A stretch of 64,000 nucleotides of DNA from Echinarachnius parma (lineage: Eukaryota > Echinodermata > Echinoidea > Clypeasteroida > Echinarachniidae). Under the pieces are notes generated by a model, which had not been told where the DNA came from, ran no database searches, and was given only the letters and a program-made list of their open reading frames with translations. The position numbers and the translations under genes were made by a program. The stretch is taken from assembly GCA_037951105.1 (NCBI GenBank), contig JBAMJV010001795.1, positions 103,098 to 167,097 of the forward strand, given 5' to 3'. This document shows positions 1 through 64,000 of the stretch, one piece after another; position 1 is the first letter of the stretch, and each line of letters begins with the position of its first letter.

Positions 1-790
1 TGTGTGAGTACGTGCGTGTGTGTGTTTGTGTGTGTATCCATGTGTATGTGTGTATATACGTTTGTATGTATATTTATGTGCAAATATATGTGTATGTATG
101 CGTGTGTGAGTGCATGTATGTGTCAGTGTGTGTATGTGTAGTGTGTATCTACTCATGTATGTGAATATGTGCGTGTTTGTGTGTGTATGCGTGTGTATAT
201 ATGCGTATGTTTGCACGTATGTATGTCTGTGTGCATATATTTGTGTGTGTTTGCATGTCTGTGTGTGTGTGTGTGTGCGTACGTGTGTGTGTGCGCGTGT
301 GTGTGTGTGTGCGTACATATGTGCGTGTTTGTGTGTGTATGCGTGTGTATATATGCGTATGTTTGCACGTATGTATGTCTGTGTGCATATATTTGTGTGT
401 GTTTGCATGTGTGTGTGTGTGTGTGTGTGTGCGTACGTGTGTGTGTGCGCGTGTGTGTGTGTGTGCGTACATGTGTGTGTGTGCGCGTGTGTGTTATGTG
501 CGTTTGTAAGTGTGTGTGTGTGCATGTGTGTGTGTGTGGCTGTGCCGTGTGCGTGTTTATGTGTGTGAGTGCGTGTGTGTATAGGTGTGTCTGTGTGTTT
601 GCTTGTGGGTGTGTGTGTGTGTGTGTGTGTGTGTTTGTGCGTGTGTGTGTGTTTGTTTGCGCGTATGTCTATATGTGTGCGTATATTTGTGTGTGTGTGT
701 GTGTGTGTGTTTGCATGCGTGTGTTTGTATGTGTGTGTGTGTGTGTATGTGTGTGCATGTGTGTGTGTGTTTGTGTTTGTGTGTGAGTCA
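1..790 (+). repeat. Compound (TG)n array with TGCG/TGTA variants
   Basis: The stretch is almost purely alternating purine-pyrimidine (TG, CG, TA), with two similar sub-blocks near 165-300 and 320-480. It is the core of transposon copy 1 and corresponds to the CA array at 54270-54880. All long Cys/Val/Met or His/Thr reading frames here are low-complexity artefacts of the repeat. Confidence 0.95.
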
Positions 791-1389
791 TTGGCAAAGC
801 CAGGTAAAACAACATTTCATCAAGTTAATCATTTTCTGCAAAATTCCCCACACAAAAGTCTACACGTGGGACAATAATAAACACATAGCATCAGAACTTG
901 TGCTGTGAAAAAAAAGAAAACGTTATATTTTTTATTCACAGTCAGCATTTTGATCGATAAATGAAATGGGTTTTAAATGTATATATATACTTCAGTCAAA
1001 ATACACTAACGTTTCCTTCAGATGTGCAAACAGATCAGCGAATTTCAGCATTTTCTGTATCAATTCTGGTGCAGTGGTTGACAGACATTCAAGGAGAAAA
1101 GTGAGCTGCACTTAGGCGCGCTCTGATTGGCTGATTGGGAGATCAATGCACACATGCCACTTCCATGCTGATAGGTGATTGGCTGATTGAGTTGCTTCCT
1201 TTTGTCAGTGTTTTATGAGGAAATCTTTAGAGTTGCTTCCTTTTGATATATCTATATTTCGGAAATTAGGGGTCATGTGACCTCAATTTATTCACCATCA
1301 TGTAGAGCATACAAAAAATACCCCAAATCAAGAAAAAAGTCGATTTTGATAAATTCAGAGTTGCTTCCTTTTGTCATGGGACGGCAGTA
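1..1389 (-). mobile_element. TA-flanked DNA transposon, copy 1 (cut by window edge)
   Basis: This is the reverse complement of 53064-54880, so it is a second copy of the 2.1-kb element described there, truncated by the window start. Its terminus is the inverted-repeat end GTCATGGGACGGCAGTA at 1373-1389. Shared parts in order are the TG-rich core, a block beginning at the GTGAGTCATTGGCAAAGCC region near 783, a block with cttcagatgtgcaaacagat near 1016, and several copies of AGTTGCTTCCTTTTG (about 1192, 1231 and 1359). It lacks the ~617-bp insertion present in the other copy at 53456-54072. No transposase reading frame is visible, so it is non-autonomous. The TA dinucleotide plus TACTGCCGTCCC-type ends suggest the Tc1/mariner group by inference. 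Confidence 0.8.
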
Positions 1390-1470
1390 TGTATCCCGAG
1401 GTGCCAATGAACTGAATAGATTTTGGGGTCATGAGGTCAAAGGTCAAAGGTCATAGTGCTCATTATATGG
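1390..1470 (+). repeat. Fragment of ~125-bp satellite unit
   Basis: The sequence with gccaatgaactgaatagatt and ttggggtcatgaggtcaaag matches units at 6955-7030, 7095-7160 and 7790-7870. The transposon to its left appears to have inserted into such a unit. Confidence 0.7.
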
Positions 1471-1837
1471 TCGATTCCAACGAAAAGTGTACACGGCATG
1501 TTCAGACCTATTTGATTTTTTTGAAAGGTCCTACAATCTTGATTATTCTTTGAGCAGATGCATCTTGTCGAGACCTTTCGCGCCATACAAAATTTGTGAC
1601 CATTGCATTTATATTTCTTCTACAGGAACAAAAAAACATGCTATTTTTGACCACTTTTGAAAAATATCTCTTAACGTTTTTTTGAGCGGTTAAAATCTTA
1701 GAATGAAGACTTGATACGAATTTGTTTATTTTTACATGGGAAGTTGTCGCATATGTCAGGACTCATTATGAGTTTTTGTAAGTAACTGGCAATCATGTGA
1801 TTTTTGGTGATTTTTTACCTAGTGGTAAATGTTAAGC
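1471..1837. other. Unassigned AT-rich sequence
   Basis: No gene, repeat or structured element is recognisable in this stretch. Confidence 0.4.
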
Positions 1838-2273
1838 GTTGCCTACGAATACATTTTTTAGCACTGTTACGACACGATTTGAATAAAAAGCACCGAAACA
1901 AAAGAAGTTGTAAAATTCAAACAAAACAACTTTATTAATGTCTTCTTCCTTTGTGTTCAGACAAAATCTCATACACAAAATAATATTATTTAAGAAAACA
2001 TCATACAAACAGCTACTAATAGTAACTACAAAGATTAGCTTACAAATAATCCAGTTAGCAGTGGGTAATGATTAAGAAAATCCTCTCAATAATTTTTCAC
2101 AACGGATATATTAACTTTAAGGTATATGAAAATACTCTTTAATTATTAATCCTATCAATCAAGCAGGTTTTTCCAGCAATACGACATTAACGCTGCCAAC
2201 ATCCAAATTACCAGGTGAATTAACAACCCACTAGCAAGTAGGTAAAAATGCCTATCCCTTTTCTAGAGCATGG

Positions 2274-2880
2274 TCTTGATCACCCTCTGGAGCACGATTT
2301 CGCTTCGACAATCTCTCTGGAGCACGATTTCGCTTCAACAATCTCTCTGGAGCACGATTTCGCTTCAACTCTCTGAGGACACGATTTCGCTTAGACCCTC
2401 TGGAGCACGACTTCGCTTCAACTCTCTGGAGCACCATTTTGGAAACCCCCTGGAGCGCGATTTCGCTTAGACCCTCTGGAGCGCGATTTCGCTAAACTCT
2501 CTGGAGCAACGGAACACCACTTCGGATTTCCTCCCGTCAAACACGATTTCGCTGTATACTCTCTGGAGTAACGGAGCACCATTTTGGAAACCCCCATCAA
2601 ACACGATTTCGCTAAACTCTCTGCAGGGAGTGCGAGTTCGATCAATCTCTCCGAAGCACGATCTCGATCATCCCAGCGACGTACGAATTTGATCAGCTTC
2701 TGGAGCGACGACCTCGAAGACCCTTTCAGCACGATCTCGATAACCCTCTGAAGTACGGTCTCGATCAACGGACATGACACGAAGGTTGCCGATCAACGGA
2801 CATGACACGAAGGTGACCGTCTCAGGAGCAACGATTTTGATCACCCTCTTGGAGCAAGATCTTAATAAACTCTGAACTAT
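2274..2880. repeat. Degenerate ~30-bp minisatellite
   Basis: Tandem units follow the pattern ctctctggagcacgatttcg. They are regular from 2280 to 2500 and progressively degraded to 2880, with a local duplication of gatcaacggacatgacacga at 2762-2812. The open frames on the minus strand (2252-2437, 2418-2780) are stop-free only because the unit is, and they read as an Arg/Glu/Pro repeat. Confidence 0.85.
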
Positions 2881-5071
2881 TCACAATTTCTCCCCCACAT
2901 GTTTTGAGTTTCATTACAAACTAGAATATTCCATTTTCTAGAAATATCACTTAAATTCTTCATTCTCACAGTAAACAAATCACTGCTAATCTGGAATCTT
3001 CTATTATATCCATGACAATGTGAAAACAAAAGGCATTATGAACAATGACCTCATGACCTAATTACTTTCAAGTAAACAACTTTGAATGTAAACAAGCAAG
3101 ACCTTAATTTGTAAGTCTGAGTCCCTAAATTAAAAGGTAAACAACTGTGACCTTTCTTTTGAACTCTGGGTCCCTGGACCAAACTTTTGTGTTGTTTAGA
3201 AATATAATGAAATCAAATAAGAAATGTTTTCTATGAGTGTCATAACACTAATTACGTCGTAATACAAATTTCCAGAACATTCTTTTCCTCTATATAATTA
3301 AACAACAATCTTTCTGATTACAATAAATGCAATTTAATAGGTATTCATGACAGCACTCATAACCTAATTGAAAAATTAATCACACGATTAAAAATGTGTG
3401 CTCAACCTAAACCCTCATGTGTCATCTATTGAAATGCATTATCAAAAATCCTAGTGAATTAATTTTATAGCCGTCAGAAACGTCAAAAGCTGAAAAGGCC
3501 CGTTTGGTAAAAAAAATGGCATTACCTACGTATACACTTCATCATGTCGTAGCTTCAATATGTATGTAGATTAGTGAGAGATAACTTAGAAATAGATGGA
3601 ATATAGCATAACCCTAATATGTGCAAGGATTTATCGTTTTCAAATAATGATTTTATGAGATATTCAACAAAATGTGTTGCATCGTAAGTAATTTTTAACA
3701 AATTTAACGTTACTTACGAATACAAACATGACATAGAGAGTTTGATTCATGCACTGACATTATTTCAAACGGCAATATCACGTAGATATTTTGGCTATTT
3801 GCAGAAAATGAGCGTGTTATGGTATGAAACAAATTTCCTTTTCATGCGTTATAATGTTCATATTTTTGGGGCATTTAGATTACGAGCACACCAGGTTAAA
3901 AAAGTTACTTTTTTGCCTCATTTAACATTAAACGATGTTCTCATCCTTGTTTAACAAGCGTAATCATCATATTAATAAATGAATTTATGTGTACGAATCG
4001 AAGGCATCCTTTGGCAATAGATTAAAATCAAAATAACGACAGTCAATGCTTTAATAAGAACATTAATGTGACATTTTATCATGGGGACACTCTGTATTCG
4101 TAGGTAAAATGTACTCGTAGGTAACAAGACAAAAGTAAACTTTCGGATATTAAAGCCCATTTGTATGTCACAATCACCTGATAAGGGTGCGCTTTCTAAA
4201 TCTGACCAGATGCTTTCATCATCTAGAGTTTCGACTGAAAATATGATTTTTATTTTTACAACGTTCCGAATACACAAAAATAACGATGTCATCGTTGATT
4301 TTTTTAATCGGTTAATAAAAAAAAAAATGTTTAAAAACCACATGCATCTGATGGCCCACTATTTGCATCAAGATGACCAACCCATTCGATCCAAAAGCAA
4401 TTGCGGTTGTCTGAATTGCATGTTGGTATTTTTGTCTATGAAATTTTCCTTGTAAAAACATATATCATGGAGTCTGTGTACATGTGGTATCTACGTTGAC
4501 GTATGCACTATGATGTTTGGCGAACAGTTGTATATAAACCACATGATAAGTCGATGTAATCGATTACATTCATTTGTATTCCAATCACCCTAGAGATTGA
4601 ATCAGATATGGCTCTTTATAAAGTAGGTAAAATACCGAAGAACACACAATTTGATGTCTTAATATACTATATAAAGATGGTTAGAATCTTATGTAGAACA
4701 TGGCACTTCATGTAATACATTGGCTCAATTTTTTAAAATTATTTATCTCACAATACACCCTTACACCCTCCGAAAATTTGAATTGAAAAACAATCAATAT
4801 GTTTCGCCTAATTTTCAGCTATACCGTAGCCCAACCGTTTTCCCATTACCTCAGATATATATTTTTTGTATCTTGGGTAGATAGAAAATTCGATTACTTT
4901 TTGTAATATCGCAATTGTGTTTTAGTTAGTATATCTATATGATACAACTTATTAGCATTTTCTTTATTTAATATTTATATCACATATAACAAGAGCATGT
5001 ACACTGAAATATTGATACTGTTAAACAGGTTATGATTGCTATAAAGATTTATTTAACGGCCAGTTGTGTTG
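2881..5071. other. AT-rich stretch without supported genes
   Basis: It contains two short frames (3742-3954 + and 4165-4455 +) with no recognisable domain, and parts of the GTTRCYTACGAATAC motif set. Nothing else could be identified. Confidence 0.4.
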
Positions 5072-5075
5072 TTAA

Positions 5076-5610
5076 AGGGGTAGTTTAGTTTTGGTAGAGA
5101 GGGCGCTGCACATCACAATTTTTTTGTGAGGTAATGAAAAACTGAGTGTCGAATTTGAGAGAACATGCAATTTTAATGGCAGAATAAACTTTATTTGGTC
5201 AAAATCGACCCAGAAATGGCTGAAATATCAATAAATATATCTGATCTTATAATTATTTGGGGCCCAAATAATTAGATGATTTTTAAAAAAAAATTTAAAA
5301 ATGCTTGAACTTTTTCAAAAATGTTCAAAAGTGTTTTTTAAATAGTTGTTGATGATCTCTCTATTTAATCATTATTTCAATAAAACATCACATGCATAAT
5401 TTTGTATGAAAAATTGTTGAAACCAATGCCTCTTAAGAAAGCGCCCTCTTGTGTTTTAATGGCTCTTTTTGAATGATAACAGGCTTTTTACTTAGTCATT
5501 TGTAATTTTGTATACCTTTCGAGCATGGTGGAGTTATAACTATTAGTTTATAATGTTACTGTCCAGGTTTGGTTACTAAAGTTCAGCCTTACCAAAACTA
5601 AACTACCCCT
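5076..5610 (+). mobile_element. TTAA-flanked MITE, family T1, copy a
   Basis: The element begins AGGGGTAGTTTAGTTTTGGTA and ends with TACCAAAACTAAACTACCCCT, flanked by TTAA at 5072-5075 and 5611-5614. It is 535 bp with no coding capacity. The interior carries the family hallmark gcgccctcttgtgttttaa (near 5443) and gagcatggtggagttataac (near 5521). TTAA duplications are typical of piggyBac and Kolobok; which of these drove it cannot be told from a MITE. Related copies sit at 7189, 12748, 38414, 47508 and 50679. Confidence 0.9.
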
Positions 5611-5614
5611 TTAA

Positions 5615-6670
5615 AAGGTAAAATAACGTAATTGAAAACAATGATGATGCCGTGTTGTGATGTTTTCATATGCTGCCGTTTGATTGTATTAATATTATTG
5701 CAGCCTTACATAATGTACACAGAAATCTCCAAGAATAACTTCGTTTATAATATTCTTGATAAATGTATATATAGCACATAAAAAGATTAACCTTATATGT
5801 TAGCACTGTACAATAATATACTGTAAGAAACAAAACTGGAAACAATACGAGTTAATCTTAGAAACATTCCAATTGAATTGGAGGGTCGAATCAAACTAAG
5901 TAAGCTGTTGGGATATGCATGATTGGCCAATGTGTTTCATTAATATTCAACCCTTTAAAAAAATGATAAGAGCGCTGTATGAACTGACTTTTAGGAATCT
6001 CAAATGATCCTTTATTGCATTTATCAAACAGATACTATATTACCACTCATCGTTTGAGCAATCGTTTCAAATGTATGTTTGTCATCCATACAGCTTATCG
6101 TAACTTATATTTAATGTGCACGCTGATGTACACCTTATACAGTGATTCACCCAAATATCAAAACAAATATAATGCACTCTCTTTCTAAAATTCGTGTTTT
6201 TATAGCTATTTCAGGAACAGTATACATTTACAGACCATAGGTATATATACAAGTTGTTTTTCGTATAGTCCAAACACAGTAATTAACTTTGCCTGCTGCA
6301 GGTATCTTGAAATATATGAACAGAATAATGTTACTTACGAACACACTATAATATTCGTTTCTGTATAACCCAAATGTATCGTATCCCTAGAAATTCCAGA
6401 TTAAACATTTTCTTACATAATGTTTGCAATATCAATGATGTGGATACTATCAATCAACATTAGGCATTCAAATAGTCAGGTTTAAATGTCCACATGTTCA
6501 CATTGAATATATATTTTGTTTTGAGGACACCACTTATAGTGTCGGTGTAAATTTTTAAGAAGTATTTTTACACCCAATAGATTGTAAGCACATTTGTATG
6601 ATCGCATCTCACTTAGAATTGACAATGGACCCCCATATTTCGTGACAGTCACTGTGAATAAATGGTTTTT
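5615..6670. other. AT-rich stretch without supported genes
   Basis: Nothing recognisable was found apart from one GTTACTTACGAACAC motif at 6330. A 69-residue frame at 6594-6803 (+) resembles no known domain. Confidence 0.4.
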
Positions 6671-6894
6671 GTTACCTACGTATAAAGTAAATTACATGTT
6701 GCCTACGAATACTTATTTTTTCACGTACATTGTATATGTGTCATATTTTTTGCGCACAAACCTAAATTTTATATTTTTGGAAAGGGTATTTCCCACTCTT
6801 TAAAATAGTGGAAAATAATTCTGATTCACATATTATTAAATAAATTATGAAAAGTAATACAACCTCATGTTTTTAAGACAGGAAAATCTCAACT

Positions 6895-8118
6895 TACTAA
6901 TAAAACATTTGAACTTATTCGATTGACGGATTCTCACCAAACTTAGTCCAAGTATGTTTCTTGGGGCGCCAATGAACTGATTAGATTTTGGGGTCATGAG
7001 GTCAAAGGTCAGAGATCAAAGGAATCATTTTATATTTAAATCGCGTTATCTCAAGAACCGATTGACGCATTTTCACCAAACTTAGTCCAAGTGCTTGGGG
7101 CGCCAATGAACTGATTCGATTTTGAGGTCATGAAGTCAAAGGTCACAGGGCTCATTATATATGCACAAATAGCTATTGATCGCGTTAAAGGGTTAGTTGA
7201 GTTCTGGTAAAGAGAGTACAGTTTTTGTCAAACTGAATTTTAGTAAGAAAATAGTACAAGATTATAGTACAAACTAATAGTTATAACTCCACCATGCTCA
7301 AAATAAAACACGATTACAAATAACTAGGTAAGAGGCCTGTTATCATTAACAAAGAGCCGTTAAAACTCAAGAGGGCGCTCTCTGAATACTCATCGGTTTC
7401 AACCATTTTAAATAAAATATTGTGAATGGATGTTATGTTAAAATACTGATTAGATAGAGAAATTATCAACGACTATTTAAAAAACACTTTTTTAAATTTT
7501 TGAAAAGAGGAAGCATTTTTTTATTTTTTTAACGGCTGGTTCAAAATTGTCTAATAATTGTGGGTCCTCACAATTATTACGAATGGTTATGTTTATGGAT
7601 ATTTCAGCCATTTCTGAACCGATTTTGATCAAATAAAATTCATTTTGTCATTAAAATTGTATGCTCGTTCGAATTTGACACTCAGTTTGTTTATTATCTC
7701 ACGAAAACATGATTTGAGTAGCGCCCTCTATACCAAAACTCAACTATCCCTTCAAGAAGCGAATAATGAATTTGCACCATACTTGGTACATGTATGTATC
7801 TTGAGGCGACTAATAACTGGTTAGATTTTTGGGTCAAGAGGTTAAAGGTCAAAGGGCCCAATATTTATACTAAATACGCTTGTATATAATTGCAAAATCT
7901 CAAGAACTGAATGTCATATTTCAATCAAACTTTGTACCTGAATGTATCCCAGGAAGCCATTGTAGCCATAATATTGTGGGGTCATGAGGTCAAACGACTA
8001 GATCACGTGACTCATTATGCCAAAATAGCTTATAATTGCGATATCTCAAAAGCCAGTTGACAAATAACCATTAAAATTGGTACCTTCATATTGTATTTGT
8101 ATCTTGTAATTTTTACTA
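6895..8118 (+). repeat. Degenerate ~125-bp satellite array
   Basis: Repeated phrases include cgcgttatctcaagaaccga, ttgacgcattttcaccaaac, ggcgccaatgaactgatt and ggggtcatgaggtcaaaggt. They recur at about 6920-7030, 7040-7185, 7755-7910 and 7900-8100. Units are strongly diverged, indicating an old array. It is interrupted by MITE copy b. Confidence 0.8.
7189..7751 (-). mobile_element. TTAA-flanked MITE, family T1, copy b
   Basis: The left end follows TTAA at 7185-7188 and reads AGGGTTAGTTGAGTTCTGGTA. The right end reads TACCAAAACTCAACTATCCCT, with a decayed TTCAA flank. The interior matches copy a in opposite orientation, with agagggcgctctctgaatac near 7370 and ttataactccaccatgctca near 7284. 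It sits inside the satellite array. Confidence 0.88.
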
Positions 8119-8459
8119 TTAAAGGTATGGTGTCAAGAAAATCAGCTGAAAATGGCATTTTAGCCCTTCAGAAAGCCACTTACATGTAGATTTCGAATAA
8201 AACAACTGTTTTGCACTTGGAAAATTATTTATAAATGATATGAGGACCTGAAAATTTACTTTGAAAGTGCCCCCCCAAAAAAAGAGTTCGGGCGAAGAAA
8301 AATGACGTCATAGTTGTGACGTCATCTGCAGGCAATCACAGGATCCCCGATACTCTAATTGTCATAGACGTACACGCTAAGCGCATCTAATCACATTGAC
8401 AGAGAGATATTATTTCGAATTTTTTCAATATCTACATACATTTGTTTGAGTTTATAATT

Positions 8460-8549
8460 ATGGAGGATCCACACCCAGATTCATCTGATTCTAACAGTGA
8501 GCGTGAATTAGACGAAAGATCTGGATCAGAGTCAGAATCGAGTTTTTAA
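8460..8549 (+). pseudogene. Short acidic N-terminal fragment in T2 element
   Basis: An ATG opens a 29-codon acidic Ser/Asp/Glu-rich frame that stops at 8547-8549. The same frame then continues with degraded residues. The shorter relative at 30217-30942 also has an ATG at the homologous place (30545, MDD...). Acidic Ser-rich N-termini are common in piggyBac-type transposases, but nothing here identifies the protein, so this is only a candidate relic. Confidence 0.3.
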
Positions 8550-9245
8550 TTGACAGTTCCTGAAGATAAAATTCCAAATTGTGCGTCGGCAGCCAAAATG
8601 GAATGGAAGTGATAGAGGTGCAACCAAACAGATTTGTTGAGCGTGGCTAAGCAAATTCATGACAATTTCCCCATAATTGCAGACACCATTATTATAATTC
8701 TTATTTCATTATTTGTCTCCACAAATACAACAAATATAATTGCCAAATAAAGGCGCATACTCACTCTAAAATCGCTTCGAGGAAGTCTCCGATATGATTA
8801 TAGCAATCGTATACCCAGCCCCCTCGCAGACAGTTCTTCCGGCCATCAGCACGCACGAGCGCTGCGGCTAGCCCAGGCCTAGCCTAACCATAATAAGTGG
8901 CGGCTTCATCCGATCACGTCTCAAAACATGGTGTACAAAAATGCGGTGTTTCGCACTCAAATTCATCTTTTTATGCGGCAATAAAATGACAAGCATCATT
9001 GCTTTGATGGATCTATTTAACAATATTTACGGAAATATATTTACAGAACATTCAGAATTACCTCAGTTTTGAGCAAAATAATTATTACTTTTCCCCGAGG
9101 TAAACAAATCCAAAACTCAAGTCGTTGGCGAGCGTGCGGGAGATTGAACATAGTCAATCAATTTCTGGGCATCGATATCATACACGTAGTCTACGCCGTT
9201 TGCAAATTAACAACAAAACTACAAAAGAGCGCTAAGTTCAGTTCA

Positions 9246-9301
9246 TTTATTGTTTTTTTCTCTGTCGGCATTAGAATGCCGACAGAGAAAAAAACAATAA
9301 A
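9246..9301. repeat. Perfect 27-bp hairpin with 2-nt loop
   Basis: The left arm 9246-9272 and right arm 9275-9301 are exact reverse complements around the loop AG. The arm centre is CTCTGTCGGCATT. It lies in the unique middle of the T2 element. Confidence 0.95.
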
Positions 9302-10105
9302 CATTGTCAAAGAGGCCACGAAAGTGATAGATTTGTCCATCTAAGGTAATCGTTCTTGTATTTGTTTGAAAAGCCATGCAAACATGTAAGTAAATTAAGA
9401 AATAGTCTAGAATAGGTGCGATCGTAATAATCTTGCATTTTCGTTACTTTTCAGAACTTGTAATAGGTAGTTGTCGCGGCAGCTAGCACGCGAGAGCATA
9501 ACCTGTCATGCCGCGCGGCCCCCCGAAACTCTGGCAGACCTGCACACACTCGCTAGGTCCTTCCCAGTCGGCCCTCGTTAATTTAACCTTTGAGTTCTAA
9601 ATCCGCCTCATACGTGGATCCTTATGGAAAACGGTGCAGGCTAATACTTTCCTTAGATGTGTTGCTGCATCTTGCTAAAATTCATTCCTGAGGCAATTTC
9701 AGTTAATCCTCAATTTTCAAGCAAATACGAGTTTGTATTACTAGCAAGTCAAAGTGTTTGCATTGAACCACGTTGTAAACAATTCTCGCTCTTCCGTGTT
9801 ATTGCCTGCAGGTGACGTCATGACTCATGAGCTCATCGCTCCGCTAAAATTACTTTTTTAGGAGTATGGAACGCCGACGCGAAAAAGAGCCAAAAATGTG
9901 CATGAAATTTTCCTTTTTGCCCAACTTAAGGATTAAAAAACAAAGAAAGAATGTGGTATATCAATAAAGGCACATATTCAAAGCTATAAAGCTGAATCAA
10001 AGCCGGGATTGCGCCCCTCCTTTAAAGTGATCCCTATAAAGTGTCAGATATTTCACAAAATGACATTTGAGACTTCAATCCTATATCAATATCATTCTCA
10101 CCTTG

Positions 10106-11912
10106 TCACCCTGGCGCCCGTATGCCAGTTGGCATGTCAGCTAACAGCCTCGTAAAAATCCTCCACTTCGTCCCGTCAAGAGTCAATGCTTTGACTTTCT
10201 GGAAGTTGCTCTCCTCTTTCTGGGTGATTTCTCTGATCTGATCCTCCCATCCTTTTCTTGGTCGGCCTATTGGTCTTTTCTTCCGTGGTTTCCAGTCGTA
10301 CATTCTTGTTGTGTCCCTTGCATCAGGCATCCGCAAGACATGTCCATACCATCTCAGTTGGTTCCTTTCGATGATGGTTAGAACGGATTCAACTGAGAGT
10401 GTGCTTTGATGTTTTCATTTCTTATTCTGTCTCTTTTGGTCACGCCATGAATGAGTCGTATAGTACTCTCATCTCTGTAGCTTGAATTCTGCTTTTGAGT
10501 TGTTTGCCCCTTTGTTCGGTTAGGATCCAGGTTTCACTACCATACAGCAGGACTGGTCTTAATATGGTAGTGTACATGTGTGTCTTGACATATTTTGGTA
10601 TCTTCCTTTCATTGAGGAGGGGGTACAGTGCATTCACATTCCTTGTGAACTTGGAGATTATGTTGTTAATTTCGTCTTCCATAAAGTTGATTGCTGTTAT
10701 TTTGCTGCCTAGATAGGTGAAGTTTGTGGTTTGCTTCAAAGTCTGTCCATTCACATTAATTTCGCATTCTTGCATTTCCCTGCTCACTTTCCTTTACTCT
10801 GTCTTGCTGTAGCTCAGTTTAAGCCCTGCAGCAGTAAGTTCCTGTTCCCATTGGTTCATGATAGATTGTAGTCTGGACTGGCTGTCTGCGGTCTGCGCCA
10901 AGTCGTCTGCATAACCAAAGCGTTCTGCTCTGTGGTCCTCCCTCTCTATTACATGGTTGAGGTATGTGATAAACAGGAGTGGTGAAAGGACAGTCCCTTG
11001 TCGTACACCCGTGTTGACGTCGAAAATGCCTCTTTCCACCTAATACTGTGCTCCTTTGGTTTGTGTATGTGCTCTTGATAGCCCTGAGAAGTCTGTCGTT
11101 GATCCCTGTCTCCTCTACCACCTTGCACATTTTCTCCCTTGGGACTCTGTCAAAGGATTTCTCTAGGTCTAAGGAAGAAGATGTGCTGATCAATGTCATA
11201 TTCCCAGCTTTTCTCAAGCAACAGTCTGAAGGCCGCAATCTGGTCTGTTGTTCCTCTTCCTGGTCGAAAGCCACACTGACTCTCAGACAAGACCTCTTCT
11301 ACTTTGTTTCTCATTTTATTTCCAGTATCCTCTCATATAGTTTCCCAACGTGGCTCATGAGCGATATCCCTCTGTAATTCTTGCATTCTAGTGGGTCACC
11401 CTTGTTTGTGAAGATAGGACAGATCACTGATTGGTTCCACTCTTCTGGTACTGTTCCTGTACTCCACGCATGGTTAAACAGGTCAAGTAGGATGTTCTTC
11501 AAGGGATCACCTCATGCCTTGATTTTTTCAATCGGAATCATGTCGGGTCCTGGGGCTTTGTTGTTCCTTGTAGAGTTGATTGCTGCTTCCAGCTCAGCCA
11601 TTGTTATCTGGTATTCAGTTGTCTCGATATCAAATAAAAGATCAGGTTGTTCAGGTTGGGTGCGTGTGTCTGGTTCTTCATCTCCTTCCACATTCAACAG
11701 CTCCTTGTACTCTATCCACCTGTCTAGAATATTACTTTGGCCTGTAATAATTTCCCCAGCTTTATTCTTTAGGCTAGTGTTCTTTGATTTATCATCATTC
11801 CTATTCTTGTAGGCCTTTGACATACTATACAGCAACTTTTTGATTCCCTGTGCATCTTCTTTTAAGTATGTTCCTATTTGTTCCCCCATGTGAGTCTGGG
11901 CCCTCTTCTTCA
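10106..11912 (-). pseudogene. Non-LTR retrotransposon reverse transcriptase, decayed
   Basis: Minus-strand translation gives a reverse transcriptase broken into about five frames. In order from 11912 downward come the NKAPGPD entry motif (near 11550), the VPEEWNQ...NYRGISL region (11311-11470), motif A LDLEKSFDRVP (near 11170), motif B VRQGTVLSPLLF (near 10985), the catalytic YADD (near 10915), and the LLYGSETWIL...RPIGRPRKGWEDQI C-terminal region (10140-10560). These features are typical of RTE- or I-like non-LTR elements; the clade is not settled. The endonuclease and 5' part are missing and at least four frameshifts are present, so the copy is dead. Confidence 0.9.
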
Positions 11913-12218
11913 ATAGCATTGTAAAATACAATTGAAAGATTTGTGAAAGTTTGAAAGAAAACGACCACTGTTTACCTAGTGAAAAAACGAATATTGAGTT
12001 CATATTTTATCACCGGATACTGATTGCCTGCAGTAGATTTGTCGCAGTAATACTCGTCCGTTTCACGATATCCGCACCCGTGTATACATACGGTACATCG
12101 ATCGCGTGGCGCCCCGGCCAGACGTGTTCAGCTACGGCAATTGTACTTTTTACCAAAAGCGTTAGGCAACGGTTTTGAGATGATGATTTTTTTGTAATGA
12201 TAATTGTCTTCATACTAT

Positions 12219-12352
12219 TAAAAGGGACATTTGAAAAAATCTAACCCTATTTTATTCTTCTCTTACCATAAGCTAAACAACACGGCAGAAGAGAAACGAG
12301 GAAGCTCCAAGTAATTTCCGTCGAGATAGACACTATACTTGGATCACTTTAA
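12219..12352 (+). mobile_element. Short interspersed repeat, family S1, copy 1
   Basis: The sequence aaaagggacatttgaaaaaa through cttaccataagctaaacaac to the gagatagacac end matches 31128-31256 and 60294-60430. The ends resemble AAAGGG...CCCTTT, suggesting a tiny MITE. It has no coding capacity. Confidence 0.65.
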
Positions 12353-12498
12353 AATTGAGTTGAATAATTAATTCAGTGCATGTTAATTTGGGCTTGATAT
12401 AAATAACGCAATGGCAGAGGAATCATTTTCGACTGCGCGTAGTCGAAGATCCATCTAGTTAAATATGTATCTGATATACCCTTATATTGATTTCACAG

Positions 12499-12565
12499 GC
12501 ATACAAATACGTCATCATAAGTGTATCAACAATAACTCGTAGAGATGGAGTTTGTAAAAAGCGGG
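12499..12565 (+). CDS. Weak candidate exon, host gene unknown
   Basis: A pyrimidine-rich acceptor (tttcacag) precedes a 67-nt segment open in one frame only (AYKYVIISV...), followed by a strong donor GGG|gtgagt at 12566. The end phase (1) would fit the exon at 27460, but one in three exons would do so by chance. No family is recognised, and the frame has no coiled-coil character. It may be fortuitous. Confidence 0.15.
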
Positions 12566-12747
12566 GTGAGTATTGTTTTTCCTTTAAGATATCATTGCGA
12601 TTATCAAGACAGTATAGTCCGGGAGCCAATTTTCGTGCAACAGTTCGTGCAACACCCACCACAGATAATTTAGTTTGTCACTTTGGGGTGTTTCGGGTGT
12701 GTCTCTGGATAATTCTAGCCCTGATGTACAATTGATTCCTGGTAGCA

Positions 12748-13075
12748 AGAAAAATGCTTCCTCTTTTCAAAAATATATACCGTAAAATATGTTTTTAAAT
12801 ACTTGTGGTTTATATCTCTCTAACTAATCACTTTTTCAACAAAACATCACATGCATTATATATTTTTGTTAATGGTTGAAACCGATGAGTGTTTAGAGAG
12901 CGCCCTTTTGTGTTTTAACGGCTCTTTTTGAATGATAACAGGCTTTTTACTTAGTCTTTGTAATGTTTTATTCCTTTCGAGCATGGTGGAGTTTTAATGC
13001 AGTGGTGCAGGTTTTTCTTACTAAAAATCAGTTTTTCCAAAACTGTACTCTCTTTTCCAGAACCCAACTATCCCT
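12748..13075 (+). mobile_element. TTAA MITE family T1, copy c (5' truncated)
   Basis: The right half only is present, with the hallmark gcgcccttttgtgttttaac near 12901 and gagcatggtggagttttaat near 12979, ending AACTATCCCT before TTAA at 13076-13079. The left half is absent. Confidence 0.8.
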
Positions 13076-13692
13076 TTAAATGTTAATTTCTTCGTTATCA
13101 TTTTGATTGGGTGATTTCAAAAATAAAACAAATTACATTGAACCTTCACTACTTTCATTTACAGTAAATCAATAATACATCATTCTATTCAGTCCTTAAT
13201 TCAATTGTAAATATTGCTGCTAAGTGAAAAGTTTGCAATAGAGTGGTTATGAATGAGTATACTTTGCTTTCATGTTTAACACCCAGGTGAACTTTGTCGC
13301 GAAGGCTGTCACGAATGCTGCCTTCGGCGAAATCCCCAAAACAGGTACATACTTCGTATTTATATCCTTCATGCATGTACTACAACAGGCTTCGATAATC
13401 TGTTTATAAATTTGCAACATAACAAAGTAAACTGTAAACGTGAAAACGTGACAATACTGCTAACCATGTCATATATTGCATCCATTTTAAATGTGACAAG
13501 AACGAAATAATTATGATGATGGAGGTACTCGTGGAGAAAGATCAACTGATCAAGGGATATTTGGTTCATCATATTTATCATGTTTTTACCTCGTACAACA
13601 CGCTTCTGTACTTGTGGGCGTATGTCCTGCAATCTTAATTATGAGATGATACGTATATAATACGTATCACCTATTGAGTTTGTTCGAATTTG

Positions 13693-13725
13693 TATTTATT
13701 TATTTATTTATTTATTTATTTATTC
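13693..13725 (+). repeat. (TTTA)n microsatellite
   Basis: An eight-unit TTTA run in AT-rich sequence. It could be a retrotransposon tail, but no body is recognisable next to it. Confidence 0.9.
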
Positions 13726-14199
13726 TTCCCAATTTTGTGCGTCGCATATCTCAAGATCAAATAAATAAATTGTCATGAATCTTCACATGATGATAGATCA
13801 TGACCTAACTTAGATCTGCGAAGCTTTTCAGTGACGTCACATCACTATGTCGTCATCAATACGCCATTTGGTAAAATATCAATAATCATCATATCTCAGT
13901 CATGCATCATCAATTTCATTTCAAATTTCGCATCAATATTAATCATTTCAATTGTCATCTTTCAAGCTTATGCGCAGACGCTTGCACTTGGAGACGCGCG
14001 CGTACGCGTCCGTCAAATAAACAAAAAATAAAAAAAATTTCAAAACTCCGACCCGAGTATATATACCGTTTCAGACAATTTAAAGCGTTTCAAAAATGTC
14101 TGCGCGTGCGCGTCGGCGCGCTCGTATTTGCGCGCGTAACGCAAATGAACAGGAAAATTTCGTTTTCTTACATGTTTTGCAATCCTTATACATTCGAAA

Positions 14200-14795
14200 A
14201 GCTTAGTGCTATTCAACGCTTGGAATCTTGTGTTGCAGACATTAAGTCTTGGGCCACTCAAAATAAACTTAAATTTAATGACACAAAAACAAAAATTATT
14301 CATATAAGCTCACGCTTCCGTCCTTGTTGTTCTATCCCATTAATTAAAATTGGAGATACGTTTGTGCAGCCTGTTCCAAAGACTATGAATCTAGGCATTA
14401 TATCTCCAATTAAAAGATCAAGTTAGTAAAACTGTTAGTGCTGGATGGTCTGGCATCTATAAAATTGGTAAATTGAAGAAGTATTTGGATCAATCATCAT
14501 CTGTAAAACTTGTCCATGCTTTCATTACATCACATCTTGACTATTGCAATAGTCTTCTTGCTGGTATACCTGACATTGAGATTTCAAGACTACAACGTCT
14601 ACAAAATGCGTCTGCCAGAATTATTACTCGTTCTAAACGCCACGACCATATTACCCCTGTATTGTATAATCTTCATTGGCTGCCTGTTCATTTACGCATA
14701 CATTTTAAAATATTGTTTAAATGTTCTACAGGCAATGCCCCTAGCTATTTAAGAAATTTGATTGTCCCGTATGCACCAACGAGAAGACTCAGATC
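14200..14795 (+). pseudogene. CR1/L2-like retrotransposon RT, part 1 of 2
   Basis: Translation gives the region after the catalytic centre of a CR1/L2/Rex-type reverse transcriptase: LESCVADIKSWATQNKLKF (from 14221), then, after a frameshift near 14400, HAFITSHLDYCNSLLAGIP (near 14517) and ITPVLYNLHWLPVHLRI (near 14651). The frame is cut after RRLRS at 14795 by the hAT element 14796-16777 and resumes at 16786. The 5' two thirds of the retrotransposon are missing. Confidence 0.9.
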
Positions 14796-14806
14796 CAGTG
14801 CTGTAG

Positions 14807-14950
14807 GACTCGAGCCTGGACTCGGACTCGAGACCGGTCTCGAGTCCGTATTTCTCGGGACTCGGACTCGGACTCGGACTCGAGCCACAAAGACTCGGTC
14901 TCGGACTCGGACTCGACCAATGGTGACTCGTGACTCGGGCGAAAATCGGG
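14807..14950 (+). repeat. GGACTC hexamer array, left end of hAT
   Basis: Degenerate tandem ggactcggactcg units are interspersed with CTCGAG. They are the subterminal repeat of the hAT element and encode only Arg-Thr/Gly-Leu/Asp-Ser repeats. Confidence 0.9.
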
Positions 14951-15194
14951 CCGAGACCGGCATTTTTTCCGTTTTCCCACGTTTATTTATAGTTCATAAA
15001 ATTACCCCAGCGCAAGCAAAAACAAACCCGTTGTTCTGGCGTACCTTGCTCGCTTGAGTGTGGCATTCTGGAAAATGATCGTAACATCGCCTCAACAAGC
15101 TATTATATGCCTAAATAGACGTTGAGATTAGCCGTTTTATGTTTTGGAACACGTAAGACACGGTCAAGTATTACGGCCAGAACGTGAATTAATT

Positions 15195-15540
15195 TACGAA
15201 AGCCTGATAAGATGCGACTAAAATTGAACGAGCAATACGCGCGCTATTGTTAGTGTGCATTCAGCTGTGTGCCGAGAGAATGGGCATGATTGTTACTTTG
15301 ATGATATGACGAGCAGAAAGTGCGATTTATCAGGCACTGACTTGGTAAAAATTGACAAGAATGGGAACCTGTCATGGTGTCACTCAGCGCGCCCTAAAAC
15401 AAAAACTACTCGACCAAAATGACTGTTCTAAGTATCGTTTTTCATTGGAAAAGATACCATATCCTATGGACATATCATTTTATTACTATATTTTGGGAAG
15501 TGCCCCGTTCCGTTTTATGGGGGCCACCCTGTATTGCAGT
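15195..15540 (+). mobile_element. Fragment of ACAGGGTGGCC-type MITE
   Basis: The segment matches 26545-26857, including gtgtgcattcagctgtgtgc near 15255 and the terminal ccgttccgttttatgggggccaccctgta side near 15507-15535. Only the right arm is present; the left arm is missing. Confidence 0.8.
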
Positions 15541-15804
15541 ATATAACCATCCAATCTGATAACAAAATCATAGTTCAATTTCAAACTTCAATCAGGTCAT
15601 GATAGATGCATGCGACTGAATAATTCACACCAATTTCAAGAAATATAATTTTCAAGTATCGCACCAGTCCCTTAATCAGTATTTCTTTTCTTTCCAATTG
15701 GTTCTTGACAGTGATTGCTCTTCATTGCTTCTTAGGATGAGTTTATGGCACAAAACGTGAATGTTCAGATATTTGATATTTTTTGCTAAAAATTGTGATC
15801 TTAA

Positions 15805-16092
15805 AGCCCAAGTCCAGTTTCGGGAAAGTAGCCGAATACATCTATATTGATCAATATTGTTGAATATGTATTGAAATAGGGCTTGTGTGGTAAAATCAGA
15901 ACCTAAGCATCGTTACATACAGAAATATCGGAAGAAATCCAATATCCGCCTGTGAAATTCATAAATCCACCGCCCGTTCAGACCTGTTCGCGCCGCTAGC
16001 GCGGGGGAGATATCGACAAGTTATATTTATAGGGACAAGAGCGTACATTTCATTTTAGGGGGTGGGGCGTTTCCCACTACTGTCCTTTACCT
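15805..16092 (+). mobile_element. TTAA-flanked MITE, family T3
   Basis: It is flanked by TTAA at 15801-15804 and 16093-16096, begins AGCCCAAGTCCAGTTTCGGG, and ends with tttcccactactgtcctttacct. The left end recurs inverted at 63440-63508, and the right end recurs at about 29095-29150. It has no coding capacity. Confidence 0.7.
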
Positions 16093-16605
16093 TTAAAAGG
16101 ATTAGAAAATTGCTGAAATTCATGCTTAACTTCAACAATGATTACTTTTCAGCAACTTGACTGTTTGCGCATAAAGTTATATCCCATTAATCCATTTGAC
16201 AGTGAACCTTATGAAAAGATATGCAGCAGTTCCTTATCCACTGTATTTTGGGGAAATGTAAGGGAGACAAAGATCAACTAAATTCTTGTCCCGTCTGTCA
16301 CACTTTTTATGAACTTTTTAGCCTGCATAGACATCATTAATTAAATTTATCTCATACTCTGTAATAATAACCTTCGACATTGCCCAAAATCATTTCTGCA
16401 GATAACTCTTTGTCATTTCTTTGATGGTGTCTATTATGAAGATAACTGTTGTAGTAAGAAGAGTTAAAATATATCTGACAAATGGAAGTTTACAATGAAC
16501 CAGACAACTATTTATGTTATAGAGAGTTCACTGTAAGGCATTTATCATAATGGAACTGATCTTGTGACATAAAAAGAATTGCAATTTAAGATTTTCCCAT
16601 TGGGA

Positions 16606-16757
16606 CTCGGACTCGGACTCGGATGTCCGGGACTCGGGACTCGGATGTCCGGGACTCGGACTCGGACTCGGACTCGGACTCGACTCGGACTCCAGGGACT
16701 CGGACTCGGACTCGGACTCGGACTCGGACTCGGACTCGGACTCGGACTCGGACAGGG
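16606..16757 (+). repeat. GGACTC hexamer array, right end of hAT
   Basis: About 20 ggactc units with short interruptions (gatgtccg at 16622 and 16643). They mirror the array inside the left terminus. Confidence 0.95.
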
Positions 16758-16777
16758 TGGACTCGACTACAGCACTG

Positions 16778-17090
16778 CTCAGATCTGCCACTCAAAATGT
16801 GTTTGTTATACCAAAAGTGTTTTCAAGATCTTATGGTGAACGGACATTCTCCTTTATTGGACCGTATTTATGGAACGCTCTGCCTAACTGGGTCAAGAAC
16901 ACTTCCTCAATTGACTCATTCAAAGATAATCTAAAAAATCATCTCTTCAAACAACATTATCAGTCATAGCTCAACCACTCTCTACTTCTTTACTTCGTAT
17001 ACTCTAATTTCCTTTTCTAAAGCGCTTAGAGGCTTGTTTGCATTAAGCGCTATATAAATTTGTCATATTATTATTATTATTATTCAATGC
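16778..17090 (+). pseudogene. CR1/L2-like retrotransposon RT, part 2 and 3' tail
   Basis: The C-terminal region continues from the hAT insertion site: TQNVFVIPKVFSRSYGERTF (from 16790), then LWNALPNWVKN and HLFKQHYQS with stop at 16967-16969. The 3' end reads agcgctatataaatttgtca followed by an ATT repeat at 17064-17084, the usual kind of tail for these elements. Confidence 0.9.
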
Positions 17091-17109
17091 ACCCTATCAA
17101 TTTGAGTCA

Positions 17110-17880
17110 TTGTTGACTAATAATAACGGAGTACGCGTGCTTCAAAGTCAAAATTACGCGCGCACGCAAAATGGCAAAATATGGTAAAAACATACCTTTC
17201 TATATTCGGCCATAACTTCCTAAAACGTATGGATAGCCCCCAATTTCATGTCATATTTAGAAAGTATATGAGTTGTAGATGTGATTTCATACATCATTCG
17301 GCTTTATCGGATATTCTAGAAGCGTCCTATTACTAAAAGCGTCCTATTACGAATTCGATTTTTGGTCAATTTTAATGCATCTCGTTTCGAATGATGATGC
17401 ACTTTTTACCGTATCTCGGTTGTTTTTTTATTGTTTTTCTTTCCAATTTTAATATATTGTAGCTGAGATTGTCTTCTAACATAATTAAGAATGAACTGAA
17501 AAGTTTTGTCGCATTTTAATGAAGTAAGACATAAATTAGTTTGAACAGTTAAAATCAAATTTTACGTTTACATACGCGTGTCGTACAGTGCGCATGGATC
17601 AGAATTTTTTTTTTTTTTAACTTCATTACTCTGGATAATGATACCCCCTCAACACTTTCTCTGAATTTCAGTATTCTTAAATGCATAATGGGGGAATGTG
17701 AGTGCTTCAAAGATGAAGATACATGCACGAGCTCAAATTTTCAAAATATGGTAAAAACATGCCCTTTTATATTCTGCCATAACTTTTTTAAACGTATGGA
17801 TACACCCGAATGTTATTTCATATTCAGAAAGTACCCGAGTTGTAGATACGATTTAATAAAAAACATTGACCAATTAGGTT
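17110..17880 (+). repeat. Two diverged copies of a ~190-bp unit
   Basis: The unit around 17140-17300 (aatatggtaaaaacatacct, ccataacttcctaaaacgta, ttgtagatgtgatt) recurs around 17700-17860 with substitutions. The spacer of about 390 bp carries no recognisable feature. Confidence 0.6.
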
Positions 17881-17980
17881 TTCTGACATCATCATATTAC
17901 GCGTCGAAAAGTCAATATCATCATATCGCAATTTCAGTACGTACTGTATCACCTTAATTCGTCAAAGTGACGAATTCAAT

Positions 17981-18181
17981 GGGTGATTTCAAGTATGGTG
18001 TTTGGGGTTGGTGTTAGTGCTTATTAAACACTAACACCGGCCTTAGGCGCCATATTTGAAATCCCCCAATGTCACTGTATACCATCCTAACACGAAGTCA
18101 TCTCAAATATGGTGCCCAAAGCCGGTGTTAGTGTTTAATAAGCACTAACACCAACCCCAAACACCATACTTGAAATCACCC
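17981..18181. mobile_element. 201-bp foldback MITE with nested hairpins
   Basis: Long arms GGGTGATTTCAAGTATGGTG... (17981-18066) and the reverse complement (18092-18181) meet around a short centre, flanked by AAT on both sides. Each arm also contains its own hairpin, GGTGTTAGTG-cttattaaa-CACTAACACC type, so the transcript would form a three-stem structure. Confidence 0.85.
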
Positions 18182-18289
18182 AATGTCTAGTTCCAAATAG
18201 TTTTATGATAAAAACATAAATACTTTAGCTAATCTGAAATGGTCTTTATTTTTAACCATGGGGATCGCTCCCAAGATGACTTGCTACTA

Positions 18290-18577
18290 CCCAAGGTCGA
18301 AATTCCCATATAGAACCAACAACCATAGGAAACCCATAGACACCCATAGGCCTAATGATTTCTATAGGATTCTATGGGTTTTAATAGGGAAAGTGGAACA
18401 TGGATTTGTATGGGTTTCTAAGGGATTCCTATGGGTTTCCTATGGGTTTTGAATCTATATGGGTATTTCGACCTGGTAAATGTTTATGGGTCACATAGAA
18501 ACCCATATAACATCATAGGAAACCCATAAGATACCCATAGGACTGTCCCATGGTTTATATGGGGATTTCGACTTGGG
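18290..18577. mobile_element. MITE rich in CCCATAG/CTATGGG words, copy 1
   Basis: The inverted ends CCCAAGGTCGAAATTCCCAT and ATATGGGGATTTCGACTTGGG bound a sequence built of repeated cccatag and ctatggg phrases on both strands. A relative lies at about 19488-19660. No coding sense was found. Confidence 0.7.
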
Positions 18578-18599
18578 TTACTTATCTTACCCAGGTGGG

Positions 18600-19440
18600 A
18601 TATTTATTTATTTATTTATCCATGTCTTCTTTAAAAAATACAGGGTAGGCAACCTCAGTTAAAAAAACTACTTTACAGGTGTGCCCTGTATACAAATACA
18701 AAACAATTACAGATGGCATAATAAATAAGCTACGTAAATTAAACAAACTAGTCAACAGATATAACAAACGAACATTAAAATACACCTACACAACACAAAC
18801 AAATACAACAAAATAAATAAATAAATACCAAAAATTAACCAAAATAAAAAGGCTTATTTAGCTTTACACAATCAAACGATGTTAAGAAAAAGAAAAGAAA
18901 ACGGAAAAGAAGAAGAAAAGGAAGATCAACTGGGAGGTGAGATAACATGACTGAGAGGTGAGAGGCTATTGAAATAAACCTCCGTGGAACCAATTTGCTT
19001 AGGACACGTAATCTAGCAGGGATTCAATTTACAAAATAACTGGACATTATAGAATAGCATTGAACTGAAGGCAGCTTTTCCTAAATACTTTGAGTAAATT
19101 GCTGCGTTGTCCTATAATATTAAGCTTATTGAACTAATAACTACCAGTGAAAGAAAGGGAACGTTTTTTATATTCGGTTTTCGGTTGAGGAATAAGCAAG
19201 GTGCTATTTTATGCATATCTAGTGTTATAATTTACAATAAAAGGTCTTACCAATGATTCAAAGTACAATGGTACAAGCTTATTGATTATTTTAAAGACAA
19301 GAATACAATACTGGTATTTGATACGATTTTCTATACATTGCCAATTCAATGAAGTCATCAATAAGCATTGAGATGTTTATCGATCTACATTAAGTACTAG
19401 ACGTGCATATTTGTTGTTGTAATCTCTGTAGTCTTAACAA
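18600..19440 (-). pseudogene. Decayed non-LTR retrotransposon 3' part
   Basis: Minus-strand translation of 19300-19420 gives LQNYNNKYARLVLNVDR, then LNWQCIENRIKYQYCILVFK, interrupted by stops. This is the post-catalytic region of a CR1-like reverse transcriptase. The opposite edge (18600-18620) is a TTTA run, which on the minus strand would be the A-rich 3' tail. It appears inserted between the two CCCATAG-type MITE sequences. Confidence 0.7.
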
Positions 19441-19487
19441 GTTTGCCCAGTTCATTCCCACATGACAGCCATATGTGCATTTACTTT

Positions 19488-19660
19488 CCAACCAGATGGG
19501 TTTGGCCATTTCAATTCCATATGAAACCAACATGGGCATTTTATATGGGTAAATGTCTATGGGTCTCCTAGAACATCAGAGGAAGCCCATATAACATCAA
19601 AGGAAACCCATATGAAACCATAGGGATGTCCCATGGTAACTATGGGAATTTCGACTTGGG
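19488..19660. mobile_element. MITE rich in CCCATAG words, copy 2
   Basis: The right end GGGAATTTCGACTTGGG at 19644-19660 and the phrase catataacatcaaaggaaac match copy 1. The left end is less clear (ccagatgggtttggccattt). Confidence 0.6.
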
Positions 19661-19741
19661 ACGCACCCGCGTAGAAAGCGTCGAAAGGGAATCTTTATTA
19701 CGGCGGGCTCAACGTTTCCTTTAAAATGGGTTGGTTTAAAG

Positions 19742-20540
19742 CAGTGGCGTAATGAGCAAAAACTGTTCGGGGGCTCAACAAATCTGCATCAACACAGGGT
19801 AGCCAACTGTGAGCAAGCGGTGAGTCTGGGACTTTGCGAGGGAGCGAAGCGACTGAGCGGGGCGGAGGGGGGGGGGGGGGGGGGGTGTGGTTGTGAATCC
19901 TGTGGTTGTGAATCCTGTAAGCGGTGGGGGGGGGGGGGGGGCAGTGGCGGACACAGGATTTTCCAGGGGGGGCCCCAAAAAACAAATTATGGATGACCCT
20001 ACGACGCGAGGGAGCGAAGCGACCGAGGGGGGGGGGGGGGGGTTTGTGGGAGGGGTGTCCCCCCTCCCACGGTGTGGAGCTTTGCAATTTTTATGATAAA
20101 ATGGTGGGATTTGGTGCATACTTTGCTGGGTATTTTTGTATCCATGTTTGACTTTTCTTTACCATTCATCCGAATTAAAAGGAGAGAGAATAAAGGATAT
20201 AAGAAAAAAAAAATGTTTTCCCCCGTTTAAATTTCTATAAAACAAAACAATACCGTAGACATACAAGTAACACCAACTAAGCCTGGCATAACCATGGGCG
20301 GCGGAAGTTGTTTTTTATTGGGGTGGCTAATATTTTTAGTAACCAATAAGCCAGTTCGTAATTAAAATCTGCGCATGCGCGTAATTACCGATCCAAACTT
20401 CCAGGTCACGCATCTGTAGGTTAGGTAGTTAGGGCTCCACAAAGTCATGCATAATCGGGAGATGCAGGGGTGGCGCCAGAGTATTTTCTAAGGGGGGCGA
20501 AGGTGGATACTTTGAGGGCGCGAAGCGCCGGAGTGAAGCG
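19742..20540 (+). mobile_element. hAT-like composite element, copy 1
   Basis: A CAGTGGCGTA terminus at 19744 and an inner CAGTGGCGGACACAGGATTT terminus at 19941 are hAT-like. The segment 19941-20540 is the reverse complement of 55600-55740 plus 59711-60140, sharing ggatgaccct, gaccgagggggg, accattcatccgaattaaaa and ccgatccaaacttcca. The element contains three long G runs. In this copy the site homologous to the 4-kb insertion at 55744 is empty (gttaggtagttagggctcca near 20420). Confidence 0.75.
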
Positions 20541-21672
20541 AACGAGCGGGGGAGGGAGTGTCCCCCCTCCCACAGCAGGGAGCTTTGGCATTTTTTACAC
20601 TAGAATGGAGCTATCTGGTGCATATCGGAGGTGAAATTCTTAAGTTTTCAAATGATAGAAAAACAGTGAATAGTCTTCAATTATTTTAATGTAATTTGCA
20701 TAAATATGAATAATGCGAGCGAGCGGAGCGAGTTTGAAAATTTTAGCAATTTAACATCGGAAATTGCCATTTGTTTCAATATTATTGTATGGGTATATTC
20801 GTGTTATGTGTAATGATATTGCGTTTTGAAGGGTAATATATAAACACCCGAGGTTGTAGAATATTATATATATACGAATGCGAGCGGAGCGAGCTTGAAA
20901 ATTGTACCAATTTAACATCGGAAATTGCCATTTGTTTCAATATTACTGTATGGGTATATTCGTGTTATGTGTTATGATATTGCGTTTTGAAGGGTAATAT
21001 ATAAACACCAGAGGTTGTAGAATAATATATATATACGAATGCGAGCGGAGCGAGCTTGAAAATTGTAGCAATTTAACATGGGAAATTGCCATTTGTTTCA
21101 ATATTACTGTATGGGTATATTCGTGTTATGTGTTATGATATTGCGTTTTGAAGGGTAATATATAAACACCCGAGGTTGTAGAATATTATATATATACGAA
21201 TGCGAGCGGAGCGAGCTTGAAAATTGTACCAATTTAACATCGGAAATTGCCATTTGTTTCAATATTACTGTATGGGTATATTCGTGTTATGTGTTATGAT
21301 ATTGCGTTTTGAAGGGTAATATATTAACACCCGAGGTTGTAGAATATTATATATATACGAATGCGAGCGGAGCGAGCTTGAAAATTTTAGCAATTTTACA
21401 TCGGAAAATTGCCATTTGTTTCAATATTATTATATGGGTATATTCGTCTATGACTTATGATATGGCGTTATTAAGGGTAATACATGTATATAAACACCCG
21501 ACGTTATGAAATATTATATATGCGACTGCGAGAGGAGCGAGTTTGAAAATTTTAGCAATTTAACATCAAAAATTGCCATTTGTTTCAATATTATTGTATG
21601 GGTATATTCGTGTTATGTGTTATGATATTGCGTTTTGAAGGGTAATATATAAACACCCGAGGTTGTATAATA

Positions 21673-22041
21673 TAGGTTTTCCCATTCATTTTCGTCATTT
21701 TTGTCATTCAATTTCGTCCCGAGAAGCCGAGAATGTGCCAATGCCAACTTCAATTTCGTCTATTGTCGACCAATTTCACAAAAAGTCCATTCAATTTAGT
21801 CGTTCGTCACGCATTTTCGTTGATTACAATTCAAATTCGTCGGTGACAGTTGCTGAACACATCTGTGACTGACGAATTTGAATTGTACTGGACGAAAATG
21901 TGTGACAAATGACTAAATTGAATGGACTTTTTGTGAAATTGGTCGACAATAGACGAAATTGAAGTTGGCATTGGCACATTCTCGGCTACTCGGGACGAAA
22001 TTGAATGACAAAAGTGTTAAAATGAATGGAAAAAAAACCTA
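21673..22041. mobile_element. Near-perfect foldback MITE (TA target), copy 1
   Basis: The ends TAGGTTTTCCCATTCATTTT and AAAATGAATGG...AACCTA are flanked by TA at 21671-21672 and 22042-22043. Almost the whole 369 bp is one palindrome rich in GACGAAATT words, with an asymmetric centre (cagttgctgaacacatctgtg near 21848). It interrupts a satellite unit. Confidence 0.92.
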
Positions 22042-22373
22042 TATTATATATACTGTATACGAATGCGAGCGGAGCGAGCTTAAACATTTTAGCAATTTTA
22101 CATCGGAAAATTGCCATTTGTTTCAATATTATTGTATGGGTATATTCGTCTATGACTAATGATATGGCGTTATGAAGGGTAATATATAAACACCCGAGTT
22201 TATGAAATATTATATATGCGACTGCGAGCGGAGCGAGCTTGAAAATTTTAACAATTTAACATCGAAAATTGCCATTTGTTTCAATATTATTGTATGGGTA
22301 TATTCGTGTTATGAGTTATGATATTGCGTTTTAAAGGGTAATATATAAACACCCGAGGTTGTAGAATATTATG

Positions 22374-22520
22374 CAAATAATACACGGTCTAGAGTGCATT
22401 GTGTAAATGCATCGCACGCGAGGCTATGTTAGCTGTGCATTACGCACGAGGCGTAAGCCGAGTGCGCATGCGCACAGCTAACATACATGATGCACGATAT
22501 TATGACCGTAGTATTATTTG
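22374..22520. mobile_element. 147-bp foldback MITE
   Basis: CAAATAATACACGGTC (22374) pairs with GACCGTAGTATTATTTG (22504-22520), with a further inner pair gctatgttagctgtgc / gcacagctaacata. It lies within the satellite. Confidence 0.75.
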
Positions 22521-23072
22521 TTTTATAAAACGAGCTCAACCACGGATTGTTTTATTTTGCTGGATTATTGAAAACCGACTTGCCACAATTAGTAACCCAG
22601 TCTATCTATTCTCCTGAGTATGAATTTATTAGGACTTTACAAAATTAATCATCACTTCTGCACTCGCTTCACTGAATTTGACTCTGAAGCTCAGCAGATC
22701 ACACGCATGCAGTCCACCAGAAATTGCCGAAACAAATTCCCGTACAAATGAGAATTATCAAAGAATTTCATGCATTTCCATTCCAAAACTTACCAATATC
22801 AAACCACATACCATAGTAATTTACGAAACTGCTAAGATGTATTTACTACAATACAGATAATTTACAAAACGAAGCTTTTTCCATCTGTTTTTCCTTCACT
22901 TTCGCAAGTTTGTCTCCGATAGAACTATGTAAACAAGCATTGTGACGTCATAGCCGTGCAAAAAGGTGTGGAATGAAAACGAGTAACGCACCCCGATTGC
23001 ACCCTGTTTTGCACGGTCGTGACATGATTTAACCAATCACGTTACTGAATTTACCAGAGCTGTTTTATAAAA
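22521..23072. mobile_element. ~550-bp insertion in satellite
   Basis: The ends ttttataaaacgagctc (22521) and gagctgttttataaaa (23057-23072) form an imperfect inverted repeat. The interior has a TGACGTCA box near 22942 and no recognisable protein. With the preceding foldback it separates two satellite units. Confidence 0.5.
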
Positions 23073-23634
23073 TATATATACGAATGCGAGCGGAGCGAGC
23101 TTGAAAATGTTAGCAATTTAACATTGGAAATTGCCATTTCTTTCAATATTATTGTATGGGTATATTCGTGTTATGTGTTATGATATTGCGTTTTGAAGGG
23201 TAATATATAAACACCCGAGGTTGTAGAATATTATATACGAATGCGAGCGAGCTGCGCTGCGCTGCGCTGCACGACGGAAAAAAAAAAACAAACAAACAAA
23301 CAAAAACATGTGTTGCCATTGTACTGCACATGACCGTCCCTTTCCGTATACGGTATTTTTCATCAAATTTTCTGTTGGTTTTTCCTTCTCTCTTCTTGCT
23401 CGTACCCTACTTTTAACCAATCAGGAGTGCCATATGTCGCGTGCACTGCGTATAAAATGATTGGGCCTTCACTCTGCAGAAATTGATCATGTTACACACA
23501 AATAATTCAAGTATCCTCTTATTGAAAGTATATTTTGCTTTAGAAAAAATAATAATAATCAAAGGTAGGGGTAGGGATGACCAGGAATTTATGTACAGTG
23601 TCTTTAGTTATTTTTTTATTTTGTATTTGTTTAG

Positions 23635-23700
23635 CTGTCGGGGGGGGGGGGGGGGGGGCCTGTGTCCGCCACTGGGGGGGGGGGGGGGGGGTAGTCGTAG
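23635..23700 (+). repeat. Long G runs around a hAT-type end
   Basis: Two G runs of about 18 bases flank cctgtgtccgccactg, which is the reverse complement of the hAT-like terminus at 19941. The following gtagtcgtagcaaattttcg matches, inverted, 60180-60208. It is a remnant of the same composite family as 19742-20540. Confidence 0.7.
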
Positions 23701-23711
23701 CAAATTTTCGA

Positions 23712-23885
23712 AACCGAGACCAAAAGTTTTCGTCATTTTCGAGGCCAAGACCACGGTTTTTCGACATTTTCGAGGCCAAGACCACGGTTTTTCGCACTTT
23801 TCGAGGCCGAGACCACGGTTTTTTGCACTTTTCGAGGCCGAGACCATCAAAAATGACGGTCGAGACCACTAACATCTCGAGACCA
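23712..23885 (+). repeat. ~33-bp minisatellite
   Basis: Five units of the type cattttcgaggccaagaccac differ by a few substitutions. The open frames across it on both strands are by-products of the repeat length. Confidence 0.9.
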
Positions 23886-24118
23886 TTTACAATTTGAAAA
23901 GGGGGGGTTCAAACCCCCCAAAACAGTCATTTTTGGGTACGCCTATGGATAGGGGGAGGGTTTGATGGGAGGTGGGTGTCCGCTTATGCACGGAATCAGA
24001 AAGCTTTTGCAATTTTATACTTGAAATTATGCAATCTTGTGCATACCTATAGGAATGAAATTTGACTAGACATGAAGTAGCATCTGAATTGTCATGTTTA
24101 AACAAACATCCTTGTTGC

Positions 24119-24385
24119 TACACAAATTGTCGTCCCTGCACAAATTGTCGTCGGCGACAATTTTGGCAGAATGTTGACACCACAAATTGTCGCCTTCTTC
24201 ATGTAGGCTATTTCTTTGTTTTTGGAATTATTTATTATTTGTTTATTAGACTTGTTTATTTTTTTCAATTGAACAAATCATTTACCATAATCCGACCTTC
24301 TGCACAAATTGTCGTCGGTGACAATTTGTGGAGGTGACTGCGACAATTTGTGCTTGTATATAGCTGGCGCCACAAATTGTCGCCA
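24119..24385. repeat. Dispersed CACAAATTGTCGYC motif (7 sites, both strands)
   Basis: The motif occurs near 24121, 24139, 24181, 24303 and 24371 in forward sense and near 24158 and 24319-24350 in reverse sense, sometimes back to back as a hairpin. A 110-bp spacer (cttcatgtaggctatttctt ... accataatccgacc) recurs at 24640-24685 and 25031-25090. Confidence 0.75.
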
Positions 24386-24685
24386 CACCTACGATCCTGT
24401 TCAAAGCCATGAGAGCATACATTTTGGATTAAATGACCATTCTTGACATACGGATACACCTGCGCACCAACATAACACACATTGTTATTTTTTTTTGAAA
24501 ATAATACATTTTCAATTAATTATGCAAGTTTATGCTGAAATCCCCTTTTTGTCTGTAAATCGCTAAATAATCACTAAACATGAATATTCTTGTTGCCTAA
24601 ATTAACCGATTTTGAACCTTATGAATTGCGACAGCTCATATTTTCTTCATGTAGGCTATTTCTTTGTTTTTGGAATGATTTATTA

Positions 24686-25030
24686 TAGGTTTTCCCATTC
24701 ATTTTAACACTTTTGTCATTCAATTTCGTCCCGAGAAGCCGAGAATGTGCCAATGCCAACTTCAATTTCGCAAAAAGTCCATTCAATTTAGTCATTTGTC
24801 ACACATTTTCGTCCAGTACAATTCAAATTCGTCAGTCACAGATGTGTTCAGCAACTGTGACCGACGAATTTGAATTGTAATCGACAAAAATGCGTGACGA
24901 ACGACTAAATTGAATGGACTTTTTGTGAAATTGGTCGACAATAGACGAAATTGAAGTTGGCATTGGCACATTATCGGCTTCTCGGGACGAAATTGAATGA
25001 CAAAATTACGAAAATGAATGGTAAAACCTA
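24686..25030. mobile_element. Foldback MITE (TA target), copy 2
   Basis: This 345-bp copy has ends identical to copy 1 and TA on both sides (24684-24685, 25031-25032). The asymmetric centre reads cagatgtgttcagcaactg, the reverse complement of copy 1, so it is inserted in the other orientation. Its flanks match 24190-24300, where the same sequence is uninterrupted, giving an empty-site control. Confidence 0.93.
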
Positions 25031-25099
25031 TATTTGTTTTTTAGACTTGTTTATTTTTTTCAATGGAATAAATCATTTACCATAATCCAACCATTTTAG

Positions 25100-26297
25100 C
25101 TCAAATTTAAACAATTGCAGTGATTAGAATGAAAAATAATCAAGGTTTAGTGTATTTAAGGAAAAAATCAATTTCCATAGGATTTGTACACAAATCACAA
25201 AATTTAGCGACTTAAATAATAAAAATATTAAAAAAAAACATATATAAAGCCGTTTATTCCGGGGGTTACGCACCCAAAAGTAAAATCAGGTGCGTGCGCA
25301 AGCTATAGAAAGTGACCAGGTACAATAGTTGTGTTGTAGCTTAGCAACTAGGGTAGTGTGAGCCTTTGTTCTATGGATTATTGCAACGTGTGAACTCGCA
25401 TGTCAATGCATTGCCATAACAGTATATTGAACAATCGACGCAGAGCAAGAGATAGCGTGGTATCCCCCGGTTGATTTCGATTTCGAAATGATCGTAAATC
25501 GACCATGTCAATTATTTTGCTAGTTCCTGACCGGATTAAAAAACAACATTTACAGAAAGTATGATATTCTGCTAGAACAATATCTACGAAAGGTGGTATT
25601 GGGTACACGCAGAATGAAAAAGTTTTTTTAATGAAAGAAATTACTCTTCAAACTTATTTTTCTCCACAAGTTTTTATTTGTATGTTTACACATTTTAAAA
25701 CATCAATTTCTACTAGTTGAATACCATATTACAATTCTTATAGTTTAAGCTTAACATTTATGGCAAATTCATGGTCGGAAAATTAATTATATAAGCACAC
25801 AGGGAGAAGGAGAACTAAGCCATGTCGTAGCTCATAATATGCAAGCGGCGCAAACATTATTCATGCATACGACTTGAATACATACAAGCGATTCACAACG
25901 CGGTGCATTCTTACTGCTCTTTGTGCTAAAAAAACGCCACTGTTTTGATGACATCACAAAGTGTGCAAGTTATCACTAGCAGACGATGTCTTATTGCGAA
26001 TCTACAAAACCACTAGTGCATTTATTATTGCCTGCTAAACGTGTATTCTTGCCAAGAAATGGCATTTATTTCATTGCATTTTGTAAATAAGGTTCACCTT
26101 GACTTATACACAGTAATTATTCACTCGGAGACATTTACTGAAATAAAGACAAATTCAATGAAGTAAGTCACACACCGTCCTACTATATCTGCTTGAAAGA
26201 CCCGCCGAAGTCTGGGCACGATTCTATTGACCCATTGTTCAACAGCTGTATGTTGATACGGATGTATGTCGCTGAATTTGCATTTTTTGCGACGTAA
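25100..26297. other. No supported feature
   Basis: AT-rich sequence. A minus-strand frame at 25378-25608 has no recognisable domain. No repeats were noticed. Confidence 0.4.
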
Positions 26298-26299
26298 TA

Positions 26300-26857
26300 T
26301 ACAGGGTGGCCCAACAAAAACGAAACGGAGCACTTCCCAAAATAAGGTAACAAAATGATTATGACCATAGGATAGAGTGTCTTTTCCAATGAAAAGTGAT
26401 ACCAAGAACAGTCATTTTGGTCGTGTAGTTTTTGTTTTAGGGCGCTGTGAGTATCACCATGTCAGGTTCCCTTTTTTTGTCAATTTTTACCAAGTCAGTG
26501 CCTGATAAATGAGACTTACTGCCCGACATACCATTGAACACGCGAGTATCCCGCGCGCCATTGTTAGTGTGCATTCAGCTGTGTGCCGAGCGGTGCCGAG
26601 AGAATGGGCATAAATTGGTCAATAGTATGACGGGCAGTAAGTCTCATTTATCAGACACTGACTTGGTAAACATTTTCAAAAATGGGCACTTGACATGGTC
26701 TCACTCAAAGCGCCCTAAAACAAAAACTACAAGTCCAAAATTACTGTTCTTGGTATCGTTGTTCATTGGAAAGGACACCCTATCCGATATACATAATCAT
26801 GTTGTTTTTTTTTATTTTGGGAAGTGCCCCGTTCCGTTTTTGGGGGGCCACCCTGTA
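26300..26857. mobile_element. Tc1/mariner-type MITE with ~200-bp arms
   Basis: The ends TACAGGGTGGCCCAACAAAA and GGGGGCCACCCTGTA are flanked by TA at 26298-26299 and 26858-26859. Both arms carry the sequence gggcgct(t/g)tgagt...caaaaactac as inverted copies. Reading frames on both strands are shadows of these arms. The right arm is also found at 15195-15540. Confidence 0.9.
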
Positions 26858-26859
26858 TA

Positions 26860-27459
26860 GATTAATATAACTTTATTTAGCACGCTCAAAAGACAGCAAA
26901 GTGCTTTTAAGAGTGAGGCAGAGGAGCAAATAATGACACAAATTCTCCTTAAATAAACAAGGATGATTGAATAGAGTCATGTTAAAAAGGCACTCTACAA
27001 TGTGTTTGTATCGGACATCGTCTGCTAATGATGACTTGCACACTATGTGACGTCACAGTATTTCCGCTGGTTCGTCGGGACTGTTGATGCCATAATACTG
27101 GCTTACGAATTACCACTACTAGTATTTCATAAATGGTAAATCCTCAATAACAATGTTTGGAAACACTTATTTGTAATATTCGTGTTATGGATTATGTATG
27201 AAATATGGAAAAATGAGCTGAATTTTAATTCACAATCAATGAAATTCTACTTTAAGGGGAGGTTTTCAAAGTATTACGCAATTTAGGGATACACATTTTT
27301 AATCTTGCAATACGCCATTTAGGATCCATTTTAGAGGTTGATGATCTCGGGTAGGTAGCACATGTGCATGAGCAACTTGATCAGGGAAACATCAGGGAAA
27401 TACTGAACATAAATATGTCAACATAATTTAACAAATAATTATATGTTTATTTATTTCAG
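26860..27459. other. Probable intron sequence, no feature seen
   Basis: Lies upstream of the first recognised exon. No further exon could be defended here. Confidence 0.4.
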
Positions 27460-27510
27460 ATGATCAAAAGAGAATAGGAGATCTGGAAAGACAATTATAT
27501 GCTGATAAAG
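27460..27510 (+). CDS. Coiled-coil host gene, exon A (internal)
   Basis: The acceptor tttatttatttcag ends at 27459 and the donor G|gtaactga starts at 27511. The 51-nt exon begins with the last two bases of a split codon and encodes DQKRIGDLERQLYADK, ending in phase 1. The other two frames contain stops, and this one has the heptad-like spacing of Ile/Leu among charged residues expected of a coiled coil. It joins in phase to the exon at 29353. Upstream exons must exist but could not be found in the window. The gene family is not recognised. Confidence 0.75.
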
Positions 27511-29352
27511 GTAACTGATATAAAGTATTATTATCTTAAATGTTAGGGGGTTTAAACTTGTCTTTGTGCTTGTTTAGTTTCATGTTCTTGTGCGCGTGTT
27601 GCCGTGATGGTTTTAAACAAGAATTACGATTAGTCTTGATTTTTTACAACAACATGTGATGTGATTAAAATATATAAAATAACATGCACTTGTGAAGATG
27701 GTACTCAATTGTTGTCTTTTAAATCAAGTTTCGGTTCGGGTTAACAAATTAATGAACGTTATCCTCTATTCATATGCAAACATAAAGTCTAGCTCATAGT
27801 TCAACACCAATATGACTTTGTATATTCACTCAAAAGCGATATTTAATCACTGAAAATAATATGATAAATAAATTAAGCGTTCATTGTTACCTGACATGCC
27901 TGATAAGTAAATAAAATAGTTATGTCACTAGGTTTATAGTGAGAGTCAATATAGGGCCTACATTTTCTATCCTAGCAGAATCTTCTTCAGAGGCAAAATG
28001 ACGATGTCATAAAGATTACCTTATACTACAGTATTATAGACATATTTTAGACACACAGCTGGAAAAAAGGGGCGGAGAAATGGAACAGTACAAAATTGCG
28101 AGGCATGCAGTGAGTGGCCAATCAAACTTGGCTGGGATTAGAAGGGATAGACACAAATCATTTGTGTTTTTTAACACGGGACAAGGGAGTGGAAGGGGGT
28201 ATGGGTACAAGTTCAAAGGAAGAAGTATAGATACCCTAAAACCAAAAGACCATGTAGGAACGTACTGAGGAATTAATAGGGAACGGGCAAAGGCAAATGA
28301 ACAATGGGAGTTGTGAAGGGCATGATTCATTATGGCCCCCCTTAACCCTCAATAGCCCGGGGGGGGGGGGGGGGCTAAATTAACCCCCACCCCCCGACAT
28401 TTTTCGCAATAATTTTGTAACGCAAAACAATCTTGCGCTGAAATTTCATGACTCTTTTCTTTCACATCTAGCGCATATTTTAAGACCCTATTTGCGAAAA
28501 TCGGGGTACGGTTGCAGAGAAATAGCACATATGCGTGACCAACGTCACAAAAAATGGCGGTTTATGTACAATGTATGGGTTTTACAAGAAGTGTTGTCAG
28601 AAGAATGTTTTTTTTCTGTTTTTCCTCAGATAACATCCCGTTTGGCCATCATCAACTATTTTACAAAACAAAACAATGAAAAACAAAAGATTTAAAAACA
28701 AGGAAACGCATGAGAAATTAAAAACAAAGAAATACATAAGAATTCAGAATTTCGAGAAAAATTTGCATATTTGCATAATTAATTATAAATATGGAATTTA
28801 AATACATGGCATTAATTTGACTAAGCTATCTTTTAGATTATATTACAAGCTACAAACATGCCAAATGTGATTGCATTTTCTCCATAAATGCGGAAAAATG
28901 AGAATTCCAAAAAATAAGAATAACAATAGATATATCATTTTGACAATGCATTCTTGTAAAATACATGATAGGACACAGACACGCCAAGTTTGGTCAAAAT
29001 CGGTAGATAAATGGCCGAGATCTGAGGGGAGGGGCGAATTAAATAATGTAGGCGGTTTCTTGGCCAAATTTGTATAATCCCATATTAGTAATAAGGGCGT
29101 ACATTTCATTTTTAGGGGGTGGGGCGTTTCCCACTACTGTCATTCACCCTTTAACAAATCATTTGTTTTTAACTATTAGTCCTTTATTGCCGTAACATAA
29201 AGACAAAACGCGCTATTGTTTAACTTGAATTAAGTGTCTCGTATGAGGCAAAACCATAATTTGTATAATACACTATGCCATATGGATCGCTTTTATAAAA
29301 TCTTTTCATTCATGTTTTTTTTTTTTTTTTTTCATTTTGTCTGATCAATTAG
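27511..29352 (+). other. Intron between exons A and B
   Basis: It contains a G run at 28359-28375 and, near 29095-29150, a right-end fragment of the TTAA MITE family T3. A pyrimidine run of about 18 T at 29317-29332 leads into the acceptor. Short frames (for example 28492-28695, 28843-29109) have no recognisable content. Confidence 0.6.
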
Positions 29353-29394
29353 AGGCCAAAATACAAGAGCAGATAGATGACATCAAAGAACTAA
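29353..29394 (+). CDS. Coiled-coil host gene, exon B (internal)
   Basis: The acceptor is tttcattttgtctgatcaattag and the donor is CTAA|gtaagaag. The 42-nt exon completes a Glu codon from exon A and continues AKIQEQIDDIKEL, again ending in phase 1. The match of phase and of coiled-coil character on both sides is the evidence; a 14-residue exon alone would prove nothing. Confidence 0.75.
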
Positions 29395-29509
29395 GTAAGA
29401 AGACGTCTATCCAGTGGTTATGCCACATTTTTACTGTTGATAAGTTCCTTGGGTGATTTGAATTTGGGATCAGGTTTTGGTAGATTGCATGACGTACGGT
29501 ATGTAGTGA

Positions 29510-30125
29510 ATACGACTGCTATTCAAAATGACCGCTATTCATAATGCAATATTTCCCTATACTGAAGGACCGCTATTCATAAAACGAAAAAAGGCTTGTT
29601 ATTCATAAAGGCATCCAAAACATTATTCATAATGATGGGGAAATGTCAATACTAATAATCACGCTAAGGGTCACTATATACTCGTAAGGGTCGCTATTCA
29701 TAATACGAAATCATGGTCGCTATATAATCATGAAGAAGGTGCGCTATTTATAATTCATTTAGGGGGTCCCTACTCATAAGGGTTGCTATTAATAAACCTA
29801 AGAATTGTCGCTGTTTATAATACGAAATCAGGTTTGATATTTATTAAATGATAATAGGCGACACTCTTCATACATTATACCTACCCTGTGTTTTATTATG
29901 AATAGCGATCATCTTATTTATAATTTAAATAGCGACCCTTATTTCGTATAATAAATATCGACCCCTTCTAATATTATGACGATATAGCGACTCTGATTTG
30001 TATTATGAATAGCGACCCTCTTCTTACTTTAGGAATATCGACCCTTATTTCGTATTATAAATAACGACCCTTTTCTTACATTATGAATAGTGACCCTCAA
30101 TGTGAATTATGAATAGCGACCACTG
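29510..30125. repeat. Inverted array of GGTCGCTATTCATAA units, copy 1
   Basis: About ten degenerate units in the sense cgctattcataa (29518-29840) are followed by about nine in the opposite sense, ttatgaatagcgaccc (29885-30120), with a spacing of 25-35 bp. The whole is a large imperfect foldback. It lies in the intron just after exon B. A second array of the same type is at 41175-41985. Confidence 0.9.
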
Positions 30126-30216
30126 ATCTGAACCTGCTATTAAAATATATAATAATGTCCTTAAAGGTGCACCTGTAAAGTGTCAGATATTGCCCAAAAT
30201 GACATTTGAGACTTAA

Positions 30217-30942
30217 AGGTATGGTGACAAGAAAACTGCCTCAAAATTGTGTTTTACTGTATCTAAGGTAGATTTTCATGAAGATTACTAATAAAAACAT
30301 ATTTTCCACGTGGGAAAGCCCGGTAAAATAAAAAAAATCAACTTGAAAATTCACTTTCGGAACCCCCGTAAAAAAACTGAGTCCGGGCGAGAAAAAAAAT
30401 GACGTCATCTTTGTGACGTCACATGCAGACAATCGCAGTTTAGCTCGGTCATAGACGTACACGGTGTGTGCAATACTCACGTTGACAGAGAGATATTATT
30501 TCCATTTGTTTCAATATTTGCCAACATTTGTTTCAGTTTATATCATGGACGATATATACACTCAGAGGTGTAGCTGCATCCTGATACAATTCATTTTTTA
30601 GCAATTCTTAGGCATTTTCAGTTAAGCCTCAATTTATAAGCAAAAACGAGTTTGTTTTTCTAGCAAGTCATAGGCTCTGCATGTAAATCATGCACGTTCC
30701 TGCACGTTGCGGTCTGCTTGTGATGTCATGATCCGGGTTGCACGTGCGCACATTCCCGCTCTGCTATAAAAAACTTTTTTAGGAGCATAGAACGCCGATG
30801 CGAAATAAAGCAAAAAGGTTGCATGAAATTTACCTTTTTTGCCCAACTTAAGGATTTCATTGAAAAAAAGAGTGTGGTATATCAATAAAGGCACATATTA
30901 AAAGCTATAAACCTGAATCAAAGCCGGGATTTCCCCCCTCCT
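30217..30942 (+). mobile_element. TTAA-flanked element family T2, short copy
   Basis: It is flanked by TTAA at 30213-30216 and 30943-30946 and matches both ends of 8123-10021 (aggtatggtgacaagaaaac left; gcataaagccgggatt-type right). It carries paired TGACGTCA sites near 30399 and 30414. The 1.1-kb centre of the longer copy is missing, as in an internal-deletion derivative. Confidence 0.8.
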
Positions 30943-31127
30943 TTAAACCCTGTACCATAATCATTGTAAGATATGTCCGAATGATGTGTGATAGTTTCAT
31001 CGCAAAAGAACACTGTTTTCCTGGTTAAAAAGGCAAAATGCGTCAGCGCTTAAAACGAATTACTGTATGACATTTATGAGGCTTGAGACCGTTCATTGAA
31101 GAGGTGAATGATAGATATCGTCATACT

Positions 31128-31256
31128 AAAGGGGCATTTGAAAAAAAATAACCCTATTTTATTCTTCTCTTACCATAAGCTAAACAACAAGGTAGAAAAA
31201 GAACGAGGAAGCTCCAAGTAATGTTCATGGAGTTAGACACTTTACAGGCATCCCTT
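31128..31256 (+). mobile_element. Short interspersed repeat S1, copy 2
   Basis: It begins taaaggggcatttgaaaaaa, ends ttacaggcatcccttta, and contains cttaccataagctaaacaac. It matches 12219-12352 and 60294-60430. Confidence 0.7.
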
Positions 31257-31257
31257 T

Positions 31258-31882
31258 AATTATGTCAGAATCAACCAATCAGCTTATCGAAAATGTTATA
31301 GTACTGAGACAGCACTCCTTAGAATTAAAAGTGATCTCTTAATGTCAATGAATGACCAGAAGATTAGCCTATTGCTCTTACTTGATTTGAGCGGCGCTTT
31401 TGATACTATTGACCATCTGCGGGTGGCGTATGTTACAAACTTTGAAAACCCACTTTTAGATTAATGGTAAAGTTCTTGCATGGATTGAATCATGCTTGGC
31501 TGATAGAAAACAGACAGTTGAAATGGATGATATTGAATCTGATGTGTTCGAGGTACCTTTCGGTGTCCCTCAAGGGTCACGTTTAAGCCCCCTGTTGTTT
31601 ACGTTGTATACAAGCAGACTCCTCACAAATATTCAAAAGGAGTTCCCTACTATTACCTGCCATTGCTACGCAGATGACACACAAGTATATTTGTCATTTT
31701 GTCATAACACACCAAATGAAGAATATTGTATTAGTGTTTTAGAAACATGCATTGAGTACATTAGAACCTGGATGTTACAAAATAAACTGATGTTGAATGA
31801 TACGAAAACGGAACTATTAGTCACTGGTACTCCACGGCAGTCGGCAGGTATCTAAGTTCAAGTCAAATGGTATATCAGTAGG
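31258..31882 (+). pseudogene. CR1-like retrotransposon RT, part 1 of 2
   Basis: Catalytic reverse-transcriptase motifs are present in order: motif A LLLLDLSGAFDTIDH (near 31377), motif B GVPQGSRLSPLLF (near 31563), the catalytic YADDTQVY (31669-31692) and NKLMLNDTKTELLVTG (near 31783). There are frameshifts near 31430 and 31850. The frame is interrupted at 31882 by the 4.2-kb element and continues at 36094. The 5' end is missing, so the copy cannot move by itself. Confidence 0.92.
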
Positions 31883-33070
31883 TACCCAGGGGGCAAAGGG
31901 GGTTTGTCAGCTTTTGCCTGTTGTAAAAGGTTGGCCACCAGAAATGGCTTCTAGGACCTTCTAGGATCACAACCTAGGTGGACAACCTCGCGGACAAGCT
32001 GCTCGAAGCCCACAGAATGAGTTTTAAGAAAAATCACCCCTACTGTAGCTATATGGTGGGTTTAGGCCTTAGGGGTCATGAAGTCCCGATCTCACATTGT
32101 TCATGATTACACCACGATGCTTAATAATCTCTGCTTGTCAATTCATGGACGTCATCCTTAGATTCCTGCGCATCATATAATACCAAATTTGAGCATATTG
32201 CATATTTGGTTGTTGTGAAAAATGTTGTTAAAGCGTGATGCGTCACACACGGAAGTGACATTTTTAATGGAGCGTTTATGTATAAAAAGCAAATATAGTA
32301 CCAATAATTACAAACAATGATATATTTTGATCAGTACAAACTAAATGTGCATCAAAATAACTTTATATATATGTTAACCATGAAATAAACTGGTTAAAAA
32401 CACTAAACAATAACATAAGCAATAAAAACAAAGAAATACATAAGAATTTGAATCAGTTCATGTAATTATTTCTTTAGATCTCTTCAAAATTACATTCACT
32501 GATACAAAAATGCATCAAAACATAATACATTAACTTTGTTAGTGTTCCATGAATCAGAAACATTAAGAGTTGTGGTGTAGGGAGGGTGGGGGCCCGGTGG
32601 GGGGGGGGGGGGGGGGGGGGGGGCATGACCATGCCTTATTGTTAGTGGACTCCACAACAGTATTAAAATGATCACCATTGGTATTATGATGGATTTAGTG
32701 TGGTCAGGAGACTAAATAAATAGTCAGATTACAGGATATTATTACAGCCGTGGATCGTTTTAACAAAATATACCCAACAATGCTTTCTATGACCTACGAT
32801 AACAACCAGGTTGGACAATTTAACTGCTGAAAGTATGAAGTGAAAATTGAAAAGTGCCCTTTCTATTATACATGTATACTAAACATACTTTCTGAGATAC
32901 GCATACATATTTTGAATGAGAGAACCAGTTATAAAACAGAAGTCCATTATTGCAGATAATAATATCTACCAAGCCAAACAAACAAATACATGCAAAACAT
33001 CAAATGTAAATTGTAGTTTCGGCAAAACATGGTATTATCGCTTTCTGTGAATGATCTTTTCATTTTCTGA

Positions 33071-33370
33071 CTCGCTAACTGATATCACAGATTTCCGCGA
33101 ATTTTCTATTCATTTCTTAAGTCACCAGCTGCTATCACTGATATCCACGAATGTTCTATTCATTTTCTAAGTCACCAGCTGCTATCACTGATATCCGCGA
33201 ATGTTCTATTCATTTTCTAAGTCACCAGCTGCTATCACTGACATCTGCGAATGTTTTATTCATTTTCTAAGTCACCAGCTGCTATCACTGATATCCGCGA
33301 ATGAGTCACCAGCTGCAATCTCTGCTTTTCGCGAATGTTCTATTCATTTTCTGAGTGACTGCTGCTATCA
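33071..33370 (+). repeat. 50-bp tandem repeat at inner edge of left arm
   Basis: Five to six units contain gtcaccagctgctatcactg at 33121, 33171, 33221, 33271 and, shortened, 33305. The right arm carries about three inverted units at 34811-34950. The copy-number difference shows ongoing slippage or exchange within otherwise matching arms. Confidence 0.95.
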
Positions 33371-34010
33371 CTGCTTTCCATTATAGCAGTGCACTGCACC
33401 CTTCTGCACTTGGTTTTTATGCCCTGACAACGGCAGCCTATGTAGCATGGAACCGCCTTCTTTGAGCAAGAACAGTTCTTCTAGCATCCCCTGACACATC
33501 CACACGATAGTGTCTTTTCCATCGATTCAGGCCAGGCTTGTTGTGTAGATGGCACTGGAATTGGTTTCCCATCAGTCAAGGACCATCCGAACTCTGTACA
33601 CGATGGAATGTTTGGCTTGGCGATGTGCGCATTCTTGTCAATGATGGTCGCATGAGCAGCTCTATTTAGGTGCAAGAGGAAAGCATCTTCTGTGGGAGAC
33701 AGCAGCTTCAGGATAGTTGACTTGTTGTTCAAGAACTTGTAGGCTCTCAATTTTTCAAGATCAGAATCTTGATCAAATTGGTCGCTTTTGGTGGTGTACA
33801 CATCTATGGTCAGTTCTCGTGCCTGGGTGATGAGGTCGCCTGTTATGGCATTTGATTGGTTGTCACCATAGTCTACCACTGCAGGTGTGTTTCGTTTCAT
33901 GCTGCTCTAGAGCCATGCTTTCTTGCCGCTGAAGCATGGGTAGCTAGTGGTATCTCTGCCACTCAGACTGCGCATGACACATATTATTGTTAGTGGTGGA
34001 CAACTCTACA
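33370..34010 (-). pseudogene. C-terminal half of transposon protein, XPG/Cys-rich type
   Basis: Read on the minus strand from about 34010, the frame gives SLSGRDTTSY, then KRNTPAVVDYGD (33900), EFGWSLTDGKPIPVP near 33600, and a cysteine-rich tail (CGCVRGC, then after a TAG stop NCSCSKKAVPC and CRCQGIKTKC) down to about 33375. The order DTTS - RNTPA - W.L.DG - Cys cluster follows the C-terminal half of invertebrate proteins with an EADTR motif. There are in-frame stops near 33480 and 33905, so it is broken. It reads outward towards the left arm, opposite to its other half. Confidence 0.7.
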
Positions 34011-34056
34011 TTTTTGATTTCATAGGGAACATGATTGCAGTAATAGTCCTCCATCT

Positions 34057-34812
34057 TTGTTCAAGGAAGACGGCAGTATGAGAAGTGGTACCAATGCTAG
34101 CCTGGTGAAGGTCTTAAAAGAGGAAACCAAAGTGACATGTGTTTCCGATTTGCCTCAGGATGACAACAAAACAGCAGTTGTTGTTGATGCAATGTGTGCC
34201 ATACGGCGCTGGTCATTTCACAAAGGGGAAACATTTGAAGAAATCGCCGAACGGTACACAAATCTGTTGCTGTTGGTACCGAGATCATACACTTTTGTTG
34301 CGACAGATACATTTGAGCCAGCCTGAAGTCTGCTGAGCAGGAACAGAGGTATACCCGATCCAAATTAGCCAAGGTATATGAAGTCAGTGGGCAGTACACA
34401 GCTCCTGATCGACATGAGTTTGTCTCTGTATCAGCAAACAAGGCGAGCCTTCTGAGCTTCCTGTGTGAAAGGTGGTGTGAGAATGAACAGCGTGAACCTT
34501 CTCCTGGCCTAACTCATCTGTACCTTGGTGGCGGATTCAAAGAAGAAATAAAAAGTGTGCTCCTCACCATCACAGGAGGATCTGTGGTGGAAGTTCCAGC
34601 CCTTGAATCTACACAACAGGAGGCTGATACACGGGTCATACTCCACACACTCTACAGTCTCAAGAATGATGGAGTCGACAGCGTTGTCATACATACCACG
34701 GTGCAACAAATTTCACGGATCTCTCAGAGATGTGGTTGAGGACAGCCCATAATGCATACCAACCTATCCATAATATGATTGTAGCACTGGGGCCATCACA
34801 GAAAATGAATAT
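34057..34812 (+). pseudogene. N-terminal/central half of transposon protein, XPG/PIN-like
   Basis: Plus-strand reading gives VVVDAMCAIRRW (34165-34215), with an Asp in the position of the first PIN/XPG acidic residue, then FEEIAERYTNL, an Arg/Ser-rich stretch after a frame change near 34325, GGGFKEEIKSVLLTI (near 34530), the signature QQEADTRVILH (34614-34650) and IHNMIVALGPSQKMNI (near 34760). EADTR resembles the conserved acidic XPG-I motif, which suggests a nuclease fold; this is inference. At least two frameshifts are present. The text stops exactly where the right arm's tandem repeats begin, and its continuation is the minus-strand piece at 33370-34010. Confidence 0.7.
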
Positions 34813-36093
34813 AACATTCACGGATATCAATGATAGCAGCTGGTGACTAAGACAACGAATAGAACATTTGCGGATATCAGTGATAGCAGCTGGTGACTTA
34901 AGAAATGAATAGAAAATTCGCGGAAATCTGTGATATCAGTTGGCGAGTCAGAAATTAAAAAGATTATTCACAGAAAGCGATAATACCATGTTTTGCCGAA
35001 ACTGTTTTGTATGTATTTGTTCATTTGGCTTGGTACATATTATTATCTGCAATAATGGACTTTTGTTTTATAACTGGTTCTCTCATTCAAAATATGTATG
35101 CGTATCTCAGAAAGTAGGGTTAGTATACATGTATAGAAAGGGCACTTTTTCAATTTGGGTAAACATTTCACAACAATCCACGGCTGTAATAGTATCCTGT
35201 AATCTGAGCTCAAAAATATTAAACACAACTACAAATAGAGACTATTTATTTAGTCTCCTGACCACACTAAATCCATCATAATACTAAAATGGTAATCATT
35301 TTAATACTGGTGTGGAGTCCACTGACAATAAGGCTTTGTCATGCCCCCCCCCCCACCCCCCACCGGACCCCCACCCTCCCTACTCCACAACTCGTATTGT
35401 GTCTGATTCATGGCACACTAACAAAGTAAATTTATTATGTTTTGATTCATTTTTGTATCAGTGAATGTAATTTGGAAGAGATCTAAAGAAATAATTACAT
35501 GAACAGATTCAAATTCTTATGTATTTCTTTGCCTGTATTGCTTATGTTCTTTATTGTTTAGTGTTTTTAAATAGTTTATTTCATGGTAAACATATATCTA
35601 AAGTTATTTTGATGCACATTTAGTTTGTACAGATCAAAATATATCATTGTTTTTAATTATTGGTACTATATTTGCTTTTTATACATAACCGCTCCATTAA
35701 AAATGTCACTTCCGTGTGTGACGCATCACGCTTTAACAACATTTTTCACAACAACCAAATATGCAATATGCTCAAATTTGGTATCACATGATGCGCAGGA
35801 ATCTAAGGAAGACGTCCATTAATTTACAAGCAGATATCATCAAGCATCGTGGTGTAACCATGAAAAATGTGAGATCGGGACTTCATGACCCCTAAGGCCT
35901 AAACCCACCATATAGCTACAGTAAGGGTGATTTTCTTAAAACTCATTCTGTGGGCTTCGAGCAGCTTGTCCGCGAGGTTGTCCACCTAGATTGTGTTCCT
36001 AGAAGGTCCTAGAAGCCATTTCTGGCCACCAACCTTTTACAACAGGCAAAAGCTGATATCCGAAAAAAATGGGTTTTTGCCCCCTGGGTAAGG

Positions 36094-36850
36094 TGATACT
36101 GCTATAAAACCATCCCATAATGTGAGAAACTTAGGAGTGTTATTTGATACTCAGTTGAATATGGAATCACAAATTACTAGTGTATGTAAATCAGCATATT
36201 ATATGATTTATAATCTGAGGCGCATTCGTAAATACTTTGATCAAGATAGCATGAAAACTGTCGTCCACGCATGTATTACGAGTAAGTTAGATTATTGTAC
36301 TAGTTTATTGTATGGATTACCAAACTCACAGATAGGAAAGTTGCAGCGGGTTCAAAACACATGTGCAAGATTGATTTGTAATCTTTCTAAATTTGCTCAT
36401 GTTACACCACTGTTAAGAGATTTACATTGGTTACCCATACGTCGAATTGAATTTAAGATGTTAATGATAGTTTATAAAGCGCTAAATGGCCAAGCTCCTA
36501 GTTATATTATTGAATTATTGACTCTTAAGTTTCAAACTCATGGTCATAATCTTCGTAGTACACAAGACACACTGGCATTGCAGATCCCTAAAATTAGAAC
36601 AAAAGTAACCTTAGGTGATCGATCATTTCTTTGTGCAGCTCCTAGAGTATGGAATAAGCTACCTGTGGATATTAGGAAATCTCAAACATTAGAAAGCTTT
36701 AAATTAAAAGTAAAAACTTATTTGTTTTAAACACAGACTTAATTTTTATTTTTTCATGTGATCGAATACCGATATAATGTGTTTAAATAATATGATACAT
36801 AATTTATTGAAAGCTTTTATGTGCCCTATATAAGTGTTGATGTAAGGTAT
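36094..36850 (+). pseudogene. CR1-like retrotransposon RT, part 2 and 3' end
   Basis: An uninterrupted C-terminal part runs to the stop at 36728-36730: VRNLGVLFDTQLNMES (36122), HACITSKLDYCTSLLYGLP (near 36268), LHWLPIRRIEFKMLMI (near 36423) and APRVWNKLPVDIRKS (near 36640). These are the standard blocks downstream of the catalytic site in CR1/L2-like elements. The lack of damage here, against frameshifts in part 1, suggests moderate age. About 100 bp of 3' untranslated sequence follows. Confidence 0.92.
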
Positions 36851-36975
36851 TGCCGTGAATATATATGTATAGTCATACCAATATTTTAATCGAATTGCTC
36901 CATAGAACATGTATCATTACTCAATAAAATCTAGAACACTCTCATGTATCAAATATCTATTTTGTATTTCTTCAG

Positions 36976-37034
36976 AAAATGGGATCAATAACAGGGAAGC
37001 AAAAATTGCCGATCTCAAGACACAATTGGATAAG
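36976..37034 (+). CDS. Coiled-coil host gene, exon C (internal)
   Basis: The acceptor tttgtatttcttcag ends at 36975 and the donor AAG|gtaatatc starts at 37035. The 59-nt exon completes a Lys codon and encodes NGINNREAKIADLKTQLDK, ending in phase 0. It continues the Glu/Lys/Ile/Leu pattern of exons A and B. The intron before it holds the foldback array, a T2 element and the whole retrotransposon/long-TIR nest, about 7.6 kb. Confidence 0.8.
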
Positions 37035-37074
37035 GTAATATCAATACACGATATTCTCGTTGTATACTCCACAA

Positions 37075-38035
37075 AAAAAGAAACTGGACACTTGTATAAG
37101 TTGAAATATTTCATATTAATGTACGATAAAGTGTACATAATCATATATCAACTTAAAGGGAATTTAGTCCTCTACATGCAGGGTATAACTTAAAGGTGTA
37201 ATCGTTCATGCATGAAATGCCATGGTCAATTAACAATAGCAAGGTCTGTTTTCAAAAATAGCAAAACAATGGAGGACCACACCATTCGACTGAAATGATA
37301 GTAAGCGTTTCACTTGAAACAAGATAAGCGGGGCAAGTAAATTATGACATTATTCAACTTTATTGTTATGAACAAACTCTGGAAATACAAATTTGTCAAT
37401 AAAACAGGGCCAGGTTGTGAGAGCATTATCATACTGGTCTGTATTAGAGGCATGAAGCTTGTCCATTTCATGTGTCCCCTGCAATTTTAACCATATTTAC
37501 CTAGAGAAATGTCATGTTAAAGACTGCCCAACTGTTTGACCAAGGGTGACTTCAGGTTTCGAAGATCTTTGGACTACGGTAGAATTCTTGAGAAGAATTT
37601 ATACCATTTTCATGCTGAAATAAGGGCACAAACTGTGGTTTTGACTAATAAATCTTTGCCATGGAATTCCCAATGTTGTTACTTTTGAATGAAAATAACA
37701 CCTATAACGTTCACAATTTGTCTTCGAAAAGGTCACATTTATAATGACAAATTATGCCATCTCATGAATATAGCGTTTTAGATTATGCTTATCAACATTC
37801 ATATGGTTGAGTGGATGTTCCATTTTTGCTATTTCTGAAAACAGACCTTGGTGTGGTTAATTGACCACCAAAAGTCATGCATGAATGATTTCATCTGGAT
37901 TTTTTGCGAATATTGAAGTGGGTAATTTTATCTTTAATTTGATATACAATATCATATATTTCATCGTTAATGAATACGAAATATTTGGTCTTATACAAGT
38001 GTCCAGTTTCTTTTTTTGCGGAGTATATATAGACA
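37075..38035. mobile_element. TA-flanked MITE with TACTCCRCAAAAAAAGAAAC ends
   Basis: TACTCCACAAAAAAAGAAAC at 37075 pairs with GTTTC(T)7GCGGAGTA ending at 38035, flanked by TA at 37073-37074 and 38036-38037. The arms extend to about 200 bp each, including the shared phrases tggtcaattaac and tcatgcatgaa. It starts only 40 bp after exon C. Tc1/mariner type is inferred from the TA duplication. Confidence 0.88.
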
Positions 38036-38413
38036 ACATGATAACATTTCGTATGCATGGTATATGCTATATTATTATTTTGTAATGCTTCACAATTAAC
38101 TATAATGCTATTATAATGACAAAACTTTTCAAATTTCAAAATGTTCCACTTGTTGCTCATCAACGTGTTTCATCATTCTATGAAGGCGTCAATTTTGCTT
38201 ATACATGTATAACATAAATTTACTTGTAAACTAATTGCTATCCCACATGAATTCACTTGTAATATTACCGTGCGTGGCATTACAGTAAGTGTTACTGAAT
38301 AATATGGATAAAGCCATTACACTTGAAATAAATATTTTGCATAGTAGATGGAAACTGAGAGAAAGAATTTTAAGTGCAGACAAATTCCTAAACACAAACA
38401 AACATTTGCTCAA

Positions 38414-38938
38414 AGGGGTAGTTCATTTTTGGTATAGAGTGCGCTGCACGAAATAATTGTGTGTGAGATAATGAAAAACTGAGTGTAAAGTTAGAAAGAG
38501 CATACAATATTGATGACAGAACAAACGTTATTTGATCAAAATCAGAAACGGCTGAAATATCAATATCCCATCGGACTAAATCTGGGGCCCAGATAGATTC
38601 AATGATTATTTCTTTTTAATTTAAGAAATGCTTACACTATTTCAAAAGTTTTCAAAAGAGGTTTTTAAATAGTTGTTGATGATCTCTCTATTGAATCATT
38701 ATTTTAACAAAGCATCACATGCATCATTTTGTATGAAAATGGTTGAAACAATGTTTTTTTGGAGAGCGCCCTCTTGTGTTTTAATGGCTCTTTAAAAAAA
38801 AAGATAATAGCCTTTTTACTTAGTCGTTTGTAATGTTCTATACCTTTAGAGCATGGTAGAGTTATACTATTTGTTTGTAATGCTAGTGTGCAGGTTTTGG
38901 TTACTGAAGCTCAGCCTTACAAAAACTGCACTACCACT
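38414..38938 (+). mobile_element. TTAA MITE family T1, copy d
   Basis: It begins AGGGGTAGTTCATTTTTGGTA after TCAA and ends CACTACCACT before TTAA at 38939. The interior matches copy a in the same orientation. It is in the last intron of the host gene. Confidence 0.88.
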
Positions 38939-39423
38939 TTAAAATCCTTCCAGAAAAGAAAATAACTGACATAATATACTGTATATATGCATAAAAAAAC
39001 TGACACTGACTATTATTTGCGATATCACATGACTTTTGTATGGAATATCATTTATAGATCAATCATGAACATAAAGATTTTGTTGATTGATGATTCTTAT
39101 AATGGAATTATAATGTTTAATATTTTAATGTAAACGGCGTGACAAATACAAATCTAGATCTATAACTAACCTTTCAATGATAACGGAAAATTTAAGTGAA
39201 TTACCTAGCGACTGACCAGGGCCCATGTTCATAAAAGACCACTAGAGCAGCTCCACGCCTAGTTCCGTGTATAACCAATCACGCCAAAAACATAGTCTAT
39301 AATTTCTCGAAAATTGACTAGATAATAATCAGTGAACGGGTGGGTGGACTCATAGATTGCTCCCCCTATAACTGACAACACGCCTTTCGCGTCGATCAGT
39401 ATTTTAAAAATCCCTCATGTTAT

Positions 39424-39690
39424 TTAAGGTGGCATGCAGTTGACCACCTGCCTCCTTATTAGCGCGTATGGTTATAATCCTGACACATGAATAATGTGCT
39501 GAATGTACCTACATAATGTAAGATAATAACATTATACATGTAGACTATACTGTGTAATTTTATATATCGTGTTCTACTGGACTGGTATTCAATTCAATGC
39601 TCAGATTGAGTACGAAATTTACTTTAATTTGCACAGCTGAGAACTTTACTTAGCTTGTATCAAAATCGTTTTCCAGGAGGGCTTTGTACA
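39424..39690 (+). repeat. Dispersed segment D, copy 1 (partial)
   Basis: atttaaggtggcatgcagtt, tataatcctgacacatgaat and ctactggactggtattcaat are shared with 43201-43470 and 45043-45260. Only the first ~260 bp of the segment is present. Confidence 0.85.
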
Positions 39691-39894
39691 AATATGTTAT
39701 ATTATCATATCATATGTCTACGAACTATGTCACGGAGTACCAAATAGCTGTGGCATTTGGAAAAATATTTTTTGTCAGGATGGGCCATCTCAGTCAAAGG
39801 GGAAGGAAACGCTGAATTTTCGCTGGCTGTTAAGGTATAGCGCATAATTTCTGTCACTTCTATAGACCCAGTATAGCAGAAAGGGATACAATGA

Positions 39895-40232
39895 CCCAGC
39901 TAGCCACCTGAAGTCGGACCGATGTCGGAATTTGGTTGCCGGATGTCGGCATATCGCCGTTGGCTCGAGGTTAAAATGTCCGCCAGCCCAACATCGTCAC
40001 GACGTCATTTTTGTGATATATTGGCATAACGTCATTTTCCGACAATGGCCCAACATCATCTCATGACATGATGTTGGGCCATTGTCGGAAAATGACCTTA
40101 TGCCAATATATCACAAAAATGACGTCGTGACGATGTTGGGCTGGCGGACATTTTAACCTCGAGCCAACGGCGATATGCCGACATCCGGCAACCAAATTCC
40201 GACATCGGCCCAACGTAAGGTGGCTAGCTGGG
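39895..40232. mobile_element. 338-bp near-perfect palindrome (foldback MITE)
   Basis: The ends CCCAGCTAGCCACCT and AGGTGGCTAGCTGGG bound arms of about 160 bp, with very few mismatches, around the centre catctcatgacatgatg. Words such as gatgtcgg and gacgtcattttt recur in the arms. It lies about 120 bp upstream of the terminal exon. No clear target duplication was seen. Confidence 0.93.
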
Positions 40233-40350
40233 GAGTGTAAGTTACAATTAATTGAAAGTCAGAAAGTCAGCCAATAAGATTTGCGCATTATGTTAATTAA
40301 ATATATTCATTGTTTTTATTTTTTATTATTTTTGTTTTATCTACTTACAG

Positions 40351-40458
40351 GTTGTCCATGCAGAAGCAGAAGCCCGACAGGAGTTACAAGATAGGAAAAC
40401 TTGCTGCTTTCCCTTCAACAAAAATAGACACAGAGTTCGGCCTATGAGCGTCTCATAA
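40351..40458 (+). CDS. Coiled-coil host gene, terminal exon D
   Basis: The acceptor ttgttttatctacttacag ends at 40350. The exon starts in phase 0, as exon C requires, and encodes 35 residues: VVHAEAEARQELQDRK (end of the coiled coil), then TCCFPFNKNRHRVRPMSVS and TAA at 40456-40458. The adjacent cysteines before a basic tail would be a possible lipidation site; that is inference. Exons A-D together give about 85 residues of continuous sense. I do not recognise the family and give no function. Confidence 0.8.
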   Translation, partial: VVHAEAEARQELQDRKTCCFPFNKNRHRVRPMSVS

Positions 40459-41174
40459 TAATCTGAAAACAAAGTACAATCATGGAAAAAATAAGCAAAA
40501 TGGTCAAGGCAAAACCACGAGAACATTCATTAAACGTAAAATATAGTCGACTATGACGTCATAGTTATATATTACAATCTCGCCTAAATGTAATTATGAT
40601 GACGTTTTGGGGTCAATAATAATTTTGAAGAAATCCGTTGGTTCAGTGACGTCATTATCTATGCGAATCAGTGTAAAAATTATGCATCTGTGTTCTCGTT
40701 AGATAATCATCGCCATTTATTAATCATCACCTCTTGAAATTATTTTCGAATCATTGCATCTATTAGGACAAATATTAGTCATGTAAATTATGTCAAATGG
40801 TAAAAATCTCTACACATCGTTATATTGAACATGTTTACTTATAATGCTATGGGCGCTAATAATAGGGATTTTCACAATGATAACAACCAATATTGCAAAT
40901 AATTGAGTGAGCATGACGAATTGTTCGGCTATGCATTATTAACAGCTTATTATTATGATCAATGAAGTCTTGAAGTGATTTGTGGGATCAGTGATTACCC
41001 TTTGGCCACCTTTATCATGTTCATTACGTTCTTATTGCATAATTATCACCACTTGAAATTAAAAAAATGTTGTCAATGCTTCTACATGTAGATCAGTAAA
41101 AACCTGATAGAAGAGACTCAGTTGATGAATGGTACAAGAGCCCTGTACTTACAATGTAAGCAAATGTATCAACA
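40459..41174 (+). other. Likely 3' untranslated region and downstream DNA
   Basis: No canonical AATAAA was found close to the stop codon, so the transcript end is not defined. The sequence is AT-rich and not repetitive. Confidence 0.35.
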
Positions 41175-41985
41175 GGGGTAACATCACTATTCATAAGGAC
41201 CGCTATTCATAATGTGGTAATCCCCTATACTGAATTAGGACCGATATTCATAAAACGTAAAAGGGTCGCTATTCATTAAGGCATAAGGACCGCTTTCATT
41301 ATGTAAGATTACTATTGCTATTCATAATTTGATAATCCCCTATACTGAATTAGGACCGATATTCATAAAACGTAAAAGGGTCGCTATTCATTAAGGCATA
41401 AAGACCGCTTTAATTATGTAAAATTAGGGTCGATAAGAAATGTATGTTTTCTAATGTGTTGGCAAATCATTTGGGTGGGGAGGGGGCACGTACCCTAGCA
41501 CCCACCCTGACCCCCGGTATATTTAAACGTAGCATTGTAATTTAATTTGTATAAATAGCGACCCTCATTTGGTACTGTGAATAGCGACCCTCTTCTTATA
41601 TTATGAATAGCGACCCTCAATTCGTTGTATGAATAGCGACCCTCAATTTGTATTATGCGTAGCGACCCACTTCTCTTATTATCAATAGTGACCCTCATTT
41701 TGTGTAATGAATAGCGACCCTATTTTTACATTATGAATAGCGGACCACTTCTTATATTATGAAAAGCGACCATTTTTAAATTATGAATAGTGGTCCTTAT
41801 GAATAATGACCCTTATGAACAATGACCCTTTTTCGAATTATGAATAGCGTGCAGACCCCACCTCGCTATTCAAAAGGGTCACCTTTCATAATGCTGAATT
41901 GTCCACATAATGATGACAGCTTTTCATAATAATTATTCATAAAGGTATAAGCACCTCTGATCATAAGGGTCGCTACTCATAATGC
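41175..41985. repeat. Inverted array of GGTCGCTATTCATAA units, copy 2
   Basis: Forward-sense units at 41190-41400 include an internal duplication (cctatactgaattaggaccg twice). They are followed by reverse-sense units at 41550-41860 and a few forward units after 41870. The start (accgctattcataatg...cctatactgaa) matches the start of the array at 29510, so the two are copies of one element. Confidence 0.9.
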
Positions 41986-41994
41986 AGAGGAGTC

Positions 41995-42250
41995 CCGAAA
42001 ATACTCGGGCATGAGTCTATGGAGAATGTCTTAGTTATTTTGTTTAGTATTCGCTTACGCCGTTGTTCTTCACAATCTGTGTGCGGTTCACACACAGCCA
42101 CGGGGGTCGCCGCAATCCGCCGGCAGCTATCGTGAGCGAAATTTTGCATGGGCGAAGACTCATGCAATATATACAACGTTACGTCTCTTTGTTTATTTTG
42201 AGGTCTATAACTCCACAAAAAGGAGATTTCAAGCCTTATTTTGTCAGACA
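41995..42250 (+). repeat. Direct repeat E, copy 1
   Basis: gagtctatggagaatgtctt, cgccgcaatccgccggcagc and caatatatacaacgtta recur at 42979-43190 with small changes. A pair of overlapping frames on both strands is seen, but neither is conserved in copy 2. Confidence 0.85.
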
Positions 42251-42540
42251 AGCTGTTAAATGACCTTTTCTTTCATAGACAATAACCTCGCAACTTTTGA
42301 AATGTAGCTTGCAAAAGGCGGACACACCCTTTAATGTGTATTTGTTTAATATCAGGCTTTGTTGCATAATTATATTTTCAATATTTCATACGCGAAGAAT
42401 TTGTATCATTTCATGCAATGTTTTAATCTGCTAATGATGATAATGATATGTCCAAATTTTAATTATATAGAATTGTGGTAATTGGAATAGTATTATTTGT
42501 ACGCGTTTGTTAGCGTTTGCATGGAGTCAACATAATTATA

Positions 42541-42803
42541 AGGTCTGTGAAGTTAGCTCCTTATTATTTTGTCCTTATATACGCTCCTTTTTCCTTATAC
42601 GCTCCTAATTCAAATTTCCTTGAGTTGTCAAGGTAACGGTGAATGATATTGACATGGTCATGGCTCGAATGACGTCACATTGGTGTGACGTGTGCAAGGT
42701 CAGATAATGATAGAAGTGAATAAGTGGTCGAATACGTAATATTGAATAAGGATTGATTAAGCATGTTAAGGTAAATGGAATAAGGAGCTAATTTCACAGA
42801 CCT
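42541..42803. mobile_element. MITE with AGGTCTGTGAARTTAGCTCC ends
   Basis: AGGTCTGTGAAGTTAGCTCCTTATT at the left pairs with AATAAGGAGCTAATTTCACAGACCT at the right. The right end alone recurs at 44538-44566. The centre holds tgacgtcacattggtgtgacgt. Confidence 0.8.
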
Positions 42804-42969
42804 GTTCACATGTGTAGTTTAATTGTTAAGTATCACTGTATATAATATTAACATGATTATAGGAATCTTAGGCTATATAAATTATCAACAGTGGAGCTGA
42901 AACTCACCAGGCAAGGGGGAGGGGACATAATTGTCCGTGGTTCGTTTTTTTTTTTTACGCCAGTTGATC

Positions 42970-43195
42970 TCCAATCTGTGAGTCTATGGAGAATGTCTTA
43001 GTTATTTTGTTTAGTATTCGTTTACGCCTTTACGTTCATGCACAATGATACGTTCATTCACAATAGCCACGGGGTCGCCGCAATCCGCCGGCAGCTTTCG
43101 TGTGCGAATTTTTCATGGGCGAAGACTCTTGCAATATATACAACGTTACATCCCTTTGATAATTTTGAGGTCTATAACTCTATATTCGAAAGAAT
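42970..43195 (+). repeat. Direct repeat E, copy 2
   Basis: Matches 41995-42250 in the same orientation, with a short rearranged stretch around 43030-43060. It directly precedes segment D copy 2. Confidence 0.85.
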
Positions 43196-43200
43196 GAAAC

Positions 43201-44590
43201 AATAAACATATTTAAGGTGGCATGCAGTTAACCACATGCCTCCTTTTTTAGCGCGTATGGTTATAATCCTGACACATGGATAATGTGCTGAATGTACATA
43301 TAGTGTAAGATAATAACATAAATGTAGTATATCTTGTGTAAGTAAATTTTGTGTTTTACTGGACTGGTATTTAATTCAATATTCAGATTGAGTAAGAAAT
43401 TTACTTAGCATTGTGCTAAGCTGAGAACTTTGCCTAGCTCGTATTAAAATCGTTTTTCAGACTTAAACTTCAGTAAAGCAAAAATATAAATGTCATATTC
43501 GAAGATTATTATGACATCGAAATTACACAGTAGTAAGATTTCAGTTGATGAATCAATTAAATGCCAATTTCGGCTAAGTACTTTACGTGGGCCAAATACT
43601 ATTAATCAAACTGACTAAATTTTGACTTGACTATGGAATTAAATACCGGCTCAGGACTTTATATTATAAAGAAATAAATCAACTTGAGTGATTCGTTTTC
43701 CTTAGATTTGTCCCTATATATAGATGATGGTGTCGATATTTTTTGCGGTGATCATGTGGTTTTGTATTAGATTCTATTCATATTGCAGTGATTAGTTTGG
43801 ATCTATGTGTTGTCATTTTTCCATGCATTAATCGAATGAAACGCAACATAGATTTTTGGAACGCGATTTATATAACATAAATTCATTATCTAATTTCATA
43901 AATTTACAAAATGATTGGAAACACTATACTTAGTTCTCCTACATATTTGAAATACCTTGCCTGATTTATAATCATCACATTCCGAATGTACGAAGTACCA
44001 TGATTAGATAACCTATATAACTTCGCTAAACTGCCCTAATATGGGGAGATAATTATGTAGTTTGTTCGGCTAATTATTGTACACTAATTGTTTGTTTACC
44101 TGAAGATTGATATTTTTTACTTGAATACATACTTTATTGTAATGTATTATTTATTTGAATAGTTGCACTAAACAAATATTAATGCATTTTAAATGAATAA
44201 TTCGTAAAGAAAATGTAACTGTATAGATTTATCATAATAAAGCATGACGCATGAACGTGATAGCTGGAATTTAAAGATAGTTCGTAACATTGTTAACATA
44301 TATTTATGGGCATGAAGTTATACCAATTTTTTTTTTTGGAGGGCAATTCCGCAAAAGTGTTTAATAGGGAGTGAAATATCAGTTATCATAATTTATCAGA
44401 TCGTATGTCTAATTAATGGCAAGTTGTACAATTGGTATGCAAAAATTAAGACCATTTAATATGCCTTCATGTATAACGTTCCTCATAACCACTCTTGTTC
44501 TGTATAATTATTTAAATAAGGATCGAATAAGGATAAAGGAATAAGGAGCTAATTTCATAGACCTGTTCACATGTGTATTCTTATGTTCAC
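43201..44590 (+). repeat. Segment D, copy 2 (~1.3 kb)
   Basis: Collinear with 45043-46400 over tataatcctgacacatgg, tggatctatgtgttgtcatt, cgcgatttatataacataa and ggagggcaattccgcaaaag. It diverges mainly by small indels. No protein coding is evident in either copy. Confidence 0.9.
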
Positions 44591-45042
44591 TGTATATTAT
44601 AAGAATATTATATACAGTATATATATGCAGCGGCACTGGAACTCATCGGGGAATTAGGGGGGCTCTCAAGGGTACCACCACCCAACAATCATATTCGTAT
44701 AAATGAAAGGTAACATCTTTATAAGTCCATTCCATCAACAAGTTCAGAAAAGTGTTTCCAGAAAAAATATATTTATTGGAAAACGCATCACCATACTACA
44801 ACGTGTGTATATTATGGGTCTGCATGTACGAAGACTGCTTTTGTCCAGAGCGAACGAATCGTCCGGGATTCTCCAAACGTACGCGTGAATGGCATTGGCG
44901 CACTCGCAAATGTTTGGCGAGTATGGAACCAGGAAATAATAGTGGTTCCGTAAGTGGTGGTAATGAATTGCATTGTTTATGAATTACACAACCCTTTGCA
45001 AAATGATGGGTATCTATTTGGTATCACAAAAGAGTACCCCTT
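44591..45042. other. Spacer between segment D copies
   Basis: Two overlapping short frames (44703-44888, 44752-44982 +) read through a locally GC-richer stretch. Neither has a recognisable domain, and the sequence is absent from other copies of the segment. Confidence 0.35.
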
Positions 45043-46400
45043 TATGGTTATGATCCTGACACATGAATAATAATCCTTATGCACTGAATGTACATATTAG
45101 CATGTAAGATAATAACATAAATGTAGTATATCTTGTGTATTTATATAGTGTGTCCTACTGGACTGGTATTCAATTCAATACTCAGATTAAGTAATAAATT
45201 TACTTTATTTTGCACAGCTGAAAACCGTTACTTAGCTCGAATCAAAATATTTTTTCAGACTTAAGTTTCAGTAAAGCAAAAATCTAAATGTCATATTTTG
45301 AAGATATTATGACATCAAAATTCTTCTAAGATTCCAGTTGATAAATCAATGGAATATCAATTTTGTTTACTTAAGCCAAATACTAAATAAAGCTGATTAA
45401 ATTTTGACTTGAGTATGGAATTGAATACCGGCTCAAGACTTTATAATTAAAGAAATAAATAAACTTGAGTGATTCGTTTTCCTTAGCTTTGTATTACCCT
45501 ATATAGATGATGGTGTCGATATTTTTTGCGGTGATCATGTGGTTTTGAATTAGATTTTATTAATATTGCAGTGATTAGTTTGGATCTATGTGTTGTCATT
45601 TTGTCACGCATTAATCGAATAAAACGCAACATTGATTGCCAAATAAACATGAAACGGCATCAGCAAGAAATGGAATTTTACCGTACAATAGTGCGCTGAC
45701 CGTACTGCACGCACTGTATAGGCCGGGTAAAACTCCGCCATTTGGTTAGATTTTTGGAACGCGATTTATATAACATAAGTTCATTATCTAATTTCATAAA
45801 TTTACAAAATGATTGGAAACACTATATTTAGTTCTCCTACATATTTAATGAAATACCTTGCCTGATTTATAATCATGACATTCACAATGTACGAAATGCC
45901 ATTATTACCCTTTTTTCCCTGAACTGCCTATGATATGCGGAGAATGTAGTTTTTCAGCTAATTATTGTGCACTTAACTTTAAAATAATACTATTTTGTGA
46001 TTAAATATATGTTGTCAACATACTTCATAATGTATTATTGATTTAAATAGTTGCACAAAATAATATTAATGAATTTTAAGTGAATAATTCGTTAAGAAAT
46101 GTTAGTGTATCTTGATTTATATAGCACGAGGTGTGAACATTATAGTTGGCATTTAAAAATACCTCGTTTTAACATAATTGTTATGGGCATGAAGTTATTC
46201 CAATTTGTTTTTGCTGGAGGGCAATTCCGCAAAAGTGTTTAATAAGGATTGAAAAATCAGTTATCATAATTTATAAGATCCTATGTCTAATTAATGGCAA
46301 GTTGTACAACTTTGATGAGAAAATTACGACAATGTATTCATGTTTTTTAATTAAATCGTAAATGCCTTTACGTATAACCTTACTCAGACATTTTGTTCTT
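45043..46400 (+). repeat. Segment D, copy 3 (~1.35 kb)
   Basis: A direct repeat of 43258-44520, offset by about 1.8 kb. It has an extra ~110 bp at 45640-45750 (gccaaataaacatgaaacgg ... actccgccatttggtta) that copy 2 lacks. Confidence 0.9.
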
Positions 46401-46661
46401 TGTAATTATCTATTCTTTATTCTCGTATTTTTTTTCTAAATGATAAAGTGCAATTTTCAACAGTGCCAAAATATCAGGCCCATCACTATTAATGTATTAA
46501 TGCGTAAAAGACAAGCGGTTAGTAGCTATACTGATCTGCACCGAAACATAAGTATCCGCTGGAGGGTCGAATATAGTGGGGTAGAGTGAAGTTCGATTTT
46601 AAAGGGATAATACAGTTTTGGGTTAAAGAGCGATGAGTGTTGTAATTGGAAGAACACGCTG

Positions 46662-47170
46662 TATCTATGCAAATTAGGCGTAATTTCCATAATTTATGCA
46701 AAATTGTATATTCGATAAAATTGAGTTTTCATTGGGATGTTTGAGAACACATTTCTTGGACAAAAGAAGAACAATGATCCAAAGAGACACTCTGTATATA
46801 TGCAAATAAGGCCTAATTTCCATAATTTATGCAAATTTATTCATGGAAATGGGATATCTATGACGATGGTGTTTTTTAAAAGATATTGGACAGAACATAT
46901 TCGCATGAATAAATCTGCATAAACTAGGCCTTATTTGCATAAATGTAGAGTGTCTCTTGGATAAATTTTCTTCTTTTGATCCAAGGAATATGTTCTCCCA
47001 AATATGTCCATAAAAACAACATTGGGATACATAGCCCATTCCCATGAATACATTTGCATAAATTATGGAAATTATGCCTAATTTGCATAGATACAGAGTG
47101 TCTCTTTTGATGAATTTTCCACTTTTGATTCAAGGAATATGTATTGTATGCCAAGTTAAACAATCGTACC
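46662..47170. repeat. Four-module inverted repeat cluster
   Basis: The module acactctgtat...tatgcaaataaggcctaatt occurs twice forward (about 46662, 46786) and twice reverse (about 46916, 47054). Each module is followed by the phrase ttttgatccaaggaatatg or its complement. The overlapping short frames on both strands are shadows of this structure. Confidence 0.85.
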
Positions 47171-47507
47171 CCAAATTGCAGTGGATACCTATATGTTGGG
47201 GTCTTAACAAGCCTACTAAAGGTGTTGCAAAACATGAAGGCGTTTGCCTTGTTATGGTTACTTGAATTGATTGAAGACATTTGTCAGGCTTAGCGTTTGA
47301 ATATTGACACCAAAAAGAGTCTTTCCTCACCACACGGGATAAATGATGTTAAAGTGTAGTAAAGGCTCACATTGTAATAATACGCATTAATGATCAATCA
47401 CTATAGACGAATCTTTGAAGAATTTTTAAAGCCTCTAAATTGATCCAACAAAATCCGTGAAATCCATTGAAATGGAATTCAGGCATTGGTATAAACAACA
47501 TATTTAA

Positions 47508-49155
47508 AGAGGTAGTAGAGATTTGGTAAGGCTGAGCTTTAGTAACCAAATCCTGCACAATATAACTTCAAATTAATAGTAATTATAACCCCATCATGCT
47601 TGGAAGGCATAGAAAATTACAAACGACTAATTAAAATGCCTGTTATCATCAGGGGCGTCGATCCTGGGGGGGCAGGGGGGGGGGGGGGGGCGGTCGCCCC
47701 CCCAATGAAAATATTGGGGGGCGAACATATCATTTCGCCCCCCCAATAATTCCGAAAATGAGGAAGAAAAACATCGAGTGATATAATGGCAAAGAGGGGA
47801 AAGACACATTTATCAATAATTAATCTTCAAAATAGCCGTTTTTTAGTTTGAAAAGGACTGTAAATCTCTTTTTTGCCGCGCGCTTCGCGCGCATACAGTT
47901 TCTCATATTGCAAGTTTCATTTTGGTTGCGGGAACTCACCTTTCGAAATGTGTTGGGCAGTGTCATTTCTTCTCAAACGCACACCTCAAACGAAGTTTAT
48001 TAAACCCTCATATATAGATAGCACACCGTCACAGAAAATAAAATAATCTGAAATATATCTTTCAGTCAATTCGGTCCATATGCGCTGAACACAAATCAAA
48101 TTGGAATATCATGCCCCCCCCCCCCCCCCCCCCCCCCCACATTTGAAAGTGGAGGAGATTGTCCCCCTCCCTTTGTCATTATGTATGTTTGGTTTCATAC
48201 TCATATACTTCATATTACGTGAAATTTCTGTCTCAGATGTGCACCAAATCGCACAATTTCACGCCCAAAAATACAAAAGCTCCCTACTGTGGGAGGGGGA
48301 CACCCCCTCCCACACCCTCCCCCGCTCGGTCGATTCGCTTCCTCGCAATGTCTCTCCTCCACTTTTGAGAAGTTGTTGACTTAGTTTGCTTAGATTCATG
48401 GGAGCCCAATGCCCTAGACTATATCGATGGCTCTATAGTATACAGGATCACGTGGATCCATCTCATGCAAGGCTCAATCTTTTTCTCGCTATGCTCTTTA
48501 AAAATACGTTACGAGTAGGTTCACTATTTTATACAATTTTAACACCCATGATAGGAGTTGCACATGTCTGAAATCTAAAAGCTTCCGGGGGCTCCGCCCC
48601 CTGGACCCCCATTATTGTCCCCAAATGTGGGTGCCCCCCAAATTCAGGTCTTCGAGCCATCAAGACACTTTCAATGAGCGCAAAATAAATGTGGGGCTTT
48701 TAGCTCTCTTAGTGGTCACTCTGGAAAAAATTTCAAATTTCGCCCCCCCAATCGCAAAAACGGATCGACGCCCCTGGTTATCATTCAAAAGGAGCCATTA
48801 AAACACGAGAGGCCACTTTCTAAAAAAGCATTGGATTCAACCATTCGACATACACAATTATGCATGTGTCGTTTTGTTGAAATAATGATTAGATAGAGAC
48901 ATCATCAACAACTATTTAAAAACCTCTTTAGAACATTTTTGAAAAAGTGTGTGCTCTTTAAAAAATAAAAAATAAATCATCGAATAAATCTGGGCCCCCG
49001 ATTGATTCCAATTGGATATATTAAATTATATTTCAGACATTTCTTAACCGATTTAAATCAAATAAAGTTTATTTTGTCATTAAAATTCAGTTTTTCATTA
49101 TCTCACAACAAATATTCTCGCACAGCGCCCTCTATACCAAAACTGAACTACCTCT
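47508..49155 (-). mobile_element. TTAA MITE family T1, copy e, split by hAT
   Basis: It starts after TTAA at 47504-47507 (AGAGGTAGTAGAGATTTGGTA) and ends AACTGAACTACCTCT at 49155. The interior matches copy a inverted. It is interrupted at 47650-48776 by a hAT-type element. Confidence 0.9.
47650..48776. mobile_element. Non-autonomous hAT element, family H1, copy 1
   Basis: The termini CAGGGGCGTCGATCC and GGATCGACGCCCCTG are perfect inverted repeats, flanked by the 8-bp duplication GTTATCAT (47642-47649, 48777-48784). The host MITE sequence is restored on removal. The interior has long G and C runs, GCGCGCTTCGCGCGC at about 47878, and CTTCCGGGGGCTCCGCCCCC near 48583. No transposase was found. 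Confidence 0.96.
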
Positions 49156-49159
49156 TTAG

Positions 49160-50014
49160 TACTTGCTACTTGTTTCTATAAAGTCATAATCATAATGCAT
49201 ATAAAGTAAATTGTCACAAAGTGAATTTCGATGTTTAACAAACAAACGATCATATCACAGGGATGACAAACATAATTATTCTGAATCAACAACCATCGGG
49301 AAGCCTGATTATTTTCCTTTATTATGACACCAAATATGTATATTTTTCAAATTACCATCATACTTTAAACAAATATTTTACAACTATACATACCAGTTTT
49401 GAGACATACACAGTATAATCAATTAAGTCTGGCTAATGTAAGTCAATGGCATGTCTGCGGAGGAGGAAGACACGCTCCCCCTCCCCTGCCCCTCTTCCCA
49501 ATAATTTGACAAAAACTAGTGGTTATTACTCATACCTTATCATATTCATAATTAATACAAGAAACAAGGGCAGGTTTCGGATTTTTAAATTTCCATTTCT
49601 TTCAAAATATATTTATATATTATAGATATATAAATGTTCATATTATTATTGTTCAATTGTCTGCGGGATAACTTTAGCCGTGTTTATAGTGAATATCAAT
49701 TTGCATTTTTGCTCATATCTCAGCCAAAAACTATCCGGTTAACGCAAGGTTTTTACGCCTTTTGCGGACATATCAGACCACACCAATACACATCCGAGTT
49801 TTGAAAAGCAGCGGATCAAATTAAATTTGCATAATGGCGAAGTTCGACAAAAAGCGTCTGTGATTGGTAAAAATTTCTCACCATCGATATTCAGCTTTAC
49901 GTTCGCAAAATTATGATCGATAGCGTGTAAACAAAAGTAAAAAGTCCTAAATAAGTCCTAGTAAAAGTCCAAAAGTAAAAAGTGATGACGTTTATTTTTT
50001 TTTAATGACCCTTT
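49160..50014. other. No supported feature
   Basis: AT-rich. A short internal repetition of agtaaaaagt/agtcc words occurs at 49936-49985. Nothing else was recognised. Confidence 0.4.
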
Positions 50015-50018
50015 TTAA

Positions 50019-50674
50019 AGGGGCCCTGCAACCCAAATGCATGTTGACCTCTGTTCATCTGTATTAGTGTACACATTCAATATTTGTAAACGGTTTGACC
50101 CAAATATGTTTTGTATATTTTTTAACATTTTATCATTTATTTGTCTTCATGTTGCTAAGCCCCACCTCCTAAAAAACCCTCCAGAGCAAATTCTATTGTT
50201 GACCTGCAGTGACATCATTTGTCAATCACTGGTCAGCTACCATGAGATTAACAAAAGATGAAAGTACAAAAGGAACATCCACACAAAAGCATGCCCTGCA
50301 TACCTCCATGCAATAGCTTAGACAGTGCTTTTCTTCTGACATAGCAACAGCTATTGTAATTGAAGTTGTGTGAGTTGGTATTCTATTCAACCGTTTGATG
50401 CTATTGTGATTAGCCTAATCGTTGTGTACTTTCATCTTTTGTTAATCTCATGGTAGCTGACCAGTGATTGACAAATGATGTCACTGCAGGTCAACAATAG
50501 AATTTGCTCTGGAGGGTTTTTTAGGAGGTGGGGCTTAGCAACATGAAGACAAATAAATGATAAAATGTTTAAAAATATACAAAACATATTTGGGTCCAAC
50601 TGTTTACAAATATTGAATGTGTACACTAATACAGATGAACAGAGGTCAACATGCATTTGGGTTGCAGGGCCCCT
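50019..50674. mobile_element. TTAA-flanked MITE with ~245-bp near-identical arms
   Basis: The ends AGGGGCCCTGCAACCCAAAT and the complement are flanked by TTAA at 50015-50018 and 50675-50678. The two arms (to about 50265 and from about 50428) translate to the same 74-residue frame in opposite directions, with only a couple of differences, which shows recent arm homogeneity rather than a real gene. Confidence 0.95.
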
Positions 50675-50700
50675 TTAAAGGGATAGTTGAGTTCTGGTAA

Positions 50701-51823
50701 GGGAAGGCGTCAAATTCATCACTGCCGTCCCGCTGCAGGATCCCGCTTGGGCCCGAGCCTGGCCGATCGGCGGGCCGCAGTATACCGCAGAACGCTTGAA
50801 ACCGATTTTGTTTGAGGACGGAAATGTACATGCATGGTCTTACCGCGGGGGAACGATATCGTTCCGCCGCGGGAGGCCGCGCCCAGGGCCCCGCCACCGT
50901 ACGTACGTACGTCGGTGGTTTCACGTGCGTACGTATGAGAGTAATTGGACGTACACACTTTGTCTAGCTCATGCATGGCCTTCCGCGGCCTAGCTACTAT
51001 GCCGCGCCCTGGGCCTGGCCTGTCGATGCTGTTATTGTTAGCGTGATCCCCCTGGCCCTCAGGTGACATAACATCGATAGCTGACGCAACGAACTCTAGC
51101 TCTGGTCAATTTTCAGCCTTTTTTGAAATAAGGTATGTATTTAACGCTACCCAGATTTGTTTGTATATTGACTCGTTTGTGTAAAAGACTAACGTCTACT
51201 CTAGCCGGAGCAAACCAAGGGCAAGGAAAGTATTGTCGGATTGCGGATGACTGTCACGTTCAAGATTTCGTAATGAATGTGATGATGAGATCGAGATAGA
51301 TTGATCTGATAATGTCTGGCCCCGCACTCCGGGCCGCACTCCAGCAGAGATTAGCGTATAGCATATGCAAGGCATTCTGATTTCTGAGTATGATTTGGTG
51401 GCTCTATACAAGACCTAGCTACTCGAATCTTCCATCACACCAATATACGTAACATGTACGTACACTACACATGGCGGTGCGTGTGTACGTGGATATCGTG
51501 CAGACTGCATGTATACGGTTCGAGTACCGTACACGTACCAACGTAGGTACGTGTACGGTACTCGTACATATGTGTACATGCGCAATGCATGCGGCAATAA
51601 TGATCTGGTAATTCGCGCGCAAGAATCGGGATCCCGCGGCCCGCCGCTTAGAGGTCCGCTGCGTCGGGACGAATTCCTCTCCACAGCTGGTGACAGCTGA
51701 TCGGGAAGCCGCGGCGTACCGCTATGAACGTTCAAACCCGCAGATTCGAATACGAATACGCGATCTAATCGTCCCAAGCGAGATCCCGCGGTAGGACGAT
51801 AGTGACCAATTTGACGCCTCCCC
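50701..51823. mobile_element. 1.1-kb element with TAA duplication (Harbinger-like)
   Basis: The ends GGGAAGGCGTCAAATT and AATTTGACGCCTCCCC are flanked by TAA at 50698-50700 and 51824-51826. A 3-bp TAA duplication with G-rich ends fits PIF/Harbinger. The interior is much more GC-rich than the surroundings, with cgtacgtacgtacgtcgg near 50899 and a perfect hairpin at 51521-51564. Frames on both strands look like by-products of composition. Confidence 0.88.
51521..51564. repeat. Perfect 19-bp hairpin, 6-nt loop
   Basis: The arm CGAGTACCGTACACGTACC (51521-51539) pairs exactly with 51546-51564 around aacgta. It is the centre of a longer, imperfect symmetry reaching gcatgtatac / gtacatgc. Confidence 0.95.
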
Positions 51824-52725
51824 TAAAGAGAGTACAGTTTTGGTCAAACTGCATTTTAGTAACCCAAACCTGCACCATAACATTACAAACTAATAGTTAT
51901 TACTCTACCATGCTTGAAAATAAATCAAAATTGCAAACGACTAAGTTAAAAGCATTTTATCATTCAAACAGTGCCATTCCAACTCAAGATGGCGCTCTCT
52001 AAAATCTCATTGGTTTAGACCATCTAAAATATTGTGCATGTGAAGGTTCGAAAAAATAGTGATTAGATAGAGAGATAATCAACAACTATTAAAAAACTTC
52101 TTTTGAAAATGTTTGAAAAGAGGAAGCATTTAAAAAAAATTCTAACGGTTGGTTCAAAATTGTCTTATATTTGTGGTGCCCCCATTTATTATAAATGGTT
52201 ACGTTTGTGAATATTTCAGCCATTTCTGAACCAATTTGGATCAAATAAAGTTTATTATGTAGCTAAAATATTATGCTCTTTCAAATTTTACACTCACTTT
52301 TTCATTATCTCACAAAAAATTATTTGATGTAGCGCCCTCTCTACCAAAACTCAACTATCCCTTTAATTGGGTGTTATGTTTTTTATTAATATTTATTGAT
52401 GGAGCTTCTTCTTAGCGTTACGACTCGGGCAAAAGGAAACGTCATTGAAATATTGTTATAGCACAGCCATTTTGTAATCCGTAATCTGAAACTACTAAAT
52501 GAATACTGATTTGCTAAAATTATTTTGGTGAAATGAAATAGTACAATTAATTTTAACTTTAAATCCTTTTCAGAATATATATACCCCCTGATATATGATA
52601 ATTACAAACTAGGCCCATAGCTAGAGAAGGGGGTGCGGGGGAGCACTTAACGGGGGTGTGCCTCACGGAACACTGAAATGGGGGTCTTAAGAGCTGACTA
52701 CAACCACAAAATATAGGGTCTTTCA

Positions 52726-52873
52726 GTGGCGTAGCGACGTGCCACCCGCGACCCCCCCCCCATCCAATAGAAAACATAAGGGGACATTAACAACAACAAA
52801 AACAAATACATAAGGTGTGCCCCCTCCCCCCCCCCCCCCCCCCCCCCCCCCCAATCAGTCCGACCACGGCACT
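52726..52873. mobile_element. ~150-bp hAT-like remnant with poly-C
   Basis: AGTGGCGTAGCGACGTGCC at the left and GTCCGACCACGGCACT at the right are imperfect inverted ends. The flanks ggtctttc and ggtctttg agree in 7 of 8 positions, as expected for an aged hAT duplication. A C run of about 25 bases occupies 52827-52851. Confidence 0.65.
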
Positions 52874-53455
52874 GGTCTTTGGAGCTACAAGGACCCTGAC
52901 AAAGAAGACATTAAGGAGCAGACTAAAAAATACATGGATTTTGAGCTACCAAAGACCTACGTAGCCTCCAATGGTGGTCCAAGAGCTGACTAAAAGAAGA
53001 AGAATGGACTTGGCGCTACTCAAATACCTAGCCAATTAAAACAAAAAACATTATGGGGGTCTATACTGCCGTCCCATGACAAAAGGAAGCAACTCTGAAT
53101 TTATCAAAATTTGGGGTATTTTTTGTATGCTCTACATGATGGTGAATAAATTGAGGTCACATGACCCCTAATTTCCGAAATATAGATATATCAAAAGGAA
53201 GCAACTCTAAAGATTTCCTCATAAAACACTGACAAAAGGAAGCAACTCAATCAGCCAATCACCTATCAGCATGGAAGTGGCATGTGTGCATTGATCTCCC
53301 AATCAGCCAATCAGAGCGCGCCTAAGTGCAGCTCACTTTTCTCCTTGAATGTCTGTCAACCACTGCACCAGAATTGATACAGAAAATGCTGAAATTCGCT
53401 GGTCTGTTTGCACATCTGAAGGAAACGTTAGTGTATTTTGACTGAAGTATATATT

Positions 53456-54072
53456 ATACAGATATTGACTGTCTTGAGGGGCAATATAACATTTGAGATC
53501 CTCGAGGGAAGTTATATTTGTGTCGAGGGACATTATATTTTTCCGAAGCGCGTAGCGCTGAGGAAAAATATAGTATTCCAAGACAAAAATATAACTCCCC
53601 CAAGGGAAATGAAATGTTATATGGTTCCCGAAGGAAAAAGTCAATATCTGTTATATTATGATGACCTATATAGATACAAATCAAGATAAATATAAATTTG
53701 GTGTTGAAATAATATTATGGACAAGGGAAAATCATTAGATTAAATGGAAATCCTTCCAGTAGAACAGACGTGTTATTATCGAAATGCTGTGCAAAATGCT
53801 TCTTTATTCGAACTTCCTTTCAAATTTACTTTCGGATCGCGCAATCTCCGTAGAAAGCTTAACAACGCTGCGCGTGCCAGGATGCTAATACGCGCACATT
53901 GTTCATCTTCACACACCCATTGTGACGTAAATTACGTCACCGGTCAATATAACGCCGTTATATTGACCGGTGACGTAATTTACTGGTCAATATAACGCTT
54001 CTCATCCTTGTAGCGATGGTCACGTGACAGCATTTTGACCAATCGCACACCAGTATCTTTATAGGTCATATA
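53456..54072. mobile_element. ~617-bp insertion in transposon copy 2
   Basis: Copy 1 reads straight through this site (tatatatatac near 981), so the segment is a later insertion into a TA-rich target. Its first part is a foldback with cagatattgactgt (53458) against agtcaatatctg (53640), and a GCGCGTAGCGC-type centre near 53547. The second part contains a perfect palindrome at 53927-53983. Short frames on both strands reflect the symmetry. Confidence 0.85.
53927..53983. repeat. Perfect 57-bp palindrome with TGACGTAA sites
   Basis: 28-bp arms (start GTAAATTACGTCACCGGTCA) meet around a single C. Each arm holds an ATTACGTCA/TGACGTAA sequence resembling a CRE half-type site. A third copy of ggtcaatataacg follows at 53985-53997. 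Confidence 0.95.
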
Positions 54073-54269
54073 ATATATACATTTAAAACCCATTTCATTT
54101 ATCAATCAAAGTGCTGACTGTGAATAAAAAATATAACGTTTTCTTTTTTTTTCACAGCACAAGTTCTGATGCTATGTGTTTATTATTGTCCCACATGTAG
54201 ACTTTTGTGTGAGGAATTTTGCAGAAAATGATTAACTTGATGAAATGTTGTTTTACCTGGCTTTGCCAA

Positions 54270-54880
54270 TGACTCACACACAAACACAAACACACACACA
54301 CATATGTACACACATACACGTACACACACATACAAACACACGCATGCAAACACACACACACACAGACACACACACACACACATATACGCACACATACAGA
54401 CATACGCGCAAACACACACACACACGCGCACAAACACACATACACACACACACACAAGCAAACACACAAGCAAACGCACAGACACACCTACACACACACA
54501 CGCACTCACACACAGAAACACGCACACGGCACAGCCACACACACACACGCACACACACACTTACAAACGCACACAACACACACGCGCACACACACACACG
54601 TACGCACACAAACACACGCATGCAAACACACACAAATATATGCACACAGACATACATACGTGCAAACATACGCACATATACACACGCATACACACAAACA
54701 CGCATACACAAACACGCATATATACACATACATGAGTAGATACACACTAACACATACACACACACACACATACTCACATGCACTCACACACACGCATACA
54801 TACACATATATTTGCACATAAATATACACACAAACGTATATACACATGGATACACACACACACGCACGTACTCACACAAT
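54270..54880 (+). repeat. Compound (CA)n array
   Basis: Reverse complement of the array at 1-790, but about 150 bp shorter. It is the core of transposon copy 2. All long frames here are repeat artefacts. Confidence 0.95.
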
Positions 54881-55196
54881 ACTGACTTCTTAGATTATCA
54901 AGAGTTGCTTCCTTTTGTCATTGGATTACGCGTGCAAATATTCAAGATATACTGTGACAAAAGGAAGTATGCTGCTGAATTTGCATAAAACAATGATTTT
55001 ACAAATCAAAACATATCAATCCGAAATGCCTTCTCTGAGTACATTATAAAACATGTCATACCTGGGAATTAGGATGTTATGTTTGAGAGGTCAGAAAGAA
55101 AAACATATTTTCTTCATTTACTAAGAAACTCATTCCACAGAGTTGCTTCCTTTGGTCATGGGACGGCAGTATAGTGGTGAAGTGTGATGTCATAAA

Positions 55197-55525
55197 TGAT
55201 GTCATAAACATTTTGTTTAGAATTTTTAAATTTGGACTTCATTTTCAGAAAGAATAGGTTACGTATTGGCTAAGATATGTCCATCCGAATGAATTGTTTG
55301 TCAATGGGCAATCAGTGTTATAGTGCACTGGTTCATACATTTATGAACCAGTGTACTATAACACTGATTGCCCATTGACAAAAAAAATATTCGGATGGAC
55401 ATATCTTAGCCAATACGTACGTAACCTAGTCCTTTGATTTTCAGTATTTGGACATTATTTGTTAATATGCTTTTTCTGAAAAAGTCCAAATTTGAAAATT
55501 CTAAAAAAGCGTTTTTATGACATCA
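55197..55525. mobile_element. ~329-bp foldback element
   Basis: TGATGTCATAAACATTTT (55197) pairs with the AAAGCGTTTTTATGACATCA end (55525). An inner stem of about 80 bp (ggttacgtattggctaagat ... ) closes on a loop at tacattta near 55335. It starts 24 bp beyond the end of the preceding transposon. Confidence 0.9.
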
Positions 55526-56347
55526 TGGCACTCTTTGGTCACAGCCCGAACTAAGGTATCTGTGCCATTAATGGCTCTTGCAAGAACATCCCATGGCATG
55601 CTAAAAAAGGGATCGTGTCAGAGTGAGAAGCAGGCATGGTACCTTCGCGCCCTCCAGCGATATACACCTTCGCCCCACTTAGAAAATACCCGGGCGCCAC
55701 CCCTGCATCTTCCGATTGGCTTTGTGGAGCCCTAACTACCTAATGGAGTGGGCACACGATGCTTGCGACGACCTGCAACAGCCTGCAACAGGACAATAGA
55801 ACTTATGAAGGGCCGATTATGTTCGAAATAACTGGACGTTACAACAGAATGGAAATATCGCAATAAATTCGGTCTAATTCCCAATTATAGCCATAAATAG
55901 GTTTTGTGTATTACATTTAGGCTAAAGTAAACCTAACATGTTATTTACCGTGCTTGATAAGCATCATAAGCCTGGTTTTGGGTTGTCGATCGAACAATAG
56001 CACGACTGGTCACGAGGAACGCATGCGCCGTGTGTTCTCTTGCGACGGCAGGTTCCCGTCGCAAGTCTTGTCGCAAGGTTTTTGAACATCAAAAAGTCGG
56101 TTCAAAATCCGTTGCGATCAAAACAATATATAGAAGCGAGAGAGAAAGAGTATGCGGTGATTGTGGTGATTGCGGTTATTACGGTGGCTTCATCTTACCC
56201 TATTGACCTATTGAAATTGCATCCATGGCAAATATTCATGGTTTGGTAGACAATACTTAATCCTGAATACTTCAGGCAAGTCTCGTCGCATGCGGTGACC
56301 TATTGAAATCGTATCCATGGCAACGATGCATTGTTTGGTAGACAATG

Positions 56348-58838
56348 GGGCAATTCCACGGTAACGGAAGGACATTCAGACACAATTTTGGAACTTCAAT
56401 CAAATAATTCCAGGATCCTGCTTTTGAATTTTTATTCTAAATGGCATGTTTTTGATCCTTGTTGGGACACCTTTGATTTCCACTATTTCTAAAATTTTTA
56501 CCGCATTATGTAAATTAGATATGGACACTAATGAGGCCGGTAACGGAAGGACGCCAAAATGGACATGGATTTTCAAGTCTTTTAGTTATGACCCAATCTC
56601 CGTGAAGTTACGAGGTTTATCATGTTAAGTTGGCTACTAGTCAATTTCCTTATGTTCACAGAGTATAACACCACCTTTTAAGAAAAATATCTACATTGGT
56701 ATATTAATTATGAGAAATTAATTACTCCAGTGTTCGGTAACGGAAGGACGGTAACGGAAGGACCTCTGAAAAGTCTATTGGAATTGTACAATAAAATTAA
56801 TTTTGAAATTTAAAGACCATTTATGAGAAGGAAACATCTCTTTTGTGGTCTAAAATGAGTTTGTATCATAGATAGCATATGGACATCACAAGCATTTACA
56901 TTTCTATTTTTTTCTTACTATATTTCATGCTCCAATGGCTCTTATTCATGGTCAATCCATGGTAACGGAAGGACACTCAGACACAAATTGTCAACTTTAA
57001 GAAAGACATTTATAGATACTTGTGTTGTTAGAACAGTCTATTTTGATAACAATACTTCCAAAACATACAGTTTTAAGGTCCCATAATTTTTTTTTTTTTT
57101 TAAATCTCCGCACAATATTGAATATGCATACAAATGAGGTCGGTAACGGAAGGACACTAAAATGGACATGGTTTTGTTATCAAATCAGTTTTAACTAAAA
57201 CTCTGTGATATTAAATAATACAAAATATTTTAAGGGTACACATTTCATTCTCTGAAGGGTTAAGAAGAATTTACTTGTTCTTTGATTAAAATTTGTCCGC
57301 AGATATTTGAGTTATTTCACACAAAGCGGACCAATGTTCGGTAACGGAAGGACATAATGGACTATAATGTATGATATGACACAGTAGGGTCATTCCATGA
57401 AATCACCTTTAAAAAAATTGAAAATTTTCATCGCAGCCCCCTTCAAATTTGCTAATATTTGGTATGTATGATATTTCAACCTTTAAAAGCGCAAATATTT
57501 AAGTTTTAGCCCAATCCGCCCAATGGTTTTGGCGCTATGGTCGATTCTTATGGGGGAGTTTTGTAAGAAATGGGCGTGGGCACCATTTTTCAAATGGCCA
57601 TTGTCCATTAACCGTTGGGTCAATTTATTTTGTAAAGGTGTCATTGGACTGGGGATGTTATGTGCAATCCATTTATGCCATTTGTGTTCATGCATGAGCG
57701 AGTTTGGATACGATAACCTTTGACCTTAGATTTTGACCTTCCGTTTTACCTCGTGGATCAAATAATTTTGAGAATTTTTTTTGCTTAAATCTTGGCTTGA
57801 TATAATTTCTACAACATATGAAAGAATTGGAGATATGTTATTTCTTGCTTTTTCTACAGCCTTGTTTTTAGTTTGCAAATTTCATGTAAAATTTAATTAT
57901 TTTAGACCTACACCCATGTCCAAGAATTCTATAGGGGTGTATTGTATACAAAAAAGACCTATTCAAAGTCATGATCAGAGCCTATTCACACCCTGGCTCA
58001 CCACAGTTAAATAGACCTACTAATCCCCATACAATAGAAATCCAGACAAATGGCATCATGGTACAAGGGCCCTGTTGCAGAAAGAGATAAAATCAATTGT
58101 GAGCCAGATCAAATGTTCTAAATGCACAAATCTGATTGGTTGAAACACAGAAAATTACTAGTCTGACCACGCTACGCCACTGATAGCTGGCCATTGCAGG
58201 TATTGTCTCATTATTTTGGGTTTTCATATATGAGAGACAAATTTTTGAACATAAATTTTGTCATAATATGTAATATGAGGTACCTTGTCCATCTGTTACC
58301 ATGTGTATGGTAACGGAAAGGACATTTTCTTTTTTTATTTATTAATTAATGAAGAAACAATGAGTAATACAATTGTTAGCAATGGGAAGGCCTACTTGAA
58401 CTTGCTTTGCACTGAAGATTGGTCTGCTCTCTAACAATTATGTGAGCCACAAAATTAAAAATATTGATTTTTCGGTAACGGAAGGACATTTTCATAGGCT
58501 GAAAATAAGAAGTCATTGAAGCATAACAAATCAAATAAATCATAAAAATTTACTGTTTTACGAAATGGTCATATCTCAGGAGTCAGAATAATGTTTTTAA
58601 GGCTTAACTGGGGAAATATAAAACAAACACAGGATCAAAACACTTTTTCACAAAAATGTCAAATTTGTGGGGTTCAATTATGGTTATAAAGTTATTATAA
58701 AAAAAACAACTAAAATTATGTAAAACTAAAATTTTCTCATTGAATTCCAAAAATATAGAATTTAAGCTTTGATTTGATACCAAATTTGTATCATAAAAAT
58801 TCTTGTAAATTTTTTTTTTTTTTGGCGTGGAATTGCCC
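56348..58838. mobile_element. 2.5-kb element carrying GGTAACGGAAGGAC array
   Basis: The ends GGGCAATTCCACG (56348-56360) and CGTGGAATTGCCC (58826-58838) are exact 13-bp inverted repeats, flanked by AATG on both sides (56344-56347, 58839-58842). The outer sequence cttaatcctgaatact (56258) and gatttatcctgaatact (58841) suggests the target lay in a short local repeat. There is no transposase. Four-bp duplications occur in several superfamilies, so none is assigned. Confidence 0.75.
56360..58487 (+). repeat. Nine GGTAACGGAAGGAC boxes in two ~601-bp units
   Basis: Boxes start at 56360, 56539, 56736, 56750, 56961, 57142, 57340, 58309 (one extra A) and 58474, all in the same orientation. The first and second units have boxes at offsets 0/179/376 and 0/181/379, with matching contexts (ggacAnTCAGACACAA; atgaggycgg...; tgttcgg...). 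Spacer DNA between the boxes is much more diverged than the boxes themselves. Confidence 0.93.
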
Positions 58839-59379
58839 AATGATTTATCCTGAATACTCCTGGCAAGCCTCTAGATATTTCTGCTTTTCATCAAAAGTTA
58901 TTTATTCTCATTACACACCCTCACCATTGAAAGGGAGGTATTCAACCGACATATTAGTATTGTCATGATTGGGATTGGCATCCACGTGACAACGAAGGTG
59001 GGGGGGGGGGGATTTCGGCTATTGCGCTCTTGGGTCCTTCATGTCCCACAGTTATTATTGTTGTTGTTTTCTCCCTTGTTTACCGCGGTAATTTATATTT
59101 GGCCCATTGGGGGTCTTTGTATGAGCTAAAAGCCAAAAGCTTGCACCACGTCCTATGTTTATATTTTGCAACATTTGTCTTTGATATGGCTCCATTACTC
59201 AGGCTAAATTCATAATAAGCTTGGTGCACTAATACTAGGGTAGCTCACCGCTAGCATGCTCCTCGGGGAGTAGAGGATGTGTACAATGCTGGTCTGACGC
59301 TCAGAGACTATTATTATTAATTATTATTAAATAATATTATTGTTATAATTATCAATATTACTATTATAATTATTATTAG

Positions 59380-59380
<1 letters not shown>

Positions 59381-59465
<85 letters not shown>

Positions 59466-59485
59466 ATAGTAGTAGTAGTAGTAGT
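59381..59485 (+). repeat. (AGT)n microsatellite
   Basis: About 34 AGT/TAG units with one interruption. The poly-Thr/poly-Tyr type frame over it is an artefact. Confidence 0.97.
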
Positions 59486-60293
59486 CCATAATTTGTGCTT
59501 CAAGACCATATCAATATATGAGCAGAGAGATAATAACGCTCATCCTTGAATTGCGGAACATTTTGTGAGCATTTATATTGTTTATCTGCAGTGAGTTTGT
59601 ACAGGGCGGTGATGTATTACAGACTTTGGCAAAATCCGCCTTTCATATGTGCACGTGACCAATCGCAAGCTGTTGCAGGTCGTCGCAAGTATCGTGTGAC
59701 CACTCCATAACGTGGAAGTTTGGATCGGTAGTTACGAGCATGCACAAATTATACATGTAATTACGGACCGGCTTATTGGTTACTAAAAATATTAGCCACC
59801 GCAATAAAAAAAAAAATTCCGCCGCCCATGGTTATACCAGGCTTAGTTGGTGTTACTTGTATGTCTACGGTATTGTTTTTTTTTATAAAACATTTTTTTA
59901 TATTTTATATCCTTTAAACTCTCTCCTTTTAATTCGGATGAATGGTAAAGAAAAGGCAAAGATGGATACAAAAATACCCAGCATTTTATCATAAAATTTG
60001 CAAAAGCTCCACACTCCCTCCCACACCCTCCCCCCCCCCCCCCCCCCCCTCAGTCTTTTCCCTCCCTCGCCTTCTGGGGTCATCCATAATTTGTTTGTTT
60101 GGGTCCCCTGGAAAATCCTGTGTCCTCCACTGCCCCCCCCCCCCCCCTCTCCCGCTTACAGGATTCACAATCTCGGCCTCGAAAATTGTCTACGACTACC
60201 CCCCCCCCCCGCTTTTCTTCAGAAAAAAATAACCCCACCCCCTTTACAAATCCTGGGTACGCCACTGATGATTATCAATGATATACATCGTCA

Positions 60294-60430
60294 TACTAAA
60301 GGGGCATTTTAACAAATCTATTCTCAAGTTCTCTTACCACAACTTAAGCCAAACAACGCGGTAGAAGATAAATGTGGAAGGTCAAAGTACTTTTCGTGGA
60401 GTTAGACACTTTTCTGGTTTCACTTTCACA
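60294..60430 (+). mobile_element. Short interspersed repeat S1, copy 3
   Basis: tactaaaggggcattttaac, ctcttaccacaacttaagcc and tggagttagacacttt match 31120-31250. It is more diverged than the other two copies. Confidence 0.6.
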
Positions 60431-61061
60431 ACGATAACAATTTGCCCATCATGCATGTCATGCCCATGGGCCATGGATGAAAATAATAAGTACAAGCACA
60501 ACGACAATACATTGGCTCCGAGCCAAACTATTATAGTCAGTGGGGAACTCCACGTTTCAAAGGTCTTATCACACTTTTGAAATCTTTGATATTGAAATAA
60601 AATGTTTGGTTGATGTGTTGATATAACATTGCAACGTCTCAAACTGTGTTTTAGTAGGGAATATTGGTAAGAAATGAAAATATAAAGCAGGGTTTTTTAA
60701 TTCAAGTTAAGCTCATGTATCGCTTTATAAAGTAAACAAACAAACGAACGAACGCATCCAAGCCGAGTCTTCAACTTATTTTAACGCGTTTCTCTCGTTT
60801 TCTTTCTTGCGTAGCGTGCAGCAGTGTAGCCGTAGTCACAGCTCATACACGAAAAGAACCTAGTTTAATTCTCGAAAAGAGAAGGGTGTTAACCCGGTTG
60901 ACTAGTATCAAAATCAAAGAGATGAATCAGTGTAGGGTGGAGGTCCCATCAGTTGCTCCCGTACTGAAAAGGACACACGCCTCGCCAGCGCGTCAGTATA
61001 GCAAAAATATCTCGTGTTACCGTATATATATGGGTTTTGTGCATGTATGGATGGACTACCG
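60431..61061. other. No supported feature
   Basis: Mixed composition, with a short frame at 60886-61083 (+) without recognisable content. Confidence 0.35.
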
Positions 61062-61860
61062 TATTAATATTGAATTGAATTGAATTGAATTTCGGTTTAT
61101 TTGCAAATTAAAAATCATAACAAAAATCCATGGATTAAAAATGTTATGTTACACAGAAATTATAACAGTTACATCACATGAACATTGTAGAAATTATACA
61201 ATAACAAATTTAACCTATAATACAATACAATTGAACAAGTCCAACTTTATAAATTATGCATGTGCTACAATACTGATATATATCTTTGATACTAATACAA
61301 GTGTACTATCACATTCATATTCTTATTGCACTTTTAATTTTTTAGTTGAGTGTGGGATTCCAGGTCTTAAAATGTACATTAAGTCTAAAATTCAAAATAA
61401 CTATTGTGTGTGCAATTCATAAATAGTTATGATTATATAAAATGAAAATAATTTAATACGGTAATCTGTACGAGATAAGTAAAACAAAAATAATACGGCA
61501 GATTATTCAAGAAAATAAAGTACAATGATATTTTTAAGAATACAGTAACGAGTAATCGGCATCTACATAGAAAGGTTGAATATATTATGTGACTATTATT
61601 TAACATAAACATTTGATTGTATAACACGAGAGGAATAGTGCACAATAATACAAAAAACGAAGACGCAAGACATTGGAGAATGGTTGATGTAGGAGTGACC
61701 AAAGCCATCAAATTCAATAATGTATATAAAATTAGCTCAATCTATGGTGCAAATGTATTGTCATTGCTAAAGATAATACGTACAAATGCCACATAAAAAG
61801 TACTATACATGTGTAAAATATTCAAATTTAAAAAAAAAGTTACAAAATATCACAGATTGC
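61062..61860 (-). repeat. Possible non-LTR retrotransposon 3' tail
   Basis: Read on the minus strand, the block ends in tttgcaaataaaccgaaatt followed by a pentamer repeat (CAATT)4-5, the form of tail seen in some CR1/L2-like elements. No reverse-transcriptase residues could be found upstream, so the call rests on the tail alone. Confidence 0.35.
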
Positions 61861-61917
61861 TAACAAGTTGCTACGAGTTATGAGTAAAATGGATAATAAA
61901 TAAGCACCAGGGGCGTT

Positions 61918-63006
61918 GATCACGGGGGGGATGGGGGGATATATCCCCCCAATATTTCAGGTGGGGGGATGGCCTGTATTATCATCCCCCCAATATTTGG
62001 GGTTCAAAAATATATAATAACATTAAAAATAAAGGAGCATTGCCCCCTCTCATGAATGGAAGTTGTTACTGTATGTCTTCTTTAAACCACTTTTTGATAA
62101 TGCTAAACTGCCCAAATCCAAAATCTTCCGGGGCTGCGCCCCTGGAACCCCCATTAAGGTTATTTGACCCAGTTCCGGCCCTGTACTCATTTAATAGTTT
62201 TAGTCAGGACTTCTCTCTTGGCACACTTTCAGGCGATCCTGGCCCACTGTGCGATCTGCGCTTCGCTCACTAAAATTGAGCTAACTATATAATAAGCTTA
62301 CCAATATGGATATCCCTTGACTATATAGTTAACTGTATTTCTGGAAATTACAAATCCCAAAGCTTCCGGGGGCTCCGCCCCCTGGACCCCCAATAAGTTT
62401 ACCAATATGGATATCCCTTGACTTATTCTAGTCAGGGTTCCATCAGGATCATTGCAATCGACAGTATGTATCTCAGGCTAAAGTTCATCCATACTTGTAT
62501 AAAGCCCTCCTCATAACAAGATGATTGCAATGTGCACTTAATAATCTTCCAATTTCTTAACAGCTAAATCAAAAGCTAATTAACGCAAGAATTGTTAACT
62601 CTATACTTACATATAGACAACATCTTTATATCTGGATATTACAGATCGCAAAGCTTCCGGGGGCTCCGCCCCCTGGACCCCCAATAAGCTTCCCAATGTG
62701 GGTATCCCATGACTGATGCTATTCAGGGTTCCATCAGGATGCTTGCAATCTATGTATCTATCAGGCTAAACTTCATCTTGGACAAAGCCCACCTCATAAC
62801 ATGATGCTTGCAATGTGCACTTAATCTTCCAATTTCTAAACAGCTGATTCAAAAGCTTTTGTGGCCCCCTACCCCCCCCCCCCCCCCCCCCCTCCTCAGT
62901 CATAAAAACCCGGGCACGCTGCTGGGTTGTCGCTTCGCTCCCTCGCCAGAGATGGTCAAAATTACGAATCATCCCCCCCAATGGCGAGAAGAAATCGACG
63001 CCCTTG
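61918..63006. mobile_element. Non-autonomous hAT element, family H1, copy 2
   Basis: CAGGGGCGTTGATC at the left and GAAATCGACGCCCTTG at the right are flanked by the exact 8-bp duplication ATAAGCAC (61910-61917, 63007-63014). Two or three internal repeats of ~295 bp contain CTTCCGGGGGCTCCGCCCCC (62358, 62654; shorter at 62122). A C run lies at 62872-62892. It is the same family as 47650-48776. Confidence 0.95.
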
Positions 63007-63330
63007 ATAAGCACACACGTATAACATTCCAATGTAGAGTGAAGTCCCTTCAGAAAGACAAAAGAAGATATATATATAGGAAATCTACTGCATTTCAGAG
63101 TTCAGCAATGCATAGGCCCTGTATGTACACAATCCAAAATTGTAATCTGAAAGTTCTCCAACATGAGATGATATACTTAATCCAATAAAAGTCCAGTTGA
63201 TTCCTTGTAGTGATATAAATAAATCATCGATAAGAAAAATCAAGGAAAAGCACAATAAACAACTTAATTGGCGAAACGTTTCGAGAGCTGCAGTGGGACA
63301 ACCTGCATAGGTGCACACACACTATAAAAA

Positions 63331-63345
63331 TAGATAGATAGATAT

Positions 63346-63444
<99 letters not shown>
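63331..63444 (+). repeat. (GATA)n microsatellite
   Basis: About 27 GATA units. The minus-strand Ile/Tyr/Leu/Ser frame is a repeat artefact. Confidence 0.97.
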
Positions 63445-63508
63445 CATATTCAACAATAATGATCAATATAGATGTATTCGGCTACTTTCCCGAAACTGGA
63501 CTTGGGCT
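63440..63508 (-). mobile_element. TTAA MITE family T3, end fragment
   Basis: The reverse complement of 15805-15875, ending before TTAA at 63509-63512. The GATA repeat adjoins its inner side. Confidence 0.75.
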
Positions 63509-63655
63509 TTAATAATTGATGCAAACGGCGTGTGCGCGCGCTTCCGCTGTCATGAAATTAAAATACGATGCTAACAATAGGCACTATATGATCGCCATTT
63601 TTGATGTTACTCTTGTGTGTATACCACGTCAATAGTCGATCGTCTTTTGACAAAA

Positions 63656-63700
63656 ATGGATACTGTGGACCTATTTCGAAGTAGAGGAGTATCTTTTCAG
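63656..63700 (+). CDS. Weak candidate first exon
   Basis: An ATG in good context (caaaaATGG) opens 15 codons (MDTVDLFRSRGVSFQ) ending at the donor CAG|gtatgct. Downstream exons would lie beyond the window. No family is recognised, and the signal is short enough to be chance. Confidence 0.15.
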
Positions 63701-64000
63701 GTATGCTAACCTTGAAGGTGACTTCCTTCTTTTTTATTTTTAAGTTGAAGATTGTTCCCAACTATTAAAAGCTTGGCCATGACACCAATGTCTTGTACAG
63801 GAAATTATCTACAAACTCTTTCTTTTTAATTATTTGTAAAATATTGAGCGAATACATACATTACAAAGGCGTGGAACAAGGTTGATTACTACCAATCGCA
63901 CTTTTTACCCTCTCAGTGCTCGAGTCGTATGTGGACACAAATGTTATGTATAATATTTCACCAATTCAATACATCTAAACAAATTAAATGTAACACGAAC

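Follow-up and report, generated by a model that had tools for sequence, protein, structure and literature searches.

In the genome of Echinarachnius parma we find a family of transposons whose gene is arranged inside out, and which is most probably (about 0.87 by our estimate) a non-autonomous, long-TIR, AcademX-like family with a partly deleted, split and inverted gene that spread in trans. The anatomy of the element, the junction common to its copies, their independent insertions and a normal-order relative with near-identical ends are all directly observed. One copy lies in the stretch of 64,000 nucleotides analysed here (the window, G000:C1794:103098-167097), and related loci, among them those we call type A, were sought in the 1.2 Gb genome assembly of 14790 contigs.

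The window copy is a real element with firm borders (Table 1). Identical 15-bp ends, TACCCAGGGGGCAAA, lie at 31883-31897 on the plus strand and 36076-36090 on the minus strand; allowing up to two mismatches, this end matched twice in the window against a mean of 0.08 in shuffled sequences. We joined both flanks of the host LINE with one AGG and searched the genome with this empty-site query. All 40 LINE copies scored (58 candidates) crossed the joined site uninterrupted, with 88-95% identity. The four copies that were read each show CAGTAGG followed by TGATACT (TAATACT in one) with a single AGG; all four are without 7 bases that the window has about 40 bases to the left, leaving the insertion site unaffected. 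An empty target site is thereby demonstrated for the window copy only. The exact ends, AGG duplication and firm boundaries given in the initial annotation, as well as its view that the host retrotransposon is restored without the element, are borne out by these searches and by the flanking letters.

Table 1 Features of the transposon and its insertion site in the window.
Feature	Position	Strand	Description and basis
Whole non-autonomous transposon (type A)	31883..36090		4208 bp; ends, empty site, length
AGG target duplication, left	31880..31882		flank letters
AGG target duplication, right	36091..36093		flank letters
Host LINE reverse transcriptase fragment, left of insertion	31460..31855	+	RVT_1, E 1.1e-16
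Open frame continuing host LINE right of insertion	36092..36730	+	ORF list, joined-flank search
Left arm (long TIR)	31883..33359	+	inner end is a 50-bp tandem array, 33049-33303, with degenerate continuation
Right arm (long TIR)	34800..36090	-	50-bp array at 34803-34943
C-terminal piece of transposase-like gene	33379..33970	-	about residues 923-1119 of L088 ORF2, among them the Cys-rich end; stops; tblastn and junction alignment
Central piece of same transposase-like gene	33971..34799	+	about residues 625-915 of L088 ORF2; one stop and frame shifts; tblastn and junction alignment
Inside-out junction	33960..33985		common to other type A loci read; junction alignment, 300-bp junction query

Other repeats occur elsewhere in the window: an inverted repeat at 50014-50274 and 50419-50679 (261 bp, 98% identical, 144 bp apart), a dispersed repeat of ~330-550 bp present in both orientations at 68-81% identity (5074-5616, 7208-7755, 12750-13079, 38412-38944, 48777-49158 and 51824-52366), and a tandem array with a 159-161-bp unit (20719-21673 and 22056-22372, with more pieces near 23053-23249).

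The TIRs were first described as ~1.2 kb long, and the two arms indeed align over 1216 bases with 94.2% identity (31907-33218 with 34800-36056), the tandem arrays at their inner ends comprising about five units in the left arm and three in the right. At 32599-32623 the left arm contains a run of 25 G, to which an interrupted C run corresponds in position in the right arm. The arms had also been thought to be homogenised or otherwise kept alike, which a comparison of the outer 620 bp in 15 type A copies contradicts. Mean left/right identity was 95.5% within a copy and 95.4% between copies, lower than the between-copy values for left/left (98.2%) and right/right (97.8%), so that homogenisation is rejected; no column in these 15 copies carries a fixed difference between all left and all right arms. 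This pattern implies that the two arms already differed before the family spread, with no homogenisation since, and the 98.2% likeness of left arms points to a recent spread. The most alike arms (98.7%) belong to L095, which is flanked by CCT and AGG, ends 3 bases before its contig does and may be an assembly foldback; L089 follows with 96.7%.

Between the arms, tblastn with the gene of the normal-order relative L088 matched residues 922-1119 on the minus strand (33379-33975) and residues 641-921 on the plus strand (34018-34819), the latter match being spread across three frames. Aligning the junctions extends the plus piece back to about residue 625, so that it begins at 33971. As these alignments indicate, a single protein is represented in the core by two neighbouring stretches, one on each strand, that both read outward; a Pfam search of the two pieces returned no match. 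The initial annotation had taken the minus strand to hold an outward-reading C-terminal piece and both halves to derive from one gene in divergent orientation, in agreement with these results. Its description of the plus piece as N-terminal/central holds for the central part, and fails for the N-terminal part, the ORF1 portion and the first ~620 residues of ORF2 being absent.

The inside-out order is present in 19 type A loci, namely the window copy, five copies found by their end pattern (L060, L062, L064 with L065, L066 and L079), which were classed as type A by the inside-out order itself, and 13 loci picked solely by a match to the plus piece (L089-L101), every one of which has the split (13/13). 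The type A rows align from about 40 bases left of the junction with a few substitutions, and the only gap there is a base that the window copy lacks. Farther out on that side, gaps or a deletion occur in L090, L093 and L079. With a 300-bp junction query, all 40 loci scored (the best 40 of 266 candidates) matched over bases 1-300 at 98-100% identity.

Residues 880-960 of L088 span the break, and a query with them does not presuppose either order. Among the best 150 of 283 candidates, this split test yielded three contiguous and 147 partial matches. Pairing of the partial matches gave at least 65 inside-out loci on 65 contigs and no normal-order pairs, with 8 central and 9 C-terminal pieces left unpaired. 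Five C-side matches among the 147 start at query position 15-31, crossing the break, with 46-55% identity; the central piece lies on the opposite strand in four of these loci, and the fifth, C10590, is unpaired. The halves of the 65 paired loci are separated by 841-846 bases in 36 cases and by 871-875 bases in nine, which agrees with the presence of two subtypes, A2 and A1, respectively. One A1 copy, L101 (C8200:96900-102300), has two tandem inside-out cores. Several copies with the same breakpoint, the check named at the outset, are thus supplied by the junction alignment, the 300-bp query and the paired loci, and an inversion unique to the window copy is rejected by the latter two. Normal gene order in other copies, the contrary expectation, was encountered in only three of the 150 scored, C1252, C6980 and C11519, all three of which match the distant L088 type at 99-100% identity and lie outside the type A family.

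Target-site duplications show that these copies inserted independently. Perfect 3-bp duplications flank 13 of the 15 type A copies in which both ends are present, in 13 different triplets, the exceptions being L079 and L095; L093, L097, L100 and L101 show one end only and stand outside this count. In the first paired-end set, from which one senseless 2-bp row was dropped, 23 of 30 elements, six of the 30 being type A, had a 3-bp duplication. The misses were L056, L058, L068, L073/L074, L077, L079 and L081, L056 being part of an array that does have matching outer flanks. Across the genome, the exact end occurs 462 times in forward and 465 times in reverse orientation; its reversed control gave 2 and 0. 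Inverted repeats together with a fixed-length duplication at independent sites, the hallmarks of a TIR DNA transposon, are therefore all present. The shared split and the differing duplications imply that the rearranged form has itself transposed, as had been proposed; type A was presumably mobilised in trans by a helper.

A genome search with the plus piece (151 matches, the best 150 of 893 candidates being scored) listed C1252 with an open frame of 1131 aa. This stretch (L088/L102) has overlapping frames of 547 and 1131 aa, which we read as one gene with a frame break, an intron being possible. Its ends, TACCCAGGGAGCAAA, are 7321 or 7884 bp apart, the right end occurring twice, and the duplication is TAC, or ATAC with the inner right end. 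The C6980 copy has the same ends 7143 bp apart between TTT and TTT and is 99.6% identical to the left end of L088 over 254 bp; its open frame where the search matched is just 479 aa long. The third contiguous match, C11519, showed no end within the 401 and 1001 bases read. Under the Repbase rule, as excerpted, elements of one superfamily have equal duplication length and at most one mismatch in the first 11 terminal bases (PMC4455052), and the ends of type A and L088/L102 differ at one position in 11, which places them together. The type A arms resemble L088 over ~330 bp (72%) at its 5′ end but over no more than 133 bp (84%) at its 3′ end. No unbroken helper gene was found among the normal-order copies, given the frame break or intron of L088 and the 479-aa frame of C6980, and no direct normal-order parent of type A was found in the assembled contigs, the known normal-order genes being dS ~0.7-1.1 away.

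We consider it plausible from sequence features that the family is Academ-like, specifically AcademX-like, and do not call it Academ. L088 ORF2 contains the acidic motifs VVVDA at residue 694, CCDRY at 738, EADTR at 844, NDTDV at 870 and SGRDT at 926, in the order typical of FEN/XPG nucleases, and the Cys-rich C terminus of the long protein is presumably another link to Academ. The sole profile to pass its cut-off was PF20231 DUF6589 (residues 185-517 of L088 ORF2, E 3e-8); NCBIfam and the other Pfam rows gave only matches under their curated cut-offs. Neither profile nor PDB sequence searches matched an XPG/FEN domain in the L088 protein, and an XPG_I profile of four rows had no match in L088 ORF2, with weak ones in 180 of 500 shuffles (top 3.3 bits). 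Searched against the genome, Pfam XPG_I hit three places, all on contigs other than those that carry the normal-order copies. PHROGs and phage tblastn searches found nothing, no relatives were found in IMG/VR and GTDB contigs, and the 43 IMG/VR stretches with the 15-mer end contained nothing of the element except one 18-base match (E up to 1).

AcademX elements are described, in the excerpted source, as having 3- or 4-bp duplications, and a nuclease where AcademH has a helicase (PMC10045372). The 3-bp duplications here are within this range. With AcademX, the present family would share the duplication length, the FEN/XPG-like motif order and the Cys-rich C terminus; it differs in having no XPG profile match and in that the window copy codes for no full protein. 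The assignment to Academ in the initial annotation, made from the EADTR motif and the Cys-rich parts, gains from the duplication length and the acidic motif order, while the XPG homology it invoked is without profile support.

The simplest path to type A is a deletion derivative followed by a flip of residues 625-915. An ancestor would have lost the first two thirds of the transposase-like gene, and the remaining 3′ third would have been cut between about residues 915 and 923, with the central piece inverted against the C-terminal piece so that each came to be read towards its neighbouring arm. The inversion may have arisen through faulty gap repair, or through template switching at short homology. 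In the junction alignment, the two L088 edges that would meet at the new junction both have GAAT, which suggests joining at short homology, as judged from a distant relative. The inside-out form would then have multiplied by insertion with 3-bp duplications, probably in a cut-and-paste mode, its trans-acting helper being a full-length element whose ends are almost identical, for example one of the C1252/C6980 type. Because the arms match the L088 3′ end over only 133 bp, deletion plus inversion is an incomplete path; the likeness of the arms to both L088 ends is in line with the TIR growth proposed for Galileo in the excerpted account (PMC3573991).

A second arrangement is found in 26 of the 29 other loci, which we call type B and in which residues ≥686 on one strand precede, on the opposite strand, a stretch lying within residues 404-738, in convergent order; this count includes weak matches, of 30 bits and up. 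The breakpoints differ from those of type A. In three of the 26 (L075, L081 and L086) the opposite piece is limited to residues 489-513, within the arm, and L061, L073 and L085 are without the convergent order, L073 and L074 forming one element. L111 represents a third family, with only weak traces of the gene (E 0.025-0.038) in normal order; it measures 3684 bp, with ~400-bp arms, CTT on both sides and the ends TACCCAGGGAGCAAA, a variant that occurs genome-wide 444 times in forward and 428 times in reverse orientation (control 0). At L056/L057 (G000:C74:16309-27818), three type B elements 99.7-99.9% identical to one another stand head to tail, with a single TA at the first join (GGGTACCC), a third copy without its first bases and one outer ACT duplication. 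The array looks like a multimer that was inserted or amplified as a unit. A perfect end-to-end join, TTTGCYCCCTGGGTACCCAGGGRGCAAA, exists at five places in the genome, the reversed control at none.

These loci bear on the strongest competing account, according to which two inverted elements were mobilised jointly from their outer ends and then deleted or permuted inside, by a composite or circle route. We regard it as unlikely, while giving it real weight: both arms resemble the L088 5′ end, type B looks like two convergent partial copies and head-to-tail multimers exist in the family, but the divergent pieces of type A would need an extra permutation, and one inversion is simpler. Separate capture of two gene fragments in the style of Pack-TIR elements has very little to recommend it. 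Although animal TIR elements do pick up fragments, as the excerpted source reports (PMC8277862), the two pieces adjoin each other within a single protein, ~8 residues at most having been lost between them, and the element to which this protein belongs has almost identical ends.

Also highly improbable is a two-gene element, in which the split halves would still function as separate proteins. Comparison of type A with L088 gave omega values of 0.11-0.20 at dS 0.7-1.1, with a highly significant synonymous excess, and A1 and A2 majority codons compared with each other gave 0.65 and 0.94, with 13 changes each. Within A2, pN/pS was 0.77 for the central piece (15 copies, p 0.19) and 0.69 for the C-terminal piece (14 copies without L064, p 0.13); within A1, it was 0.57 for the central piece (4 copies, p 0.11) and 0.57 for the C-terminal piece (3 copies without L101, 3 changes only). 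These counts carry no transition-bias correction, and those for the C-terminal piece leave out L064, where the piece is cut by an insert, and L101, where it is poorly aligned. The lean below 1 in all four sets (0.57-0.77) could speak for functional halves, as could the A1 copies in which one half is stop-free (the central one in L101; the C-terminal one in L066, L099 and L100), but the synonymous excess is significant in none of the four, none of the 19 copies is free of stops in both halves (for L101, the stop lies in the poorly aligned C-terminal piece) and 14 of 15 A2 copies have a stop at residue 744 in common. Strong selection acted on the gene until it was split, and none is detectable afterwards; the values below 1, none of them significant, would be compatible with weak or brief selection in that later period. 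Finally, a dead, one-off rearrangement of a single copy, to which the broken frames of the window copy might point, can practically be dismissed in view of at least 65 loci alike and 13 different target triplets among the copies read.

Type A, then, is a multi-copy family of the inverted form with a young look. Ds/MITE-type derivatives are likewise non-autonomous and moved in trans, and here at least 65 paired loci stand against three normal-order matches. The usual derivatives of this type are deletions, whereas in type A a gene both split and inverted has become fixed family-wide. Galileo/Foldback elements of Drosophila share the long, internally repetitive TIRs, the defective copies and TIR growth by internal recruitment, but belong to another superfamily, P, and the excerpted account reports no fixed inside-out gene core at dozens of sites (PMC3573991). 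Inversions by TIR-TIR recombination in IS elements also take place inside a TIR element, but there, in the part of the source consulted, the whole interior flips (PMC3004938), while here one of two pieces does. Our literature searches, through the excerpts they returned, found no report of a fixed inside-out core.

If at least two multi-copy lineages, the divergent A and the convergent B, were each founded by an inversion with its own breakpoints, splitting and inverting might be a recurrent product of transposition or repair itself. Elements of this class may then regularly give rise to long-armed, inside-out derivatives more numerous than the normal-order form, whose success could be due to antisense RNA from the flipped pieces that damps the helper. 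We hold this broader idea to be speculative and rather improbable. Type A does show that scrambling of its gene need not keep a transposon from founding a successful family. Clear copies, breakpoints and a candidate helper are all available in one genome, which opens the origin of long-TIR non-autonomous families, ordinarily a matter of inference, to direct test.
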